From positions 1 through 43,554 of the forward strand of contig CALZIK010000042.1 in assembly GCA_945787635.1 (NCBI GenBank): a stretch of 43,554 nt of DNA, in the 5' to 3' direction. Under the pieces are notes generated by a model. It searched no databases, was not told the origin of the DNA, and worked only from the letters and a program-made list of their open reading frames with translations. Below, piece by piece: positions 1 through 43,554 of the stretch; the stretch's first letter is position 1, and the number at the start of each line of letters is the position of its first letter. Both the position numbers and the translations under genes were made by a program. The stretch is from Thermoanaerobaculia bacterium (GTDB lineage: Bacteria; Acidobacteriota; Thermoanaerobaculia; Multivoradales; JAHEKO01).

Positions 1-56
1 CGCTCGTACGAGACACGCGGCCGGCCCGTGAGGCATCGGACCTCATCTTGTTGTAG

Positions 57-78
57 CGGTCGACGCCCCTGTCGACCG
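57..78. repeat. Dispersed intergenic palindrome, copy 1
   Basis: Perfect inverted repeat CGGTCGAC, six-base spacer GCCCCT, GTCGACCG, preceded by TGTAG. The same arms recur at 37684-37705 (one mismatch) and 39625-39646 (perfect), all outside intact genes. It could form a short hairpin in RNA or bind a dimeric protein. Function unknown. The stretch 1-237 around it shows no gene I can support. Confidence 0.6.
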
Positions 79-237
79 TCCGGCGATCGCACCTCTCTGT
101 CCCGTCCACCGATAGTGGGCCAGCCGAACTGCTTCGGGCTAGCGTCAGACGGTCCTGGCCGAGGTCCCTCTCCTCGGGGGATCTCGCTCAGTACACGGGC
201 TCGAACTCGAGGCCAGACAGCTCCAGTCGGAAGAGTC

Positions 238-712
238 CTAGCGGCCTGGCCTTCGTGACTCGGGGTCTCCGAATCCACAGACCCGCCAGATCTCGCGGCC
301 GCTGACCTTGGTCACACGGTGACCTTCCGCTCGGAGGTGCCGCGCTTGGATCGTGGGGCCGGCCGGGTTCTTCGCCCGTAGCGCTCCGTCTGCCTCGACC
401 GCCCTCTAGTGGGGAGCCACCGGGCGCCGCGCCGCGCCGATCTGCTCCTCGGCCGCACCTGCGACGATGCTGAGGCAGGTTCCCGTCGTCATCGGGCAGA
501 CCGTCTCCGCGCCGGTCGTCCGTGCCAGCGCCTCTCGGAGCCTCGCGACCGTGGTCAGCCGACCCTTGCGGACCTTGCGGATCTCTTCAGCGAGAAGCAT
601 CGGCGTCGGCCAGCATTTTCGTGCCGCTGCGCGCGAGCGCGACGATCTTGGGCTCCAGGTCCGGGCGGAGCTTGGGGATCCACGAGCGCGTCGATCGCAT
701 CTTCCAGGACAT
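238..712 (-). pseudogene. Broken MGMT-family (alkyltransferase-like) gene
   Basis: The remnant matches, from memory, the small bacterial 'MGMT family protein' group (about 150 residues, related to the DNA-binding domain of O6-methylguanine methyltransferase but without the PCHR cysteine motif). The N-terminal part starts at the ATG at 712 (MSWKMRSTRSW) and runs to 'GTKML'. A frameshift near 600-605 then moves the reading frame to 'MLLAEEIRKVRKGRL', followed by the family hallmark 'CPMTTG' and 'AAEEQ'. At 406-408 an amber TAG stands where the family has Trp ('TPYWR'; here 'APH*RAVEADGAL'). The same frame then continues through 'AEGHRV' to a stop at 238-240. Two independent lesions make this a decaying gene rather than a single sequencing error. 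Assignment to the family is recognition without a search. Confidence 0.75.
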
Positions 713-723
713 TTGATGCGCTT

Positions 724-1314
724 CTAGTCTACGTCGAGTCTCGCTTCCTCGGACGGCGAAGTCCGGAAGATCCGTGAATAGCACAGCATGTCGATCTTGC
801 AGCCCGGTGCCAGATTCGGCAGCTGCGCGCGCTCGTGCACGAGCCCCTCACAGTCGAAGCCGCCCTTCTCGAGCACGCGCTGCGAGGGCCGGTGCTCGGG
901 ATGGCAAAGGGCGTAGAGGCGCCGAACGCCGACCTGCGGGGCGAGCTTGACCATCGCCCAGAGCGCCTCGGTCGCGTAGCCGTGTCCCCAGGCGTCCCGG
1001 GCGAGAACGTAGCCGGTCTCCGCCCGCTCGGCGGTCTCGAAGTGAAGGCCGGCGCCTCCCAGGAGCGCGCTCCCGGCTCGGGAGAAGACGAGATACGGCC
1101 CCGCTGGCCATTTCAACCACTCGGCCTTGCTGAAGCCGATGAAGGCTCGGGTGTCCTCGATCGACCGATGCCGAGGCCAGCTCAAATACTTGGTGACCTC
1201 GGCGTCGCTCGAATAGCGCTCGAAGATCGCGCCGGCGTCGGCGGGCCGGGGAGGACGCAGCATGAGCCGGTGGGTCTCGATCCGGTCGGGCGCCTTGCAG
1301 TTGCGTTCGTTCAT
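724..1314 (-). CDS. GNAT family N-acetyltransferase
   Basis: A 196-residue protein of the RimJ/RimL-like GNAT group, which transfers an acetyl group from acetyl-CoA to an amine of a protein or small molecule. The family opening 'IETHRLMLRPPRPADA' is near residue 12. The acetyl-CoA-binding motif A is seen as 'RDAWGHGYATEA' near residues 106-117, and the C-terminal 'PSQRVLEKGGF' segment is typical. The ATG at 1314 overlaps the TGA of the upstream GNAT gene (TGATG), so the two are probably translationally coupled. The open frame continues upstream of this ATG but only as a shadow of the neighbour. Substrate unknown. Confidence 0.9.
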   Translation of the reverse strand: MNERNCKAPDRIETHRLMLRPPRPADAGAIFERYSSDAEVTKYLSWPRHRSIEDTRAFIGFSKAEWLKWPAGPYLVFSRAGSALLGGAGLHFETAERAETGYVLARDAWGHGYATEALWAMVKLAPQVGVRRLYALCHPEHRPSQRVLEKGGFDCEGLVHERAQLPNLAPGCKIDMLCYSRIFRTSPSEEARLDVD

Positions 1315-1841
1315 CAACGCCGCTCGTGGCGGTAGCGGACGACCCCCGGCTCGGAGCCGTCGCCGTCGAAGCAGAAGCCCGCCTTCTCGAGCACGCCGAT
1401 CGAGGGGGCGAGCTCGGGCAAGGTCTCGGCGACGACCGCCCTCACTCGCGGGTCCGCGTAGGCGTGCTCGAGAAACCCATGGACCGCTTCGCTCGCGTAG
1501 CCCTGTCGGTGATGCTCCGGTAGGACCGAATAGCCGATCTCGACGGTGCCCTGTGGCGTGGGCGGCCCCTTGAAGCCGCCGGCTCCTATCGCCAGAGGCG
1601 GCGCATCGTCCCGCCGCAGCACCATGTACCGAAAGCCCCAGGTCTCGAAATCCGAGTTCACCGCCAGTCGGTCGAGAATCCAACGCATCGCGTCGCGGTC
1701 GTAGAGCGGCGGCGGCCACGACTCGGGAACCTCGACTCCCAGGATCTCGGCAAGCGCTTCACGGCTCTCGAGCTCTCGCTGCACGATGGCGAGCGATCCG
1801 GCGACAAGGTCGAGGCGCGGAGTGTGGATGGCCTTCGGCAC
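1314..1841 (-). CDS. GNAT family N-acetyltransferase
   Basis: About 175 residues, a second RimJ/RimL-type GNAT directly upstream of the first and overlapping it by one base. Hallmarks are 'IHTPRLDLVAG' at the N-terminus, motif A 'LPEHHRQGYASEA' in the middle and 'SIGVLEKAGF' near the end. I chose the GTG at 1841 as start because it places the family N-terminus correctly. The open frame extends further upstream but overlaps the YfiT-like gene, which ends at 1846. The two GNATs are only distantly alike, so this is not a recent duplication. Substrate unknown. Confidence 0.85.
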   Translation of the reverse strand: MPKAIHTPRLDLVAGSLAIVQRELESREALAEILGVEVPESWPPPLYDRDAMRWILDRLAVNSDFETWGFRYMVLRRDDAPPLAIGAGGFKGPPTPQGTVEIGYSVLPEHHRQGYASEAVHGFLEHAYADPRVRAVVAETLPELAPSIGVLEKAGFCFDGDGSEPGVVRYRHERR

Positions 1842-1845
1842 CTCG

Positions 1846-2385
1846 CTACCAGCCTTCCCGCTCGATCGCCCGGGTGACGTGCGCGAGATGGTGGCGCCCG
1901 TGCCAGGCGTAGTTGCCGACGTTCCACGCGAGCTCGGTCGGACCTGACTCCGGATGCACGAAGCGCCGCGCGAGCTGCTCGCGGGTGAGCGAGCGCAGCA
2001 AGACCGCCCATTTCGCGTGCAAGAGCGCGAGAAACTCGAGGCTGGTTTCGATCGGCAGCTCCCGGTACTCGGCAAGCTCCGCCCAGCGTTTCTCGTCATA
2101 GGCCTTGATCGTAGGCTCGTCTTCGGTCAACGCCCACTTGAAGCGGACGTAGCTGTTGAGGTGGCTGTCCGAGAGGTGGTGGACGACCTGCCGGATCGTC
2201 CAGCCTCCGGGCCGGTACGGCGTGTCGAGCTGCTCGTCGGTCAGGTCGGAGACCGCTTCGCGGATCTCCTCTGGCAGCACTTCGATCTGACCGATCCAGA
2301 ACGCCAGATCGTCGTCGGTCACCGGACCGTCGAGCTCGAAATGGCCGATGGGGTAGCGAAGGCTTTCCGGCGTCGATTGCGCCAC
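1846..2385 (-). CDS. YfiT/BstA-like DinB-superfamily metal-binding protein
   Basis: A four-helix-bundle protein of the DinB/YfiT superfamily. Characterised relatives include putative metal-dependent hydrolases and bacillithiol S-transferases. Family signatures are 'LRYPIGHFELDGPVT' at the start, 'YRPGGWTIRQVVHHLSDSH' in the middle and 'YAWHGRHHLAHV' at the end; the three histidine sites (HH, H, HHxxH) form the predicted metal centre. The start is probably GTG at 2385, which has a GGGAG nine bases upstream. A TTG at 2415 is also open but sits only two bases after its AAGGAG. About 179 residues, normal for the family. First gene of an apparent three-gene minus-strand operon with the two GNATs. 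Confidence 0.85.
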   Translation of the reverse strand: MAQSTPESLRYPIGHFELDGPVTDDDLAFWIGQIEVLPEEIREAVSDLTDEQLDTPYRPGGWTIRQVVHHLSDSHLNSYVRFKWALTEDEPTIKAYDEKRWAELAEYRELPIETSLEFLALLHAKWAVLLRSLTREQLARRFVHPESGPTELAWNVGNYAWHGRHHLAHVTRAIEREGW

Positions 2386-2509
2386 TGGGTCAAGCTCCCG
2401 GCGTCTCGAATTCAAGTCTCCTTACGGCGGGAAGTCTACACCCTGCGACGCCGGAGAGCACCCGCGAGTAGTGCCTACAGCGCGGCGACCATCGCGTCCG
2501 CCTTGGCGA

Positions 2510-2833
2510 TCACTGGCCAAGCACGGCGTAGGCGACCCAGGCGACCAAGACAGCCGCCAGCAGCGCCAGGGCCGTCGAAGCCCACCGGTTCGACCGTTCG
2601 ACTCGCCAGGCGAGAGCGCAGAGCATGAGGAAGGCGGGCGGCGCGAGCCAGAGACCCCTCGGAGTGGCGGCCAAGTAAAGAAACATCGGCGCGGCGAGAA
2701 AGCAGCCCACGAACGCCGCCGGCCGGAGCTTGTTTGCGATTGCGAACGCGAACGCCAGGAGCGCTCCGAGAATCGCCGGCCAGCCGAGCACCAGCACCCA
2801 GGACCCGGATCCGAATGTGACGTGCGTTTCCAT
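2510..2833 (-). CDS. Small multi-spanning membrane protein, unknown
   Basis: A 107-residue very hydrophobic protein with three or four predicted membrane spans: one from about residue 10 to 33, one near 37-55, one near 60-77 and one near 85-105. I do not recognise a family. The ATG at 2833 lacks a clear ribosome-binding site. It lies 33 bases downstream of the cysteine-synthase-like gene ending at 2867 and may be co-transcribed with it. Confidence 0.6.
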   Translation of the reverse strand: METHVTFGSGSWVLVLGWPAILGALLAFAFAIANKLRPAAFVGCFLAAPMFLYLAATPRGLWLAPPAFLMLCALAWRVERSNRWASTALALLAAVLVAWVAYAVLGQ

Positions 2834-2866
2834 ATGCCGAACGATCAGCCGGGCTCGGCGCGGGTC

Positions 2867-3799
2867 TCACCGATACAGAGGCCCGTCCAGGTACTTGAAT
2901 CCGGTGTCGCAGGCCACAGTGACGACGGTTCCTCCCGCGCCGACTTCCTTTGCCAGATCGAACGCCGCGAGCACATTCATGCCGGTGGACGTTCCCGCAA
3001 AGATCCCTTCTTCGCGTGCGAGCCGTCGCGCCATCTTCCGACCTTCGGCCTCGGAGAGCGCTCTGACGTCGGTCACCACATTGCGGTCGAAAAGCGGCGG
3101 CACAAAGCCTGCGGCGGTGCCGTCCACGCTGTGAGCTCCCGCCTCTCCTCCGGACAACACCGCGGAGGTGTCCGGTTCCAGGGCCACGATCCGGGCCTTT
3201 GGCCAGGCCCGGCGAATGACGGACCCGGCGCCCGTGATCATCCCGGCGGTGCCCACCATGCCGCACAGGACATCGACTCGCTTGCCTAGCTGCTCGACGA
3301 TCTCTTCGCCCATCTTGTGGTAGCCGGCGGGGGCGTGCCGGTTGCGGAACTGGTCGAGGTAGACGTAGCCGCCGCCCTCGACGAGCTTGCGGGCTCGCTG
3401 GCGCATTCTCGGCCAGAGATCCGGTGTGACGACGCCGCCGACCGAAGGCTCGATCAGCAGGGTCGCGCCGAACGCCCGCATCGAGTCGAGCTTCTCGCGC
3501 GCATAGGCGTCGGACGAGATGACCGTGAACTTGTATCCTTTGACCGCGCAGACGAAGGCGAGGGACGACCCGGTGCTGCCGCCGGTGCACTCCAGGACCT
3601 GCTGGTCCTGGGTAAGCTCTCCCGTGGCTTCCGCGGCCTCGATCATCGCCAGGGCCACGCGGTCCTTGTACGACCCGGTGGGGTTGCCGCCCTCGAGCTT
3701 CACCCAGATCTCGGTGGGCCCGGGCGGCGCCAGGCGCCGCAGCCGCACGAGCGGAGTGTTGCCGATGGCATCGAGTAGGGTGGGTTGCGGCGTGTTCAC
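2867..3799 (-). CDS. Cysteine synthase-like PLP-dependent enzyme (first paralogue)
   Basis: A 310-residue fold-type II PLP enzyme of the cysteine synthase / cystathionine beta-synthase family, which performs beta-replacement on O-acetylserine-like substrates. 'IGNTPLVRL' opens the domain, the PLP lysine is in 'GNPTGSYKDR' near residue 45, the substrate loop is 'TGGSTGSSLA' and the phosphate-binding region is 'GTAGMITG'. The strict CysK loop TSGNTG is replaced by TGGSTG, so the natural substrate may differ. The start is GTG at 3799. The open frame runs upstream into the remains of a phosphoesterase gene without a stop, a sign of a rearranged junction. A second paralogue lies at 4723-5682. Confidence 0.88.
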   Translation of the reverse strand: MNTPQPTLLDAIGNTPLVRLRRLAPPGPTEIWVKLEGGNPTGSYKDRVALAMIEAAEATGELTQDQQVLECTGGSTGSSLAFVCAVKGYKFTVISSDAYAREKLDSMRAFGATLLIEPSVGGVVTPDLWPRMRQRARKLVEGGGYVYLDQFRNRHAPAGYHKMGEEIVEQLGKRVDVLCGMVGTAGMITGAGSVIRRAWPKARIVALEPDTSAVLSGGEAGAHSVDGTAAGFVPPLFDRNVVTDVRALSEAEGRKMARRLAREEGIFAGTSTGMNVLAAFDLAKEVGAGGTVVTVACDTGFKYLDGPLYR

Positions 3800-3802
3800 T
3801 TC

Positions 3803-4166
3803 AGCTCCGAGCGTTCGCTCCTCGGGAGTCTTTTGCGTGAAGATCTCGGTGTCGTTTCGGGGCGTGGCGTGGCAGAAGAGCGCCCGGCCGAGTCCCTCGA
3901 TTTCGAGGCGAACCGTAAGCCGGCCAGCCCGCGACGACCCTGCGGTGCTCTGGGCACATGTCGCGGGCGAGCCAGCGGATCGCCTCCAGGTGCTGCTCCG
4001 GAACCCCCGACGGTTCCTCGCCGGCGGCTAGCGCCAGCACGGAGCGGTCGCCGTTGCCGCGGAGAAGCTCGACCGGCGGTTCGAGCGTGAGCAGGAGCTC
4101 GAGAGCCTCGTTCGACATCGGTCCCGGATAGACGTCGCCGCCGATCACGACCCGGTCCGGCGCCGC
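3803..4166 (-). pseudogene. Metallophosphoesterase fragment, truncated at both ends and frameshifted
   Basis: Translated segments match the YfcE-like calcineurin phosphoesterase group from memory. 'RVVIGGDVYPGP' (metal-ligand GGD), 'VELLRGNGDRSV' (GNGD motif) and 'HLEAIRWLARD' are in one frame. After a one-base shift near 3920 the sequence resumes with 'LTVRLEIEGLG' and 'LFCHATPRNDTEIF'. The N-terminal part carrying the first DxH metal ligands is absent (a TGA lies at 4167-4169), and the C-terminal GHTH region is missing because the cysteine-synthase-like gene begins there. The ATG at 4148 opens an ORF of 115 codons whose last third is out of frame and meaningless. No activity is expected. 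Confidence 0.75.
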
Positions 4167-4186
4167 TCAATGTGCCCGGAGCCTGT

Positions 4187-4669
4187 TCACGCCTCGACCT
4201 TGCCGGCATACGCGGCCTCGACCGCGCCTATGTCGATCTTACGCATGCCGAGAACCGCCTCCATGGCGCGCTCGGAGGCCGCCCGGTTGGGCGTGTCGAG
4301 AAGCCGGATCGCCGGCTCGGGCACGATCTGCCACGACAGGCCGAAGCGATCCTTGAGCCATCCGCACCGGCTCTCGCTGCCGCCGTCGGCCGTGAGCAGC
4401 GCCCACAGCCGGTCGGTGTCCTCCTGGTCTTCGGTCATCACCGAGATCGAGGCCGCTTCGGTATGCGGGAACTGGGGTCCGCCGTTGAGCGCCTGGAAGG
4501 CGGTGCCGGCCAGCGCGAACTCGACAATGAGGGCCGGCCGGTCAGGATCCGGACGCGCGACGTTGGTGATTCGGGAGTCGGGAAGAAGCGAAGTGTAGAA
4601 GCTCGCAGCTTCCTCTGCGTTGCCGTCGAACCACAGGCAGGTGGCGACTTTGGGCTTGGTCTGCGTCAT
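4187..4669 (-). CDS. VOC-superfamily protein (PhnB / 3-demethylubiquinone methyltransferase-like)
   Basis: 160 residues. The 'CLWFDGNAEEAASFYTSLLPDS' region at the N-terminus, 'GPQFPHTEAASISV' in the middle and 'CGWLKDRFGLSWQIVP' near residue 102 are the standard signature of the PF06983-type PhnB-like proteins in the vicinal-oxygen-chelate superfamily. Despite database names they are not established methyltransferases, and biochemical roles are mostly unknown. The ATG at 4669 is followed by the typical 'KVATCLWFDG' opening. It sits between the two cysteine-synthase-like paralogues on the same strand. Confidence 0.9.
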   Translation of the reverse strand: MTQTKPKVATCLWFDGNAEEAASFYTSLLPDSRITNVARPDPDRPALIVEFALAGTAFQALNGGPQFPHTEAASISVMTEDQEDTDRLWALLTADGGSESRCGWLKDRFGLSWQIVPEPAIRLLDTPNRAASERAMEAVLGMRKIDIGAVEAAYAGKVEA

Positions 4670-4722
4670 GGGGGCCTAGCCGAGCGCGTACCGGTCGACC
4701 GGCTTGAAGGTCCGCGCCAAGC

Positions 4723-5682
4723 CTACACCCCTCCTCTCGCTCGCCCGGGGCCGTAGAGCTCGGTGCTCAAGTACTTCATGCCCGAATCACAGGCGATGGT
4801 GACGACGGTTTGCCCGCGTCCGAGGCGCTCGGCGACTCGCAGTGCCACCGCGACGTTGGCTCCCGTGGAGGTGCCCGCGAAGATTCCCTCTTCTCGCGCC
4901 AGGCGCCGGGCGGTCGCCATGGCATCCTGCGTCGAGATTGTCTGGATCTCGTCGGCGAGCGCCTCGGTCCACAAGGGCACGACGAACCCGGCGCCGGTGC
5001 CTTCAATCTTGTGAGAGCCGCTCGGCTTGCCCGATAGAACCGCCGACTCCTCGGGCTCGACGGCGACAATGTGCACCGCCTCGTTGTGAGATCGAAGCCG
5101 CGTGGAGACGCCCCGCAGCGACCCGGCGGTCCCGACGCTGTGAACGAAGGCGCTGACCCGTCCGCCCGACTGCTCCCAGATCTCATCGCCCATCTGTTCA
5201 TAGCTCGGCAGTGGATCGGCGTTGTTCAACTGGTCGGTCCAGTAGCTTCCGGGCGCGGCGGCGAGCCTGCGCGCGGTCTCAATCATCTCGAGAGTCAGAG
5301 CCTTCGTCGTCCCACCGGTCGGGCTCTCGACCAGCGTCAGTCGCGCCCCCAGCGCCCGCATGTGATCGAGCTTTTCCTTGCTGAAAGCCTCGGAGGTCAC
5401 GATTTGAAGCGGGATGCGCTTCGCGGCGCAGACGAACGCGAGCGACACACCCGTGCTCCCGCCGGTGTACTCGACCACCGAGCCCCCGGGCTCCAGGCGA
5501 CCGTCGTTCTCGGCCGCCTCGACCATCGCGAGTGCCATCCGGTCCTTCATGCTCCCGGTCGGGTTCTCGTACTCTGCCTTGACCAGGATCCGGGCGCTCC
5601 CCTCGGGCACCAGGTGCCGCAGCGGAAGGAGCCTCGTGGCGCCGATGGTGTCGAGAATGGTCACGGCCGGCCTGCTTGGCAT
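4723..5682 (-). CDS. Cysteine synthase-like PLP-dependent enzyme (second paralogue)
   Basis: 319 residues, same family as 2867-3799 but clearly diverged. PLP lysine motif 'ENPTGSMKDRMALAMVEAAE', loop 'YTGGSTGVSLAFVCAAK', 'GTAGSLRG' phosphate loop and 'EEGIFAGTSTGANV' near the C-terminus are shared with the neighbour. The N-terminal 'IGATRLLPLRHL' departs from the usual IGNTPLV. Like its paralogue it has TGGSTG in place of the CysK TSGNTG loop. The start ATG at 5682 gives the expected length. Two such genes within 3 kb suggest an old tandem duplication later split by the VOC gene and the phosphoesterase fragment. Confidence 0.88.
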   Translation of the reverse strand: MPSRPAVTILDTIGATRLLPLRHLVPEGSARILVKAEYENPTGSMKDRMALAMVEAAENDGRLEPGGSVVEYTGGSTGVSLAFVCAAKRIPLQIVTSEAFSKEKLDHMRALGARLTLVESPTGGTTKALTLEMIETARRLAAAPGSYWTDQLNNADPLPSYEQMGDEIWEQSGGRVSAFVHSVGTAGSLRGVSTRLRSHNEAVHIVAVEPEESAVLSGKPSGSHKIEGTGAGFVVPLWTEALADEIQTISTQDAMATARRLAREEGIFAGTSTGANVAVALRVAERLGRGQTVVTIACDSGMKYLSTELYGPGRARGGV

Positions 5683-5701
5683 TCCTGAACGGTACAGTCC
5701 A

Positions 5702-6034
5702 CTAGCTTCCGGCGATCCAACGCGCCAGGAGAAAGAGAAACGCGACGATGTACAGGCTGCCGAAGACCGTCTTGTTGTGGTGCGCGAGCCACTCGGGCAG
5801 GTAAATGTCGAAGTTCGCGCGACGATCGTCGGTATAGCGGGCGGCCACGCCGGTCAGGGGACACGCCATTCCATTGAGCAGAAGAACCGCCACCTCCACG
5901 GCGACGATGGCTGCGAAGAGGGCAGCCAGGCGAAACCGATCCACGGCGGTGAAGAACGGAATCGCCAGGATGCAGGCGACGAAGAAGGCCCAGATGACCG
6001 TGTGAAGGAGCTTGACGTTGCGAAGGGAGTTCAT
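5702..6034 (-). CDS. Small membrane protein with CPLT motif
   Basis: 110 residues with about four predicted spans: 8-28, 32-52, a hydrophobic stretch near 45-55 leading into 'NGMACPLTGVAARYTDD', and 88-107. The cytoplasmic or periplasmic loop 'FDIYLPEWLAHHNK' is conserved in hypothetical proteins I have seen in many bacteria. The CPLT motif recalls DUF2784-type membrane proteins but I cannot confirm membership. ATG at 6034 has no strong ribosome-binding site. Located 19 bases upstream of the second cysteine-synthase-like gene. Confidence 0.65.
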   Translation of the reverse strand: MNSLRNVKLLHTVIWAFFVACILAIPFFTAVDRFRLAALFAAIVAVEVAVLLLNGMACPLTGVAARYTDDRRANFDIYLPEWLAHHNKTVFGSLYIVAFLFLLARWIAGS

Positions 6035-6061
6035 TCGAGCGCTGACTCGGACGACCAGCAG

Positions 6062-6454
6062 CTAGCCGGAACCCTCGAGGGACCGCTGCTCGGCGGCCGA
6101 CAACGTCTCCCGGACCAAGGCCGTGTCGTAGAACGACCGGATCTCCTGGATCAAGTCGCTCTCCACGCGGACCCAATCACAGGTCTCGACCACGCCATTC
6201 GGAGTCCTGTTCTCGAACCGGACGACCGCCTGGCTTCCGCTGGCGACGACGTCCAAGACCTCGAGCTCCATCACGCTCTTGCGCGCCATCGGCTCGACCG
6301 CCGCCAGGTACGTGTCACGCCCTTCGAACCGGCCGAACGGACTGACGTGAACGAAGTCCGGCGCCAGATGGCTCCGAAGCCAGTCCATGTCGAACCGGAT
6401 CCACGCCTCGATCCACTGGACGGCGAGCTCGGCGCTGTGCTCTCTGGTTGTCAT
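6062..6454 (-). CDS. NTF2/SnoaL-like protein
   Basis: About 130 residues with the cone-shaped NTF2-like fold pattern: N-terminal helix 'AVQWIEAW', 'DMDWLRSHLAPDFVHVSPFG', 'GRDTYLAAVEPMA', then beta strands 'AVVRFENRTPNGVVETCDWV' and 'IQEIRSFYD'. Such proteins are often nuclear-transport-factor-2-like or limonene-epoxide-hydrolase-like ligand pockets; function cannot be assigned. The start is uncertain: the ATG at 6454 fits the family, while a TTG at 6472 lies three bases after GAGGAG. It is the first gene downstream of the truncated attC at 6560-6590, so it could be an old terminal cassette or the first resident chromosomal gene. Confidence 0.75.
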   Translation of the reverse strand: MTTREHSAELAVQWIEAWIRFDMDWLRSHLAPDFVHVSPFGRFEGRDTYLAAVEPMARKSVMELEVLDVVASGSQAVVRFENRTPNGVVETCDWVRVESDLIQEIRSFYDTALVRETLSAAEQRSLEGSG

Positions 6455-6559
6455 CGGCTTTGTTTCGCGCAAGGACTCCTCGCGGTTATTCCGACTCCCT
6501 TCCTCCTTTCGCTGTCGAAGCTCCTGCCATATCTTACCTGCACGGGTCGGTCCGACCGC

Positions 6560-6590
6560 AGGGGTGTCGGGTGCAGCGAGAGGTTAGGTA
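6560..6590 (-). other. attC site 7, truncated (R''-L'' half only)
   Basis: On the minus strand R'' reads ACCTAAC (6589-6583), followed by CTCTCGCTGCACCCGACACC, which matches the L'' arm of sites 1, 4 and 6. No matching second half with a GTTRRRY core follows downstream, so the site is cut at its 3' side. It marks the distal end of the recognisable array. Confidence 0.75.
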
Positions 6591-6598
6591 GCAACCTG

Positions 6599-6793
6599 TT
6601 AGCGCGAACGGGGGTCTTCCGGCTCGTAGAACTCGCCCTCGAGATCTGTGAGCTTCTCCTCGAAAAACGAATGAGCGTCGCGAATGGCCTGGTTGTAAAC
6701 TGGAGGACCCAACTCGCGCACAAAGAAGTCTAGGAGTTTCTCAGCCCGGGAATCACTGATCTGTTCGTCGAGAGGCCACGTGTCAACCACCAT
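6599..6793 (-). CDS. DUF2164-family protein (cassette 7)
   Basis: 64 residues from ATG 6793. The family signature is clear: 'DEQISDSRAEKLLDFFVREL' then 'GPPVYNQAIRDA' and 'EEKLTDLEGEFYEPE'. DUF2164 proteins are small, usually about 80 residues, and of unknown function; here the first helix is shorter than usual. The start overlaps the end of the upstream SnoaL-like gene by 11 bases, so the two may be translationally coupled. The TAA at 6599 lies nine bases before the R'' core of the truncated attC, as expected for a cassette gene. Confidence 0.8.
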   Translation of the reverse strand: MVVDTWPLDEQISDSRAEKLLDFFVRELGPPVYNQAIRDAHSFFEEKLTDLEGEFYEPEDPRSR

Positions 6794-7283
6794 CGACCTG
6801 CTGCAGGCGGCCAAAGGGCCCTGGCCGGCTCTCCTCCCCGATCTCGGCGGTGATTCTCCCACTGCCGTCGAATCGAAAGAGCGTGATCCCACCCCACCTG
6901 TGTACTTCGTTGGTCGGCGGTTCGCCTGGACTCCTTGACGCGACGCTTCGCGCCGAAAAGCTCCAGAGAAGGACCACTCGGCCGGCGTCAGAAACTGCTT
7001 CATGGAACTCGAATTCGGGTTCCGCCCACCTCTGGCTGAAACCCGTGACGAACGCCTTGAGCGATTCGCGCCCCCGGATTGCGGGGGTCCCGAGAACGTC
7101 AACGAAGATGGGATAGCTCACGACTATGTCCTTGGCGGAAAGCTCGTCAACGACGGACGAGTCGCCACCGTAGACTCCGCGAAAATACCGCTGCGCCAGT
7201 TGGGCGCGCTCAGATTCCAATCCAGCGCCCCAAGCTTGGGGGGCAATGGTCAGAACCGTCAGAAATATTGCGAGTGTCCGCAT
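6783..7283 (-). CDS. Secreted SnoaL-like (NTF2-fold) protein (cassette 7)
   Basis: 166 residues with a signal peptide ('MRTLAIFLTVLTIAPQAWGA', cleavage predicted after about residue 20). The mature part has the SnoaL/NTF2 pattern: 'LAQRYFRGVYGGDSSVVDEL', 'DIVVSYPIF', 'IRGRESLKAFVTGF', 'VLLWSFSARS' and 'GGITLFRFDGSGRITAEIGE'. AGGAG seven bases before the ATG at 7283 supports the start. The gene begins about 33 bases after the end of attC site 6, the usual place for a cassette gene. It overlaps the following DUF2164 gene. Predicted periplasmic; ligand or reaction unknown. Confidence 0.8.
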   Translation of the reverse strand: MRTLAIFLTVLTIAPQAWGAGLESERAQLAQRYFRGVYGGDSSVVDELSAKDIVVSYPIFVDVLGTPAIRGRESLKAFVTGFSQRWAEPEFEFHEAVSDAGRVVLLWSFSARSVASRSPGEPPTNEVHRWGGITLFRFDGSGRITAEIGEESRPGPFGRLQQVDGG

Positions 7284-7315
7284 CTGCAGTCTCCTTTGGC
7301 CTTTCCCGGTGGCCC

Positions 7316-7443
7316 GCCTAGGGGATTGTGAGCTCAGTGGCGCCGCTGACGAAAGCGGTGCCGTGAAGTGAGCCGGTGAACCTGAACATGGTTACGGTTG
7401 TAGAAAGCACACATGCGGTGTCCGGTGCAGCGAATTGTCAGGC
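7316..7443 (-). other. attC site 6, with altered R' core
   Basis: Minus strand: R'' GCCTGAC (7443-7437), then AATTCGCTGCACCGGACACC as in site 1. The 3' end reads GAGCTCACAATCCCCTAGGC, where site 1 has CAGAATCCGTTAGGC. The invariant GTT at the exchange point is therefore CCT here, which should prevent recombination. Length about 128 bases, similar to Vibrio-type long attC sites. Confidence 0.8.
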
Positions 7444-7454
7444 GGCAGAGCGCT

Positions 7455-7688
7455 TCACCGCCGCCCGGGCTTCTCTCCCTTGAACCAGCAAACCGCTAAG
7501 AACGCGGCTGCAATGACTGCTTGAAACCCAAGGAACAGGATAATGCCGTGCGGGAGCAAGAAGGCGCCAGCTATGGAGAGGACAAAGTACGTAGCCAAAG
7601 CAAACCACCCTTGCCAAGTGATGGGAAACCCCCAGCCCCATCCGAGCTTCTTTGCTGGAAACCAATGGTCTTTGTTCGTTTCACTCAT
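7455..7688 (-). CDS. Small two-span membrane protein of a cassette-associated family
   Basis: 77 residues. The N-terminus 'WFPAKKLGWGWGFPITWQGW' is a conserved cytoplasmic-side motif of a widespread family of about 80-residue hypothetical membrane proteins. Two spans follow (about 27-46 and 48-66) and a basic tail. No function is known. The ATG at 7688 has no obvious ribosome-binding site. The TGA at 7455 lies nine bases before the R'' of attC 6. A partial second copy of its middle part lies just upstream at 7700-7760. Confidence 0.75.
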   Translation of the reverse strand: MSETNKDHWFPAKKLGWGWGFPITWQGWFALATYFVLSIAGAFLLPHGIILFLGFQAVIAAAFLAVCWFKGEKPGRR

Positions 7689-7699
7689 CGAATTTCACT

Positions 7700-7760
7700 G
7701 CCGTTCGCAGATCGCGGGAAGAGAATGAGGCCGTGTGAAAGCAAGAAGGCCGACGCCTAC
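7700..7760 (-). pseudogene. Remnant of a second copy of the WFPAKK-type membrane gene
   Basis: The minus strand encodes 'ASAFLLSHGLILF', which parallels 'AGAFLLPHGIILF' in the intact gene at 7455-7688; about three quarters of the bases match over 45 positions (7715-7760 against 7530-7575). Only this middle piece remains. It occupies the place where the second half of attC site 5 should be, so it probably arrived by recombination between related cassettes. Confidence 0.5.
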
Positions 7761-8134
7761 TTGCGCGAGGAGTCCAGATACGATTGGTTAGATGCCACCC
7801 CGTTGGAGCTCGCGGCCGCCAAGCAGAGATAGGACGTCGGAACCTGCTGCACTTTAGGGACCGACTTGAGCTGCCCCGAAGTCCTTGCGATTCCGCCTAC
7901 GGCAAGAATCGGGGTCAGCGGCTCAGTCCGGGGAGTACCAAAGAGCTGTTTCCAATCCTGAACCGCGCCACATTCCTCCGGGCGTAGGCAGGGGCGTCGA
8001 GCAGCTATCTGCTTGGCTGCTGCGCAAGGGTCGGTACGCATAACCTGCGTAACTGCTTCGGGAGGAATCTGGAAGGGTCGCTCTGGCACGACCGGCACAG
8101 ACAGGAGCCAAAGGGTAAGGGCAAGATGAGACAT
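7757..8134 (-). CDS. Exported small protein, unknown (cassette 5)
   Basis: 125 residues from an ATG at 8134 with AGGAGG seven bases upstream. An N-terminal hydrophobic stretch 'LALTLWLLSVPVVPE' looks like a short signal peptide. The rest has four cysteines ('DPCAAAKQIAARRPCLRPEEC' spans three of them, the fourth near residue 104) and no family I recognise. The reading frame ends at 7757, about 40 bases inside the attC that begins at 7798, so the C-terminal residues may be translated attC sequence. Base composition is lower in GC than the flanking chromosome. Confidence 0.6.
   Translation of the reverse strand: MSHLALTLWLLSVPVVPERPFQIPPEAVTQVMRTDPCAAAKQIAARRPCLRPEECGAVQDWKQLFGTPRTEPLTPILAVGGIARTSGQLKSVPKVQQVPTSYLCLAAASSNGVASNQSYLDSSRK
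7787..7798 (-). other. attC site 5, R'' end only
   Basis: Minus strand GTGGCATCTAAC. Its first eleven bases are the exact reverse complement of the cassette start at 8191-8181, identifying it as the R'' end of cassette 5. The matching R' end is not found; the region is occupied by the remnant at 7700-7760. Confidence 0.7.
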
Positions 8135-8185
8135 TGCAGCCTCCTCTCTTTTGGACCTACCTATTCAATTTGCGGTTCCAGTGGC

Positions 8186-8318
8186 ATCTAACAGATTTTG
8201 AGACCGGCACCGCCCGCGGTCCCGATAAGAACTACGTTGCTGAAGATAACCGCGGCCCTGAAGTCTACACGCGGCCCGGAGCACGCGAGGCGGTGTCCGG
8301 TGCAGTGAGGTGTTCGGT
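8186..8318 (-). other. attC site 4
   Basis: About 133 bases. R'' reads CACCGAAC (core TAAC changed to GAAC), followed by ACCTCACTGCACCGGACACC. The 3' end has CGGTGCCGGTCTC and ends with a perfect GTTAGAT core (8192-8186). Plus-strand arms 8203-8213 and 8290-8302 pair over eleven bases with one bulged T, like the extrahelical base of functional attC sites. Confidence 0.85.
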
Positions 8319-8321
8319 GGC

Positions 8322-8597
8322 TTACCCATCGCTGAAACCCACGAGCCGCAGATGCTGTCGAATCTCACGGGCTGAGAGAGGGATACTCACTCCGGCAAAC
8401 TTCTCGTGAGTCGCAACCTCAAGTGGGATGAAGTTCTCTTCAAAAGCTGAATCGTCAGCTGGCACGAAAGTGCAGTGTCGAGAACCGCGACGAACGTCCT
8501 CCGTTGCTCGCAGTTTGAGACCCAGCGGAAGCTGACAGCGGAGGCCATCAGTGTACGGTGCCAGCCAGTGAGTAAGAATCTTGACTGAGAAATACAA
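8322..8597 (-). CDS. Unknown protein, 3' part of cassette 4
   Basis: 91 codons from 8597 with plausible coding character ('LKLRATEDVRRGSRHCTF', 'FIPLEVATHEKFAG', 'SIPLSAREIRQHLRLVGF'). The TAA at 8322 is immediately before the R'' of attC 4, the expected position for the end of a cassette gene. No family recognised. It overlaps the upstream ORF 8548-8757 in another frame by 50 bases. The two together may be one ancestral gene split by a frameshift near 8580-8600, because the upstream ORF starts right after the cassette boundary and this one ends right before attC. Confidence 0.5.
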   Translation of the reverse strand: MYFSVKILTHWLAPYTDGLRCQLPLGLKLRATEDVRRGSRHCTFVPADDSAFEENFIPLEVATHEKFAGVSIPLSAREIRQHLRLVGFSDG

Positions 8598-8757
8598 CCT
8601 CGGCGACCGTGCCTGCTGAAACGTCTTGTCTCATCCGCTCCGCAAAAAACATGCGGATGGGCCAGACCAACCAGACGAAGACGTTCGCACGAACAAAGAG
8701 AAACGGCCATGTCACAGCAGCAAGAATCCACCTTGAGATGCTCGCAGCTTTCGACAT
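8548..8757 (-). CDS. Small membrane protein, 5' part of cassette 4
   Basis: 69 codons from ATG 8757, 20 bases after the cassette boundary. The sequence has a strongly hydrophobic tryptophan-rich segment, 'WILAAVTWPFLFV' then 'VFVWLVWPIRMFF', probably one long or two short membrane spans, followed by 'ERMRQDVSAGTVAEVVFL'. The last dozen residues look random, consistent with a frameshift into the ORF 8322-8597. No family recognised; no strong ribosome-binding site. Confidence 0.5.
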   Translation of the reverse strand: MSKAASISRWILAAVTWPFLFVRANVFVWLVWPIRMFFAERMRQDVSAGTVAEVVFLSQDSYSLAGTVH

Positions 8758-8771
8758 CAGTTCACCAAGAC

Positions 8772-8786
8772 ACCTAACGGATTCTA
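8772..8786 (-). other. attC site 3, R' end only
   Basis: Minus strand AGAATCCGTTAGGT has the same bases as the right end of attC 1 (AGAATCCGTTAGGC) and a perfect GTTRRRY core at 8778-8772. The left half with R'' matching cassette 3 is not recognisable; the stop codon of the preceding ORF (8784-8786) overlaps the site. Confidence 0.6.
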
Positions 8787-9095
8787 GACAGCATCGCAGT
8801 CACGCCGGTGAATTGCGAGGAGCTTACCTTCCTTTCGAGAGAGCCTCGGGGGCTGCCAAGTAGCAAACTTGGCGTCACGGGCCCTTGCCGTCTCGGCGAC
8901 GATAAACCCGTCATGCAGTAACTCTTCCCACTTGCTGCGCCAACCTTCTCCATGGCTTGTGAAGTGAGTCCCTGTCGGCCCGCCTAGGATGAGCGCGCCG
9001 GCGCGATCGCTTCTGACGAAGCCGCCGACCTCAATGCCAGTTTCCGTGCTGCGAACAAGCCAGCACAGAACTCCGTTCTCTGGTGTCTCGGACAT
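8784..9095 (-). CDS. Unknown small protein (cassette 3)
   Basis: 103 residues from ATG 9095 with GAGG six bases upstream. It contains 'GVLCWLVRSTETGIEVGGFV', 'GALILGGPTGTHF', 'WEELLHDGFIVAE' and 'ATWQPPRLSRKEGKLL', which reads as a compact globular protein. No family recognised. The gene starts 40 bases after the cassette boundary at 9135 and its stop lies inside the attC 3 remnant. No signal peptide or membrane span. Confidence 0.65.
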   Translation of the reverse strand: MSETPENGVLCWLVRSTETGIEVGGFVRSDRAGALILGGPTGTHFTSHGEGWRSKWEELLHDGFIVAETARARDAKFATWQPPRLSRKEGKLLAIHRRDCDAV

Positions 9096-9129
9096 ATGTC
9101 GCCTCGGGAAGCCTTCACCCCACCCTGCC

Positions 9130-9160
9130 GCCTAACGCCCGCTCCAACGACTTGTTAGGC
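9130..9160 (-). other. attC site 2, minimal form (31 bases)
   Basis: Minus strand GCCTAAC (9160-9154), AAGTCGTTGGAGCGGGC, GTTAGGC (9136-9130). Both cores are perfect, but the central stem of a normal attC is missing, leaving only 17 bases between them. L''-like AAGTCGTTGGAGC is a sequence common in environmental attC sites. Probably an internal deletion product. Confidence 0.8.
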
Positions 9161-9287
9161 GGCTGCCCGCTCATACTAACCGCACCAAAGGATGGGCTCC
9201 GAGGAGCGTCTACGGCCCGACCCTTATTCCGAGCCAGCCATTGCTGCGACCTTTGCATCGACCTTAGACATACCTATAGCCGCCTAA
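9136..9287 (-). other. Cassette 2, 152 bases, no gene
   Basis: The unit lies between the exchange points of attC 1 and attC 2. Its first ten bases are the exact reverse complement of its R'' end, so it is a genuine cassette. The longest ATG frame on the cassette strand is 15 codons (MSKVDAKVAAMAGSE). It may carry a promoter or small RNA or be a deletion product; nothing more can be read from it. Confidence 0.65.
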
Positions 9288-9409
9288 CGGATTCTGAGCT
9301 CACCGGCACCGCTGGCGACAGCGGCCACTTGCAGCGAGTTGGTGAACTTGGACATGACAACGGTTGAAGAACGCGCGCTGGCGGTGTCCGGTGCAGCGAT
9401 TGGTTAGAG
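9282..9409 (-). other. attC site 1
   Basis: The best-preserved site, 128 bases. Minus strand: CTCTAAC (9409-9403), CAATCGCTGCACCGGACACC, then a long middle, then GCGGTGCCGGTGAGCTC and AGAATCCGTTAGGC. The arms 9301-9312 and 9381-9393 pair over twelve bases with one bulged T at 9387. The single-strand folding with an extrahelical base is what integron integrase recognises. Confidence 0.9.
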
Positions 9410-9413
9410 CGCC

Positions 9414-9812
9414 TCACCCCACGAACCTTTGCCAGAGCCAAAACACCACGTAGGCCACGAGGACGACCCGGAGTACGAGACTGAACGCCGAGTAACCGAA
9501 ACGTACATCCTGCCTCTCAAACTCGAAGGGTAGACGCAACTCGATCTTGACCCACGGATTGAACCCAAACTGATAGGTGCCACTCTCGGCCTCCAGGTGG
9601 AGAACCCGAACCGGGAGGAAGAGGCTGTGGCCGCGATACACGACGGCACGCCGGATCGAGTCAAGCGGCACTTTCCAGCCACCACATTCGACCCGGTCTC
9701 GGAAAACCTTGAACCACCCACGACGGGAGGTGGCCCAACTCCACGATCGCCTTGGCGATCCACTCTCACGGTTCGTTGCTTTCGTCCAACAGCGATAAAG
9801 AGGTTCATCCAT
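9414..9812 (-). CDS. Unknown protein with C-terminal membrane span (cassette 1)
   Basis: 132 residues from ATG 9812, which lies 15 bases after the cassette boundary at 9827. The middle part is a compact beta-rich domain ('RGWFKVFRDRVECGGWKVPL', 'AVVYRGHSLFLPVRVLHLEA', 'YQFGFNPWVKIELRLPFEF') resembling small PH-like domains, followed by a C-terminal span 'VLRVVLVAYVVFWLW'. I recall similar hypothetical proteins in Proteobacteria but no function. The TGA at 9414 touches the R'' end of attC 1. The frame is open further upstream to 10271, but that part crosses the cassette boundary and looks non-coding. Confidence 0.75.
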   Translation of the reverse strand: MDEPLYRCWTKATNRESGSPRRSWSWATSRRGWFKVFRDRVECGGWKVPLDSIRRAVVYRGHSLFLPVRVLHLEAESGTYQFGFNPWVKIELRLPFEFERQDVRFGYSAFSLVLRVVLVAYVVFWLWQRFVG

Positions 9813-9828
9813 GCCAAGGCGCTCTAAC

Positions 9829-10287
9829 ATGTTATTCGACGCCCGAATATCGAGCCCGAACGGTGAACGATCTGGCGCATAACGCCGGAGCCGAGAGTCG
9901 CGAAGATCCTCGGGAATCGCCCGAGTGGCTCGGCCCTCAGCGTTTCTCGAGCGGGAGCGACGCAAGACGTTATAGTGCGCTTCATGTACGCAGAACGTCG
10001 CCGCCGGCTGGCGTCTCCAAGAACTGACGATGGCATCGCGGACAAGCCTTGTGATTGTGTGGATCGGTTGAAGAAAGGCTAGCACACGAGGGGCTCGGTG
10101 CCGTCCCTCCATTCCAGGACCGTTTCGCGGCTGCAAGGCCGGCGGCCCACTCTCGATGCGGACGGCCACAGAGACCGTCGGAGCGGGGGTGGGAGCGCAG
10201 AGGGCGGAGGCTTCGGTCGATACGGCGGCCGACCGCTGCAGCCCGTGGCAGAACCAGTCGGGAGGGGACACCTAGGTGGCCCCGGTT
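9829..10287. other. Gene-free stretch between cassette array and EF-G-like gene
   Basis: 459 bases with open frames that lack coding character. This is where an attI site and an integrase would be expected, but no tyrosine-recombinase motif is seen in any frame. One weak attC candidate lies at 9874-9980: GCGCACTATAAC and GTTATGCGCC flank a hairpin CTCGGG/CCCGAG, but the inner arms do not pair well. Confidence 0.5.
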
Positions 10288-12372
10288 TTACCCCTCTTCT
10301 TTCGCCTTCTGCGCCTCGGCGACGAGCTTCTCCTGGACGTTTCGCGGTACTTCCTCGTAGTGCGAGAATTCCATGTGGAAACGGGAGCGGCCCTGGGTCA
10401 TCGCCGTGAGCGCCGGGTCGTAGTTGAGCATCTCGGCCATCGGCACCATCGCGTTCACGATCTGCGAGCCGTTTTTGGTCTCCATGCCCTGGGGGCGGCC
10501 GCGGCGCTGGGCGAGGTCGCTCATGATGTCGCCGGTGAACTCGTCCGACGTCGTGATCTCGACCTGCATGATCGGCTCGAGCATCACCGGGGCGCCGGCG
10601 GCCATGGCGTCCTTGAAGGCCAGCGAGCCGGCGATCTTGAACGCCATCTCGGAGGAATCGACGTCGTGGTACTGGCCGTCCTTGAGCCGCACGCGAAAAT
10701 CGACCACCGGGTAGCCGGCGAGAAAGCCCTTCTTGCGGGCTTCCTGGATGCCCTTTTCGACCGCCGGACGGTAGGTCTGGGGGATCGAGCCGCCGAAGAT
10801 CTCGTCGAGGAACTCGAAGTCGCCGCCGCGCTCCATCGGCTCCATGATGATCCGGCAGTCGGCGAACTGTCCGCGGCCGCCCGACTGCTTCTTGTGGCGG
10901 CCGTGGCCGTCGGCCGTCTTGCGGATGGTCTCCCTGTAGGGGACCTTCGGAGGGTGGAGGACGACCTCGACCTTGAAACGTTCTTTCAGCTTGGCGACCG
11001 CGATCTCGATGTGAAGCTGGCCGGTCCCGGAGAGCAGATACTCGCCGGTTTCGGCGTCGCGCTCGGCGTGGAGGGTCAGATCCTCCTCCATCAGCCGATG
11101 GAGGGCTTCACCGATCTTTTCTTCATCGCCCTTGGACTTGGGCTCGATCGCGTAGGCGATCGCCGGTTCACGGATGTTGATCCAGGCGAGTTTGATCGGT
11201 TGGGACTTGTCGCATAGCGTGTCGCCGCTCGCGGTGTGCTTGAGCTTGGCGACTCCGCCGATGTCGCCGGTGACGAGGTGGGGCACGGCCTCGCCGTTCT
11301 TGCCCTGCATGGAGAGCAGGTGTCCGAGCCGTTCGTCGGTTTCTTTCTGCGTGTTCCACAGCGGCGTGTCGGACTTGACGGTGCCGCGGACGACCCGAAA
11401 GAGGGTCTGCTTCCCCGAGAATGGGTCGCTCAGGGTCTTGAACACCAGCGCCGCGGGTGGGCCGTCGGCCGTGGTCTCGACTTCGACTTCCTCGTTGCCG
11501 ACGTTGAACGCCGGGAAGGTCCTGCGCTCGAGCGGGTTGGGCATGCACTCGACGATTGAGTCGAGTAGCGCTCCCGGTCCGATACCGTGGAGGCCCGAGC
11601 TCATCGAGAGCGGGAAGACCTCGCGATGGCGCACCGCGCGCCTTAGTCCGTCATTGAGATCCTCCGCTGAGAGCCCGTCTTCTTCGAAGAACTTCTCTAG
11701 AAGCTTGTCGTCGCTCTCGGCGACCGCCTCGATCAGTTCCTTGCGGAAGGGCTTGACGTAGTCGACCAGTGAGTCCGGAATCTTCACTTCGTGGCCGCGC
11801 CCGCCGGCGTCCGGGGTGAACTCGAGCGCCTTCTTGGTAACCAGGTCCACGATGCCGGAGAAGTCCTCCTCGCGGCCCATGGGCAGCTGCACCGGAACTA
11901 CGTTGCGATGGAAGCGCTCCTTGAGGTCTTTCAGGATGTGCCCGAGGTCGGCTCGCTCGCGGTCCATCTTGGTCAGATGGAACAGCACCGGCATGCCGAT
12001 CTCCTCGGCGTACTCCCAGACTTTCTCGGTCGAGACCTCGATGCCCGAAACCGCGTTCACGCAGAGGATGACGGCGTCGGCGGCACGGATGCCGGCCCGG
12101 GTTTCGGTGAAGAAGATCGAGTAACCGGGAGTGTCGATCAGGTTGATCTTGTGCCCCTTCCAGGGCACGAAGCAGGGCGCCAGGCCGATCGAGATGCCGC
12201 GGGCGATCTCTTGAGGATCGAAGTCCGTGAAGGTGTTGCCGTCTTCGACTTTGTTGAGCCGGTTGACCACTCGGCCCGCGTAGATGAGCGAGCTCACCAG
12301 GGTGGTCTTGCCGGTGTCGCTGTGGCCGGCGACCGCGAGATTCCTTATGTGTTCAGGGCTGTCGACCTGCAT
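10288..12372 (-). CDS. Elongation factor G-like GTPase (FusA2/EF-G-II type)
   Basis: 694 residues. It has the full EF-G domain order: G domain (P-loop 'GHSDTGKT' 16-23, switch I 'RGISI' 58-62, 'DTPGY' 80-84, 'TKMD' 134-137), domain II, domain III near 'GTGQLHIEIAVAKL', domain IV 'GGRGQFADCRI' and domain V with 'RRGRPQGME'. The histidine after DTPG that activates water in EF-Tu and EF-G is a tyrosine (Y84), and NKxD is TKMD. These are features of the EF-G-like paralogues (EF-G-2) whose role in translocation is unclear. The start is ATG 12372 with AGGAGG nine bases before it; the frame is open 20 codons further. A canonical fusA is presumably elsewhere. Confidence 0.92.
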   Translation of the reverse strand: MQVDSPEHIRNLAVAGHSDTGKTTLVSSLIYAGRVVNRLNKVEDGNTFTDFDPQEIARGISIGLAPCFVPWKGHKINLIDTPGYSIFFTETRAGIRAADAVILCVNAVSGIEVSTEKVWEYAEEIGMPVLFHLTKMDRERADLGHILKDLKERFHRNVVPVQLPMGREEDFSGIVDLVTKKALEFTPDAGGRGHEVKIPDSLVDYVKPFRKELIEAVAESDDKLLEKFFEEDGLSAEDLNDGLRRAVRHREVFPLSMSSGLHGIGPGALLDSIVECMPNPLERRTFPAFNVGNEEVEVETTADGPPAALVFKTLSDPFSGKQTLFRVVRGTVKSDTPLWNTQKETDERLGHLLSMQGKNGEAVPHLVTGDIGGVAKLKHTASGDTLCDKSQPIKLAWINIREPAIAYAIEPKSKGDEEKIGEALHRLMEEDLTLHAERDAETGEYLLSGTGQLHIEIAVAKLKERFKVEVVLHPPKVPYRETIRKTADGHGRHKKQSGGRGQFADCRIIMEPMERGGDFEFLDEIFGGSIPQTYRPAVEKGIQEARKKGFLAGYPVVDFRVRLKDGQYHDVDSSEMAFKIAGSLAFKDAMAAGAPVMLEPIMQVEITTSDEFTGDIMSDLAQRRGRPQGMETKNGSQIVNAMVPMAEMLNYDPALTAMTQGRSRFHMEFSHYEEVPRNVQEKLVAEAQKAKEEG

Positions 12373-12405
12373 CCGTGCGTGCCTCCTTCGCTTTTCGGGC
12401 TGTAG

Positions 12406-12414
12406 ATCGTAGCA
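12406..12414 (-). promoter_or_regulatory. Candidate extended -10 promoter for the EF-G-like gene
   Basis: Minus strand TGCTACGAT, an extended -10 (TGn followed by TACGAT), 34 bases before the ATG. No good -35 is seen, which extended -10 promoters can tolerate. Predicted only. Confidence 0.35.
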
Positions 12415-12435
12415 CAGGATTTGCGAGCCCAAACC

Positions 12436-12466
12436 GGCCCGGGAGGCAGGGGAATCGGGCCTTTTT
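12436..12466 (+). terminator. Hairpin plus T-run, opposite to flanking genes
   Basis: Plus strand GGCCCG (12436-12441), 14-base loop, CGGGCC (12456-12461), then TTTTT. Both neighbours are on the minus strand, so this would stop antisense transcription, or the hairpin alone may act in the minus-strand transcript after the M16 gene. Loop is long; weak call. Confidence 0.3.
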
Positions 12467-12489
12467 GGACGGTTTTCGGGTAGGCCGGC

Positions 12490-13875
12490 CTAGGCGCCGG
12501 GGGCAACGACGGAGACGTTCGCCCCGTAGCGGTCCTCGAGCTGGGGGCGCAGCTCCCGGTCCGGCCCGACGCAGACCACGAGAGCGCGATCCGGAGCCAG
12601 GAGCTCACGCGCGGTCTCGAGGAGGTCAGCTCCCGAGACGGCGGCCAGAACCTCGGGGTATCGAGCAAAGTAGTCGTCAGGCAGGCCGTAGATCGCGAGG
12701 TCGCTCAACCGCCCGGCAAGGCCCCTCAGAGTCTCGACGGAGTATGGGAAGCTGCCGATCATGTAGTCGCGGGTATCGGCGACCTCCGCGTCGTTCGCCA
12801 CCTCCTCGCGCAAGCGCTCGAGCTCGCGGAAGATCTCGTCGAGCGCGGCTCCGACGTGCTCGTTCGCGAGGGCGGTCGAGATCACGAACGGCGCGCGGCC
12901 GAGGCGCTTGCCGAATCCGCTCCGGACGCCGTATGTAAAACCGTGGGTCTCGCGCAGGTTGAGGTTGAGCCGGCTGGTGAACTTGCCGCCGAGCAGGCAG
13001 TTCAGGACCGACGCCTGGACCCAGCGCGGATGGCCGCGTTCGATGCCGCGATGCCCGACGCGAATGGCGGTCTGGGCGGCGCCGGGCCGATCGACGATCT
13101 CGACCCGGAGCCGCTTTTGAGGAGCGAGGTCGAGCGGGGCGCCACGCGGTGTCTCGTCCGTCGCGACACCGGTCCATCCCGAGAAGACGGCCTCGGCGGC
13201 CGTCGCTAGCCGGTCGGACTGGATGTCGCCGACCGCGACCAGGGTGGCGCCTGCCGGTCCCACGTGATGCGAGAAAAACTCGACGGCACTCGCCCGGTTC
13301 ATCGCCTCGAGCGACTCCTCGGTGCCGATCAGCGGTCGGCCGTAGACCGCGCTCCCGTAGAGCGACCCTTCGAAGTGCTCGGATGCCACCGACGATGGGT
13401 CCGCGCGGCGCCGGACGATCTCGGCCAGGAGCTGGCGACGGACTCGGTTGACCTCAGGTTCGGGGAAGCTCGCCTCGCGGGCTACCTCGGCCACCAGCTC
13501 GAGACCGGTCGCGAAGTCCTTTGCCAGGACCTCGGCTTCGATCACCGCGGCATCCCAGCCCGCTCCCGTGCCGAGATAGCCGCCCAGACGCTCGATCTCG
13601 GCGGCGAGATCTGGGCCGGTGCGTTTCGTGGTGCCTTCGTCCATCAGGGCGGAGGTGAACGAGGGCAGGCCGGGGAGGTTTTCGGGCGCGTGCTGCCCGC
13701 CACTGTCGGTGAGCAAGCGCAGGTGCACCATCGGCAGCCCACGGTTCGGAATCGAGAGGATCTCGAGTCCCGACGGCAGGCTCAGGCGTTCGAAGGCGGG
13801 AAAGCGGAAGGCCTTGGCCGGCGCGGGCTTCGGGGGGCGCGATCTGTCGAGCGCGTGCTGGGCGTGGGCGGTCAG
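12490..13875 (-). CDS. M16-family peptidase, non-catalytic subunit
   Basis: About 461 residues. Two M16 lobes are visible, with 'ALMDEGTTKRTGPDLAAEIE' in place of the HxxEH zinc site, so it should be inactive alone. It keeps the C-terminal R/Y signature ('LNLRETHGFTYGVRSGF') used for substrate binding in heterodimeric M16B proteases. Coding sequence ('FRFPAFERLSLPSGLEIL') extends well upstream of the first ATG at 13731. No ATG, GTG or TTG exists there. The only fitting start is a CTG at 13875, which overlaps the TGA of the upstream gene and has GGGAGG four bases before it. Pairs with the catalytic subunit at 13872-15185. Confidence 0.88.
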   Translation of the reverse strand: MTAHAQHALDRSRPPKPAPAKAFRFPAFERLSLPSGLEILSIPNRGLPMVHLRLLTDSGGQHAPENLPGLPSFTSALMDEGTTKRTGPDLAAEIERLGGYLGTGAGWDAAVIEAEVLAKDFATGLELVAEVAREASFPEPEVNRVRRQLLAEIVRRRADPSSVASEHFEGSLYGSAVYGRPLIGTEESLEAMNRASAVEFFSHHVGPAGATLVAVGDIQSDRLATAAEAVFSGWTGVATDETPRGAPLDLAPQKRLRVEIVDRPGAAQTAIRVGHRGIERGHPRWVQASVLNCLLGGKFTSRLNLNLRETHGFTYGVRSGFGKRLGRAPFVISTALANEHVGAALDEIFRELERLREEVANDAEVADTRDYMIGSFPYSVETLRGLAGRLSDLAIYGLPDDYFARYPEVLAAVSGADLLETARELLAPDRALVVCVGPDRELRPQLEDRYGANVSVVAPGA

Positions 13876-15185
13876 GCGGCCTCCCGCGGGAGGACCCAGA
13901 GGGTGACGGCCGTCTCCGGATCGAGATACGAACCGGCGAACTCGAGGACCTCTTCGGGGCGGACTCGGGCGTAGCGCTCGAGCTCGCTGTCGATGAGGGC
14001 CGGTTCGTCGTGGTACATCGCGAAGTGAGACAGGAGATCAGCGCGGCTTTCGAACGATTCGATCTCGTGCAGGTAGGCCACGCTGGTCTTGTTGAGCGCG
14101 CGCTCTAGCTCTTCGGATGCGGGCGGGGCGGCTCGCCAAGCGGCGAGCTTTTCGAGGAGCATCTCTTCGGCCTCGGCGGGCTCGATGCCGGGCCGAAGCG
14201 TCATCGCGAGAAGCACGGTCGATTCGAGCTCGAGTGGCAGCATGCCGACGTAGATGTCCTGGGCGATCTCGCGCTCGAGCACCAGGTCGCGGTAGAGCGG
14301 GCTCGACTTGCCGCCCGCGGCGGCCATGGCATAGAGGTCACCGGCGGGGAAGTCGGGAGCCGAGAGGCTCGGTCCACGGAAGCCCATGTAGAGGCGCGGC
14401 AGGTTGACGTCGTCAGGAAGCTCGCTGCGTACAGCTCGCGTGGGGCTCGTGTCCGTCACGACCGCGGGTGGCGGCGCGCCGACCGGCCCACCATCCGCCG
14501 CCTCTTCCGCCCGACCATCAGGTATATCGCCGAAGTATCGTTTGACCTGTGTCATGGCCTCGGCCGGGTCGAAGTCGCCGACCAGGGTCAGAACGGCGTT
14601 GCTCGGCCGGTAGTGGGTGCGGAAGAACTCGTGAACCTCCGCGAGCTCGGTCGCCTCGATGTCCTCCATGTAGCCGATCACCGGCCAGCTGTAGGGATGG
14701 CGATCTGGGTAGAGCAGCTCGTGAAGAGTCTCGAACGCGCGGCCGTAGGGCTGGTTGTCGACCCGCTGGCGCCGTTCGTTCATCACCACGTCTTTCTGGT
14801 TCTGAAGCTTCGCCTCGTCCAAGGCCGGGAGCAGGAACCCCATGCGGTCGGACTCGAGCCAGAGGCCGAGCTCGAGGCAGTGGGAGGGCAGGGTTTCGTA
14901 GTAGTTGGTGCGATCGAAGCTGGTCGAGCCGTTGGCGACGCCGCCCACCTGCTGGATGTGGGCGAAGTGATCGTTGGTGCCGACGTTTTGGCTGCCCTGA
15001 AAGAGCATGTGCTCGAAGAGGTGGGCGAATCCGGTGCGGCCCGGGCGCTCGTTCTTGGAGCCGACGTGGTACCAGATGTTGACGCTGACCAGAGGCCTCG
15101 AGCGGTCCGGCTGCAGCACGACCCGGAGCCCGTTGTCGAGCCGGGCTTGGGTGAGGCTGCTTGCGAAAGCGAAGTCGGGCGCCAA
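13872..15185 (-). CDS. M16-family zinc peptidase, catalytic subunit
   Basis: 437 residues. The inverted zinc motif HxxEH is 'HLFEH' at 55-59, with the distal ligand in 'MNERRQ' (E137). 'GGVANGSTSFDRTNYYETLP' and 'YPDRHPYSWPVIG' are typical of pitrilysin/PqqL-like M16 proteases. No signal peptide is evident from the TTG start at 15185, so the location is probably cytoplasmic. It is followed without a gap by a non-catalytic M16 partner, the arrangement known for heterodimeric bacterial M16B proteases such as the Sphingomonas pair. Probable role in peptide degradation. Confidence 0.92.
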   Translation of the reverse strand: MAPDFAFASSLTQARLDNGLRVVLQPDRSRPLVSVNIWYHVGSKNERPGRTGFAHLFEHMLFQGSQNVGTNDHFAHIQQVGGVANGSTSFDRTNYYETLPSHCLELGLWLESDRMGFLLPALDEAKLQNQKDVVMNERRQRVDNQPYGRAFETLHELLYPDRHPYSWPVIGYMEDIEATELAEVHEFFRTHYRPSNAVLTLVGDFDPAEAMTQVKRYFGDIPDGRAEEAADGGPVGAPPPAVVTDTSPTRAVRSELPDDVNLPRLYMGFRGPSLSAPDFPAGDLYAMAAAGGKSSPLYRDLVLEREIAQDIYVGMLPLELESTVLLAMTLRPGIEPAEAEEMLLEKLAAWRAAPPASEELERALNKTSVAYLHEIESFESRADLLSHFAMYHDEPALIDSELERYARVRPEEVLEFAGSYLDPETAVTLWVLPREAA

Positions 15186-15191
15186 AGGCCG

Positions 15192-15848
15192 CTACTCGAC
15201 CTGCCGCGCCTTGAACAGGTATTCCTGCTTGCCGTGGCGCAGGAGGTAGGTGGAGTCGACTTCGAAGCCGGGCATCAGCTTGGCGAGGTCGGGCTCCTTG
15301 TGGAGGGGAGCCGGACGCATGAGCTGCGACTCCGGGGCGTAGTGAATCGCTTTGACGTTTCGAATCTCGAACCGGATCGGCCGATCGGGAATCTCCTTGC
15401 GGTAGGAGATGAGGCTGTAAACAAGGGTGCTTCGCCGGCAGACCGGTCGCAGCCGGGCGCCGAGGATCCGAATCTCGGCGTCGTCGAGGTAGTCGAGAAG
15501 ATCCCACAGCAGGATCAGGTCGAAGGTCTCTTCGGCGGGGATGTCCCGGGTGAGTGCCTGGTCGAGTGCCACGGCGCGGTCGGCCAGAGTGATGGCGCCA
15601 AAGAGCGAGCTATTCAGGTCGGCGATGAAGAGCTTGCATCCGAGGCCGGCGAAAAACGCCACGTTGGCGCCGGCGGCGGGACCGAGGTCGAGCACACAGC
15701 CCCCGCCCGAGCGGATCGGTCCGACCGCGTGCTCGAGCGCTAGCGACGGATGCTCCTTGGCGCCGGACTGGCCGCCGGCAGGACCGGTGCTCGTAGCGGC
15801 CTCGAAGGTGCTATCGGGCTCGGCTCGCGGCAGGCTTGGGCGATACAC
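15192..15848 (-). CDS. Class I SAM-dependent methyltransferase-like protein
   Basis: 218 residues. The SAM-binding motif I is 'VLDLGPAAGANVAFFAGLG', then 'LFIADLN' (motif II) and 'FDLILLWDLLDYLDD' (post-motif II). This fits a Rossmann-fold methyltransferase of the Methyltransf_11/23 type. The C-terminal part 'HGKQEYLFKARQVE' is unassigned. Start GTG at 15848. It lies six bases upstream of the M16 pair and six bases downstream of the bactofilin, suggesting one transcript. Substrate unknown. Confidence 0.8.
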   Translation of the reverse strand: MYRPSLPRAEPDSTFEAATSTGPAGGQSGAKEHPSLALEHAVGPIRSGGGCVLDLGPAAGANVAFFAGLGCKLFIADLNSSLFGAITLADRAVALDQALTRDIPAEETFDLILLWDLLDYLDDAEIRILGARLRPVCRRSTLVYSLISYRKEIPDRPIRFEIRNVKAIHYAPESQLMRPAPLHKEPDLAKLMPGFEVDSTYLLRHGKQEYLFKARQVE

Positions 15849-15854
15849 GTGCTT

Positions 15855-16451
15855 CTAGGATCGATTACCCGCGGCCTGGACGCCGGTGGGGGCGCCCTTT
15901 GGCGCCTCACTCTTTGAAGCCGGGGACGCGGGGGGCGGACCGGATGCTCCGCTCGATGCACTACCTGTAGCGCTGGTTTTGGACGTGCCGGCGGGAGCCG
16001 CCGCCGGGGCGACTTCGACGTTCTTGGGAGCGATCTTGGCCGCAGCCGGGGTGGCCGAGGCTGCCGGCTCCATGTCGATCGAGCCCTTGAAGTTCGAGCC
16101 GTTCTCGAGAACCACTCTCGGCGAAACGATATCTCCCTGCACCTTGCCCGAGGCTCGGATCACGACCTCCTGCTCGCCATACAGATGCCCCTTGACCTCG
16201 CCCTCGACATGGACGCTGCGGCCGTAGATGTCCGCGCGGATGCGGCCGTCTTTTCCGACCGTCACGTTGTTCGACTTGAGTTTGACCTCACCTTCGACCC
16301 GGCCCTGAATGACCAGGTCCTCCTGGCCGGTGAGATCGCCCTTGATGTGGATGCTCGGTCCGATCACCGAAGCCGGTGCCGCGCGCGGCCGCGCGGGCGG
16401 AGTCTGAGGTGGGCTGGCCGGCGTCGGGATCTGCTCGTTTTTTTTCCACAC
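15855..16451 (-). CDS. Bactofilin
   Basis: 198 residues. The central beta-helix domain (DUF583) is seen as 'IGPSIHIKGDLTGQEDLVIQ', 'GRVEGEVKLKSNNVTVG', 'IYGRSVHVEGEVKGHLYG' and 'VQGDIVSPRVVLENGS'. It is flanked by a proline-rich N-terminus and a long Ala/Pro/Ser tail. Bactofilins polymerise without nucleotides and organise cell-shape, stalk or envelope functions. The best start is GTG 16451 ('MWKKNEQIP'), with GGAGG eight bases upstream. An ATG at 16478 is in frame but has no ribosome-binding site. Divergent from lexA with a 135-base gap. Confidence 0.9.
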   Translation of the reverse strand: MWKKNEQIPTPASPPQTPPARPRAAPASVIGPSIHIKGDLTGQEDLVIQGRVEGEVKLKSNNVTVGKDGRIRADIYGRSVHVEGEVKGHLYGEQEVVIRASGKVQGDIVSPRVVLENGSNFKGSIDMEPAASATPAAAKIAPKNVEVAPAAAPAGTSKTSATGSASSGASGPPPASPASKSEAPKGAPTGVQAAGNRS

Positions 16452-16530
16452 GTTCGGTTCCTCCAAGGAGTGAGACATTGAAGGTATTCATTGGCCGGGG
16501 GAAAGTCAAGAAAACCCTTGTCCGAGAGGG

Positions 16531-16580
16531 GTTTGGACGCCCTGTTTGGCTTGACTTGCGCTCGGTTTGCGCCATAGGAT
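16531..16580 (+). promoter_or_regulatory. lexA promoter with possible direct-repeat operator
   Basis: TTGACT at 16551-16556 and TAGGAT at 16575-16580 are separated by 18 bases. The expected transcription start falls at or within a base or two of the ATG at 16587, so the mRNA may be leaderless. Just upstream is a direct repeat GTTTGG at 16531-16536 and 16544-16549, 13 bases apart, a possible LexA operator for autoregulation. No canonical CTG-N10-CAG or GAAC-N4-GTTC box is seen. Confidence 0.5.
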
Positions 16581-16586
16581 CGGTTC

Positions 16587-17207
16587 ATGGCCAAATACCT
16601 TACGGAACGCCAGAAACAGATCCTCGATTTCATCGGCGAATCCATCGACCGACGAGGCGTATCACCGACCCATCGCGAGATCTGCGAACGCTTCGGTTAC
16701 TCGTCGTACGGCACGGTCAACAAGCACCTCAGGCTGCTCGAGGAGAAGGGCTTCTTGAGGCGACACTGGAACCAGAAGCGTGGCGTCGAGTTGGCTCGAC
16801 CGGATTCGGAGGAGGTGGAAGGCTTGTGTCAGCTTCCGTTTCTAGGCCTGATCGCGGCCGGCCAGCCGATCGAGGCGGTGGCTGACCACGACCGGGTGGA
16901 CGTTCCACATCATCTCCTGAGCAGCGGCAACGGCGACAGTCACTTCGTGCTCAAGGTGCGGGGAGACTCGATGATCGACGAGGGTATCCACGACGGAGAT
17001 CTGGTAGTCGTGCAGCGCAGGGAGGCCGCCACTACCGGAGAGATGGTGGTGGCCCTGGTGGGTAGCGATGCGACGCTCAAGCGGTTCTACCCCGAAGGGG
17101 CGCAAGTGCGCCTCCAGCCGGCCAACCACACCATGGCACCGATCCACGTGCCGGCCGGGGATGTGCGCATTCAAGGCATCGTCGTGGGCCTGATGCGCAG
17201 GTTCTGA
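16587..17207 (+). CDS. lexA: LexA repressor
   Basis: 206 residues, the usual size. The winged helix-turn-helix spans 1-65 ('LTERQKQILDFIGESI', 'SPTHREICERFGYSS'). The self-cleavage site is Ala91-Gly92 in 'GLIAAGQP', the nucleophile is Ser128 in 'RGDSMI' and the general base is Lys165 in 'ATLKRFY'. LexA represses SOS genes and cleaves itself when RecA-ssDNA filaments form. The ATG at 16587 has no ribosome-binding site and lies six bases after a -10 element. Relatives in this phylum have varied operators, so the regulon cannot be read off from a known box. Confidence 0.95.
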   Translation: MAKYLTERQKQILDFIGESIDRRGVSPTHREICERFGYSSYGTVNKHLRLLEEKGFLRRHWNQKRGVELARPDSEEVEGLCQLPFLGLIAAGQPIEAVADHDRVDVPHHLLSSGNGDSHFVLKVRGDSMIDEGIHDGDLVVVQRREAATTGEMVVALVGSDATLKRFYPEGAQVRLQPANHTMAPIHVPAGDVRIQGIVVGLMRRF

Positions 17208-17357
17208 GGCGACTCTGGGGCTGGACTTTGCGCTACGATGGGCCGGTAGGGCGGGGCTCGTCAGTATGGAGAAGGCCATAGCCGAGGGCCGCGCCGATGC
17301 GACAACCTAGGGTTCGACGGTCGAGGACCTCGACTGCGAGAAACCGCCAAGAACGCA

Positions 17358-18818
17358 ATGAAAGAGCCCTTCGGACAACGACAAAGCAGCGCGCGTCCGG
17401 TGCCCGGTGCGAAGGCTCATCTCGATCAGTTGCTCCGGTTGATGACCGACAAGGGTGCCTCGGACCTGCATTTGCGGCCGATGCGGCCGCCGTTGTTGCG
17501 GGTGCACGGGAAGCTGATACCGGTGGATTCCGAGCCGGTCCCGACTGAGATCATCACCGACATGGTCACGGCGATTCTGAGCCCGGTGCAAAAGACCCAA
17601 CTGCTCGAGAAGATGTCGGTCGACGTCGGCTACGGTGTCCCCGGGTTGGCCAGGTTTCGGGGCAACGTATTTCGTCAGCGCGGATCGCTGGCGGCGGTTT
17701 TCCGCAGAATCCCCTTCGAGATTCAAAGCCTCGAGGAGTTGCAGCTTCCAGACGTTCTGCTCGAGCTGACTCACATCAGGTCAGGCCTGGTTCTGGTGAC
17801 CGGTCCGACCGGAAGCGGCAAGTCCACCACGCTGGCCGCGATGATGAAGTACGTTCTGGCGCAACGACCGATCCACGTCATCACGATCGAGGACCCCGTC
17901 GAGTTCTTGTTCGCGGACGACGTGGCCACGGTCTCGCAGCGTCAGGTCGGGACCGATACGACGAGCTTTCCGGAGGCTCTGCGCAACGCGTTGCGGCAGG
18001 ATCCGGACGTGATCCTCGTGGGTGAGATGCGGGATCCCGAAACCGTCAGCACCGTGATCACTGCGGCCGAGACCGGCCACTTGGTGTTCTCGACTCTCCA
18101 CACCAATAGCGCCGCGCAGTCGATCGATCGCATTCTCGACACTTTCCCGGGCGACCAGCAGCGCCAGGTCCGGCTTCAGCTGTCTCAGGTCGTCACGGCC
18201 GTCATCTCGATGAAGCTGGTTGCAAGGCAGGACGGACAAGGACAAGTCCCGGCTCTCGAGATCATGCGAGCGAGCCCGAGGATCTGCGACCTGATCGAGC
18301 AAGGTGAGACCGAGCCGCTGCTCGAGGAAATCGAGTCGTCGGTGTCCTACTACCGGATGCAGTCGATGAATCAGTCGTTGCTGTCGCTGATGGTGCACGG
18401 AACGATCTCGCTCGACGAAGCAATGAATCAGTCGCCTGACGCGGAGGATCTCTCCCTCAAACTACGCAAGATGTTCCCGAAACTCGAAGACGCCGGAGAC
18501 GACATGAGCCCATCTACCGCCGATTTTTCGCAGATCACCGAGCTCCAACAGTTCAAGAAGCTGTACGAGGAACAGGAAGAGAAACAAAAGCTGCAGCTCG
18601 CCGAGAGGGACAACCGGCTGGCCGAGCTCGAAAAAACCCTCGAGGACAAAGACGAGGCCGTGGCCGCTGCTCAGGCCCAGATGGAAGAGATCAGTCAACA
18701 GCAGACGCAGCTCACCAGCGAATACAACCGGTTGCGCCAGGAAGCCCAGCAGAAGATCGACAAGCTCTCAGAACGGATTCGAGAGCTCAATCAGCGTCTG
18801 CTGGCGCCGACCAAGTAG
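17358..18818 (+). CDS. pilT: PilT-type twitching ATPase with C-terminal coiled coil
   Basis: 486 residues; ordinary PilT is about 345-380. N-terminal PAS-like domain 'LMTDKGASDLHLRPMRPPLL', Walker A 'GPTGSGKST' 149-157, Asp box 'ITIEDPVEFLF', Walker B 'DPDVILVGEMRD' 215-226 and His box 'ETGHLVFSTLHTN'. PilT hexamers drive type IV pilus retraction. After residue about 390 comes a roughly 95-residue charged heptad-type region ('EEQEEKQKLQLAERDNRLAE' and on to the C-terminus), predicted coiled coil, absent from standard PilT. The ATG at 17358 has only a weak ribosome-binding site. The 150 bases before it hold no gene. The 3' end overlaps the convergent cca gene by 32 bases. Confidence 0.92.
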   Translation: MKEPFGQRQSSARPVPGAKAHLDQLLRLMTDKGASDLHLRPMRPPLLRVHGKLIPVDSEPVPTEIITDMVTAILSPVQKTQLLEKMSVDVGYGVPGLARFRGNVFRQRGSLAAVFRRIPFEIQSLEELQLPDVLLELTHIRSGLVLVTGPTGSGKSTTLAAMMKYVLAQRPIHVITIEDPVEFLFADDVATVSQRQVGTDTTSFPEALRNALRQDPDVILVGEMRDPETVSTVITAAETGHLVFSTLHTNSAAQSIDRILDTFPGDQQRQVRLQLSQVVTAVISMKLVARQDGQGQVPALEIMRASPRICDLIEQGETEPLLEEIESSVSYYRMQSMNQSLLSLMVHGTISLDEAMNQSPDAEDLSLKLRKMFPKLEDAGDDMSPSTADFSQITELQQFKKLYEEQEEKQKLQLAERDNRLAELEKTLEDKDEAVAAAQAQMEEISQQQTQLTSEYNRLRQEAQQKIDKLSERIRELNQRLLAPTK

Positions 18819-20073
18819 CGGCAGAGTACTCGCCCGTCTTCTCGACGCGCTTGCGCAGGTAGTCCCGCGCCTCGTCCGGCGAGTGGATCCGGCCCAGAAT
18901 CTGTTGCCGAACGAGCGCGCGCAAGGCCTCGCCCACCTCGGGACCGGGTGCCACGCCGAGAATGCCGGCGGTCTCGTGACCGTCGAGTAGCGGGGTGGTA
19001 AGCAAGAGAAGCTCAGGATGGATCTCGGCGAGCCGCTCTAGCGCTGCAAGGATCGCTTCGGTCCGGTCGAGGGGCGTTGCATCTCGAGCCGTTGCAACGG
19101 CGACAGCCATCGGCCACCTGTCGCCGTGAGCCGCCAGGAAGAATCGGCGCTGATCGTCGTTCTCGGGAAGGCGCGCGGTGGCGAGCCGGGCGGCTCGTCG
19201 GGAGGTCTCCCGGGTCGCGAGCCCTCGGCGTTCAAAGTCGGACGCGAGGCTCGCGGCCCGGTCTTCGACGGATGCCTGGTTCTGTGGCGCCTTCGCATCC
19301 GAGGCGATCAGGAGGGCCAGGGCGGCGAGCAGCCGGTCTTTGCCCTCTGCCGTGCCAGATGCACGATCGAGCCGCTCGGCCTGCGCGAGCAGAGTTTGAG
19401 GCTGCGCTTCCGGGAACACGACGGTCAGGGCGCCGAGGCCCTCGAGCGATCCGAAGGCACGGCTGGTCGGGGGCACTGAGAGAATCTGGCCGAGCTCGTC
19501 GCGGATCCGCTCGACCGCGACCTCGGAGAGGTTCGGGCAGGCAGTACGAGCGGCGGCTACCGTGTCGAGGTCGATTTCGAAGTTCGCGAGCGTGTGATGA
19601 AACCGGGCGAGCCGCAGCACTCGCAACGGGTCGCGCTCGAAGCAGTCGAGGCGGGTGGCGCGAAGGATCCGGCTGCCGAGGTCGGAGCGACCGCCGAAGG
19701 GGTCGTCGAGATCGCCGCCGGCCAGATCGCAGGCGATCGAGTTGATGGTGAGATCCCGGCGCGCGAGATCCGCGCGGAGGCTCCCGCCCCGACGGTCCCA
19801 GATATCGACGTGATGAGCTCCGGCGACGACCCGGTAGGACGAGAACCGGTCTCCGCCCAGCGCGATTGCGGTCCCGGCCACGGCCCGGGCGATGCTCTTA
19901 GCCAGTGCTTCGCCGCTTTCTGCGACCGAGATGTCGAGATCTCGGGTCTCGAACCCCAGCAGCGCGTCCCGCACCGTGCCGCCGACCGCGTGCCGGGCAA
20001 GCCCTCCAGCCGCTTCGACGGTTGCGGTAGCGAGCGGATGCCGCAGGATTCGGTCGCGTGGGGAGGTTTCCAT
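18787..20073 (-). CDS. cca: CCA-adding / poly(A) polymerase-type tRNA nucleotidyltransferase
   Basis: 428 residues from ATG 20073. Class II nucleotidyltransferase head: 'AVGGTVRDALLG' 29-40, catalytic 'RDLDISV' (Asp45, Asp47) and 'RRDLTINSIACDL' (motif B). 'FERDPLRVLRLARF' follows as the ERxxxExxxxx region, with the C-terminal helical body. These enzymes add or repair the 3' CCA of tRNA, or make poly(A) tails; sequence alone does not separate the two. A longer in-frame extension to 20322 is open but is antisense to the amidase signal-peptide region. Divergent from the amidase and convergent with pilT. Confidence 0.88.
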   Translation of the reverse strand: METSPRDRILRHPLATATVEAAGGLARHAVGGTVRDALLGFETRDLDISVAESGEALAKSIARAVAGTAIALGGDRFSSYRVVAGAHHVDIWDRRGGSLRADLARRDLTINSIACDLAGGDLDDPFGGRSDLGSRILRATRLDCFERDPLRVLRLARFHHTLANFEIDLDTVAAARTACPNLSEVAVERIRDELGQILSVPPTSRAFGSLEGLGALTVVFPEAQPQTLLAQAERLDRASGTAEGKDRLLAALALLIASDAKAPQNQASVEDRAASLASDFERRGLATRETSRRAARLATARLPENDDQRRFFLAAHGDRWPMAVAVATARDATPLDRTEAILAALERLAEIHPELLLLTTPLLDGHETAGILGVAPGPEVGEALRALVRQQILGRIHSPDEARDYLRKRVEKTGEYSAATWSAPADAD

Positions 20074-20117
20074 GCCGAGGCGCGATTGTGGCAGGTTCGC
20101 GGCTGGAGGTCTCCGAT

Positions 20118-20147
20118 TTGCCCCGATGCTCCCGCAGGGACTACAAT
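20118..20147 (+). promoter_or_regulatory. Promoter of the amidase gene
   Basis: TTGCCC at 20118-20123 and TACAAT at 20142-20147, 18 bases apart. Transcription should begin about five bases before the ATG at 20159, giving a leaderless or nearly leaderless mRNA, as also predicted for lexA. Confidence 0.5.
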
Positions 20148-20158
20148 TTCGTTCGAGG

Positions 20159-21931
20159 ATGCCACCTCTAAATATCGACCGGCAAAGACTTTTTCTTCGC
20201 CGGCTATCCAAGATCCGCCGCCATGCCATGGCGGTTGGCCTGGCGCTCGTCGCGTTGCCCTCGATGGCGGCCGCTACGACGCAGCGCGCGGCCATCGAGA
20301 AGGGCGTGGTTGCCGCGCTCACGCCGGAGCGCGCTCTGGTGCTCGAGGCCGAGCCTCACCGCGGTGAAGGTCTGCTCGGCTTCACGCTTCGCTTCTGTGG
20401 AGAGCGCGAGCGCGTCGAGCTGGTATCGAAAAACAACGGCGGTGTGAGCAGCCTGCTCTCCGGCAAGCGGTACAAGATCCCGTTTGCGGCGTTGCGTCCG
20501 GAATGGCAGCTGCGAGTCGTCCGGGCGCTCTTCGGCCACGACTATCCGGCGGCCAGCGGCTGGTACCACGAGGTCGGCCGGCCGGAGACCTACGGCCGGC
20601 CGAGCCTGTGGCACGTGGCCGAGTGGTTCACCGGCCGCGGCGACAACTACCGGGCGATTCGGGTGGCGAATCGGCTCGCTGACGACGAGCTGCCCGCCGG
20701 CCAGAGTCTGCTGATTCCGGCGAGGCTGCTGCGGCCGGCGCTTCGATCGGCCCTGCCTCCGGAATCGCCTTTCTATCTGGAATACGACCGGGACGCGGGC
20801 GGTGACTACGCGGTGTATCGCCTCAAGCCCGGCGAGGCGCTCTACTCGAGCGTCGTCGTTCGGTTCACCGGAAGCCTCTACGCGGACGACGTCAATGCTC
20901 TCGCGCAAACCATCGCCAAGCGAAGCGGGATCGATCGGATGACCGCGATTCCGGTCGGATACAAGGTCAAGATTCCGTTCGAGTTGCTCGAGCCCGAGTT
21001 TCTACCGGCTAACGAGCCTCGCCGCCGCGAGTACGAGGCAGGGCGAGTTGCCAGCTCGCAGTATCGCAATAGCGTCACCGCGCGGCAGCTCGCCGGCATC
21101 ACAGTGGTGCTGGACTCGGGGCACGGAGGCTCGGACGTGGGCGCGTCGTACGGCGACGTCTGGGAGAGCCTCTACGTCTACGACGTCATGGTCAGGGTCA
21201 AGGACCTGCTCGAAGCCAGGACCGCGGCGGTGGTCAAGCCGACGGTGCGTGACGGCGCGAGTCACGAGGCGCGAGACCGGGACGTCCTGCCGGCGTCTCG
21301 GCAGCACACGGTGCTGACCAACCCTCGTTACCTGATCGAGGACTCGACGATCGGACTCCATCTGCGCTGGTACCTGGCGAATAGTTTTCTGCGCGAGACC
21401 TTGAAGGGTTCCGGCGACCCCGAGAAGGCGGTGTTTCTTTCCATTCACGCCGACTCTTTACACCCGTCGCTGCGTGGCGGGATGGCCTACATTCCGGGTG
21501 CCAGGTACGGCAAGGGCAGCTACCGCCGCGAAGGTATCGCCTACGCGTCGCGGCGGGAGGTCCGCGAGCAGCCCGAGGTGAGGTTCAGCGAGCAGGAGCG
21601 AGTCAAGAGCGAAGGTCTGTCGCGCGGTCTGGCCGAGAGCCTGATCCACGCGCTCGAGGATCGGGGAATGGCGGTGCATCCGGACAAGCCGGTGCGCGAC
21701 AAGGTGGTGCGCAATCGGCGCGAGTGGGTGCCGGCGGTTCTGCGCTACAACGCGGTGCCGGCCAAGGTCCTGCTCGAGATCTGTAATCTCGCGAACCCCG
21801 AGGACCGCGCGCTGATTCAGACTCGAGCCTTCCGGCAGGAGGTCGCCGAAGCGATCGTCGACGGGATCATCGCCTACTACGGCGACGGAAGCCCGCCGGC
21901 GGGCCTTTTGGCCGCGACCACCGCCCGATAG
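20159..21931 (+). CDS. N-acetylmuramoyl-L-alanine amidase (Amidase_3) with LysM-like segments
   Basis: 590 residues. A basic n-region 'RRLSKIRR' and hydrophobic core 'AMAVGLALVALPSMAAA' form a signal peptide, so it acts in the periplasm on peptidoglycan. Two LysM-like segments follow: 'SLWHVAEWFTGRGDNYRAIR' to 'LLIPARLL' near 140-190, and 'YRLKPGEALYSSVVVRF' to 'VGYKVKIPF' near 220-280. The zinc amidase domain from about 315 has 'VVLDSGHGGSDVG' (His), 'GDVWESLYVYDV' (Glu), 'VFLSIHADSL' (His) and 'VLLEICNLANPED' (catalytic Glu), so all four key positions are present. It cleaves the MurNAc-L-Ala bond, with a likely role in cell separation. Confidence 0.9.
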   Translation: MPPLNIDRQRLFLRRLSKIRRHAMAVGLALVALPSMAAATTQRAAIEKGVVAALTPERALVLEAEPHRGEGLLGFTLRFCGERERVELVSKNNGGVSSLLSGKRYKIPFAALRPEWQLRVVRALFGHDYPAASGWYHEVGRPETYGRPSLWHVAEWFTGRGDNYRAIRVANRLADDELPAGQSLLIPARLLRPALRSALPPESPFYLEYDRDAGGDYAVYRLKPGEALYSSVVVRFTGSLYADDVNALAQTIAKRSGIDRMTAIPVGYKVKIPFELLEPEFLPANEPRRREYEAGRVASSQYRNSVTARQLAGITVVLDSGHGGSDVGASYGDVWESLYVYDVMVRVKDLLEARTAAVVKPTVRDGASHEARDRDVLPASRQHTVLTNPRYLIEDSTIGLHLRWYLANSFLRETLKGSGDPEKAVFLSIHADSLHPSLRGGMAYIPGARYGKGSYRREGIAYASRREVREQPEVRFSEQERVKSEGLSRGLAESLIHALEDRGMAVHPDKPVRDKVVRNRREWVPAVLRYNAVPAKVLLEICNLANPEDRALIQTRAFRQEVAEAIVDGIIAYYGDGSPPAGLLAATTAR

Positions 21932-21941
21932 TGTCCGAGCG

Positions 21942-21969
21942 GGAACTTTTCGTGCGATCCTGAGTCTCA
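21942..21969 (+). promoter_or_regulatory. Sigma-E-type (ECF) autoregulatory promoter
   Basis: GGAACTT at 21942-21948, 15-base spacer, GTCTCA at 21964-21969. This matches the E. coli sigma-E consensus GGAACTT-N15-GTCTAA in all but one base. It lies directly before the ECF sigma gene, so the sigma factor probably drives its own transcription. It also argues for the ATG at 22012 rather than that at 21973 as the start. Confidence 0.65.
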
Positions 21970-22011
21970 TCTATGGGAGGCGACCGGCGGAGACATCGCG
22001 ACAACCGGCCC

Positions 22012-22587
22012 ATGACACTGACGGCATCAGCGAGCTTGAGAGACGAGACCAGGCTCCTGGAGCGTCATCGGCAGGGAGACGCCGAGGCGTTCGGCGAGCT
22101 CTACCGGCAGTTCGAAACCATGGTCTACAACCTGGCCCTCAGAATGAGCGGCAACCCGGCCGACGCCGAGGACATCACGCAGGAGACCTTTGTTCGGGCC
22201 TACCGTCACCTGAAGAAATTCAAAGGCAAGTCGTCGCTCAAGACCTGGATCTACCGGATCGCCATCAATTGCAGCAACACCCGATTGCGCAAGCGCGGCC
22301 AGCGCGCCGCACGCCAGGTGGATGACGGCGAGGCGCGCCTGGAGCGTGAGAGTGACGGGAAGCGGTCGCCCGAAGAGCGAGCGGTCGCGACAGATCTCTC
22401 GGAGGCGGTGCGGGCCGGGCTCGAAGAGCTTCCGGCGCATTATCGAGAGGCGGTGCTGTTGAGAGACTTCGAAGACATGTCGTACGCGGAGATCGCCCAG
22501 ATCCTGGGCGTTCGGATCGGGACCGTACGCTCCCGCATCGCGCGGGGACGCGAACAAGTGCGGCAGTGGCTGGAGACACGGATATGA
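22012..22587 (+). CDS. ECF RNA polymerase sigma factor, RpoE-like
   Basis: About 191 residues. Region 2 is 'ERHRQGDAEAFGELYRQF', 'YNLALRMSGNPADAEDITQE' and 'KTWIYRIAINCSN'. Region 4 is 'ELPAHYREAVLLRDFEDMSY' followed by the helix-turn-helix 'EIAQILGVRIGTVRSRIARG'. This is the RpoE/ECF02-like type that responds to envelope stress. An ATG at 21973 is also in frame, but the promoter at 21942-21969 would place the transcription start after or at it. The TGA overlaps the ATG of the anti-sigma gene (ATGA), so the two are translationally coupled. Confidence 0.9.
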   Translation: MTLTASASLRDETRLLERHRQGDAEAFGELYRQFETMVYNLALRMSGNPADAEDITQETFVRAYRHLKKFKGKSSLKTWIYRIAINCSNTRLRKRGQRAARQVDDGEARLERESDGKRSPEERAVATDLSEAVRAGLEELPAHYREAVLLRDFEDMSYAEIAQILGVRIGTVRSRIARGREQVRQWLETRI

Positions 22588-23585
22588 GTGGACACCCGGC
22601 AATCGAGCTCCTATCGAGCTATCTGGACGAAGAGGTCACCGTCAAACAGCTCCGACTGGTCGAGAACCACCTCGAAGAGTGCGCTAGGTGCAAGCGCACG
22701 CTCGAGGGCCTGCGTGTGGTAGCCGTTGGGGTGCGGCGCCTCGAGTCGGTCGAGCCGCCGCCCACTCTGGGTATCGCGATGGAGCGCAGGCTTCGGCTCG
22801 CCGCCCTGGAGGACGTGCGGGGTCCCGATCTCGAGGGGAAGATGAAACGCTGGCTTGGCCAGCCCGTGTTAGCTCCGGCGTTCGCCGTCGTTCTGGCTCT
22901 GGGCGCGATTCTCTACCTGTTTTCCTACGGGCTCGCGCAGCGAGAGGAAGGGCGGACGCGGTTGATCGTGGCGTCCGCACAGAGCAAGGAAGGTGAGGTC
23001 GGTCGGCAGACCGGAGCGATGCTGAAAGATCAGTCGGCGGACGAGGTCGGCCGCGATGGCGAGGCCGGGGGCCGGGTCGTGGCGGATGCGCCGTTTTCCG
23101 AGCCGGCCGCGGAGCGAGCGGTCGCTGCCGACGCGCTGGCGTCGACGACCGCGTCCGAGGAAACGGATCTGGCCGCGAAGCTCGAGCCGGTGCGTGCGGA
23201 CCGGGACGGGCTCGAGCCGGCGCGTTCCGAATCGCGAGCCTCCGAGGTCGCTGGGTTGGTGGCTCCCGGTCGCGAGGTCGAGGCGGCGGCGGCGCAGATG
23301 CCGAGCGCTCCGCAGGTCGCCGAAGAGCGGTTGGAGGCCTTCGCCGATGCGGTGGCGCCGGTTCGCTCGATCGCGGACCGGGTCTTTGTGCGCCAGAACG
23401 GAGTCTGGGTCGAGCGCGGGCTCGACAGCGAGCCGGCAGCCGAGTTGGTGGACCTGCGCGACGGGTCGGCAGCGCCCGATCCCGATCTCGTGCCGTTCGC
23501 AGAGCTCGGTCGGGTCCGGCTTCGCCTGCGCGAACGGGTCGTCGAGGTCGTCTTTCCGCCGGCGTCCGAGAATCCGCGCCCCTAG
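22584..23585 (+). CDS. Anti-sigma factor with zinc-finger (zf-HC2/ZAS) domain
   Basis: 333 residues. The N-terminal anti-sigma domain has 'LSSYLDEEVT' and the zinc motif HxxxCxxC (His29, Cys33, Cys36 in 'ENHLEECARCKR'). One membrane span near 95-117 ('APAFAVVLALGAILYLF') separates it from a long external part of about 210 residues, rich in Ala, Glu, Arg and Val and of low complexity, ending in a small strand-rich piece 'RVFVRQNGVWVERGL'. It binds the sigma factor encoded just before and should release it on proteolysis or redox change. The external domain matches no sensor I know. Confidence 0.88.
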   Translation: MSGHPAIELLSSYLDEEVTVKQLRLVENHLEECARCKRTLEGLRVVAVGVRRLESVEPPPTLGIAMERRLRLAALEDVRGPDLEGKMKRWLGQPVLAPAFAVVLALGAILYLFSYGLAQREEGRTRLIVASAQSKEGEVGRQTGAMLKDQSADEVGRDGEAGGRVVADAPFSEPAAERAVAADALASTTASEETDLAAKLEPVRADRDGLEPARSESRASEVAGLVAPGREVEAAAAQMPSAPQVAEERLEAFADAVAPVRSIADRVFVRQNGVWVERGLDSEPAAELVDLRDGSAAPDPDLVPFAELGRVRLRLRERVVEVVFPPASENPRP

Positions 23586-23638
23586 TGCCCGGGCGCCTCA
23601 CGGCGCTCGGTGGCGCCAAGGACTTGCCGCGCGGAACG

Positions 23639-25729
23639 CTAGTCTTCGTCCGGCTGCCACGGCCCGATCGACTCGACCCTCCAGGTGTCGCGTCCGAGCT
23701 CGACCGTGTCGCCCAGTCGCTTACCGAGCAGGTTCGCGCCGGCTTCGGACTCGTAGGAGAGGATGCCGAGGTCGGGGTTGCTCTCCCAGGGACCGAGAAC
23801 CGTGATCTCGCGGCTCGAATCGGGACCGTCGGCACTCGAAAGCCGGACCGTGGCGCCGATTCGCACCTCCTGGTCGTCGATCTGGTCGAACGAGATGGGC
23901 TGCGCACGGGCCAGATCACGCTCGAGGTTGCTGACTCGGGCGGAGAGGTATTCGTGTCGCTGGCGAGCCGATTTGTACTCGAAGTTCTCGCGCAGGTCGC
24001 CGTGAGCGCGAGCCTCTTCGATCGCTTTGCGATTAGCGGGAATCTCGGCTTCCAGGAGGTTCTTGAGCTCGGCCCGTTTCTCGTCGATGACCTTGGAGGT
24101 CGCGTACAAGGAGTCCGAGACCGCCGTCGAAAGGTCCGGGAACTTCATATGCAAGGCGGTGAGCAGTCGGTCGCGGAGGTACTCTTCCAGCGGGGTTCTC
24201 TCGAACAACTCCTTGACACTCTCCGCGTGATCCGGCTCGAGTTTCTGGATCAAGGCGTGGGTGACCGCACCGTCGTCCAGGATCCGCTTGAGAGGAGCTT
24301 TGAACTTGGAGAAGTCGGGCAGGCTCTTGGCCCTCAGCAGCTGTCCCAGAGCTCGAGCCGGATTGCGATCACCGAAATACGGGCTTCCCTCGAGGTTCTG
24401 CATCAGCCAGATGAAGGCGGCGGGGCGCTTTGCGGGTTGGCTCAAGATCCGGTCGACCATCTCTTCCGCCTCCGAGCGCACCGTCGCCCAGAGCTTCTCG
24501 AACAGGAAGCTCAAGATCGGGCCGTCGGTCTCGGTGTTGAGCGTGTTGGCGTAAACCTGCGTCCAATCGTCCCGAAGCTCGGCGACTCGGGTCAGGCACA
24601 TGAGCCTCAGGTTGCGATCAGCGAGCGCTCGCGCGACGACGGTAGGGTCGCTCGCGTCGCGCAGGATCTCGTCGATGTCGAACGGAACGTCGATCTTCAG
24701 TCCTGATCTGTCGAGGGCCGAGAGGATGCGGATGGCGACACTCGGCTTGGTGTTTCTTTGTTCGATCGCGGCCTCGACCAGAAGGCCGGCGAGCTCAGCG
24801 GCCGTTTCGGGATTGCGCTTGCTCTCCCGTTGGAGGATTTCGAGTTTCTGCCCCAGGGCCGCTTTCTGGAACTGGGCGCGAACCTCTTCGCCCGCCGCCG
24901 CGGTGCTTTCTGCCCAACTGTAGGCTTGTCTGGTGCCCTTGCCGGAGGACACCAGCTGCGGATGGGCGCGAGCGCGCGACCACCAAGAGGTCCAGCTCTT
25001 GTCTGAGATCAGGCCGCTGACGGAAGCCTTGATCTCAGTGGCGGTCTGACCTGGTTGGCTGGAGAGCATCAAGCGCAGCAGATCGGGAGGGTCGGACTCG
25101 GCGAGGGACCGAAGCTCGTCCGGCTTTTCGATCTTTCGCCGCAGGAAATGGTCTCTTTCCAACGGCTCGAGCACCTTGCTCGCGGCCCCAAAGCCGATGC
25201 TCAGCCCGGGATGGTTTTCGAAATCAACCTTGAGCTTCTCGAGCTCGACGTTGACCTCGACCACCCGTCCGACCCCCTTGCCCTCCATCGAGACGATGGA
25301 ACCGACGTCGTAGGCCAGCACACCGCGCAGGCGTCTGACTCGCTGCCAGATCTTGGCCACGTCGTCGGTCGCCTTGCGCAGCCCCAGCCGTTCGATCATG
25401 ACCTCGACGACTTGGCTGTCGGAATACACCTGGTTGAGCGTGGCGATGACCTCCTCGTTCAAGGTCTCGGCGGCGAAGGAAATCTCTCCGGTGGATTCGA
25501 GCAGCCTCAGCCGGTCTTCCCAGAGCGCCTCCGAGCGCAGCTCTTCGTCCAGCAGTTCGAGCAGTTGCCGAGCGACGTTGGTGCCGCCACTCGCGGCGAG
25601 AGCGCGCGCCGCGGTCGAAAAGAAATTTAGGTCGAGCGGAGCCTCGCCCAGGCGGGTCAGCCATTCGTCCTCGACGGCTTCGAAGTTCTGGGCCTCGATG
25701 TGTTTTCTGGTGGTTCTCGGGAGGCTCAT
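23639..25729 (-). CDS. GreA/GreB-domain protein with long N-terminal extension
   Basis: 696 residues. The last 160 form a complete GreA-type transcript-cleavage factor: coiled coil 'AEIPANRKAIEEARAHGDLR' with the acidic tip 'HGDLRENFEY' (Asp578, Glu581), then an FKBP-like domain 'VRIGATVRLSS' to 'LGKRLGDTVEL'. Ordinary GreA is about 158 residues. The roughly 535-residue N-terminal part is helical with repeated leucine patterns ('MLSSQPGQTATEIKASVSGL', 'IRILSALDRSGLKI') and holds a small beta domain 'VGSIVSMEGKGVGRVVEVN'. A similarly long GreA is known in Chlamydiae. Start ATG 25729 ('MSLPRTTRKH'). Convergent with the anti-sigma gene. Confidence 0.85.
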   Translation of the reverse strand: MSLPRTTRKHIEAQNFEAVEDEWLTRLGEAPLDLNFFSTAARALAASGGTNVARQLLELLDEELRSEALWEDRLRLLESTGEISFAAETLNEEVIATLNQVYSDSQVVEVMIERLGLRKATDDVAKIWQRVRRLRGVLAYDVGSIVSMEGKGVGRVVEVNVELEKLKVDFENHPGLSIGFGAASKVLEPLERDHFLRRKIEKPDELRSLAESDPPDLLRLMLSSQPGQTATEIKASVSGLISDKSWTSWWSRARAHPQLVSSGKGTRQAYSWAESTAAAGEEVRAQFQKAALGQKLEILQRESKRNPETAAELAGLLVEAAIEQRNTKPSVAIRILSALDRSGLKIDVPFDIDEILRDASDPTVVARALADRNLRLMCLTRVAELRDDWTQVYANTLNTETDGPILSFLFEKLWATVRSEAEEMVDRILSQPAKRPAAFIWLMQNLEGSPYFGDRNPARALGQLLRAKSLPDFSKFKAPLKRILDDGAVTHALIQKLEPDHAESVKELFERTPLEEYLRDRLLTALHMKFPDLSTAVSDSLYATSKVIDEKRAELKNLLEAEIPANRKAIEEARAHGDLRENFEYKSARQRHEYLSARVSNLERDLARAQPISFDQIDDQEVRIGATVRLSSADGPDSSREITVLGPWESNPDLGILSYESEAGANLLGKRLGDTVELGRDTWRVESIGPWQPDED

Positions 25730-25770
25730 GGGGAGGTTGTCGCCGGCTTTCGGCAGGGTAGAGTATCGCA

Positions 25771-26565
25771 ATGGATCCTGCACGTCGCGCTCAGCTGACC
25801 GCCCGGCTCCGGGACTGTGGCGAGCAGGAGCTAGTGGAGTTGCTGCAAGCTGAGCTCGAGCATCTCGACGCCGAGGTGGTGAGGACCGCTCTGCGGAGCC
25901 CGTACGCATCCGCCCGGGTGATCGAACTGATCCTGGGTGAGCGCCGGCTGCTCTCGTCCCATGAGGTTCAGAAGGCGCTCGTCGAGCATCCGCGGACTCC
26001 CGAGCCGCGAGTGCTCAACCTGGTGCCCAGCCTCTACTGGCGCGATCTGGTCGAGCTCGGCGGCAACACGCGGATTCGGCCGCGGGTGCGCAAGGCCGCC
26101 GACCGGCGGCTCGCAGAGCGCCTGCCGAGGCTCGGAATCGGAGAGCGAATCGCGATCGCCCGCAAGGCCGGTCCGGGGCTGATCGCCCGTCTTCTGCTCG
26201 ATCCCAATCTTCGCGTGATCGACGCTCTCTTGGACAACTCCAGGATGACCGAGGGCTTGCTCGCGCCATTGCTCTATTCCGATCGGGCCCGACCCGGGGT
26301 GCTGGCGCGGATTGCCGAGAATCGCAAGTGGGGAAGGCGCTATCCGATTCGAGCCGCGATCGCGCGCAATCCGGCGACCGCGGCTGCGACCGCTCTCGAG
26401 CTGCTTGCTTTTCTCAAGAAAGCCGATTTGCGGGAGGTGCGCGCCGACCCACGGATCGATATGTCAGTGCGCCGCCGTGCCGGGTTGCTGCTCGGTATCG
26501 ATCCTGGCGCTTGGCCGGGCGCCGGGTCAAGCGCCGAAGAGAACGTTGGATCGGAAACCGACTAG
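25771..26565 (+). CDS. HEAT-like helical repeat protein, unknown function
   Basis: 264 residues, no signal peptide or span. It is built of degenerate helical repeats of about 45-50 residues. The repeated pattern is seen in 'ALVEHPRTPEPRVLNLVPSL' with 'YWRDLVELGGNT', and again in 'AIARNPATAAATALELLAFL' with 'KKADLREVRADP'. Each ends in 'VRxxAxxxL'. The C-terminal 100 residues are homologous to the end of the protein at 27453-28481 ('LARIAENRKWGRRYPIRAAI' against 'LDTIAKNRSWIRKYSIMFAL'). Such repeats usually bind proteins. Divergent from the GreA-like gene with a 41-base gap. Confidence 0.75.
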   Translation: MDPARRAQLTARLRDCGEQELVELLQAELEHLDAEVVRTALRSPYASARVIELILGERRLLSSHEVQKALVEHPRTPEPRVLNLVPSLYWRDLVELGGNTRIRPRVRKAADRRLAERLPRLGIGERIAIARKAGPGLIARLLLDPNLRVIDALLDNSRMTEGLLAPLLYSDRARPGVLARIAENRKWGRRYPIRAAIARNPATAAATALELLAFLKKADLREVRADPRIDMSVRRRAGLLLGIDPGAWPGAGSSAEENVGSETD

Positions 26566-26585
26566 AACCCTGCACCGGACCTGAT

Positions 26586-26614
26586 TTGACCGCTTCGCTG
26601 GCCGCCAATAGAGT
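26586..26614 (+). promoter_or_regulatory. Promoter of the RodZ-like gene cluster
   Basis: TTGACC at 26586-26591 and TAGAGT at 26609-26614 with a 17-base spacer. It places transcription start near 26620, which excludes the TTG at 26614 as translation start and favours the GTG at 26665. Confidence 0.5.
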
Positions 26615-26664
26615 TGAAACTCACCTTTGGGCTCCGATCCGTTCGTAATCCAAGCAGTCTCTCA

Positions 26665-27456
26665 GTGAACGCAACCAACAACCGCCAGCCTCCATGGGAG
26701 GAAGAGCAGAATCGCGACGCCGCGAGCTTCGGTTCTTGGTTGAGGAGTCAGCGCAAGATCCGTGAGGTGCCGCTGCGGGAGATCTCGGACGCCACCAAGA
26801 TCAGTATCCGCTACCTGGAGGCCCTCGAAGAGGACCGCTTCGACGTTCTGCCGGCGCCGGTATTCGCCAAGGGCTTCCTGCGCGAGTACGCTAAGTTCGT
26901 CGGCCTCGACTCGGACGAGGTGGTCAACTCGTATCTCAACGCCCTCCAGGCTTCTGAGGATGTGGAGGAAGAGCGCGCGGATGTCCGGGTCTCGCGGCCC
27001 GACAAGGAGAGTCGAAACAGCTGGGTCCTGATTGTCGCGCTGCTGGTCGCTCTGGCGTTGATCGCCTTTCTGATCTACTGGGGAGGAAGCGACGGTCCGG
27101 AAGATGTGGCCGTGCCCGCGATTGCGGCGCCTGTCCTGCCGCCCCGTCCGCCGTTGCCCGAGCCCGAACAAGAGAAGGTCGAGACCGCTCCGCTGGTAGT
27201 GACCATGGATTTCACCGAGGACTGCTGGGTGGAGGCGTCGGTTGACGGCCGGCGCCGGATCAGCGAGTTGCACGTGCAAGGCGAATCGATGCGGCTCGAA
27301 GCCAATCAAGAGGTGCGGTTGACGCTCGGCAACCCGGGGGGAGTCCGAGTCGAAGTCAACGGCGTGCAGTACGAGCTGTCGATTCCGTCCGGCGGCATGG
27401 CCCGCGACATTGTCATCGACTTGAGCGATCTGGCTCCGGAAGCCCCGGCTCAATGA
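26665..27456 (+). CDS. RodZ-like HTH membrane protein
   Basis: 263 residues from GTG 26665. The N-terminal HTH_25 domain is 'FGSWLRSQRKIREVPLREIS', 'DATKISIRYLEALEEDRF' and 'LPAPVFAKGFLREYAKFVGL' (22-90). One membrane span lies at 119-139 ('WVLIVALLVALALIAFLIYW'), then a proline-rich linker and a C-terminal DUF4115-type beta domain ('DCWVEASVDGRRRISELHVQ' and on). RodZ links MreB to the envelope in rod-shaped bacteria; no mre genes are in the window, so this may be a paralogue. A candidate promoter at 26586-26614 supports the chosen start. The stop overlaps the next gene's ATG (ATGA). Confidence 0.85.
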   Translation: MNATNNRQPPWEEEQNRDAASFGSWLRSQRKIREVPLREISDATKISIRYLEALEEDRFDVLPAPVFAKGFLREYAKFVGLDSDEVVNSYLNALQASEDVEEERADVRVSRPDKESRNSWVLIVALLVALALIAFLIYWGGSDGPEDVAVPAIAAPVLPPRPPLPEPEQEKVETAPLVVTMDFTEDCWVEASVDGRRRISELHVQGESMRLEANQEVRLTLGNPGGVRVEVNGVQYELSIPSGGMARDIVIDLSDLAPEAPAQ

Positions 27457-28481
27457 CTGAGCGATCCTTCGAGGAGCTGGCTCGAGAGATCCTCCAAGGC
27501 GGCCAGGAGGCGAAGCTCCTGGCGGCCGGTGGCATGCTGCCGGTGGCCCCAGCGGAGCTGATTCCTCTTCAAGTCCGCCTGGCGGCGGCGCCGGAGCAGG
27601 AGGTGGCAACCAAGGCCGCTGAGTCACTGGCTGCCTTGGAGCCCAAGATCGCGGTCGCCCTGGTGGAGGACGGTACCGCGCCCGAAGTGCTGGCCTACTT
27701 TGCGCGCAATCTGCGTCACCCGTTGGTGCTCGAGGCGATCGTCAGGCGCAGGACGACACCGGTCGAAGTGTTGAGTGAATTGGCGGCCCTGGTCGAGCCT
27801 GAGATCCAAGAGATTCTCCTGCTCAGGCAGGACATGATCGTCGAGTATCCGGAGATCCTGGTCGAGCTTGAAAAGAACCCGAGTGCGACGGCCTACACCA
27901 AGCGCCGCATCAACGAATACCGAGAGCACCTTCTACCGCGGGAGAAACGGCCTCACAGGTCACGGGCGGAGCTCGAAGAAGCCGCCGACTCCATTTCCGA
28001 CGAGGAGCTCGTTGAAGCCATCGAGGAGGTACGTGAAGCAGTCGTCGCGGAAGGCGAGAAGGACGAGACCATCGGTCTCACCGAATCGCAAATCCGAACC
28101 TTGCCGATACCGGTTCGGTTAAAGTTGACCAGGGGAGCCTCGAAGGCGCTTCGCAACATTTTGATCAAGGATCCGAACCCGATGGTTGCGACGTCGGTGC
28201 TTCGCAACAACCCTATGAACGAGTTGGAGGTCGAGCACATCGCGAACAATCGGGCCGTGATATTCGAGGTCCTGGACACGATCGCCAAGAACCGGAGCTG
28301 GATTCGCAAGTATTCGATTATGTTTGCCCTGGTCAAGAACCCCAGGACTCCGGCAGGTGTGGCGACACGCCTGGTGCCGCGTCTCGCGGTCCGAGACCTG
28401 CAGCAGGTCGCCAAAGACAGAAACGTGGCCAACGCGGTCCGAAGCACGGCCAAGCGGTTGTATACAATGAAGCGGATGTAA
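27453..28481 (+). CDS. HEAT-like helical repeat protein, paralogue of 25771-26565
   Basis: 342 residues. The N-terminal half has helical repeats ('MLPVAPAELIPLQVRLAAAP', 'LAYFARNLRHPLVLEAIVRR', 'EILLLRQDMIVEYPEILVEL'). A charged acidic hinge follows ('ELEEAADSISDEELVEAIEE'). The C-terminal part from about 215 is homologous to the upstream repeat protein: 'NILIKDPNPMVATSVLRNNP', 'NRSWIRKYSIMFALVKNPRT', 'RLAVRDLQQVAKDRNV'. No enzyme motif is seen; likely a scaffold. It overlaps the RodZ-like gene by four bases, so co-translation is likely. Confidence 0.75.
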   Translation: MTERSFEELAREILQGGQEAKLLAAGGMLPVAPAELIPLQVRLAAAPEQEVATKAAESLAALEPKIAVALVEDGTAPEVLAYFARNLRHPLVLEAIVRRRTTPVEVLSELAALVEPEIQEILLLRQDMIVEYPEILVELEKNPSATAYTKRRINEYREHLLPREKRPHRSRAELEEAADSISDEELVEAIEEVREAVVAEGEKDETIGLTESQIRTLPIPVRLKLTRGASKALRNILIKDPNPMVATSVLRNNPMNELEVEHIANNRAVIFEVLDTIAKNRSWIRKYSIMFALVKNPRTPAGVATRLVPRLAVRDLQQVAKDRNVANAVRSTAKRLYTMKRM

Positions 28482-28520
28482 GCGCGGATTTGAGTTGTTC
28501 TCGAGGAGAGTAGAAGAAGG

Positions 28521-29141
28521 ATGGCGAAAGACTATTACGCCGTTCTGGGAGTGGCCCAGAACTCGACGGAGAAGCAGATTCGTCAGCGGTTTCTCGAGCT
28601 GGCTCGGGAAAGGCATCCGGATCGTTTTCGTGGAGACGATAAAGACCGGGCCGAAAGCGAGTTTCAGGAGATCACCCAGGCCTTCAACGTCCTGACCGAC
28701 CGGGACCGGCGCAGGCAGCTCGATCTCGAGCTCACGCGGCCGTCTCAGACTCAACAGGGCAGCTCGGAAGAGGCGGCCAAGGTCTACGTCACCAGGGGCC
28801 TGGAGGCGCTGCGCGCGAATGACGTCAACCAGGCCATTCAGAGTCTCGAGCGGGCGACGCGAGAGGATCCGGACAGCGGTAAGGCGTGGTATCACCTGGG
28901 ACTGGCGTCCCAGAAGCGCCCCGGCGGCAGCGGCCGGGCTCGGGCCGCGCTCGCCAAGGCCTGCGAGCTCGAGCCGATGAATGCCGCGTATCTCAAGGAG
29001 GCCGCCAAGGCGTTCGATGAAGGCGGCATGTACGCGGAAGCAGCAAAGCTCTACAAGGAAGCTCTCGACTGGGGTGGAGAGGATGCCGAGCTGCGTGCCG
29101 CGTTTCAGACCGCTCTACGTTTGGCGAAATCGACCGGTTGA
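28521..29141 (+). CDS. J-domain protein with TPR repeats
   Basis: 206 residues. The N-terminal J-domain is complete: 'DYYAVLGVAQNSTEKQIRQR' and the HPD tripeptide at 32-34 in 'RERHPDRF', so it should stimulate a DnaK. It has no Gly/Phe or zinc-finger region, so it is a type III (class C) J-protein. From about residue 85 there are two or three TPR-like units ('YVTRGLEALRANDVNQAIQS', 'AWYHLGLASQKRPGGSGRAR', 'EAAKAFDEGGMYAEAAKLYK'). AGAAGG sits just before the ATG. The TGA overlaps the TTG start of the phosphatase gene. Confidence 0.88.
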   Translation: MAKDYYAVLGVAQNSTEKQIRQRFLELARERHPDRFRGDDKDRAESEFQEITQAFNVLTDRDRRRQLDLELTRPSQTQQGSSEEAAKVYVTRGLEALRANDVNQAIQSLERATREDPDSGKAWYHLGLASQKRPGGSGRARAALAKACELEPMNAAYLKEAAKAFDEGGMYAEAAKLYKEALDWGGEDAELRAAFQTALRLAKSTG

Positions 29142-29926
29142 GCCGCTTGCCTCTTCACGCTTCAGCCTGCGCACGCTCTGACGTCGGCAGGTCCCGATCG
29201 AATAATGAGGACTATTTCGCCGTGCGGCCCGAGCTCAGCCTCTACGTGGTCGCCGACGGGATGGGAGGCCATGGCAACGGCGAGGTCGCATCTCGCCTGG
29301 CGGCACTTTCCGTGTGCGACAGCATCGAGACCCTGCCCGCCAAGTCGGGACGCAAGCCGGCGCTTTCGCCGCCGTCGAACGAGTTACGCAGAGCCCTGGA
29401 GGCGGCGAACCGAGCGGTGTTCAATGCGGTCGAGAAGAACGATGCCCTTTCCGGAATGGGCGCCACCATGGTCGCCATGATGTTCGCCGGATCGACCGCC
29501 GCGATCGCTCATGTGGGCGACAGCCGGGCCTACCGGTACCGCGATGGCGACCTGGAGCGTCTCACCGAAGATCACACCTGGGTGGGGCAGCAGGTCTCCG
29601 CCGGCGAGCTCTCGGCGGATGAAGCCCGAAGCCATCCGTTCCGCAACGTGGTGACTCGCGCACTCGGTGGGGAAGCCCAGCTCGAAGTCGAGCTGGGCTC
29701 CTACGACGTCACGGTAGGCGACTTGTTCTTGCTGTGCAGCGACGGCCTGACCGCTGTGCTGGACGACGAGGAGATCGCCGAGTGCCTGACCAGGCATCTG
29801 GCCGGGCAGGCGGAAAGTACCGGAGCGCTTGACTTCGTCTGCACATCGTTGATCGCCGCGGCCAACGACGGCGGCGGGCCGGACAACATCACGGTCGTCG
29901 CCGTCAGCTTCACCGAATCCGACTGA
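29138..29926 (+). CDS. PP2C-type serine/threonine phosphatase
   Basis: 262 residues, the usual size of bacterial Stp/PrpC. The metal-binding motifs are all visible: 'SDVGRSRSNNEDYF' (14-27), 'VVADGMGGHGNGE' (38-50), 'SGMGATMVAMMF', 'HVGDSRAYRYRDG', 'FLLCSDGLTAVLDDEEI' and 'GGPDNITVVAVSF'. It removes phosphate from Ser/Thr residues of proteins, usually opposing a Hanks-type kinase, but no such kinase is in the window. The TTG start overlaps the stop of the J-domain gene. It closes the plus-strand cluster beginning at 26665. Confidence 0.92.
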   Translation: MSRLPLHASACARSDVGRSRSNNEDYFAVRPELSLYVVADGMGGHGNGEVASRLAALSVCDSIETLPAKSGRKPALSPPSNELRRALEAANRAVFNAVEKNDALSGMGATMVAMMFAGSTAAIAHVGDSRAYRYRDGDLERLTEDHTWVGQQVSAGELSADEARSHPFRNVVTRALGGEAQLEVELGSYDVTVGDLFLLCSDGLTAVLDDEEIAECLTRHLAGQAESTGALDFVCTSLIAAANDGGGPDNITVVAVSFTESD

Positions 29927-29973
29927 ATCGACAGGTCTCGCCGGGGCGATGGAGGAGTGCCCGGCGCGGGCGC

Positions 29974-31125
29974 TTACGCTCCGAACTTGTAGCCTTGCCG
30001 AGCCTTGACCTTGAAGTCGGGATTCTTGGGCTTGACCTCGACGGACCGGTATCCGGATTCGCCGATCGGAGTCTCCGATCGGTAGCTCAGCAGGTAGTAG
30101 CCGTTGTTTTCCTCGAGAACATCCGAGAGGGGACGCTCGAAGTTGATGAAGTTGAAGAAATAGCGGCCGCCGGTGTCGTCAGATAACAGGCTCAACCCGT
30201 TCTCCATGCCGCCGACGACGGCTGTCAGGCCAGCGGCGGCGGACTGCTCGCCTGGAGTAGCGAAGCCCGCTGTCTGGCCGGACACCGCATCGAGCACCGA
30301 GATCGAATACACGGCGAGGTTGTTGTCGTTGAGCGAATGCATCATGTCGTCGTAGTAGCGCTCGTCGGGGGTCCAGGTTCCGAAGCTGTCCAACTCGCCG
30401 AATCCCATGCTGAAGAGCAGCAGGTTCTTGCGGCCAACGACGTTACCCGCGGCCTTCGCCAGCACGTCGAAGGCGCTGTAGATGCGTTTGGTTTCTTTCA
30501 TCAGCTCTCGCCCCTGGGGCAGGTGAGCCAGGAGCGAGGAGCCTTCGGCCTCCTCGTCCACCCGCGAGGGCCAGGTGTCCGGTGGGTTCTTGCCTCTGGC
30601 CGCGTCGCGAACGGCCTTGACGATGCGTTCGTTGTCGGTGGTGAAGTCGGTATGCACCATCAACTTGGCGTCGTAGCGCACTACCGCCACCCAGTCGTTG
30701 GGCAGAAGCTCCTTGAAGATCCACTCCTCGATCCGACGAGTCGCCTCCATGTATCTCGTTGTCAGCTGGGGCAAGAGCCGGCGCTGGTCGTGGTAGAAGA
30801 GAATGAAGTAGCGATCCACCGGCACATCGTCAGGGCTGATCCCAAGCCGGTTGCCGACGTCGGCGGACTCGACGAAACTGCGATTGGAGTAAAACGTCGA
30901 GGTGGTGACCTCGACGGGCTTGCCCTCCTCCTCGACGACGAAATCGCTCGGGCCGAGGCCCAGGATGACATTGCCGCTCTGGTCGGTCACGACCACGTCG
31001 AGAAGGACCTCGTTGACGCGAACCTCGCCTTCGAATCGTCCGGCAGGTTCTTCCTGGGCTTGCGTGGCCACCGAGAGCGTCGGGACGAGGGCGAGGGCGA
31101 GCAAGATCTGGGTGGTGGGTTTCAT
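29974..31125 (-). CDS. Secreted VWFA-related protein, acidobacterial type
   Basis: 383 residues with signal peptide 'MKPTTQILLALALVPTLSVA', so exported. The N-terminal beta domain 'VNEVLLDVVVTDQSGNVILG' then 'DFVVEEEGKPVEV' is the standard opening of the acidobacterial VWFA-related family (TIGR03436 type), and the C-terminal 'NGYYLLSYRSETP' and 'FKVKARQGY' close it. The MIDAS motif DxSxS of ordinary VWA domains is replaced by 'YFILFYHDQRRLL', so divalent-metal binding of the usual kind is doubtful. AGGAGG five bases before the ATG supports the start. Function unknown; this family is numerous in Acidobacteriota. Confidence 0.88.
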   Translation of the reverse strand: MKPTTQILLALALVPTLSVATQAQEEPAGRFEGEVRVNEVLLDVVVTDQSGNVILGLGPSDFVVEEEGKPVEVTTSTFYSNRSFVESADVGNRLGISPDDVPVDRYFILFYHDQRRLLPQLTTRYMEATRRIEEWIFKELLPNDWVAVVRYDAKLMVHTDFTTDNERIVKAVRDAARGKNPPDTWPSRVDEEAEGSSLLAHLPQGRELMKETKRIYSAFDVLAKAAGNVVGRKNLLLFSMGFGELDSFGTWTPDERYYDDMMHSLNDNNLAVYSISVLDAVSGQTAGFATPGEQSAAAGLTAVVGGMENGLSLLSDDTGGRYFFNFINFERPLSDVLEENNGYYLLSYRSETPIGESGYRSVEVKPKNPDFKVKARQGYKFGA

Positions 31126-31159
31126 GAGTCCTCCTGGCGTGTGCGATTTGCTGGTACCT

Positions 31160-31188
31160 AGGCTAGCAAAAGCCGAGCCAGTGGCTCG
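31160..31188 (-). terminator. Possible terminator after the FadJ-like gene
   Basis: Minus strand CGAGCC, ACT loop, GGCTCG (31188-31174), then GCTTTTGCT. The stem is only six pairs and the T-run short, so this is a weak call. It lies 136 bases after the stop of the FadJ-like gene and before the VWFA gene. The rest of 31189-31323 shows nothing I can support. Confidence 0.35.
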
Positions 31189-31323
31189 AGGGGGTTGCCC
31201 CGCGGGGCGAATGCGCGGCCGATCGGCGCCTGACCCGAGAGAACCGTCACCTCTGGGCGGCGCTCGCGATTCGGTCTCGGACGGTGCCCCGAGCGCGGCT
31301 CGCGGCGACCTCCGAAGGTTGGC

Positions 31324-33477
31324 CTATGTTCGAGGGGGGTCGGGTCGCGAGTATTTCGAATAGAAACCGCCGGACTCGATGACTCGCTCCAGCGCGTCAC
31401 CCGGCCGGAAACGGTCGCCGAGCTTCTCGGCCCAGGCTTCCATCTCCTCGGCCAGTTTCGCCACGCCCTGGCTGTCGGCCCATCGGCAGAGCCCACCGCG
31501 GAAGGGAGGAAAGCCGGTACCCATGATCATCGCCAGGTCGAGATCCGCGGCGCTCCGGACAACCTCCTCTTCGAGGCAGCGCGCGGCCTCGTTGACCATC
31601 GGCAGGATCAGACGCTCCGCGATTCGGCCGCTATCCGGGTTGTCGATCTTGCGCTCGATCCCCAGCAGGCGGTAGATCTCGGGGTCGGGCCGGGTGCGCC
31701 GACCCTTCTCATAGAGGTAGAAGCCCTTCTGGGCCTTGGTTCCCAATCGGCCGTCTTCCACCATCCTGTCCATCCAGTTCGGATAGGTGAGCCGATCGGG
31801 GAAGGCCTCGGACAGGATGTGAGAAACGTGCACTGCGGTATCGAGGCCGACCTCGTCAGTAAGCGCATACGGTCCCATGGGCATGCCCCAGCTGGAGGCC
31901 GCCCGGTCGAGGTCCTCCATGCGATGCCCTTCGTTCAGCAGCCACATGGCTTCGGCCATCGTGAAGGCAAGAAGCCGGTTGACCAGAAAACCGGGACCGC
32001 TCTTGACCACGATCGGAGTCTTGCCGAGCTTGCGCGAGATCTCGATGATCGTATTGATGGCTCGAGCGGAGGTCGTCTCGCCGACCACGACCTCGACCAG
32101 CGGCATCCTGTCCACCGGGTTGAAGAAGTGCATGCCGACAACGCGCTCAGGATGGGCCGTGTTCTTGCCGATCGAATCGATCGAGAGCGACGACGTGTTG
32201 CTGGCGAGAACCGCGGTCTGCGGCGCAATGGCCGCGAGCTCCGCAAAAACCGCTTGCTTGACTTCGAGCTTTTCGACGATGGCCTCGATCACGAAATCGA
32301 CGTTCTCGAAGCCGGAGTAGTCGAGTGTCGGCCGGATGAGCGCGAGCTTGCGCTCGGCCTCGGGCTTGGACAGCCAGCGCCTCCGGACCTGCTTGCGAAA
32401 CAGCCCGCCGGCGTGCTCGATACCCTTGGCCAGGGCCTCCGAACCGATGTCCTTGAGCCGCACCGGCGCATCGAGCTTGCCGGCGAGGATTTGAGCGATT
32501 CCGCCTCCCATGACGCCCGCCCCGAGAACCGCGGTGGATCGGATCTTCGCCGGCTCGCCGCCCTCGAGGAATCCGCCGCTCTTTGCGGCTTCGATCATGT
32601 GAAAGAGGTGAATGAGGTTCTTTGCGACCGGAGAGACCGCGAGCTCGCCGATCGCGCGAGCCTCGGCCGCAAGCCCGGCACGGTGGCCCTCCGAGACCGC
32701 GGTGCGCACGACCTCGAGGGCGCGAAGCGGCGCCGGATAGTTTCCTTTGGTGGTCTTGAGGACCTGCTTGCGCGCCTGGTCGAAGACGATTCTTCTGCCC
32801 AAAGGATTCTTCTCGAGCATCTTGGCTTTAAAGCTCGACCCGCGAGGCTTCGGCGTCTTGCCCGCAATCACGCCCTCGGCGAATCGTCGCACTTCGCGAT
32901 GGAAGCTCGGCTCCGGGAGCAGCGCGTCAGCGAGTCCGATCTTGAAGGCCTTGTAGGGCCTTACCGCCTTGCCGGCGAGGATCATGTCGAGCGCCGCCGT
33001 GAGACCGACCTTGCGCGGCAGCTTCGTGCAGCCGCCCCACCCCGGCACGATTCCCAGCTTGGTCTCCGGCAGTCCGATGCGAATGTCCTCCCGGTCGCTG
33101 AGCAGTATGTAGTCGCAGGAAAGAGAGATCTCGGTGCCGCCACCCATGCAGGCACCACGTACGGCGGCGATGGTCGGGAAGGGAAGCGCCTCCCAGCGAT
33201 CGAAGAGCTCCTGCCCCTCGCGCGACCCCCTCTCGGCCTCGGCAGGGTCGGTGACTCCCGCGATCGCGTCGACGTCGGCTCCGGCAATGAAAATCCTCTC
33301 CTTGCCGGACGCCAGGACGGCGCACCGAATCTCGGAGCGCTCCGACAGCTGGCTCACGAGAGCAGAGAGCTCCTCCATGGCTTCGCGGGTGAAGACGTTC
33401 GCTTTGCGATCGGGTTGATCGAAGACGACGGTGGCCAGTCCGTTGTCGGCGATGTCGAGATGAAATGCCTGTGCCAA
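31324..33477 (-). CDS. fadJ: FadJ/FadB-type multifunctional fatty-acid oxidation protein
   Basis: 717 residues. The crotonase domain (1 to about 190) has 'IAGADVDAI' and the two catalytic glutamates in 'GGGTEISLSCDY' and 'RIGLPETKLGIVPGWGG'. The 3-hydroxyacyl-CoA dehydrogenase domain has the NAD motif 'VLGAGVMGGGIAQILA', 'ASNTSSLSID' and 'RVVGMHFFNPVDRMPLVEVV'. It hydrates enoyl-CoA and oxidises 3-hydroxyacyl-CoA. The TTG at 33477 with GGAG nine bases upstream gives the family N-terminus ('MAQAFHLDIADNGLATV'). The frame is open to 33564 but that part lies in the inverted-repeat element. No thiolase gene is next to it. Confidence 0.92.
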   Translation of the reverse strand: MAQAFHLDIADNGLATVVFDQPDRKANVFTREAMEELSALVSQLSERSEIRCAVLASGKERIFIAGADVDAIAGVTDPAEAERGSREGQELFDRWEALPFPTIAAVRGACMGGGTEISLSCDYILLSDREDIRIGLPETKLGIVPGWGGCTKLPRKVGLTAALDMILAGKAVRPYKAFKIGLADALLPEPSFHREVRRFAEGVIAGKTPKPRGSSFKAKMLEKNPLGRRIVFDQARKQVLKTTKGNYPAPLRALEVVRTAVSEGHRAGLAAEARAIGELAVSPVAKNLIHLFHMIEAAKSGGFLEGGEPAKIRSTAVLGAGVMGGGIAQILAGKLDAPVRLKDIGSEALAKGIEHAGGLFRKQVRRRWLSKPEAERKLALIRPTLDYSGFENVDFVIEAIVEKLEVKQAVFAELAAIAPQTAVLASNTSSLSIDSIGKNTAHPERVVGMHFFNPVDRMPLVEVVVGETTSARAINTIIEISRKLGKTPIVVKSGPGFLVNRLLAFTMAEAMWLLNEGHRMEDLDRAASSWGMPMGPYALTDEVGLDTAVHVSHILSEAFPDRLTYPNWMDRMVEDGRLGTKAQKGFYLYEKGRRTRPDPEIYRLLGIERKIDNPDSGRIAERLILPMVNEAARCLEEEVVRSAADLDLAMIMGTGFPPFRGGLCRWADSQGVAKLAEEMEAWAEKLGDRFRPGDALERVIESGGFYSKYSRPDPPRT

Positions 33478-33547
33478 AGCGGGAGTCTCCGGAATTCTGA
33501 ATCGTCGGGCGCGAACTGGGAACCCGCCTTCGAGCGCCTGCCGGTTG

Positions 33548-33715
33548 CTAGTGGCCGGTAACACCCAAAGCGATACTACCTGGCCGGCCCTGGTCGCCGA
33601 TCTCTAGGTTGCGCCTCCTCGACATAGGCACCGCTATGACTGCGTCGGCGCGCCTTGACCTCGACGATGAATGGCTCGGCCATCTAGTATCGCTTCGAGT
33701 GTTACCGGCCACTAG
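33548..33715. repeat. 168-bp element with 31-bp inverted terminal repeats
   Basis: Left arm 33548-33578 and right arm 33685-33715 are inverse copies with two mismatches in 31 (outer ends CTAGTGGCCGGTAACAC). They enclose 106 bases holding a 35-codon ORF. The FadD stop codon (33712-33714) is inside the right arm. The structure resembles a miniature inverted-repeat element (MITE) or a very long hairpin between the two fatty-acid genes. No clear flanking target duplication is seen. Confidence 0.75.
33576..33683 (-). CDS. 35-codon ORF inside the inverted-repeat element
   Basis: ATG at 33683 lies one base inside the right arm and the TAG at 33576-33578 is the inner end of the left arm. The product 'MAEPFIVEVKARRRSHSGAY' and on is basic at the C-terminal half ('QPRDRRPGPAR'). 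No family is recognised and there is no ribosome-binding site. It may be a remnant of a longer gene carried by the element or may not be translated. Confidence 0.3.
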   Translation of the reverse strand: MAEPFIVEVKARRRSHSGAYVEEAQPRDRRPGPAR

Positions 33716-35514
33716 TGCCCGGCGCCGCGCTCGGCGTCGGCGTCGCGGTAGACCTGATCGATGACCTCGCCGTACTTCTGATTGATCACGCGCCGCTTGA
33801 CCTTTTGAGTGGGCGTGAGCTCGCCGGTCTCGATGGTGAATTCGTTGGGTAGCAGCTCGAAGGCGTGGATCCGTTCGTACTTGGCGAGCTTCTGGTTCGC
33901 GCTCTCGACTTCTGCGTCAAACAGCGCCTGAACCTTGGAATTGGTCAGCAGAGCGTTGCGGTCGTCGGTCGAGATTCCCTCTGCCTGAGCCCAGATAGCG
34001 AGGGTAGCGAAATCAGGCACCAGGAGGGCGGAGAGGAACTTGCGTCGGTCGCCGATGACCACCGCCTGCTCGATGTACTGACTGGACTTGAGCACGCCTT
34101 CGATGGGTGCCGGGGCCACGTTCTTGCCGTAGGCGTTGACGATGATCTCTTTCTTCCGGTCGGTGATCTTGAGGAAGCCCTCGTCGTCGATCTCTCCGAT
34201 GTCGCCGGTGTGAAACCAGCCTTCGGCGTCGATTGCCTCGGCGGTCTTGTCGGGCAGGTTGTAGTAGCCCACCATGATGTTGGGTCCCTTGGCGAGAATC
34301 TCGCCGTCGTCGGCGATCTTCAGCGTGACTCCGGGAATGGTCTGGCCGACGGTGCCCATCTTGACCGCTCCGGGACGGTTGACGGTGAGGACCGGTGAGG
34401 TTTCAGAAAGGCCGTAGCCCTCGTAGATCTCGATGCCCGCGCCCCAGAAGAACTCGGCGACGTCGCGCGCCAGCGGCGCTCCGCCCGAGGTCGCGACCTC
34501 GAAGCGCCCACCCAGGCGCTCCTTGATCTTGCCGAAGACCAGCTTGTCGGCGAGCTTGAGCTTGAGGCCGAGGAGTCCGGGTGGACTCCGTCGCTCGAGG
34601 CGGTAGGGCAACGCCTGCTGGGCCACCTTCTCGGCCCAGCCGAAGATTCTTTGCTTGAGCGGGGAGCTCTTCGCGACGTTTTCCCGAACGCGGGCCAGCA
34701 CTTTCTCGTAGACCCGCGGCACCGAGACGAAGACGTGCGGGCGAACCTCACCGAAGTTCTGCGCGACGGTCTGGACCGACTCGGCGTAGGCGATCGAAAC
34801 CCCCTGGCGAAAGTAGATGTAGTCGATCGTACGTTCGAAGGAATGAGATAGCGGCAAGAAAGAAAGCGCGGTCTGATGGTTCGCGATGTCGAGACATTCG
34901 AGATCCGCTTCGACGTTTGAGGCGATGTTGCCGTGGGAGAGCATCACCCCTTTGGGATTGCCCGTCGTGCCGCTGGTGTAGATGAAGGTCGCGAGATCGC
35001 CGGGCGAGATTCCCTCTGCTCGAGTCCTGAGCTCGTCCATCGACATCGGCTCGGATCCCTCGACGAGATCGGCAAGCGTCGGAATATCGGCGCTCGGAGA
35101 CTCCCCGTCGATCAGCACCAGACGCTCGAGGGCCGGCATCTTGTCGCGGATCTCGAGCAGGCCGTCCAGCCGATCGCGCCCTTGGATGATGGCGGTTTCC
35201 GCGCCGCAATCGTTGACCACATAGGCGGCTTGCTCGGACGTCAAGGTCGGGTAGACCGGCACCAGGACTGCGCCGATCCCGAGTGTCGCAAAATCGACCG
35301 TCGGCCAATGTGGGCCGTTCTCGGCCATCAGCGCGACCCGGTCGCCCGGCTGGATTCCGTAACTCGCGAGGCTCGTCGCGAGTCGCTGGACGCGGTCGAT
35401 CAACTGGCGAGTGGAAATCGGCCGGTAAGCGCCGTCCACCTTGTGGAGCAGACAGTCAGGCTTGTCGTACGACTCGATGATGAAAAGAAGATCGGCGAGC
35501 GTTCGGATGGCCAT
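33712..35514 (-). CDS. fadD: Long-chain acyl-CoA synthetase (AMP-forming)
   Basis: 600 residues of the ANL superfamily. The ATP motif is 'FIYTSGTTGNPKGVMLSHGN', then 'FLPLSHSFERTIDY', 'SGGAPLARDVAEFFWGAGI' (A4 region), 'YEGYGLSETSPV' (A5), 'GWFHTGDIGEIDDEGFLKI' (A7-A8) and 'TPTQKVKRR' with the catalytic lysine near the end. It is of the FAA1/bubblegum-like 600-residue type rather than E. coli FadD. It activates fatty acids to acyl-CoA and fits the FadJ-like gene downstream. ATG 35514 has AAGGGG six bases upstream. The stop lies in the inverted-repeat arm. Confidence 0.92.
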   Translation of the reverse strand: MAIRTLADLLFIIESYDKPDCLLHKVDGAYRPISTRQLIDRVQRLATSLASYGIQPGDRVALMAENGPHWPTVDFATLGIGAVLVPVYPTLTSEQAAYVVNDCGAETAIIQGRDRLDGLLEIRDKMPALERLVLIDGESPSADIPTLADLVEGSEPMSMDELRTRAEGISPGDLATFIYTSGTTGNPKGVMLSHGNIASNVEADLECLDIANHQTALSFLPLSHSFERTIDYIYFRQGVSIAYAESVQTVAQNFGEVRPHVFVSVPRVYEKVLARVRENVAKSSPLKQRIFGWAEKVAQQALPYRLERRSPPGLLGLKLKLADKLVFGKIKERLGGRFEVATSGGAPLARDVAEFFWGAGIEIYEGYGLSETSPVLTVNRPGAVKMGTVGQTIPGVTLKIADDGEILAKGPNIMVGYYNLPDKTAEAIDAEGWFHTGDIGEIDDEGFLKITDRKKEIIVNAYGKNVAPAPIEGVLKSSQYIEQAVVIGDRRKFLSALLVPDFATLAIWAQAEGISTDDRNALLTNSKVQALFDAEVESANQKLAKYERIHAFELLPNEFTIETGELTPTQKVKRRVINQKYGEVIDQVYRDADAERGAGH

Positions 35515-35617
35515 TGGCTAACCCCTTCGTAGATCCCGCAGCCCTGGGGCGGGCTGCCGAGCGGCCGGGAAGGCCGCGATTCTATCGCAAGGCCGGAGAC
35601 CGCGGCGTTCGGGAGAA

Positions 35618-35694
<77 letters not shown>

Positions 35695-35731
35695 ACGGCG
35701 GACTGGCCCGAGGCGGACCAGCGGGAGAAGG

Positions 35732-35760
35732 AGGATATCCGCGCCCCGCCGAGCGGTCAA
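35732..35760 (-). promoter_or_regulatory. Promoter of tRNA-Pro
   Basis: Minus strand TTGACC (35760-35755), 17-base spacer, TATCCT (35737-35732). Transcription should begin about 30 bases before the tRNA 5' end. This is the clearest sigma-70 promoter in the window. Confidence 0.6.
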
Positions 35761-36079
35761 GAACTCGATGTGGGAGGGCGACCGACGCCACCTCCTCCTG
35801 GGCCGCCTTCTCTACCCGACGGCACGGCGAGCCAACCTACGGGGCATTTCGTGGCATGCCGACGATGCCGTCTTCGCGGGCACTGTGCCTGAAAGGGCCA
35901 CCGCGTGTCTCCTGAAGCGAGCCCATTCTCTGCGAGCGGAACGAGCGCACCGGCGGCACACTATCGGTTCATCTCGCATTGCCGAACCAGGGAGGGGGCG
36001 ATCCTGTCGCTCGCCTTGCCGTCGCTCTCTTTCCCCACTATCCTAGCGGCGCGATTGAGCAACAACCGGGGAGACACCC
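35761..36079. other. Gene-free stretch before the peptide transporter
   Basis: 319 bases with no open frame of coding character. It should hold the promoter of the transporter gene, but no confident -35/-10 pair is seen. Confidence 0.5.
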
Positions 36080-37582
<1,503 letters not shown>

Positions 37583-37629
37583 CCCTTGGGGGCACCATTC
37601 CTTGGCGTCCTCCCGACCGGTTTTGCTTC

Positions 37630-37707
37630 GCGGCCGGTAGCGGTCCTGTCGGCCGTTCGCCGGTAATGCTCCGCGGCCTGTAGCGGTCGACGTCCCTGGC
37701 GACCGTC
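37630..37707. repeat. Dispersed intergenic palindrome, copy 2, with a partial copy
   Basis: The main copy at 37684-37705 is CGGTCGAC, spacer GTCCCT, GGCGACCG (one mismatch to the other copies). About 45 bases before it, at 37630-37655, lies a shortened relative: both are preceded by CGCGGCC and then GGTAGCGGTC or TGTAGCGGTC. Tandem or nested insertion is likely. The interval 37583-37745 holds nothing else I can support. Confidence 0.55.
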
Positions 37708-37745
37708 TGCCAATCCGTCTTGTCGTCCGCACCGCGGGTGAGTAG

Positions 37746-38110
37746 ACCTTCAAGGGCAAGCGCAAGGACAACAAGAGGCTCACCGGCAAGCGTTTCTGAC
37801 CTACGACATTCCGGCCGGTCCGCTCCAGACGTTTCCTGTGGACGGCGATGCGGTTGCTGCTGAAGGACTTGCTCTCGAGTGGGAGCGGGTTCCCGATCCT
37901 CCCGGCAGCGAGATCGTCGGCTACAACGTGATCGTGGTGCGGGAAGACGGCGGTTCGCAGGAGCTCGACATCCTCGTGGGGCCGGACGAGACCAGCCTGA
38001 ACGTGCCGGATCAACTGCTTCATGCCGGCGTTCCGTACAAGTGGGAGATCTCGGCGGTCGAAGCGTCCGGCAACAAGACGATCTCGGAGACCGAGTTCGA
38101 GACCGAGTAA
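37746..38110 (+). pseudogene. Fibronectin type III-like protein remnant
   Basis: The C-terminal 90-100 residues encode an Fn3-like beta domain: 'LEWERVPDPPGSEIVGYNVI', 'DETSLNVPDQLLHAGVPYKW' and 'ISAVEASGNKTISETEF', ending in a normal stop at 38110. Upstream the coding sense continues ('LTYDIPAGPLQTFPVDGD'), but only in a frame without a start. Further upstream 'TFKGKRKDNKRLTGKRF' is in another frame, so one base has been lost near 37797. Nothing of the N-terminal part of the gene remains; the repeat at 37630-37707 lies where it should be. A GTG at 37838 would allow a 90-residue product. A terminator follows. Confidence 0.6.
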
Positions 38111-38137
38111 CTCAGCCAGCAGGAGGCCGCTCTTCTC

Positions 38138-38169
38138 GCCCCCTGGCCCTTCGGGTCAGGGGGCTTTCT
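38138..38169 (+). terminator. Rho-independent terminator
   Basis: GCCCCCTGGCCC (38138-38149), short TTC(G) loop, GGGTCAGGGGGC (38153-38164), followed by TTTCT. Twelve pairs with one G-T. It ends the Fn3-like remnant and isolates the AmmeMemoRadiSam genes. Confidence 0.7.
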
Positions 38170-38223
38170 GCTGGAGGCTGTTCGAAGAACTGACGCGCTG
38201 CTACGATGAGCTAGAGGGGCACG

Positions 38224-39033
38224 ATGACCCAAGAGCCAAGCGTCCGGCAGCCCGCGGTGGCCGGACTCTTTTACCCGGCCGATCGAGCTGAGCTCGCCGA
38301 AACCGTGCGCGCATATCTCGACCTGGGCTCGGCTCTGACCGGTGGGCGAACGAAGGGACCCAAGGCGATCATCGCGCCGCACGCCGGCTACGACTACTCC
38401 GGGTCGATCGCCGGTAGCGCGTTCGCGTCGCTGACCGACGTCGCCGACGAGGTCGAGAGGGTGGTCCTGCTCGGTCCGGCGCACCGGGTGCCGCTTCGGG
38501 GTCTGGCTCTTCCGGGCTCGTCGGCCTTGGCTACGCCGCTGGGCGAGGTGCCGGTAGACGCCGAGCTCGCGGACCGGGTCGCAGAGTTGCCTCTGGTCTC
38601 CGAGAACGCGTCCGCTCATGCTCTCGAGCACTCGCTCGAGGTCGAGATTCCGTTTCTTCAGTTACTGCTCGAAGACTTCAGCCTCCTTCCCGTGGTGGTC
38701 GGCGACGCCCGCGCGCGGGAGGTGGCCGAGGTCCTCGAGGCGGTCTGGGGAGGCGACGAGACCCGCATCGTCATCAGCTCGGACCTGTCGCACTACCTAC
38801 CCTACGACGATGCCGTGACCGCCGATCAAGCGACCGCGGCGAGAATCCTCGGGCTCGATCCGACACTCGGTTCCTACGACGCCTGTGGCGCTTTCTGCGT
38901 CAACGGTCTTCTCGAGACCGCGCGGCGTCGGGGCCTCGAGAGCGAGCTCCTGGATCTCAGGAACTCGGGCGACACCGCCGGCGACCGAAGCCGCGTCGTG
39001 GGCTATGGCGCATTCGCCTTCTCCGAGTCATGA
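38224..39033 (+). CDS. amrB: AmmeMemoRadiSam system protein B (MEMO1 family)
   Basis: 269 residues. Family motifs are 'RQPAVAGLFYPAD', 'IIAPHAGYDYSGSIAG' (His in the dioxygenase-like active site), 'LLGPAHRVPLRGLALPG', 'EHSLEVEIPFLQ', 'ISSDLSHYLPYDDA' and 'DACGAFCVNGLLE'. MEMO1 proteins are related to class III extradiol dioxygenases. In bacteria they cluster with AMMECR1 and a radical SAM protein; the joint function is unresolved. GAGGGG before ATG 38224 supports the start. It overlaps the next gene by four bases (ATGA). Confidence 0.93.
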   Translation: MTQEPSVRQPAVAGLFYPADRAELAETVRAYLDLGSALTGGRTKGPKAIIAPHAGYDYSGSIAGSAFASLTDVADEVERVVLLGPAHRVPLRGLALPGSSALATPLGEVPVDAELADRVAELPLVSENASAHALEHSLEVEIPFLQLLLEDFSLLPVVVGDARAREVAEVLEAVWGGDETRIVISSDLSHYLPYDDAVTADQATAARILGLDPTLGSYDACGAFCVNGLLETARRRGLESELLDLRNSGDTAGDRSRVVGYGAFAFSES

Positions 39034-39620
39034 CCACTTCCGCCGAGAGCGTCTCTTCATCTGAGAAATCCACGCTCCTGATCGGTCTCGCCCGCGAGGC
39101 GATCGAGCGCGAGCTGGGAAAAGATGTCGAGCGTGCCCTGGTGTCGGCGCAGGACGCCGAACTCCTCGCCTGGCTCGCAGCTCCCGCCGCGACATTCGTG
39201 ACGTTGACGCGCGATGGACGCCTGCGGGGTTGTATCGGCACTCTTGAGGCTCGGCGGGCACTGCGCGACGATGTGGTCGGAAACGCCTGCGCCGCCGCGT
39301 TCGAGGATCCCCGGTTTACGCCGCTGACAGTCGAAGAGCTCGACGGTCTGCGGGTAGAGGTCTCCTTGCTGTCGCCGGCAACACCGATCGACTGCCACAG
39401 CGAAGCCGAGCTGCTCGGGGCGGTACGGCCAGGAGTCGACGGTTTGGTTCTCGAGTGCGGGAAGCAGCGCGCGACTTTTCTTCCGCAAGTCTGGGGCGAG
39501 TTGCCGGAGCCTTCCGAGTTCTTGGCGGCGCTTAGGCGAAAGGCCCGACTCGAGAGCGACTTCTGGAGCGACGAGATGCGCTTCTGGCGGTACACGGTGG
39601 AGAAGTTCGAGGAGGGGTAG
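39030..39620 (+). CDS. amrA: AmmeMemoRadiSam system protein A (AMMECR1 family)
   Basis: 196 residues. The AMMECR1 hallmark is 'LRGCIGTLEARRALRDDVVG' followed by 'AAAFEDPRFTPLTVEEL', then 'VEVSLLSPATPI', 'GVDGLVLECGKQRATFLPQV' and 'FWRYTVEKF'. AMMECR1 is conserved from archaea to human, with biochemical role unknown. It is translationally coupled to the MEMO1 gene. The third member of the usual set, a radical SAM enzyme, is not adjacent here: the next gene is on the opposite strand. Confidence 0.93.
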   Translation: MTTSAESVSSSEKSTLLIGLAREAIERELGKDVERALVSAQDAELLAWLAAPAATFVTLTRDGRLRGCIGTLEARRALRDDVVGNACAAAFEDPRFTPLTVEELDGLRVEVSLLSPATPIDCHSEAELLGAVRPGVDGLVLECGKQRATFLPQVWGELPEPSEFLAALRRKARLESDFWSDEMRFWRYTVEKFEEG

Positions 39621-39624
39621 GAGA

Positions 39625-39646
39625 CGGTCGACACCGAGGTCGACCG
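39625..39646. repeat. Dispersed intergenic palindrome, copy 3
   Basis: CGGTCGAC, spacer ACCGAG, GTCGACCG, perfect arms, in the 27-base gap between the convergent AMMECR1 and ABC permease genes. In this position the hairpin could serve both transcripts as a stop or 3' stabiliser. Confidence 0.6.
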
Positions 39647-39647
39647 C

Positions 39648-40844
39648 TTACTCCGCACGTAGGGCTTCGACTGGATCGAGGCCTGCGGCGCGGCGCGCCG
39701 GGAGAACGCCCGAGGCGATGCCGGTCAGGAAACTGACCGCGATGGCGGCGGCGACGAAGATCATTGGGGTGTGAACGGGCAGACCCGGCACCGCGGCGCG
39801 AATCAGCGCGCACAAGCCGAGTCCGGTGCCGATGCCCAGCAGGCCGCCGAGCATCGCGAGAAACGCGGCCTCGGTCAGAAACACCAGCTCGACCTGCCGG
39901 CGGGTGGCGCCGATCGAGCGGATCAGGCCGATCTCGTTGGTGCGCTCGCCGACGGCGATCCACATCATGGTGAGAATGCCGATCGCGCCGACTAACAGCG
40001 ACACGCCCCCGATCGCGCCGACCGCCATGGTGACGATGTTCATGATGTTCCCGAAGGTCTCGAGCATCGCGGCCTGGGTGGTGATCGTGACGTCGTCCTT
40101 GCCGTCGTGGCGATCCCTGAGCAGCAGCCGAATCGCTTCGGCGACATCAGCGGGCTCTCGGCCATGAGCGAACGTCAGGTCGATCTCCTGGAGCTCGTCC
40201 TGATTGAAGATTCGCATGGCGGTCGTCACCGGGATGAATGCGGCGTCATCGAGATCGAAGCCCATCATCTGGCCCTTGGATTCCATGACTCCGATGACTC
40301 GAAAGCGGGTGCCTGCGATCTTGACGAACTTGCCCAGAGGGTTCTCGCTGCCGAAAATCTCGCGCTTGACCTTTGGTCCCAGCACCGCCAGCTGGAAGCC
40401 CTGTCGCGGGTCGCCTCCGGGCCAGAAGCTCCCGGTTCGCACGCGCCAGCGCCAGACTTCCTCCATGTCCGGGGTCACGCCGTAGACGAAGACGCTGCGT
40501 CCTCGGCCGCCGGCTTCGACCCGGGCCATTCCGAAGGAGAAGGGAACCATGTCTTGTATCCCCGGGATCCGGCGCAGCGCCTCGGCGTCGTCGAGGCTGA
40601 GCTTCTGAGTGCTGCCGCCGAAGATGCCCGGAATGCCGCCGGTGTCGATCTTGCCCGGGTTGATGGCGATGATGTTGGTGCCGAACTGTGAGAACTGCTC
40701 GACCATGTAGAGTCGCGTGCCCTCCCCGAGGGAGGTGAGCAGGATGACCGAGGTCACGCCGATCGCGATGCCGATCATCGACAGAATCGAGCGGAGCCGG
40801 TGGCTGACAATGGCCTTTGCGGCGAGACGGATGAGCTCGAGCAT
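39648..40844 (-). CDS. ABC transporter permease, MacB/FtsX type
   Basis: 398 residues. N-terminal span 'AIVSHRLRSILSMIGIAIGV' with 'SVILLTSLGEG', then a large periplasmic MacB_PCD domain ('VPFSFGMARVEAGGRGRSVF', 'GSENPLGKFVKIAGTRFRVI'), then three C-terminal FtsX spans with 'GERTNEIGLIRSIGATRRQV'. This is the mechanotransmission fold of MacB: it couples cytoplasmic ATP hydrolysis to periplasmic movement. AAGGA nine bases before ATG 40844. Last gene of the minus-strand operon; possibly a heterodimer partner of the next permease. Confidence 0.9.
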   Translation of the reverse strand: MLELIRLAAKAIVSHRLRSILSMIGIAIGVTSVILLTSLGEGTRLYMVEQFSQFGTNIIAINPGKIDTGGIPGIFGGSTQKLSLDDAEALRRIPGIQDMVPFSFGMARVEAGGRGRSVFVYGVTPDMEEVWRWRVRTGSFWPGGDPRQGFQLAVLGPKVKREIFGSENPLGKFVKIAGTRFRVIGVMESKGQMMGFDLDDAAFIPVTTAMRIFNQDELQEIDLTFAHGREPADVAEAIRLLLRDRHDGKDDVTITTQAAMLETFGNIMNIVTMAVGAIGGVSLLVGAIGILTMMWIAVGERTNEIGLIRSIGATRRQVELVFLTEAAFLAMLGGLLGIGTGLGLCALIRAAVPGLPVHTPMIFVAAAIAVSFLTGIASGVLPARRAAGLDPVEALRAE

Positions 40845-40862
40845 TGCGCCGGTCCTTTCTCC

Positions 40863-42098
40863 CTATCTACGGCTGAGCGCGGTGACCGGGTCCAGCCGGG
40901 TGGCGCGCCTGGCCGGCAAGAATCCGAAGATCGTGCCCACGGCCACCGAGAGCCCGAAGGCGGCGGCCACGGCCCAGACCGGCGGGCTCGCGGGGAGCGC
41001 CGGATACACCTGTACCAGAAGCGCCACCGCCGACCAGCCGACCGCAAGGCCGAGCAGACCTCCGGCTGCCGAGATAAACGTGGCTTCGACCAGAAACGCG
41101 GCGAGGATCTGCGGTCCGGAGGCGCCGATCGCTTTCAGGAGTCCGATCTCCCGGGTCCGCTCGGATACCGAGACCAGCATCACGTTCATGATGCCTATTC
41201 CCGCGACCGAAAGAGAGATCGCCGCGATGGCGCCAACGACCAGTGTGAGCGTGTCGAGAATCTGCGAGAAGGTCGAGACCACCGCGTCCTGCGTAAGGAT
41301 GGTGATGTCCTCTTCTTCGTGCCGCTCGGTGATGAGGTCGAGGATCGACCGCTTGGCGATCTCGAGATCGGAGTGAGCGCGCACCTGGGCGAGGACTCGA
41401 AACAGCGACGACCGGTTGAGCATGCGCATGCCGGTGCGGACCGGCACGATGGCGACGTCGTCGAAGTTGATACCCAGGTTGGTGCCTTGCTGCGCGAGCA
41501 CGCCGATCACGCGAAAGCGCCAATCGCCGACTCTGATTATCGTGCCGATCGGATCGTCAGCGCCGAAGAGCTCGCGCGCGGCCTTGTTACCGAGCACCAA
41601 CTCGGCGCCGCCTCGGAACATCTCCTCGTCCGGGAGAAACTCGCCGCGTTCCATTCTCAGATCGCGGACCTCGATGTAGGCGCGGGTGGTGCCGAGGATC
41701 GGCATCTGGCGGCGGCGGTCGCCGCTCGAGACCTCCTCCGTGCCGGCGGTTACCGGCGCGACCTTGCGCACCGATCGAACCTGCCGCTCGATCGCCAGGG
41801 CGTCGTCCAGAGTCAGGTCGTTGGGCACTCCCCCGATTCCGATGGTGCCGGTGGTCTCGGTCTTGCCCGGCAACACGATGACCAGATTCGTGCCGAGGCC
41901 TGCGAACTGCTCGATCACGTAGCGGCGGGCGCCTTCCCCCAGCGCGGTCAGAATCACCACCGCGCTGACGCCGATCATGACCCCGAGCAAGCTCAGGGCG
42001 GTGCGCAGACCGTGGCCCCTGAGGCTTCCGCCCGCGAACTGGAGCAGGTCGCGCCAGCGCAGCGAACCGAGCTCGTTCTTCTGTGGGGAAGCGGGCAT
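40863..42098 (-). CDS. ABC transporter permease, MacB/FtsX type
   Basis: 411 residues, same architecture as its neighbour but clearly diverged. First span 'GLRTALSLLGVMIGVSAVVI', periplasmic core with 'GTNLVIVLPGKTETTGTIGI' and 'GADDPIGTIIRVGDWRFRVI', C-terminal spans with 'SERTREIGLLKAIGASGPQI'. The start ATG 42098 directly abuts the ATPase stop. The two permeases with a single ATPase suggest a heterodimeric MacB-like transporter working with the adaptor encoded at 42857 onward. Substrate unknown; antibiotic, peptide or lipoprotein export are common for the family. Confidence 0.9.
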   Translation of the reverse strand: MPASPQKNELGSLRWRDLLQFAGGSLRGHGLRTALSLLGVMIGVSAVVILTALGEGARRYVIEQFAGLGTNLVIVLPGKTETTGTIGIGGVPNDLTLDDALAIERQVRSVRKVAPVTAGTEEVSSGDRRRQMPILGTTRAYIEVRDLRMERGEFLPDEEMFRGGAELVLGNKAARELFGADDPIGTIIRVGDWRFRVIGVLAQQGTNLGINFDDVAIVPVRTGMRMLNRSSLFRVLAQVRAHSDLEIAKRSILDLITERHEEEDITILTQDAVVSTFSQILDTLTLVVGAIAAISLSVAGIGIMNVMLVSVSERTREIGLLKAIGASGPQILAAFLVEATFISAAGGLLGLAVGWSAVALLVQVYPALPASPPVWAVAAAFGLSVAVGTIFGFLPARRATRLDPVTALSRR

Positions 42099-42856
<758 letters not shown>

Positions 42857-42860
<4 letters not shown>

Positions 42861-43554
42861 CGCCCTGTGGCGTCGGGCGCCGCCACCGCCTCGACTCCGG
42901 CCTCGAGGCCGGCCTGGTCGAGTGACGCGACGACCTGATCGCCTTCTTCGAGGCCCGCCAGCACCTCGGTGAAGTTCCAGTTGCGTATGCCGACGTCGAG
43001 CTGGCGCTCCTCCAGAACGTCTCCGGCCAGAACCAACGCTTTGTTGCCCTCGAGGAGCGCGGCGGTGGGAATACGAAGCACCTCGTCCCGTCGCTCTAGG
43101 ATGACTTCGAGGTCCGCCGACGTTCCAGGCAGCAAGGTCGAGGCGAGCTCGAGGTCGAGCAGTTCGGCCTCCACTTCGACTGTTCTGTTCTGTTCCTGGA
43201 TGTCGAGCACATATGGCGCGACCCGGGTGATGGCGGCCTCGAACTCCCGGCCGCGGTGCGAGTCGATCGTCGCCCGCACCGCCTGGCCGACGCGGATGCG
43301 GGCGGAGTCAACCTCGTCCATGGGCGCGCTGATGTAGATCGACGACGGGTCGATCATGTCGAGAACGGGCGGGATGGGCAGGCCGGGAGGCGAGGGGGTG
43401 GTCCATTCGCCGACCTCAACGGTCAGTTCGGCGATGATCCCATCGAAGGGCGCCTGCAACACGGTCTTGGAGAGCTCGGTTCGACCCAGCGATACCGCGG
43501 CGCGCGCGCGAGCGGTCTGCGCCGCGGCGGCTTTGCAGGTCGCGTCGGCGGCCG
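42857..43554 (-). CDS. Periplasmic adaptor (HlyD/MacA type), 5' end beyond window
   Basis: The C-terminal 230 or so residues of a membrane-fusion protein. The end of the coiled-coil hairpin ('AQTARARAAVSLGRTELSK') leads into the lipoyl half-motif 'TVLQAPFDGIIAELTVEVGE', then a beta-barrel ('SIYISAPMDEVDSARIRVGQ') and a membrane-proximal domain ('VLRIPTAALLEGNKALVLAG', 'LAGLEEGDQVVASLDQAGLE'). It bridges the inner-membrane permease and an outer-membrane channel. The gene runs off the window edge at 43554, so start and signal sequence are not seen. Confidence 0.9.

Follow-up and report, generated by a model that had tools for sequence, protein, structure and literature searches.

A RodZ-Linked Gene Cluster of Acidobacteriota Combines a Stp1-Type Phosphatase with a New Family of Predicted Helical-Repeat Proteins

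Results

Organization of the Five-Gene Locus

The window, i.e., the whole stretch of DNA analyzed here, comprises 43,554 nucleotides of contig CALZIK010000042.1 from a Thermoanaerobaculia bacterium with a genome of 4.36 Mb. According to the list of open reading frames, positions 25771-29926 of the forward strand carry five genes in the order A, rodZ, B, J/TPR and PP2C (Table 1). Overlaps of 4 bp join rodZ to B (ATGA) and the J/TPR gene to the PP2C gene (TTGA), while A and rodZ are separated by 48 bp and B and the J/TPR gene by 39 bp. Thus, the set of four overlapping or nearly touching genes preceded by a fifth, as described in a first-pass annotation, was borne out. Consensus matching returned three promoter-like sites in the region, as compared to 0.6 expected, and the weak sigma-70-like match before rodZ may mark a second start for the rodZ-B-J-PP unit. 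The synteny of the divergent GreA fusion gene was kept in most loci of the order. The window also encodes an acidobacterial VWA protein (TIGR03436).

Table 1. Features of the locus and its divergent neighbor (window positions).
Feature	Position	Strand	Description
GreA/GreB-domain fusion gene	23639-25729	-	long, divergent neighbor; start probably 25729; outside the module
Gene A	25771-26565	+	264 aa, predicted all-helical solenoid (LRV/HEAT/ARM-like), paralogous to B; part shared with B 26128-26484
Promoter-like match upstream of rodZ	26586-26614	+	sigma-70-like, weak; consensus match only
rodZ	26614-27456	+	HTH_25 26740-26922; predicted span about 27019-27075; RodZ_C 27202-27405
Gene B	27453-28481	+	342 aa, predicted all-helical solenoid, new family; conserved C-terminal part common to A about 28098-28454
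J/TPR gene	28521-29141	+	HPD-containing J domain 28530-28724 and, C-terminal to it, TPR repeats
PP2C gene	29138-29926	+	Stp1/IreP-type Ser/Thr phosphatase with metal-binding motifs

RodZ, the J/TPR Protein and the Phosphatase

The second gene had been annotated as a membrane HTH protein, and its product is RodZ, with Pfam matches to HTH_25 (PF13413, 8.4e-23) and RodZ_C (PF13464, 1.1e-16). Its HTH region matches the MreB-bound RodZ chain of the MreB-RodZ crystal structure 2wus (2wus_R, E 3.9e-6). A single strongly hydrophobic segment of 19 residues, beginning at residue 136 and with a mean of 3.0, gives one predicted span, and the topology predicted on this basis has a cytoplasmic HTH_25 domain and a periplasmic RodZ_C domain. 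The start codon is either TTG at 26614 or GTG at 26666. RodZ was the sole HTH_25 protein detected in the source genome, in which mreB lies on another contig and not in the cluster.

For the J/TPR protein, Pfam returned DnaJ (PF00226, 6.6e-18) and TPR and nothing else. With a J domain and HPD motif, and lacking DnaJ's Zn and C-terminal domains, it has the architecture of a class C J-domain co-chaperone, and the HPD motif was present in all 46 orthologues. J proteins with an intact HPD motif recruit Hsp70.

The product of the last gene matched PP2C_2 (3.9e-18) in Pfam and scored 233.9 bits against NF033484 (Stp1/IreP), i.e., above the curated cut-off of 230, which places it in this family. Each of the PP2C metal-binding motifs (N-E-D, DGMGG, SDG and DN) was found in 51-54 of 54 orthologues. 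No kinase gene was present among the adjoining genes, so that the phosphatase does not form a Stp1/IreP-kinase gene pair; 26 kinase matches were located elsewhere in the source genome.

A and B Are Paralogues with a Predicted Solenoid Fold

A and B share 34% identity over 119 aa (E 4e-10), and in a profile-profile comparison their C-terminal halves aligned with a probability of 99.2 (E 1.6e-19). Judged by this similarity, A and B are paralogues via their C-terminal halves, as had been proposed for the first and third gene. AlphaFold2 models of high confidence (pLDDT of 94.6 for A and 92.2 for B) consisted of helices only, and both proteins are predicted to form the all-helical repeat superhelix of an alpha-solenoid. 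The proposed pair of homologous helical scaffolds was thereby supported, and the description as HEAT-like holds as a fold class. As a family assignment it failed, since neither A nor B in the window scored above the cut-off of any Pfam or NCBIfam family. HEAT repeat PF13646 did not match B in the window at its gathering score; weak HEAT_2 matches occurred in 11 of 34 B orthologues, the best reaching 27.0 of the 27.7 bits required in a distant orthologue. Likewise, LRV PF01816 did not match A in the window at its gathering score, and six of 33 A orthologues gave LRV matches with E <= 0.1 (best 1.3e-5).

Comparison with solved structures returned ARM, HEAT, PUF and LRV solenoids as the best matches, none of them prominent. 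Foldseek TM-scores for A and B were about 0.2-0.3, with generic solenoids only. With VIA-align, the best match of B (Z 7.5) spanned only residues 1-168, the best match of A (Z 8.7) had an rmsd of 13.6, and the LRV structure 1lrv (Z 7.3 against A) was tied with other solenoids. A sequence search of solved structures with profiles of A and B returned nothing usable. Since the structural matches are generic, no specific function can be read from them, and on the strength of the models A and B are helical-repeat scaffolds by fold class.

Used as a single-protein query against genome contigs, B gave no match; an alignment of B recovered 36 loci, mostly from Acidobacteria. No relative of B was found in plasmid records. 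Paralogues resembling A that occur elsewhere in genomes of the order had no conserved neighbors.

Conservation of the Cluster within the Order

The order rodZ-B-J-PP recurred in essentially all of the 40 order-level loci with flanks, one of which (L060) ends at a contig edge. A was missing from four of them (L042, L054, L057 and L072) and is thus dispensable. In about 31 of the 40 loci, with gene starts picked by rule, the start of B overlapped the stop of rodZ, commonly by 4 bp, or lay at most 11 bp away. The flanking genes (amidase, sigma/anti-sigma, GreA fusion, VWA, fadB and acyl-CoA synthetase) were syntenic within the order as well, and deeper comparisons therefore weigh more. This shared synteny is what would be expected if slow rearrangement merely kept unrelated genes adjacent. 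Such incidental clustering is very improbable: beyond the order, most of the flanking synteny has disappeared while the RodZ-B and B-PP linkages persist, and neither the overlaps and tight spacing nor the correlated loss described below fit with it. It was rejected in view of the phylum-wide RodZ-B and B-PP linkage, and was already largely refuted.

Linkage across the Phylum

Of 297 genomes sampled across the phylum, 198 contained B. Among genomes from outside the class, 58 of 80, representing 28 of 36 families, had an HTH_25 gene (rodZ) on the strand of B and no more than 2.5 kb upstream of it. The positions of B and of the phosphatase gene were both looked up in 82 genomes, and in 58 of these the phosphatase gene lay no more than about 1.2 kb downstream of B; the set was partly selected for both positions being listed, so that the rate is not unbiased. 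Distances between B and the phosphatase gene fell into three classes of about 50-260, 670-840 and 990-1150 bp, as would be expected if the middle gene were missing, encoded a J-TPR protein of about 210 aa or encoded a TPR protein of about 310 aa lacking the J domain, respectively. The B-phosphatase linkage thus persists when the middle gene is swapped or lost (gap of 52-260 bp upon loss), and the J domain is optional because the middle slot varies between J-TPR, TPR alone and nothing. Of the J/TPR cochaperone part of the first-pass annotation, the J domain with its HPD motif stands for the present locus, and its essential role does not, the J domain or the whole gene being absent from other lineages. 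The core consists of RodZ, solenoid and phosphatase, and the first reading was weakest in its chaperone component.

Scattering of the genes among relatives had been named as the observation that would speak against a module. The genes were linked in the 40 order-level loci and phylum-wide, and scattering was confined to certain deep lineages such as families f36, f38 and f24, where RodZ-B or secA-B may remain. In several families, B was distant from both rodZ and the phosphatase gene. The clustering of rodZ-B-J-PP is not incidental. The conserved gene order suggests that the cluster is ancient in Acidobacteria and vertically inherited.

RodZ-B was the most widely retained pair, and in f38 genomes (L158 and L160) rodZ and B still overlapped while J and PP were not adjacent. 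This pattern would suit a role in cell-shape regulation without phospho-signaling, in which A and B would be structural partners organizing RodZ-MreB patches and the phosphatase and J genes would be separate housekeeping genes of a shared transcription unit. We regard this as unlikely, as the adjacency of B and the phosphatase gene outlasts changes in the middle slot.

The alternative neighbor of B was secA, with B following it in five genomes that represent four families (f83, f36, f26 and f78); in one of the loci (L164), a gene with TPR similarity lay between secA and B. RodZ insertion in E. coli requires SecA binding to ribosomes (reviewed in PMC5963308), which makes secA as an alternate neighbor of interest for a role of the cluster in RodZ biogenesis or assembly. 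Here, B, the TPR/J protein and DnaK would act as a holdase or adaptor that helps the single-span RodZ to reach SecA, insert or assemble with MreB, and the phosphatase would be a regulator or passenger. The adjacency of B to rodZ in 28 families and, where it does not adjoin rodZ, to secA in four families, as well as the invariant HPD motif with its Hsp70-recruiting function, argue for it. It is nevertheless quite unlikely, as the J domain is often absent, the linkage of B to the phosphatase gene is not predicted by it, and family f21 has B although no HTH_25 protein was found there.

Loss of the Cluster Together with Ser/Thr Kinases

In genus g11, which belongs to the same order and is represented by nearly complete genomes, GreA-rodZ is followed by NfeD and Band_7 instead of B, J and PP (L199, L200 and L209). 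Neither A nor B was found anywhere in the g11 genomes, and no PP2C protein exceeded the Stp1 cut-off, the existing ones scoring far below it. Upon full scoring, four g11 genomes had 0, 0, 0 and 3 Hanks-type kinases, as compared to four relatives from this order with 21, 26, 53 and 58. A, B, J and the phosphatase have been lost jointly from genus g11, along with most or all Ser/Thr kinases, and rodZ has been kept. RodZ is thus retained without A, B, J and PP at its locus, which, like the joint disappearance of B and the kinases, is not foreseen by a role in RodZ biogenesis. The structural role at RodZ is weakened as well, because B was lost alongside phosphatase and kinases while RodZ stayed.

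A corresponding trend was observed across the 297 genomes. Kinase candidates, counted at first look and in agreement with full scoring of 12 genomes, had a median of 21 in B-positive and 7 in B-negative genomes (Mann-Whitney p 5e-16). The trend held with one value per genus (p 1e-6) and per family (p 0.006). Among families with both states, B-negative members had fewer kinases in 12 of 13 (sign test 0.003; stratified permutation 5e-5); genomes are not independent, and shared ancestry was handled in these tests only via blocking on families. B-negative genomes were not smaller (medians of 4.0 and 3.7 Mb), so that genome size does not explain the trend. B also co-occurred with Stp1-type PP2C (both, B only, phosphatase only, neither: 186/12/54/45; 297 genomes, Fisher p 3e-15), the phosphatase occurring without B in 54 genomes. 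At least 20 kinase candidates without detectable B were counted in 19 genomes; a divergent B may go undetected in B-negative lineages. The link to phospho-control made in the first-pass annotation is backed by this co-loss, and the cluster probably constitutes the phosphatase arm of acidobacterial kinase signaling.

Discussion

Tentatively, and at somewhat less than an even chance, the locus is read as a RodZ-anchored, solenoid-scaffolded module of a Stp1-type phosphatase, encoded by a vertically inherited operon, that opposes Hanks kinases at the envelope or elongation machinery. The Stp1/IreP-type PP2C would be the catalytic part. B, together with its dispensable paralogue A, and the TPR or J-TPR protein would likely serve as adaptors that hold the phosphatase and choose its substrates. 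RodZ, a single-span protein that binds MreB in other systems, would likely be either the membrane anchor or a target of the module, which would form a physical complex and undo the effect of Hanks-type kinases at the elongasome. There is precedent for a contact between RodZ and a PP2C protein, since RodZ of B. subtilis directly binds SpoIIE (PMC4945075), the phosphatase activity of which is not needed for RodZ localization. Because localization is independent of this activity, RodZ need not be a substrate.

A more far-reaching and rather unlikely proposal, drawn by analogy, is that A and B are dedicated regulatory or scaffold subunits of a bacterial PP2C, corresponding in function to the solenoid subunits found in eukaryotic PP2A. 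RodZ would then recruit the holoenzyme to the MreB machinery, with Ser/Thr dephosphorylation setting cell elongation in Acidobacteriota.

Acidobacteriota possess many Ser/Thr kinases, and to our knowledge the opposing phosphatase arm and its targets have hardly been studied. A phylum-wide locus that vanishes with the kinases, and in which rodZ and a member of an undescribed solenoid family precede a Stp1-type phosphatase gene, offers an entry point to this arm. It also provides a testable link between phospho-signaling and cell shape, and possibly a bacterial solenoid-scaffolded phosphatase.

Several known systems share parts with the cluster. First, RodZ is linked to a PP2C-family phosphatase both in B. 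subtilis and here, in the latter case by gene linkage. However, SpoIIE is a sporulation-specific membrane protein acting on SpoIIAA, whereas the phosphatase of the cluster is of the soluble Stp1/IreP type and is accompanied by solenoid and TPR/J proteins. Second, the Stp1/IreP-PASTA kinase pairs PrkC-PrpC, StkP-PhpP and Stk-Stp have the PP2C family NF033484, opposing Hanks kinases, in common with the cluster. In these pairs, the phosphatase gene usually adjoins that of its kinase, while the acidobacterial phosphatase gene sits with rodZ and B in a cluster without a kinase. Third, the RodZ of the MreB-RodZ elongasome likewise has HTH_25, one span and RodZ_C, with mreB located elsewhere in the source genome; we know of no solenoid, J/TPR or Stp1-type phosphatase partner described for this elongasome. 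Fourth, the HEAT and LRV alpha-solenoids (PF13646 and PF01816) share the all-helical repeat superhelix predicted for A and B, which fall below the respective Pfam cut-offs. The scaffold PR65 of PP2A is the eukaryotic analogue for the use of such a protein with a phosphatase; an analogy is proposed, and no homology of A or B to PR65 is claimed.

Among open-licence papers, none was found on RodZ of Acidobacteria in such a context or on a system of PP2C, HEAT and RodZ, in keeping with the initial impression that the composition of this conserved unit is undescribed. Each enzyme or domain type was known before; what appears new is the A/B family, which is absent from Pfam and NCBIfam, and the combination itself.

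Neighbours of B outside the usual cluster

B, one of the two paralogous helical solenoid proteins A and B, was also found beside other genes. In four families, secA was located upstream of B homologues (loci L155, L164, L165 and L177), with a TPR-like gene between secA and B at L164. At L176, the gene order was B, PP2C, recA, and the genes either overlapped or were separated by short gaps. In family f38 (L158, L160), two overlapping genes were present 5' of rodZ-B, one encoding a MoxR-type AAA ATPase (AAA_3) and the other a sigma-54 response regulator. In family f21, for which no HTH_25 protein was found, the genes 3' of B (L168, L169) encoded a protein of 164 aa, an ECF sigma factor, an anti-sigma-like protein of the zf-HC2 type and a protein with weak similarity to bactofilin.

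A third A/B-like protein was encoded in many genomes of the order (L210-L219), and these stand-alone genes were without conserved neighbours. The contig of L078 (JAHZIX010000028.1, titled 'Deltaproteobacteria bacterium') agrees in length and coordinates with the locus on contig 1 of the order-mate genome G020; this record is probably mislabelled.

Kinases and the GreA/GreB fusion gene in genus g11

In genus g11 (family f3; L199, L200 and L209), which belongs to the window's order, the loss of the kinome was near-complete, with 0-3 Hanks-type Ser/Thr kinases as compared to dozens in close relatives.

Synteny revealed that a GreA/GreB fusion gene adjoined rodZ across the order and was retained in g11. 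The nearest NCBI models of the window's fusion protein were those of GreA 'unknown domain fusion' proteins, PRK14720 and PRK06330.

Position and composition of the fusion gene in the window
Feature	Position	Strand	Description
Long GreA/GreB fusion protein	23639-25729	-	C-terminal GreA/GreB domain plus about 540-600 residues of other sequence
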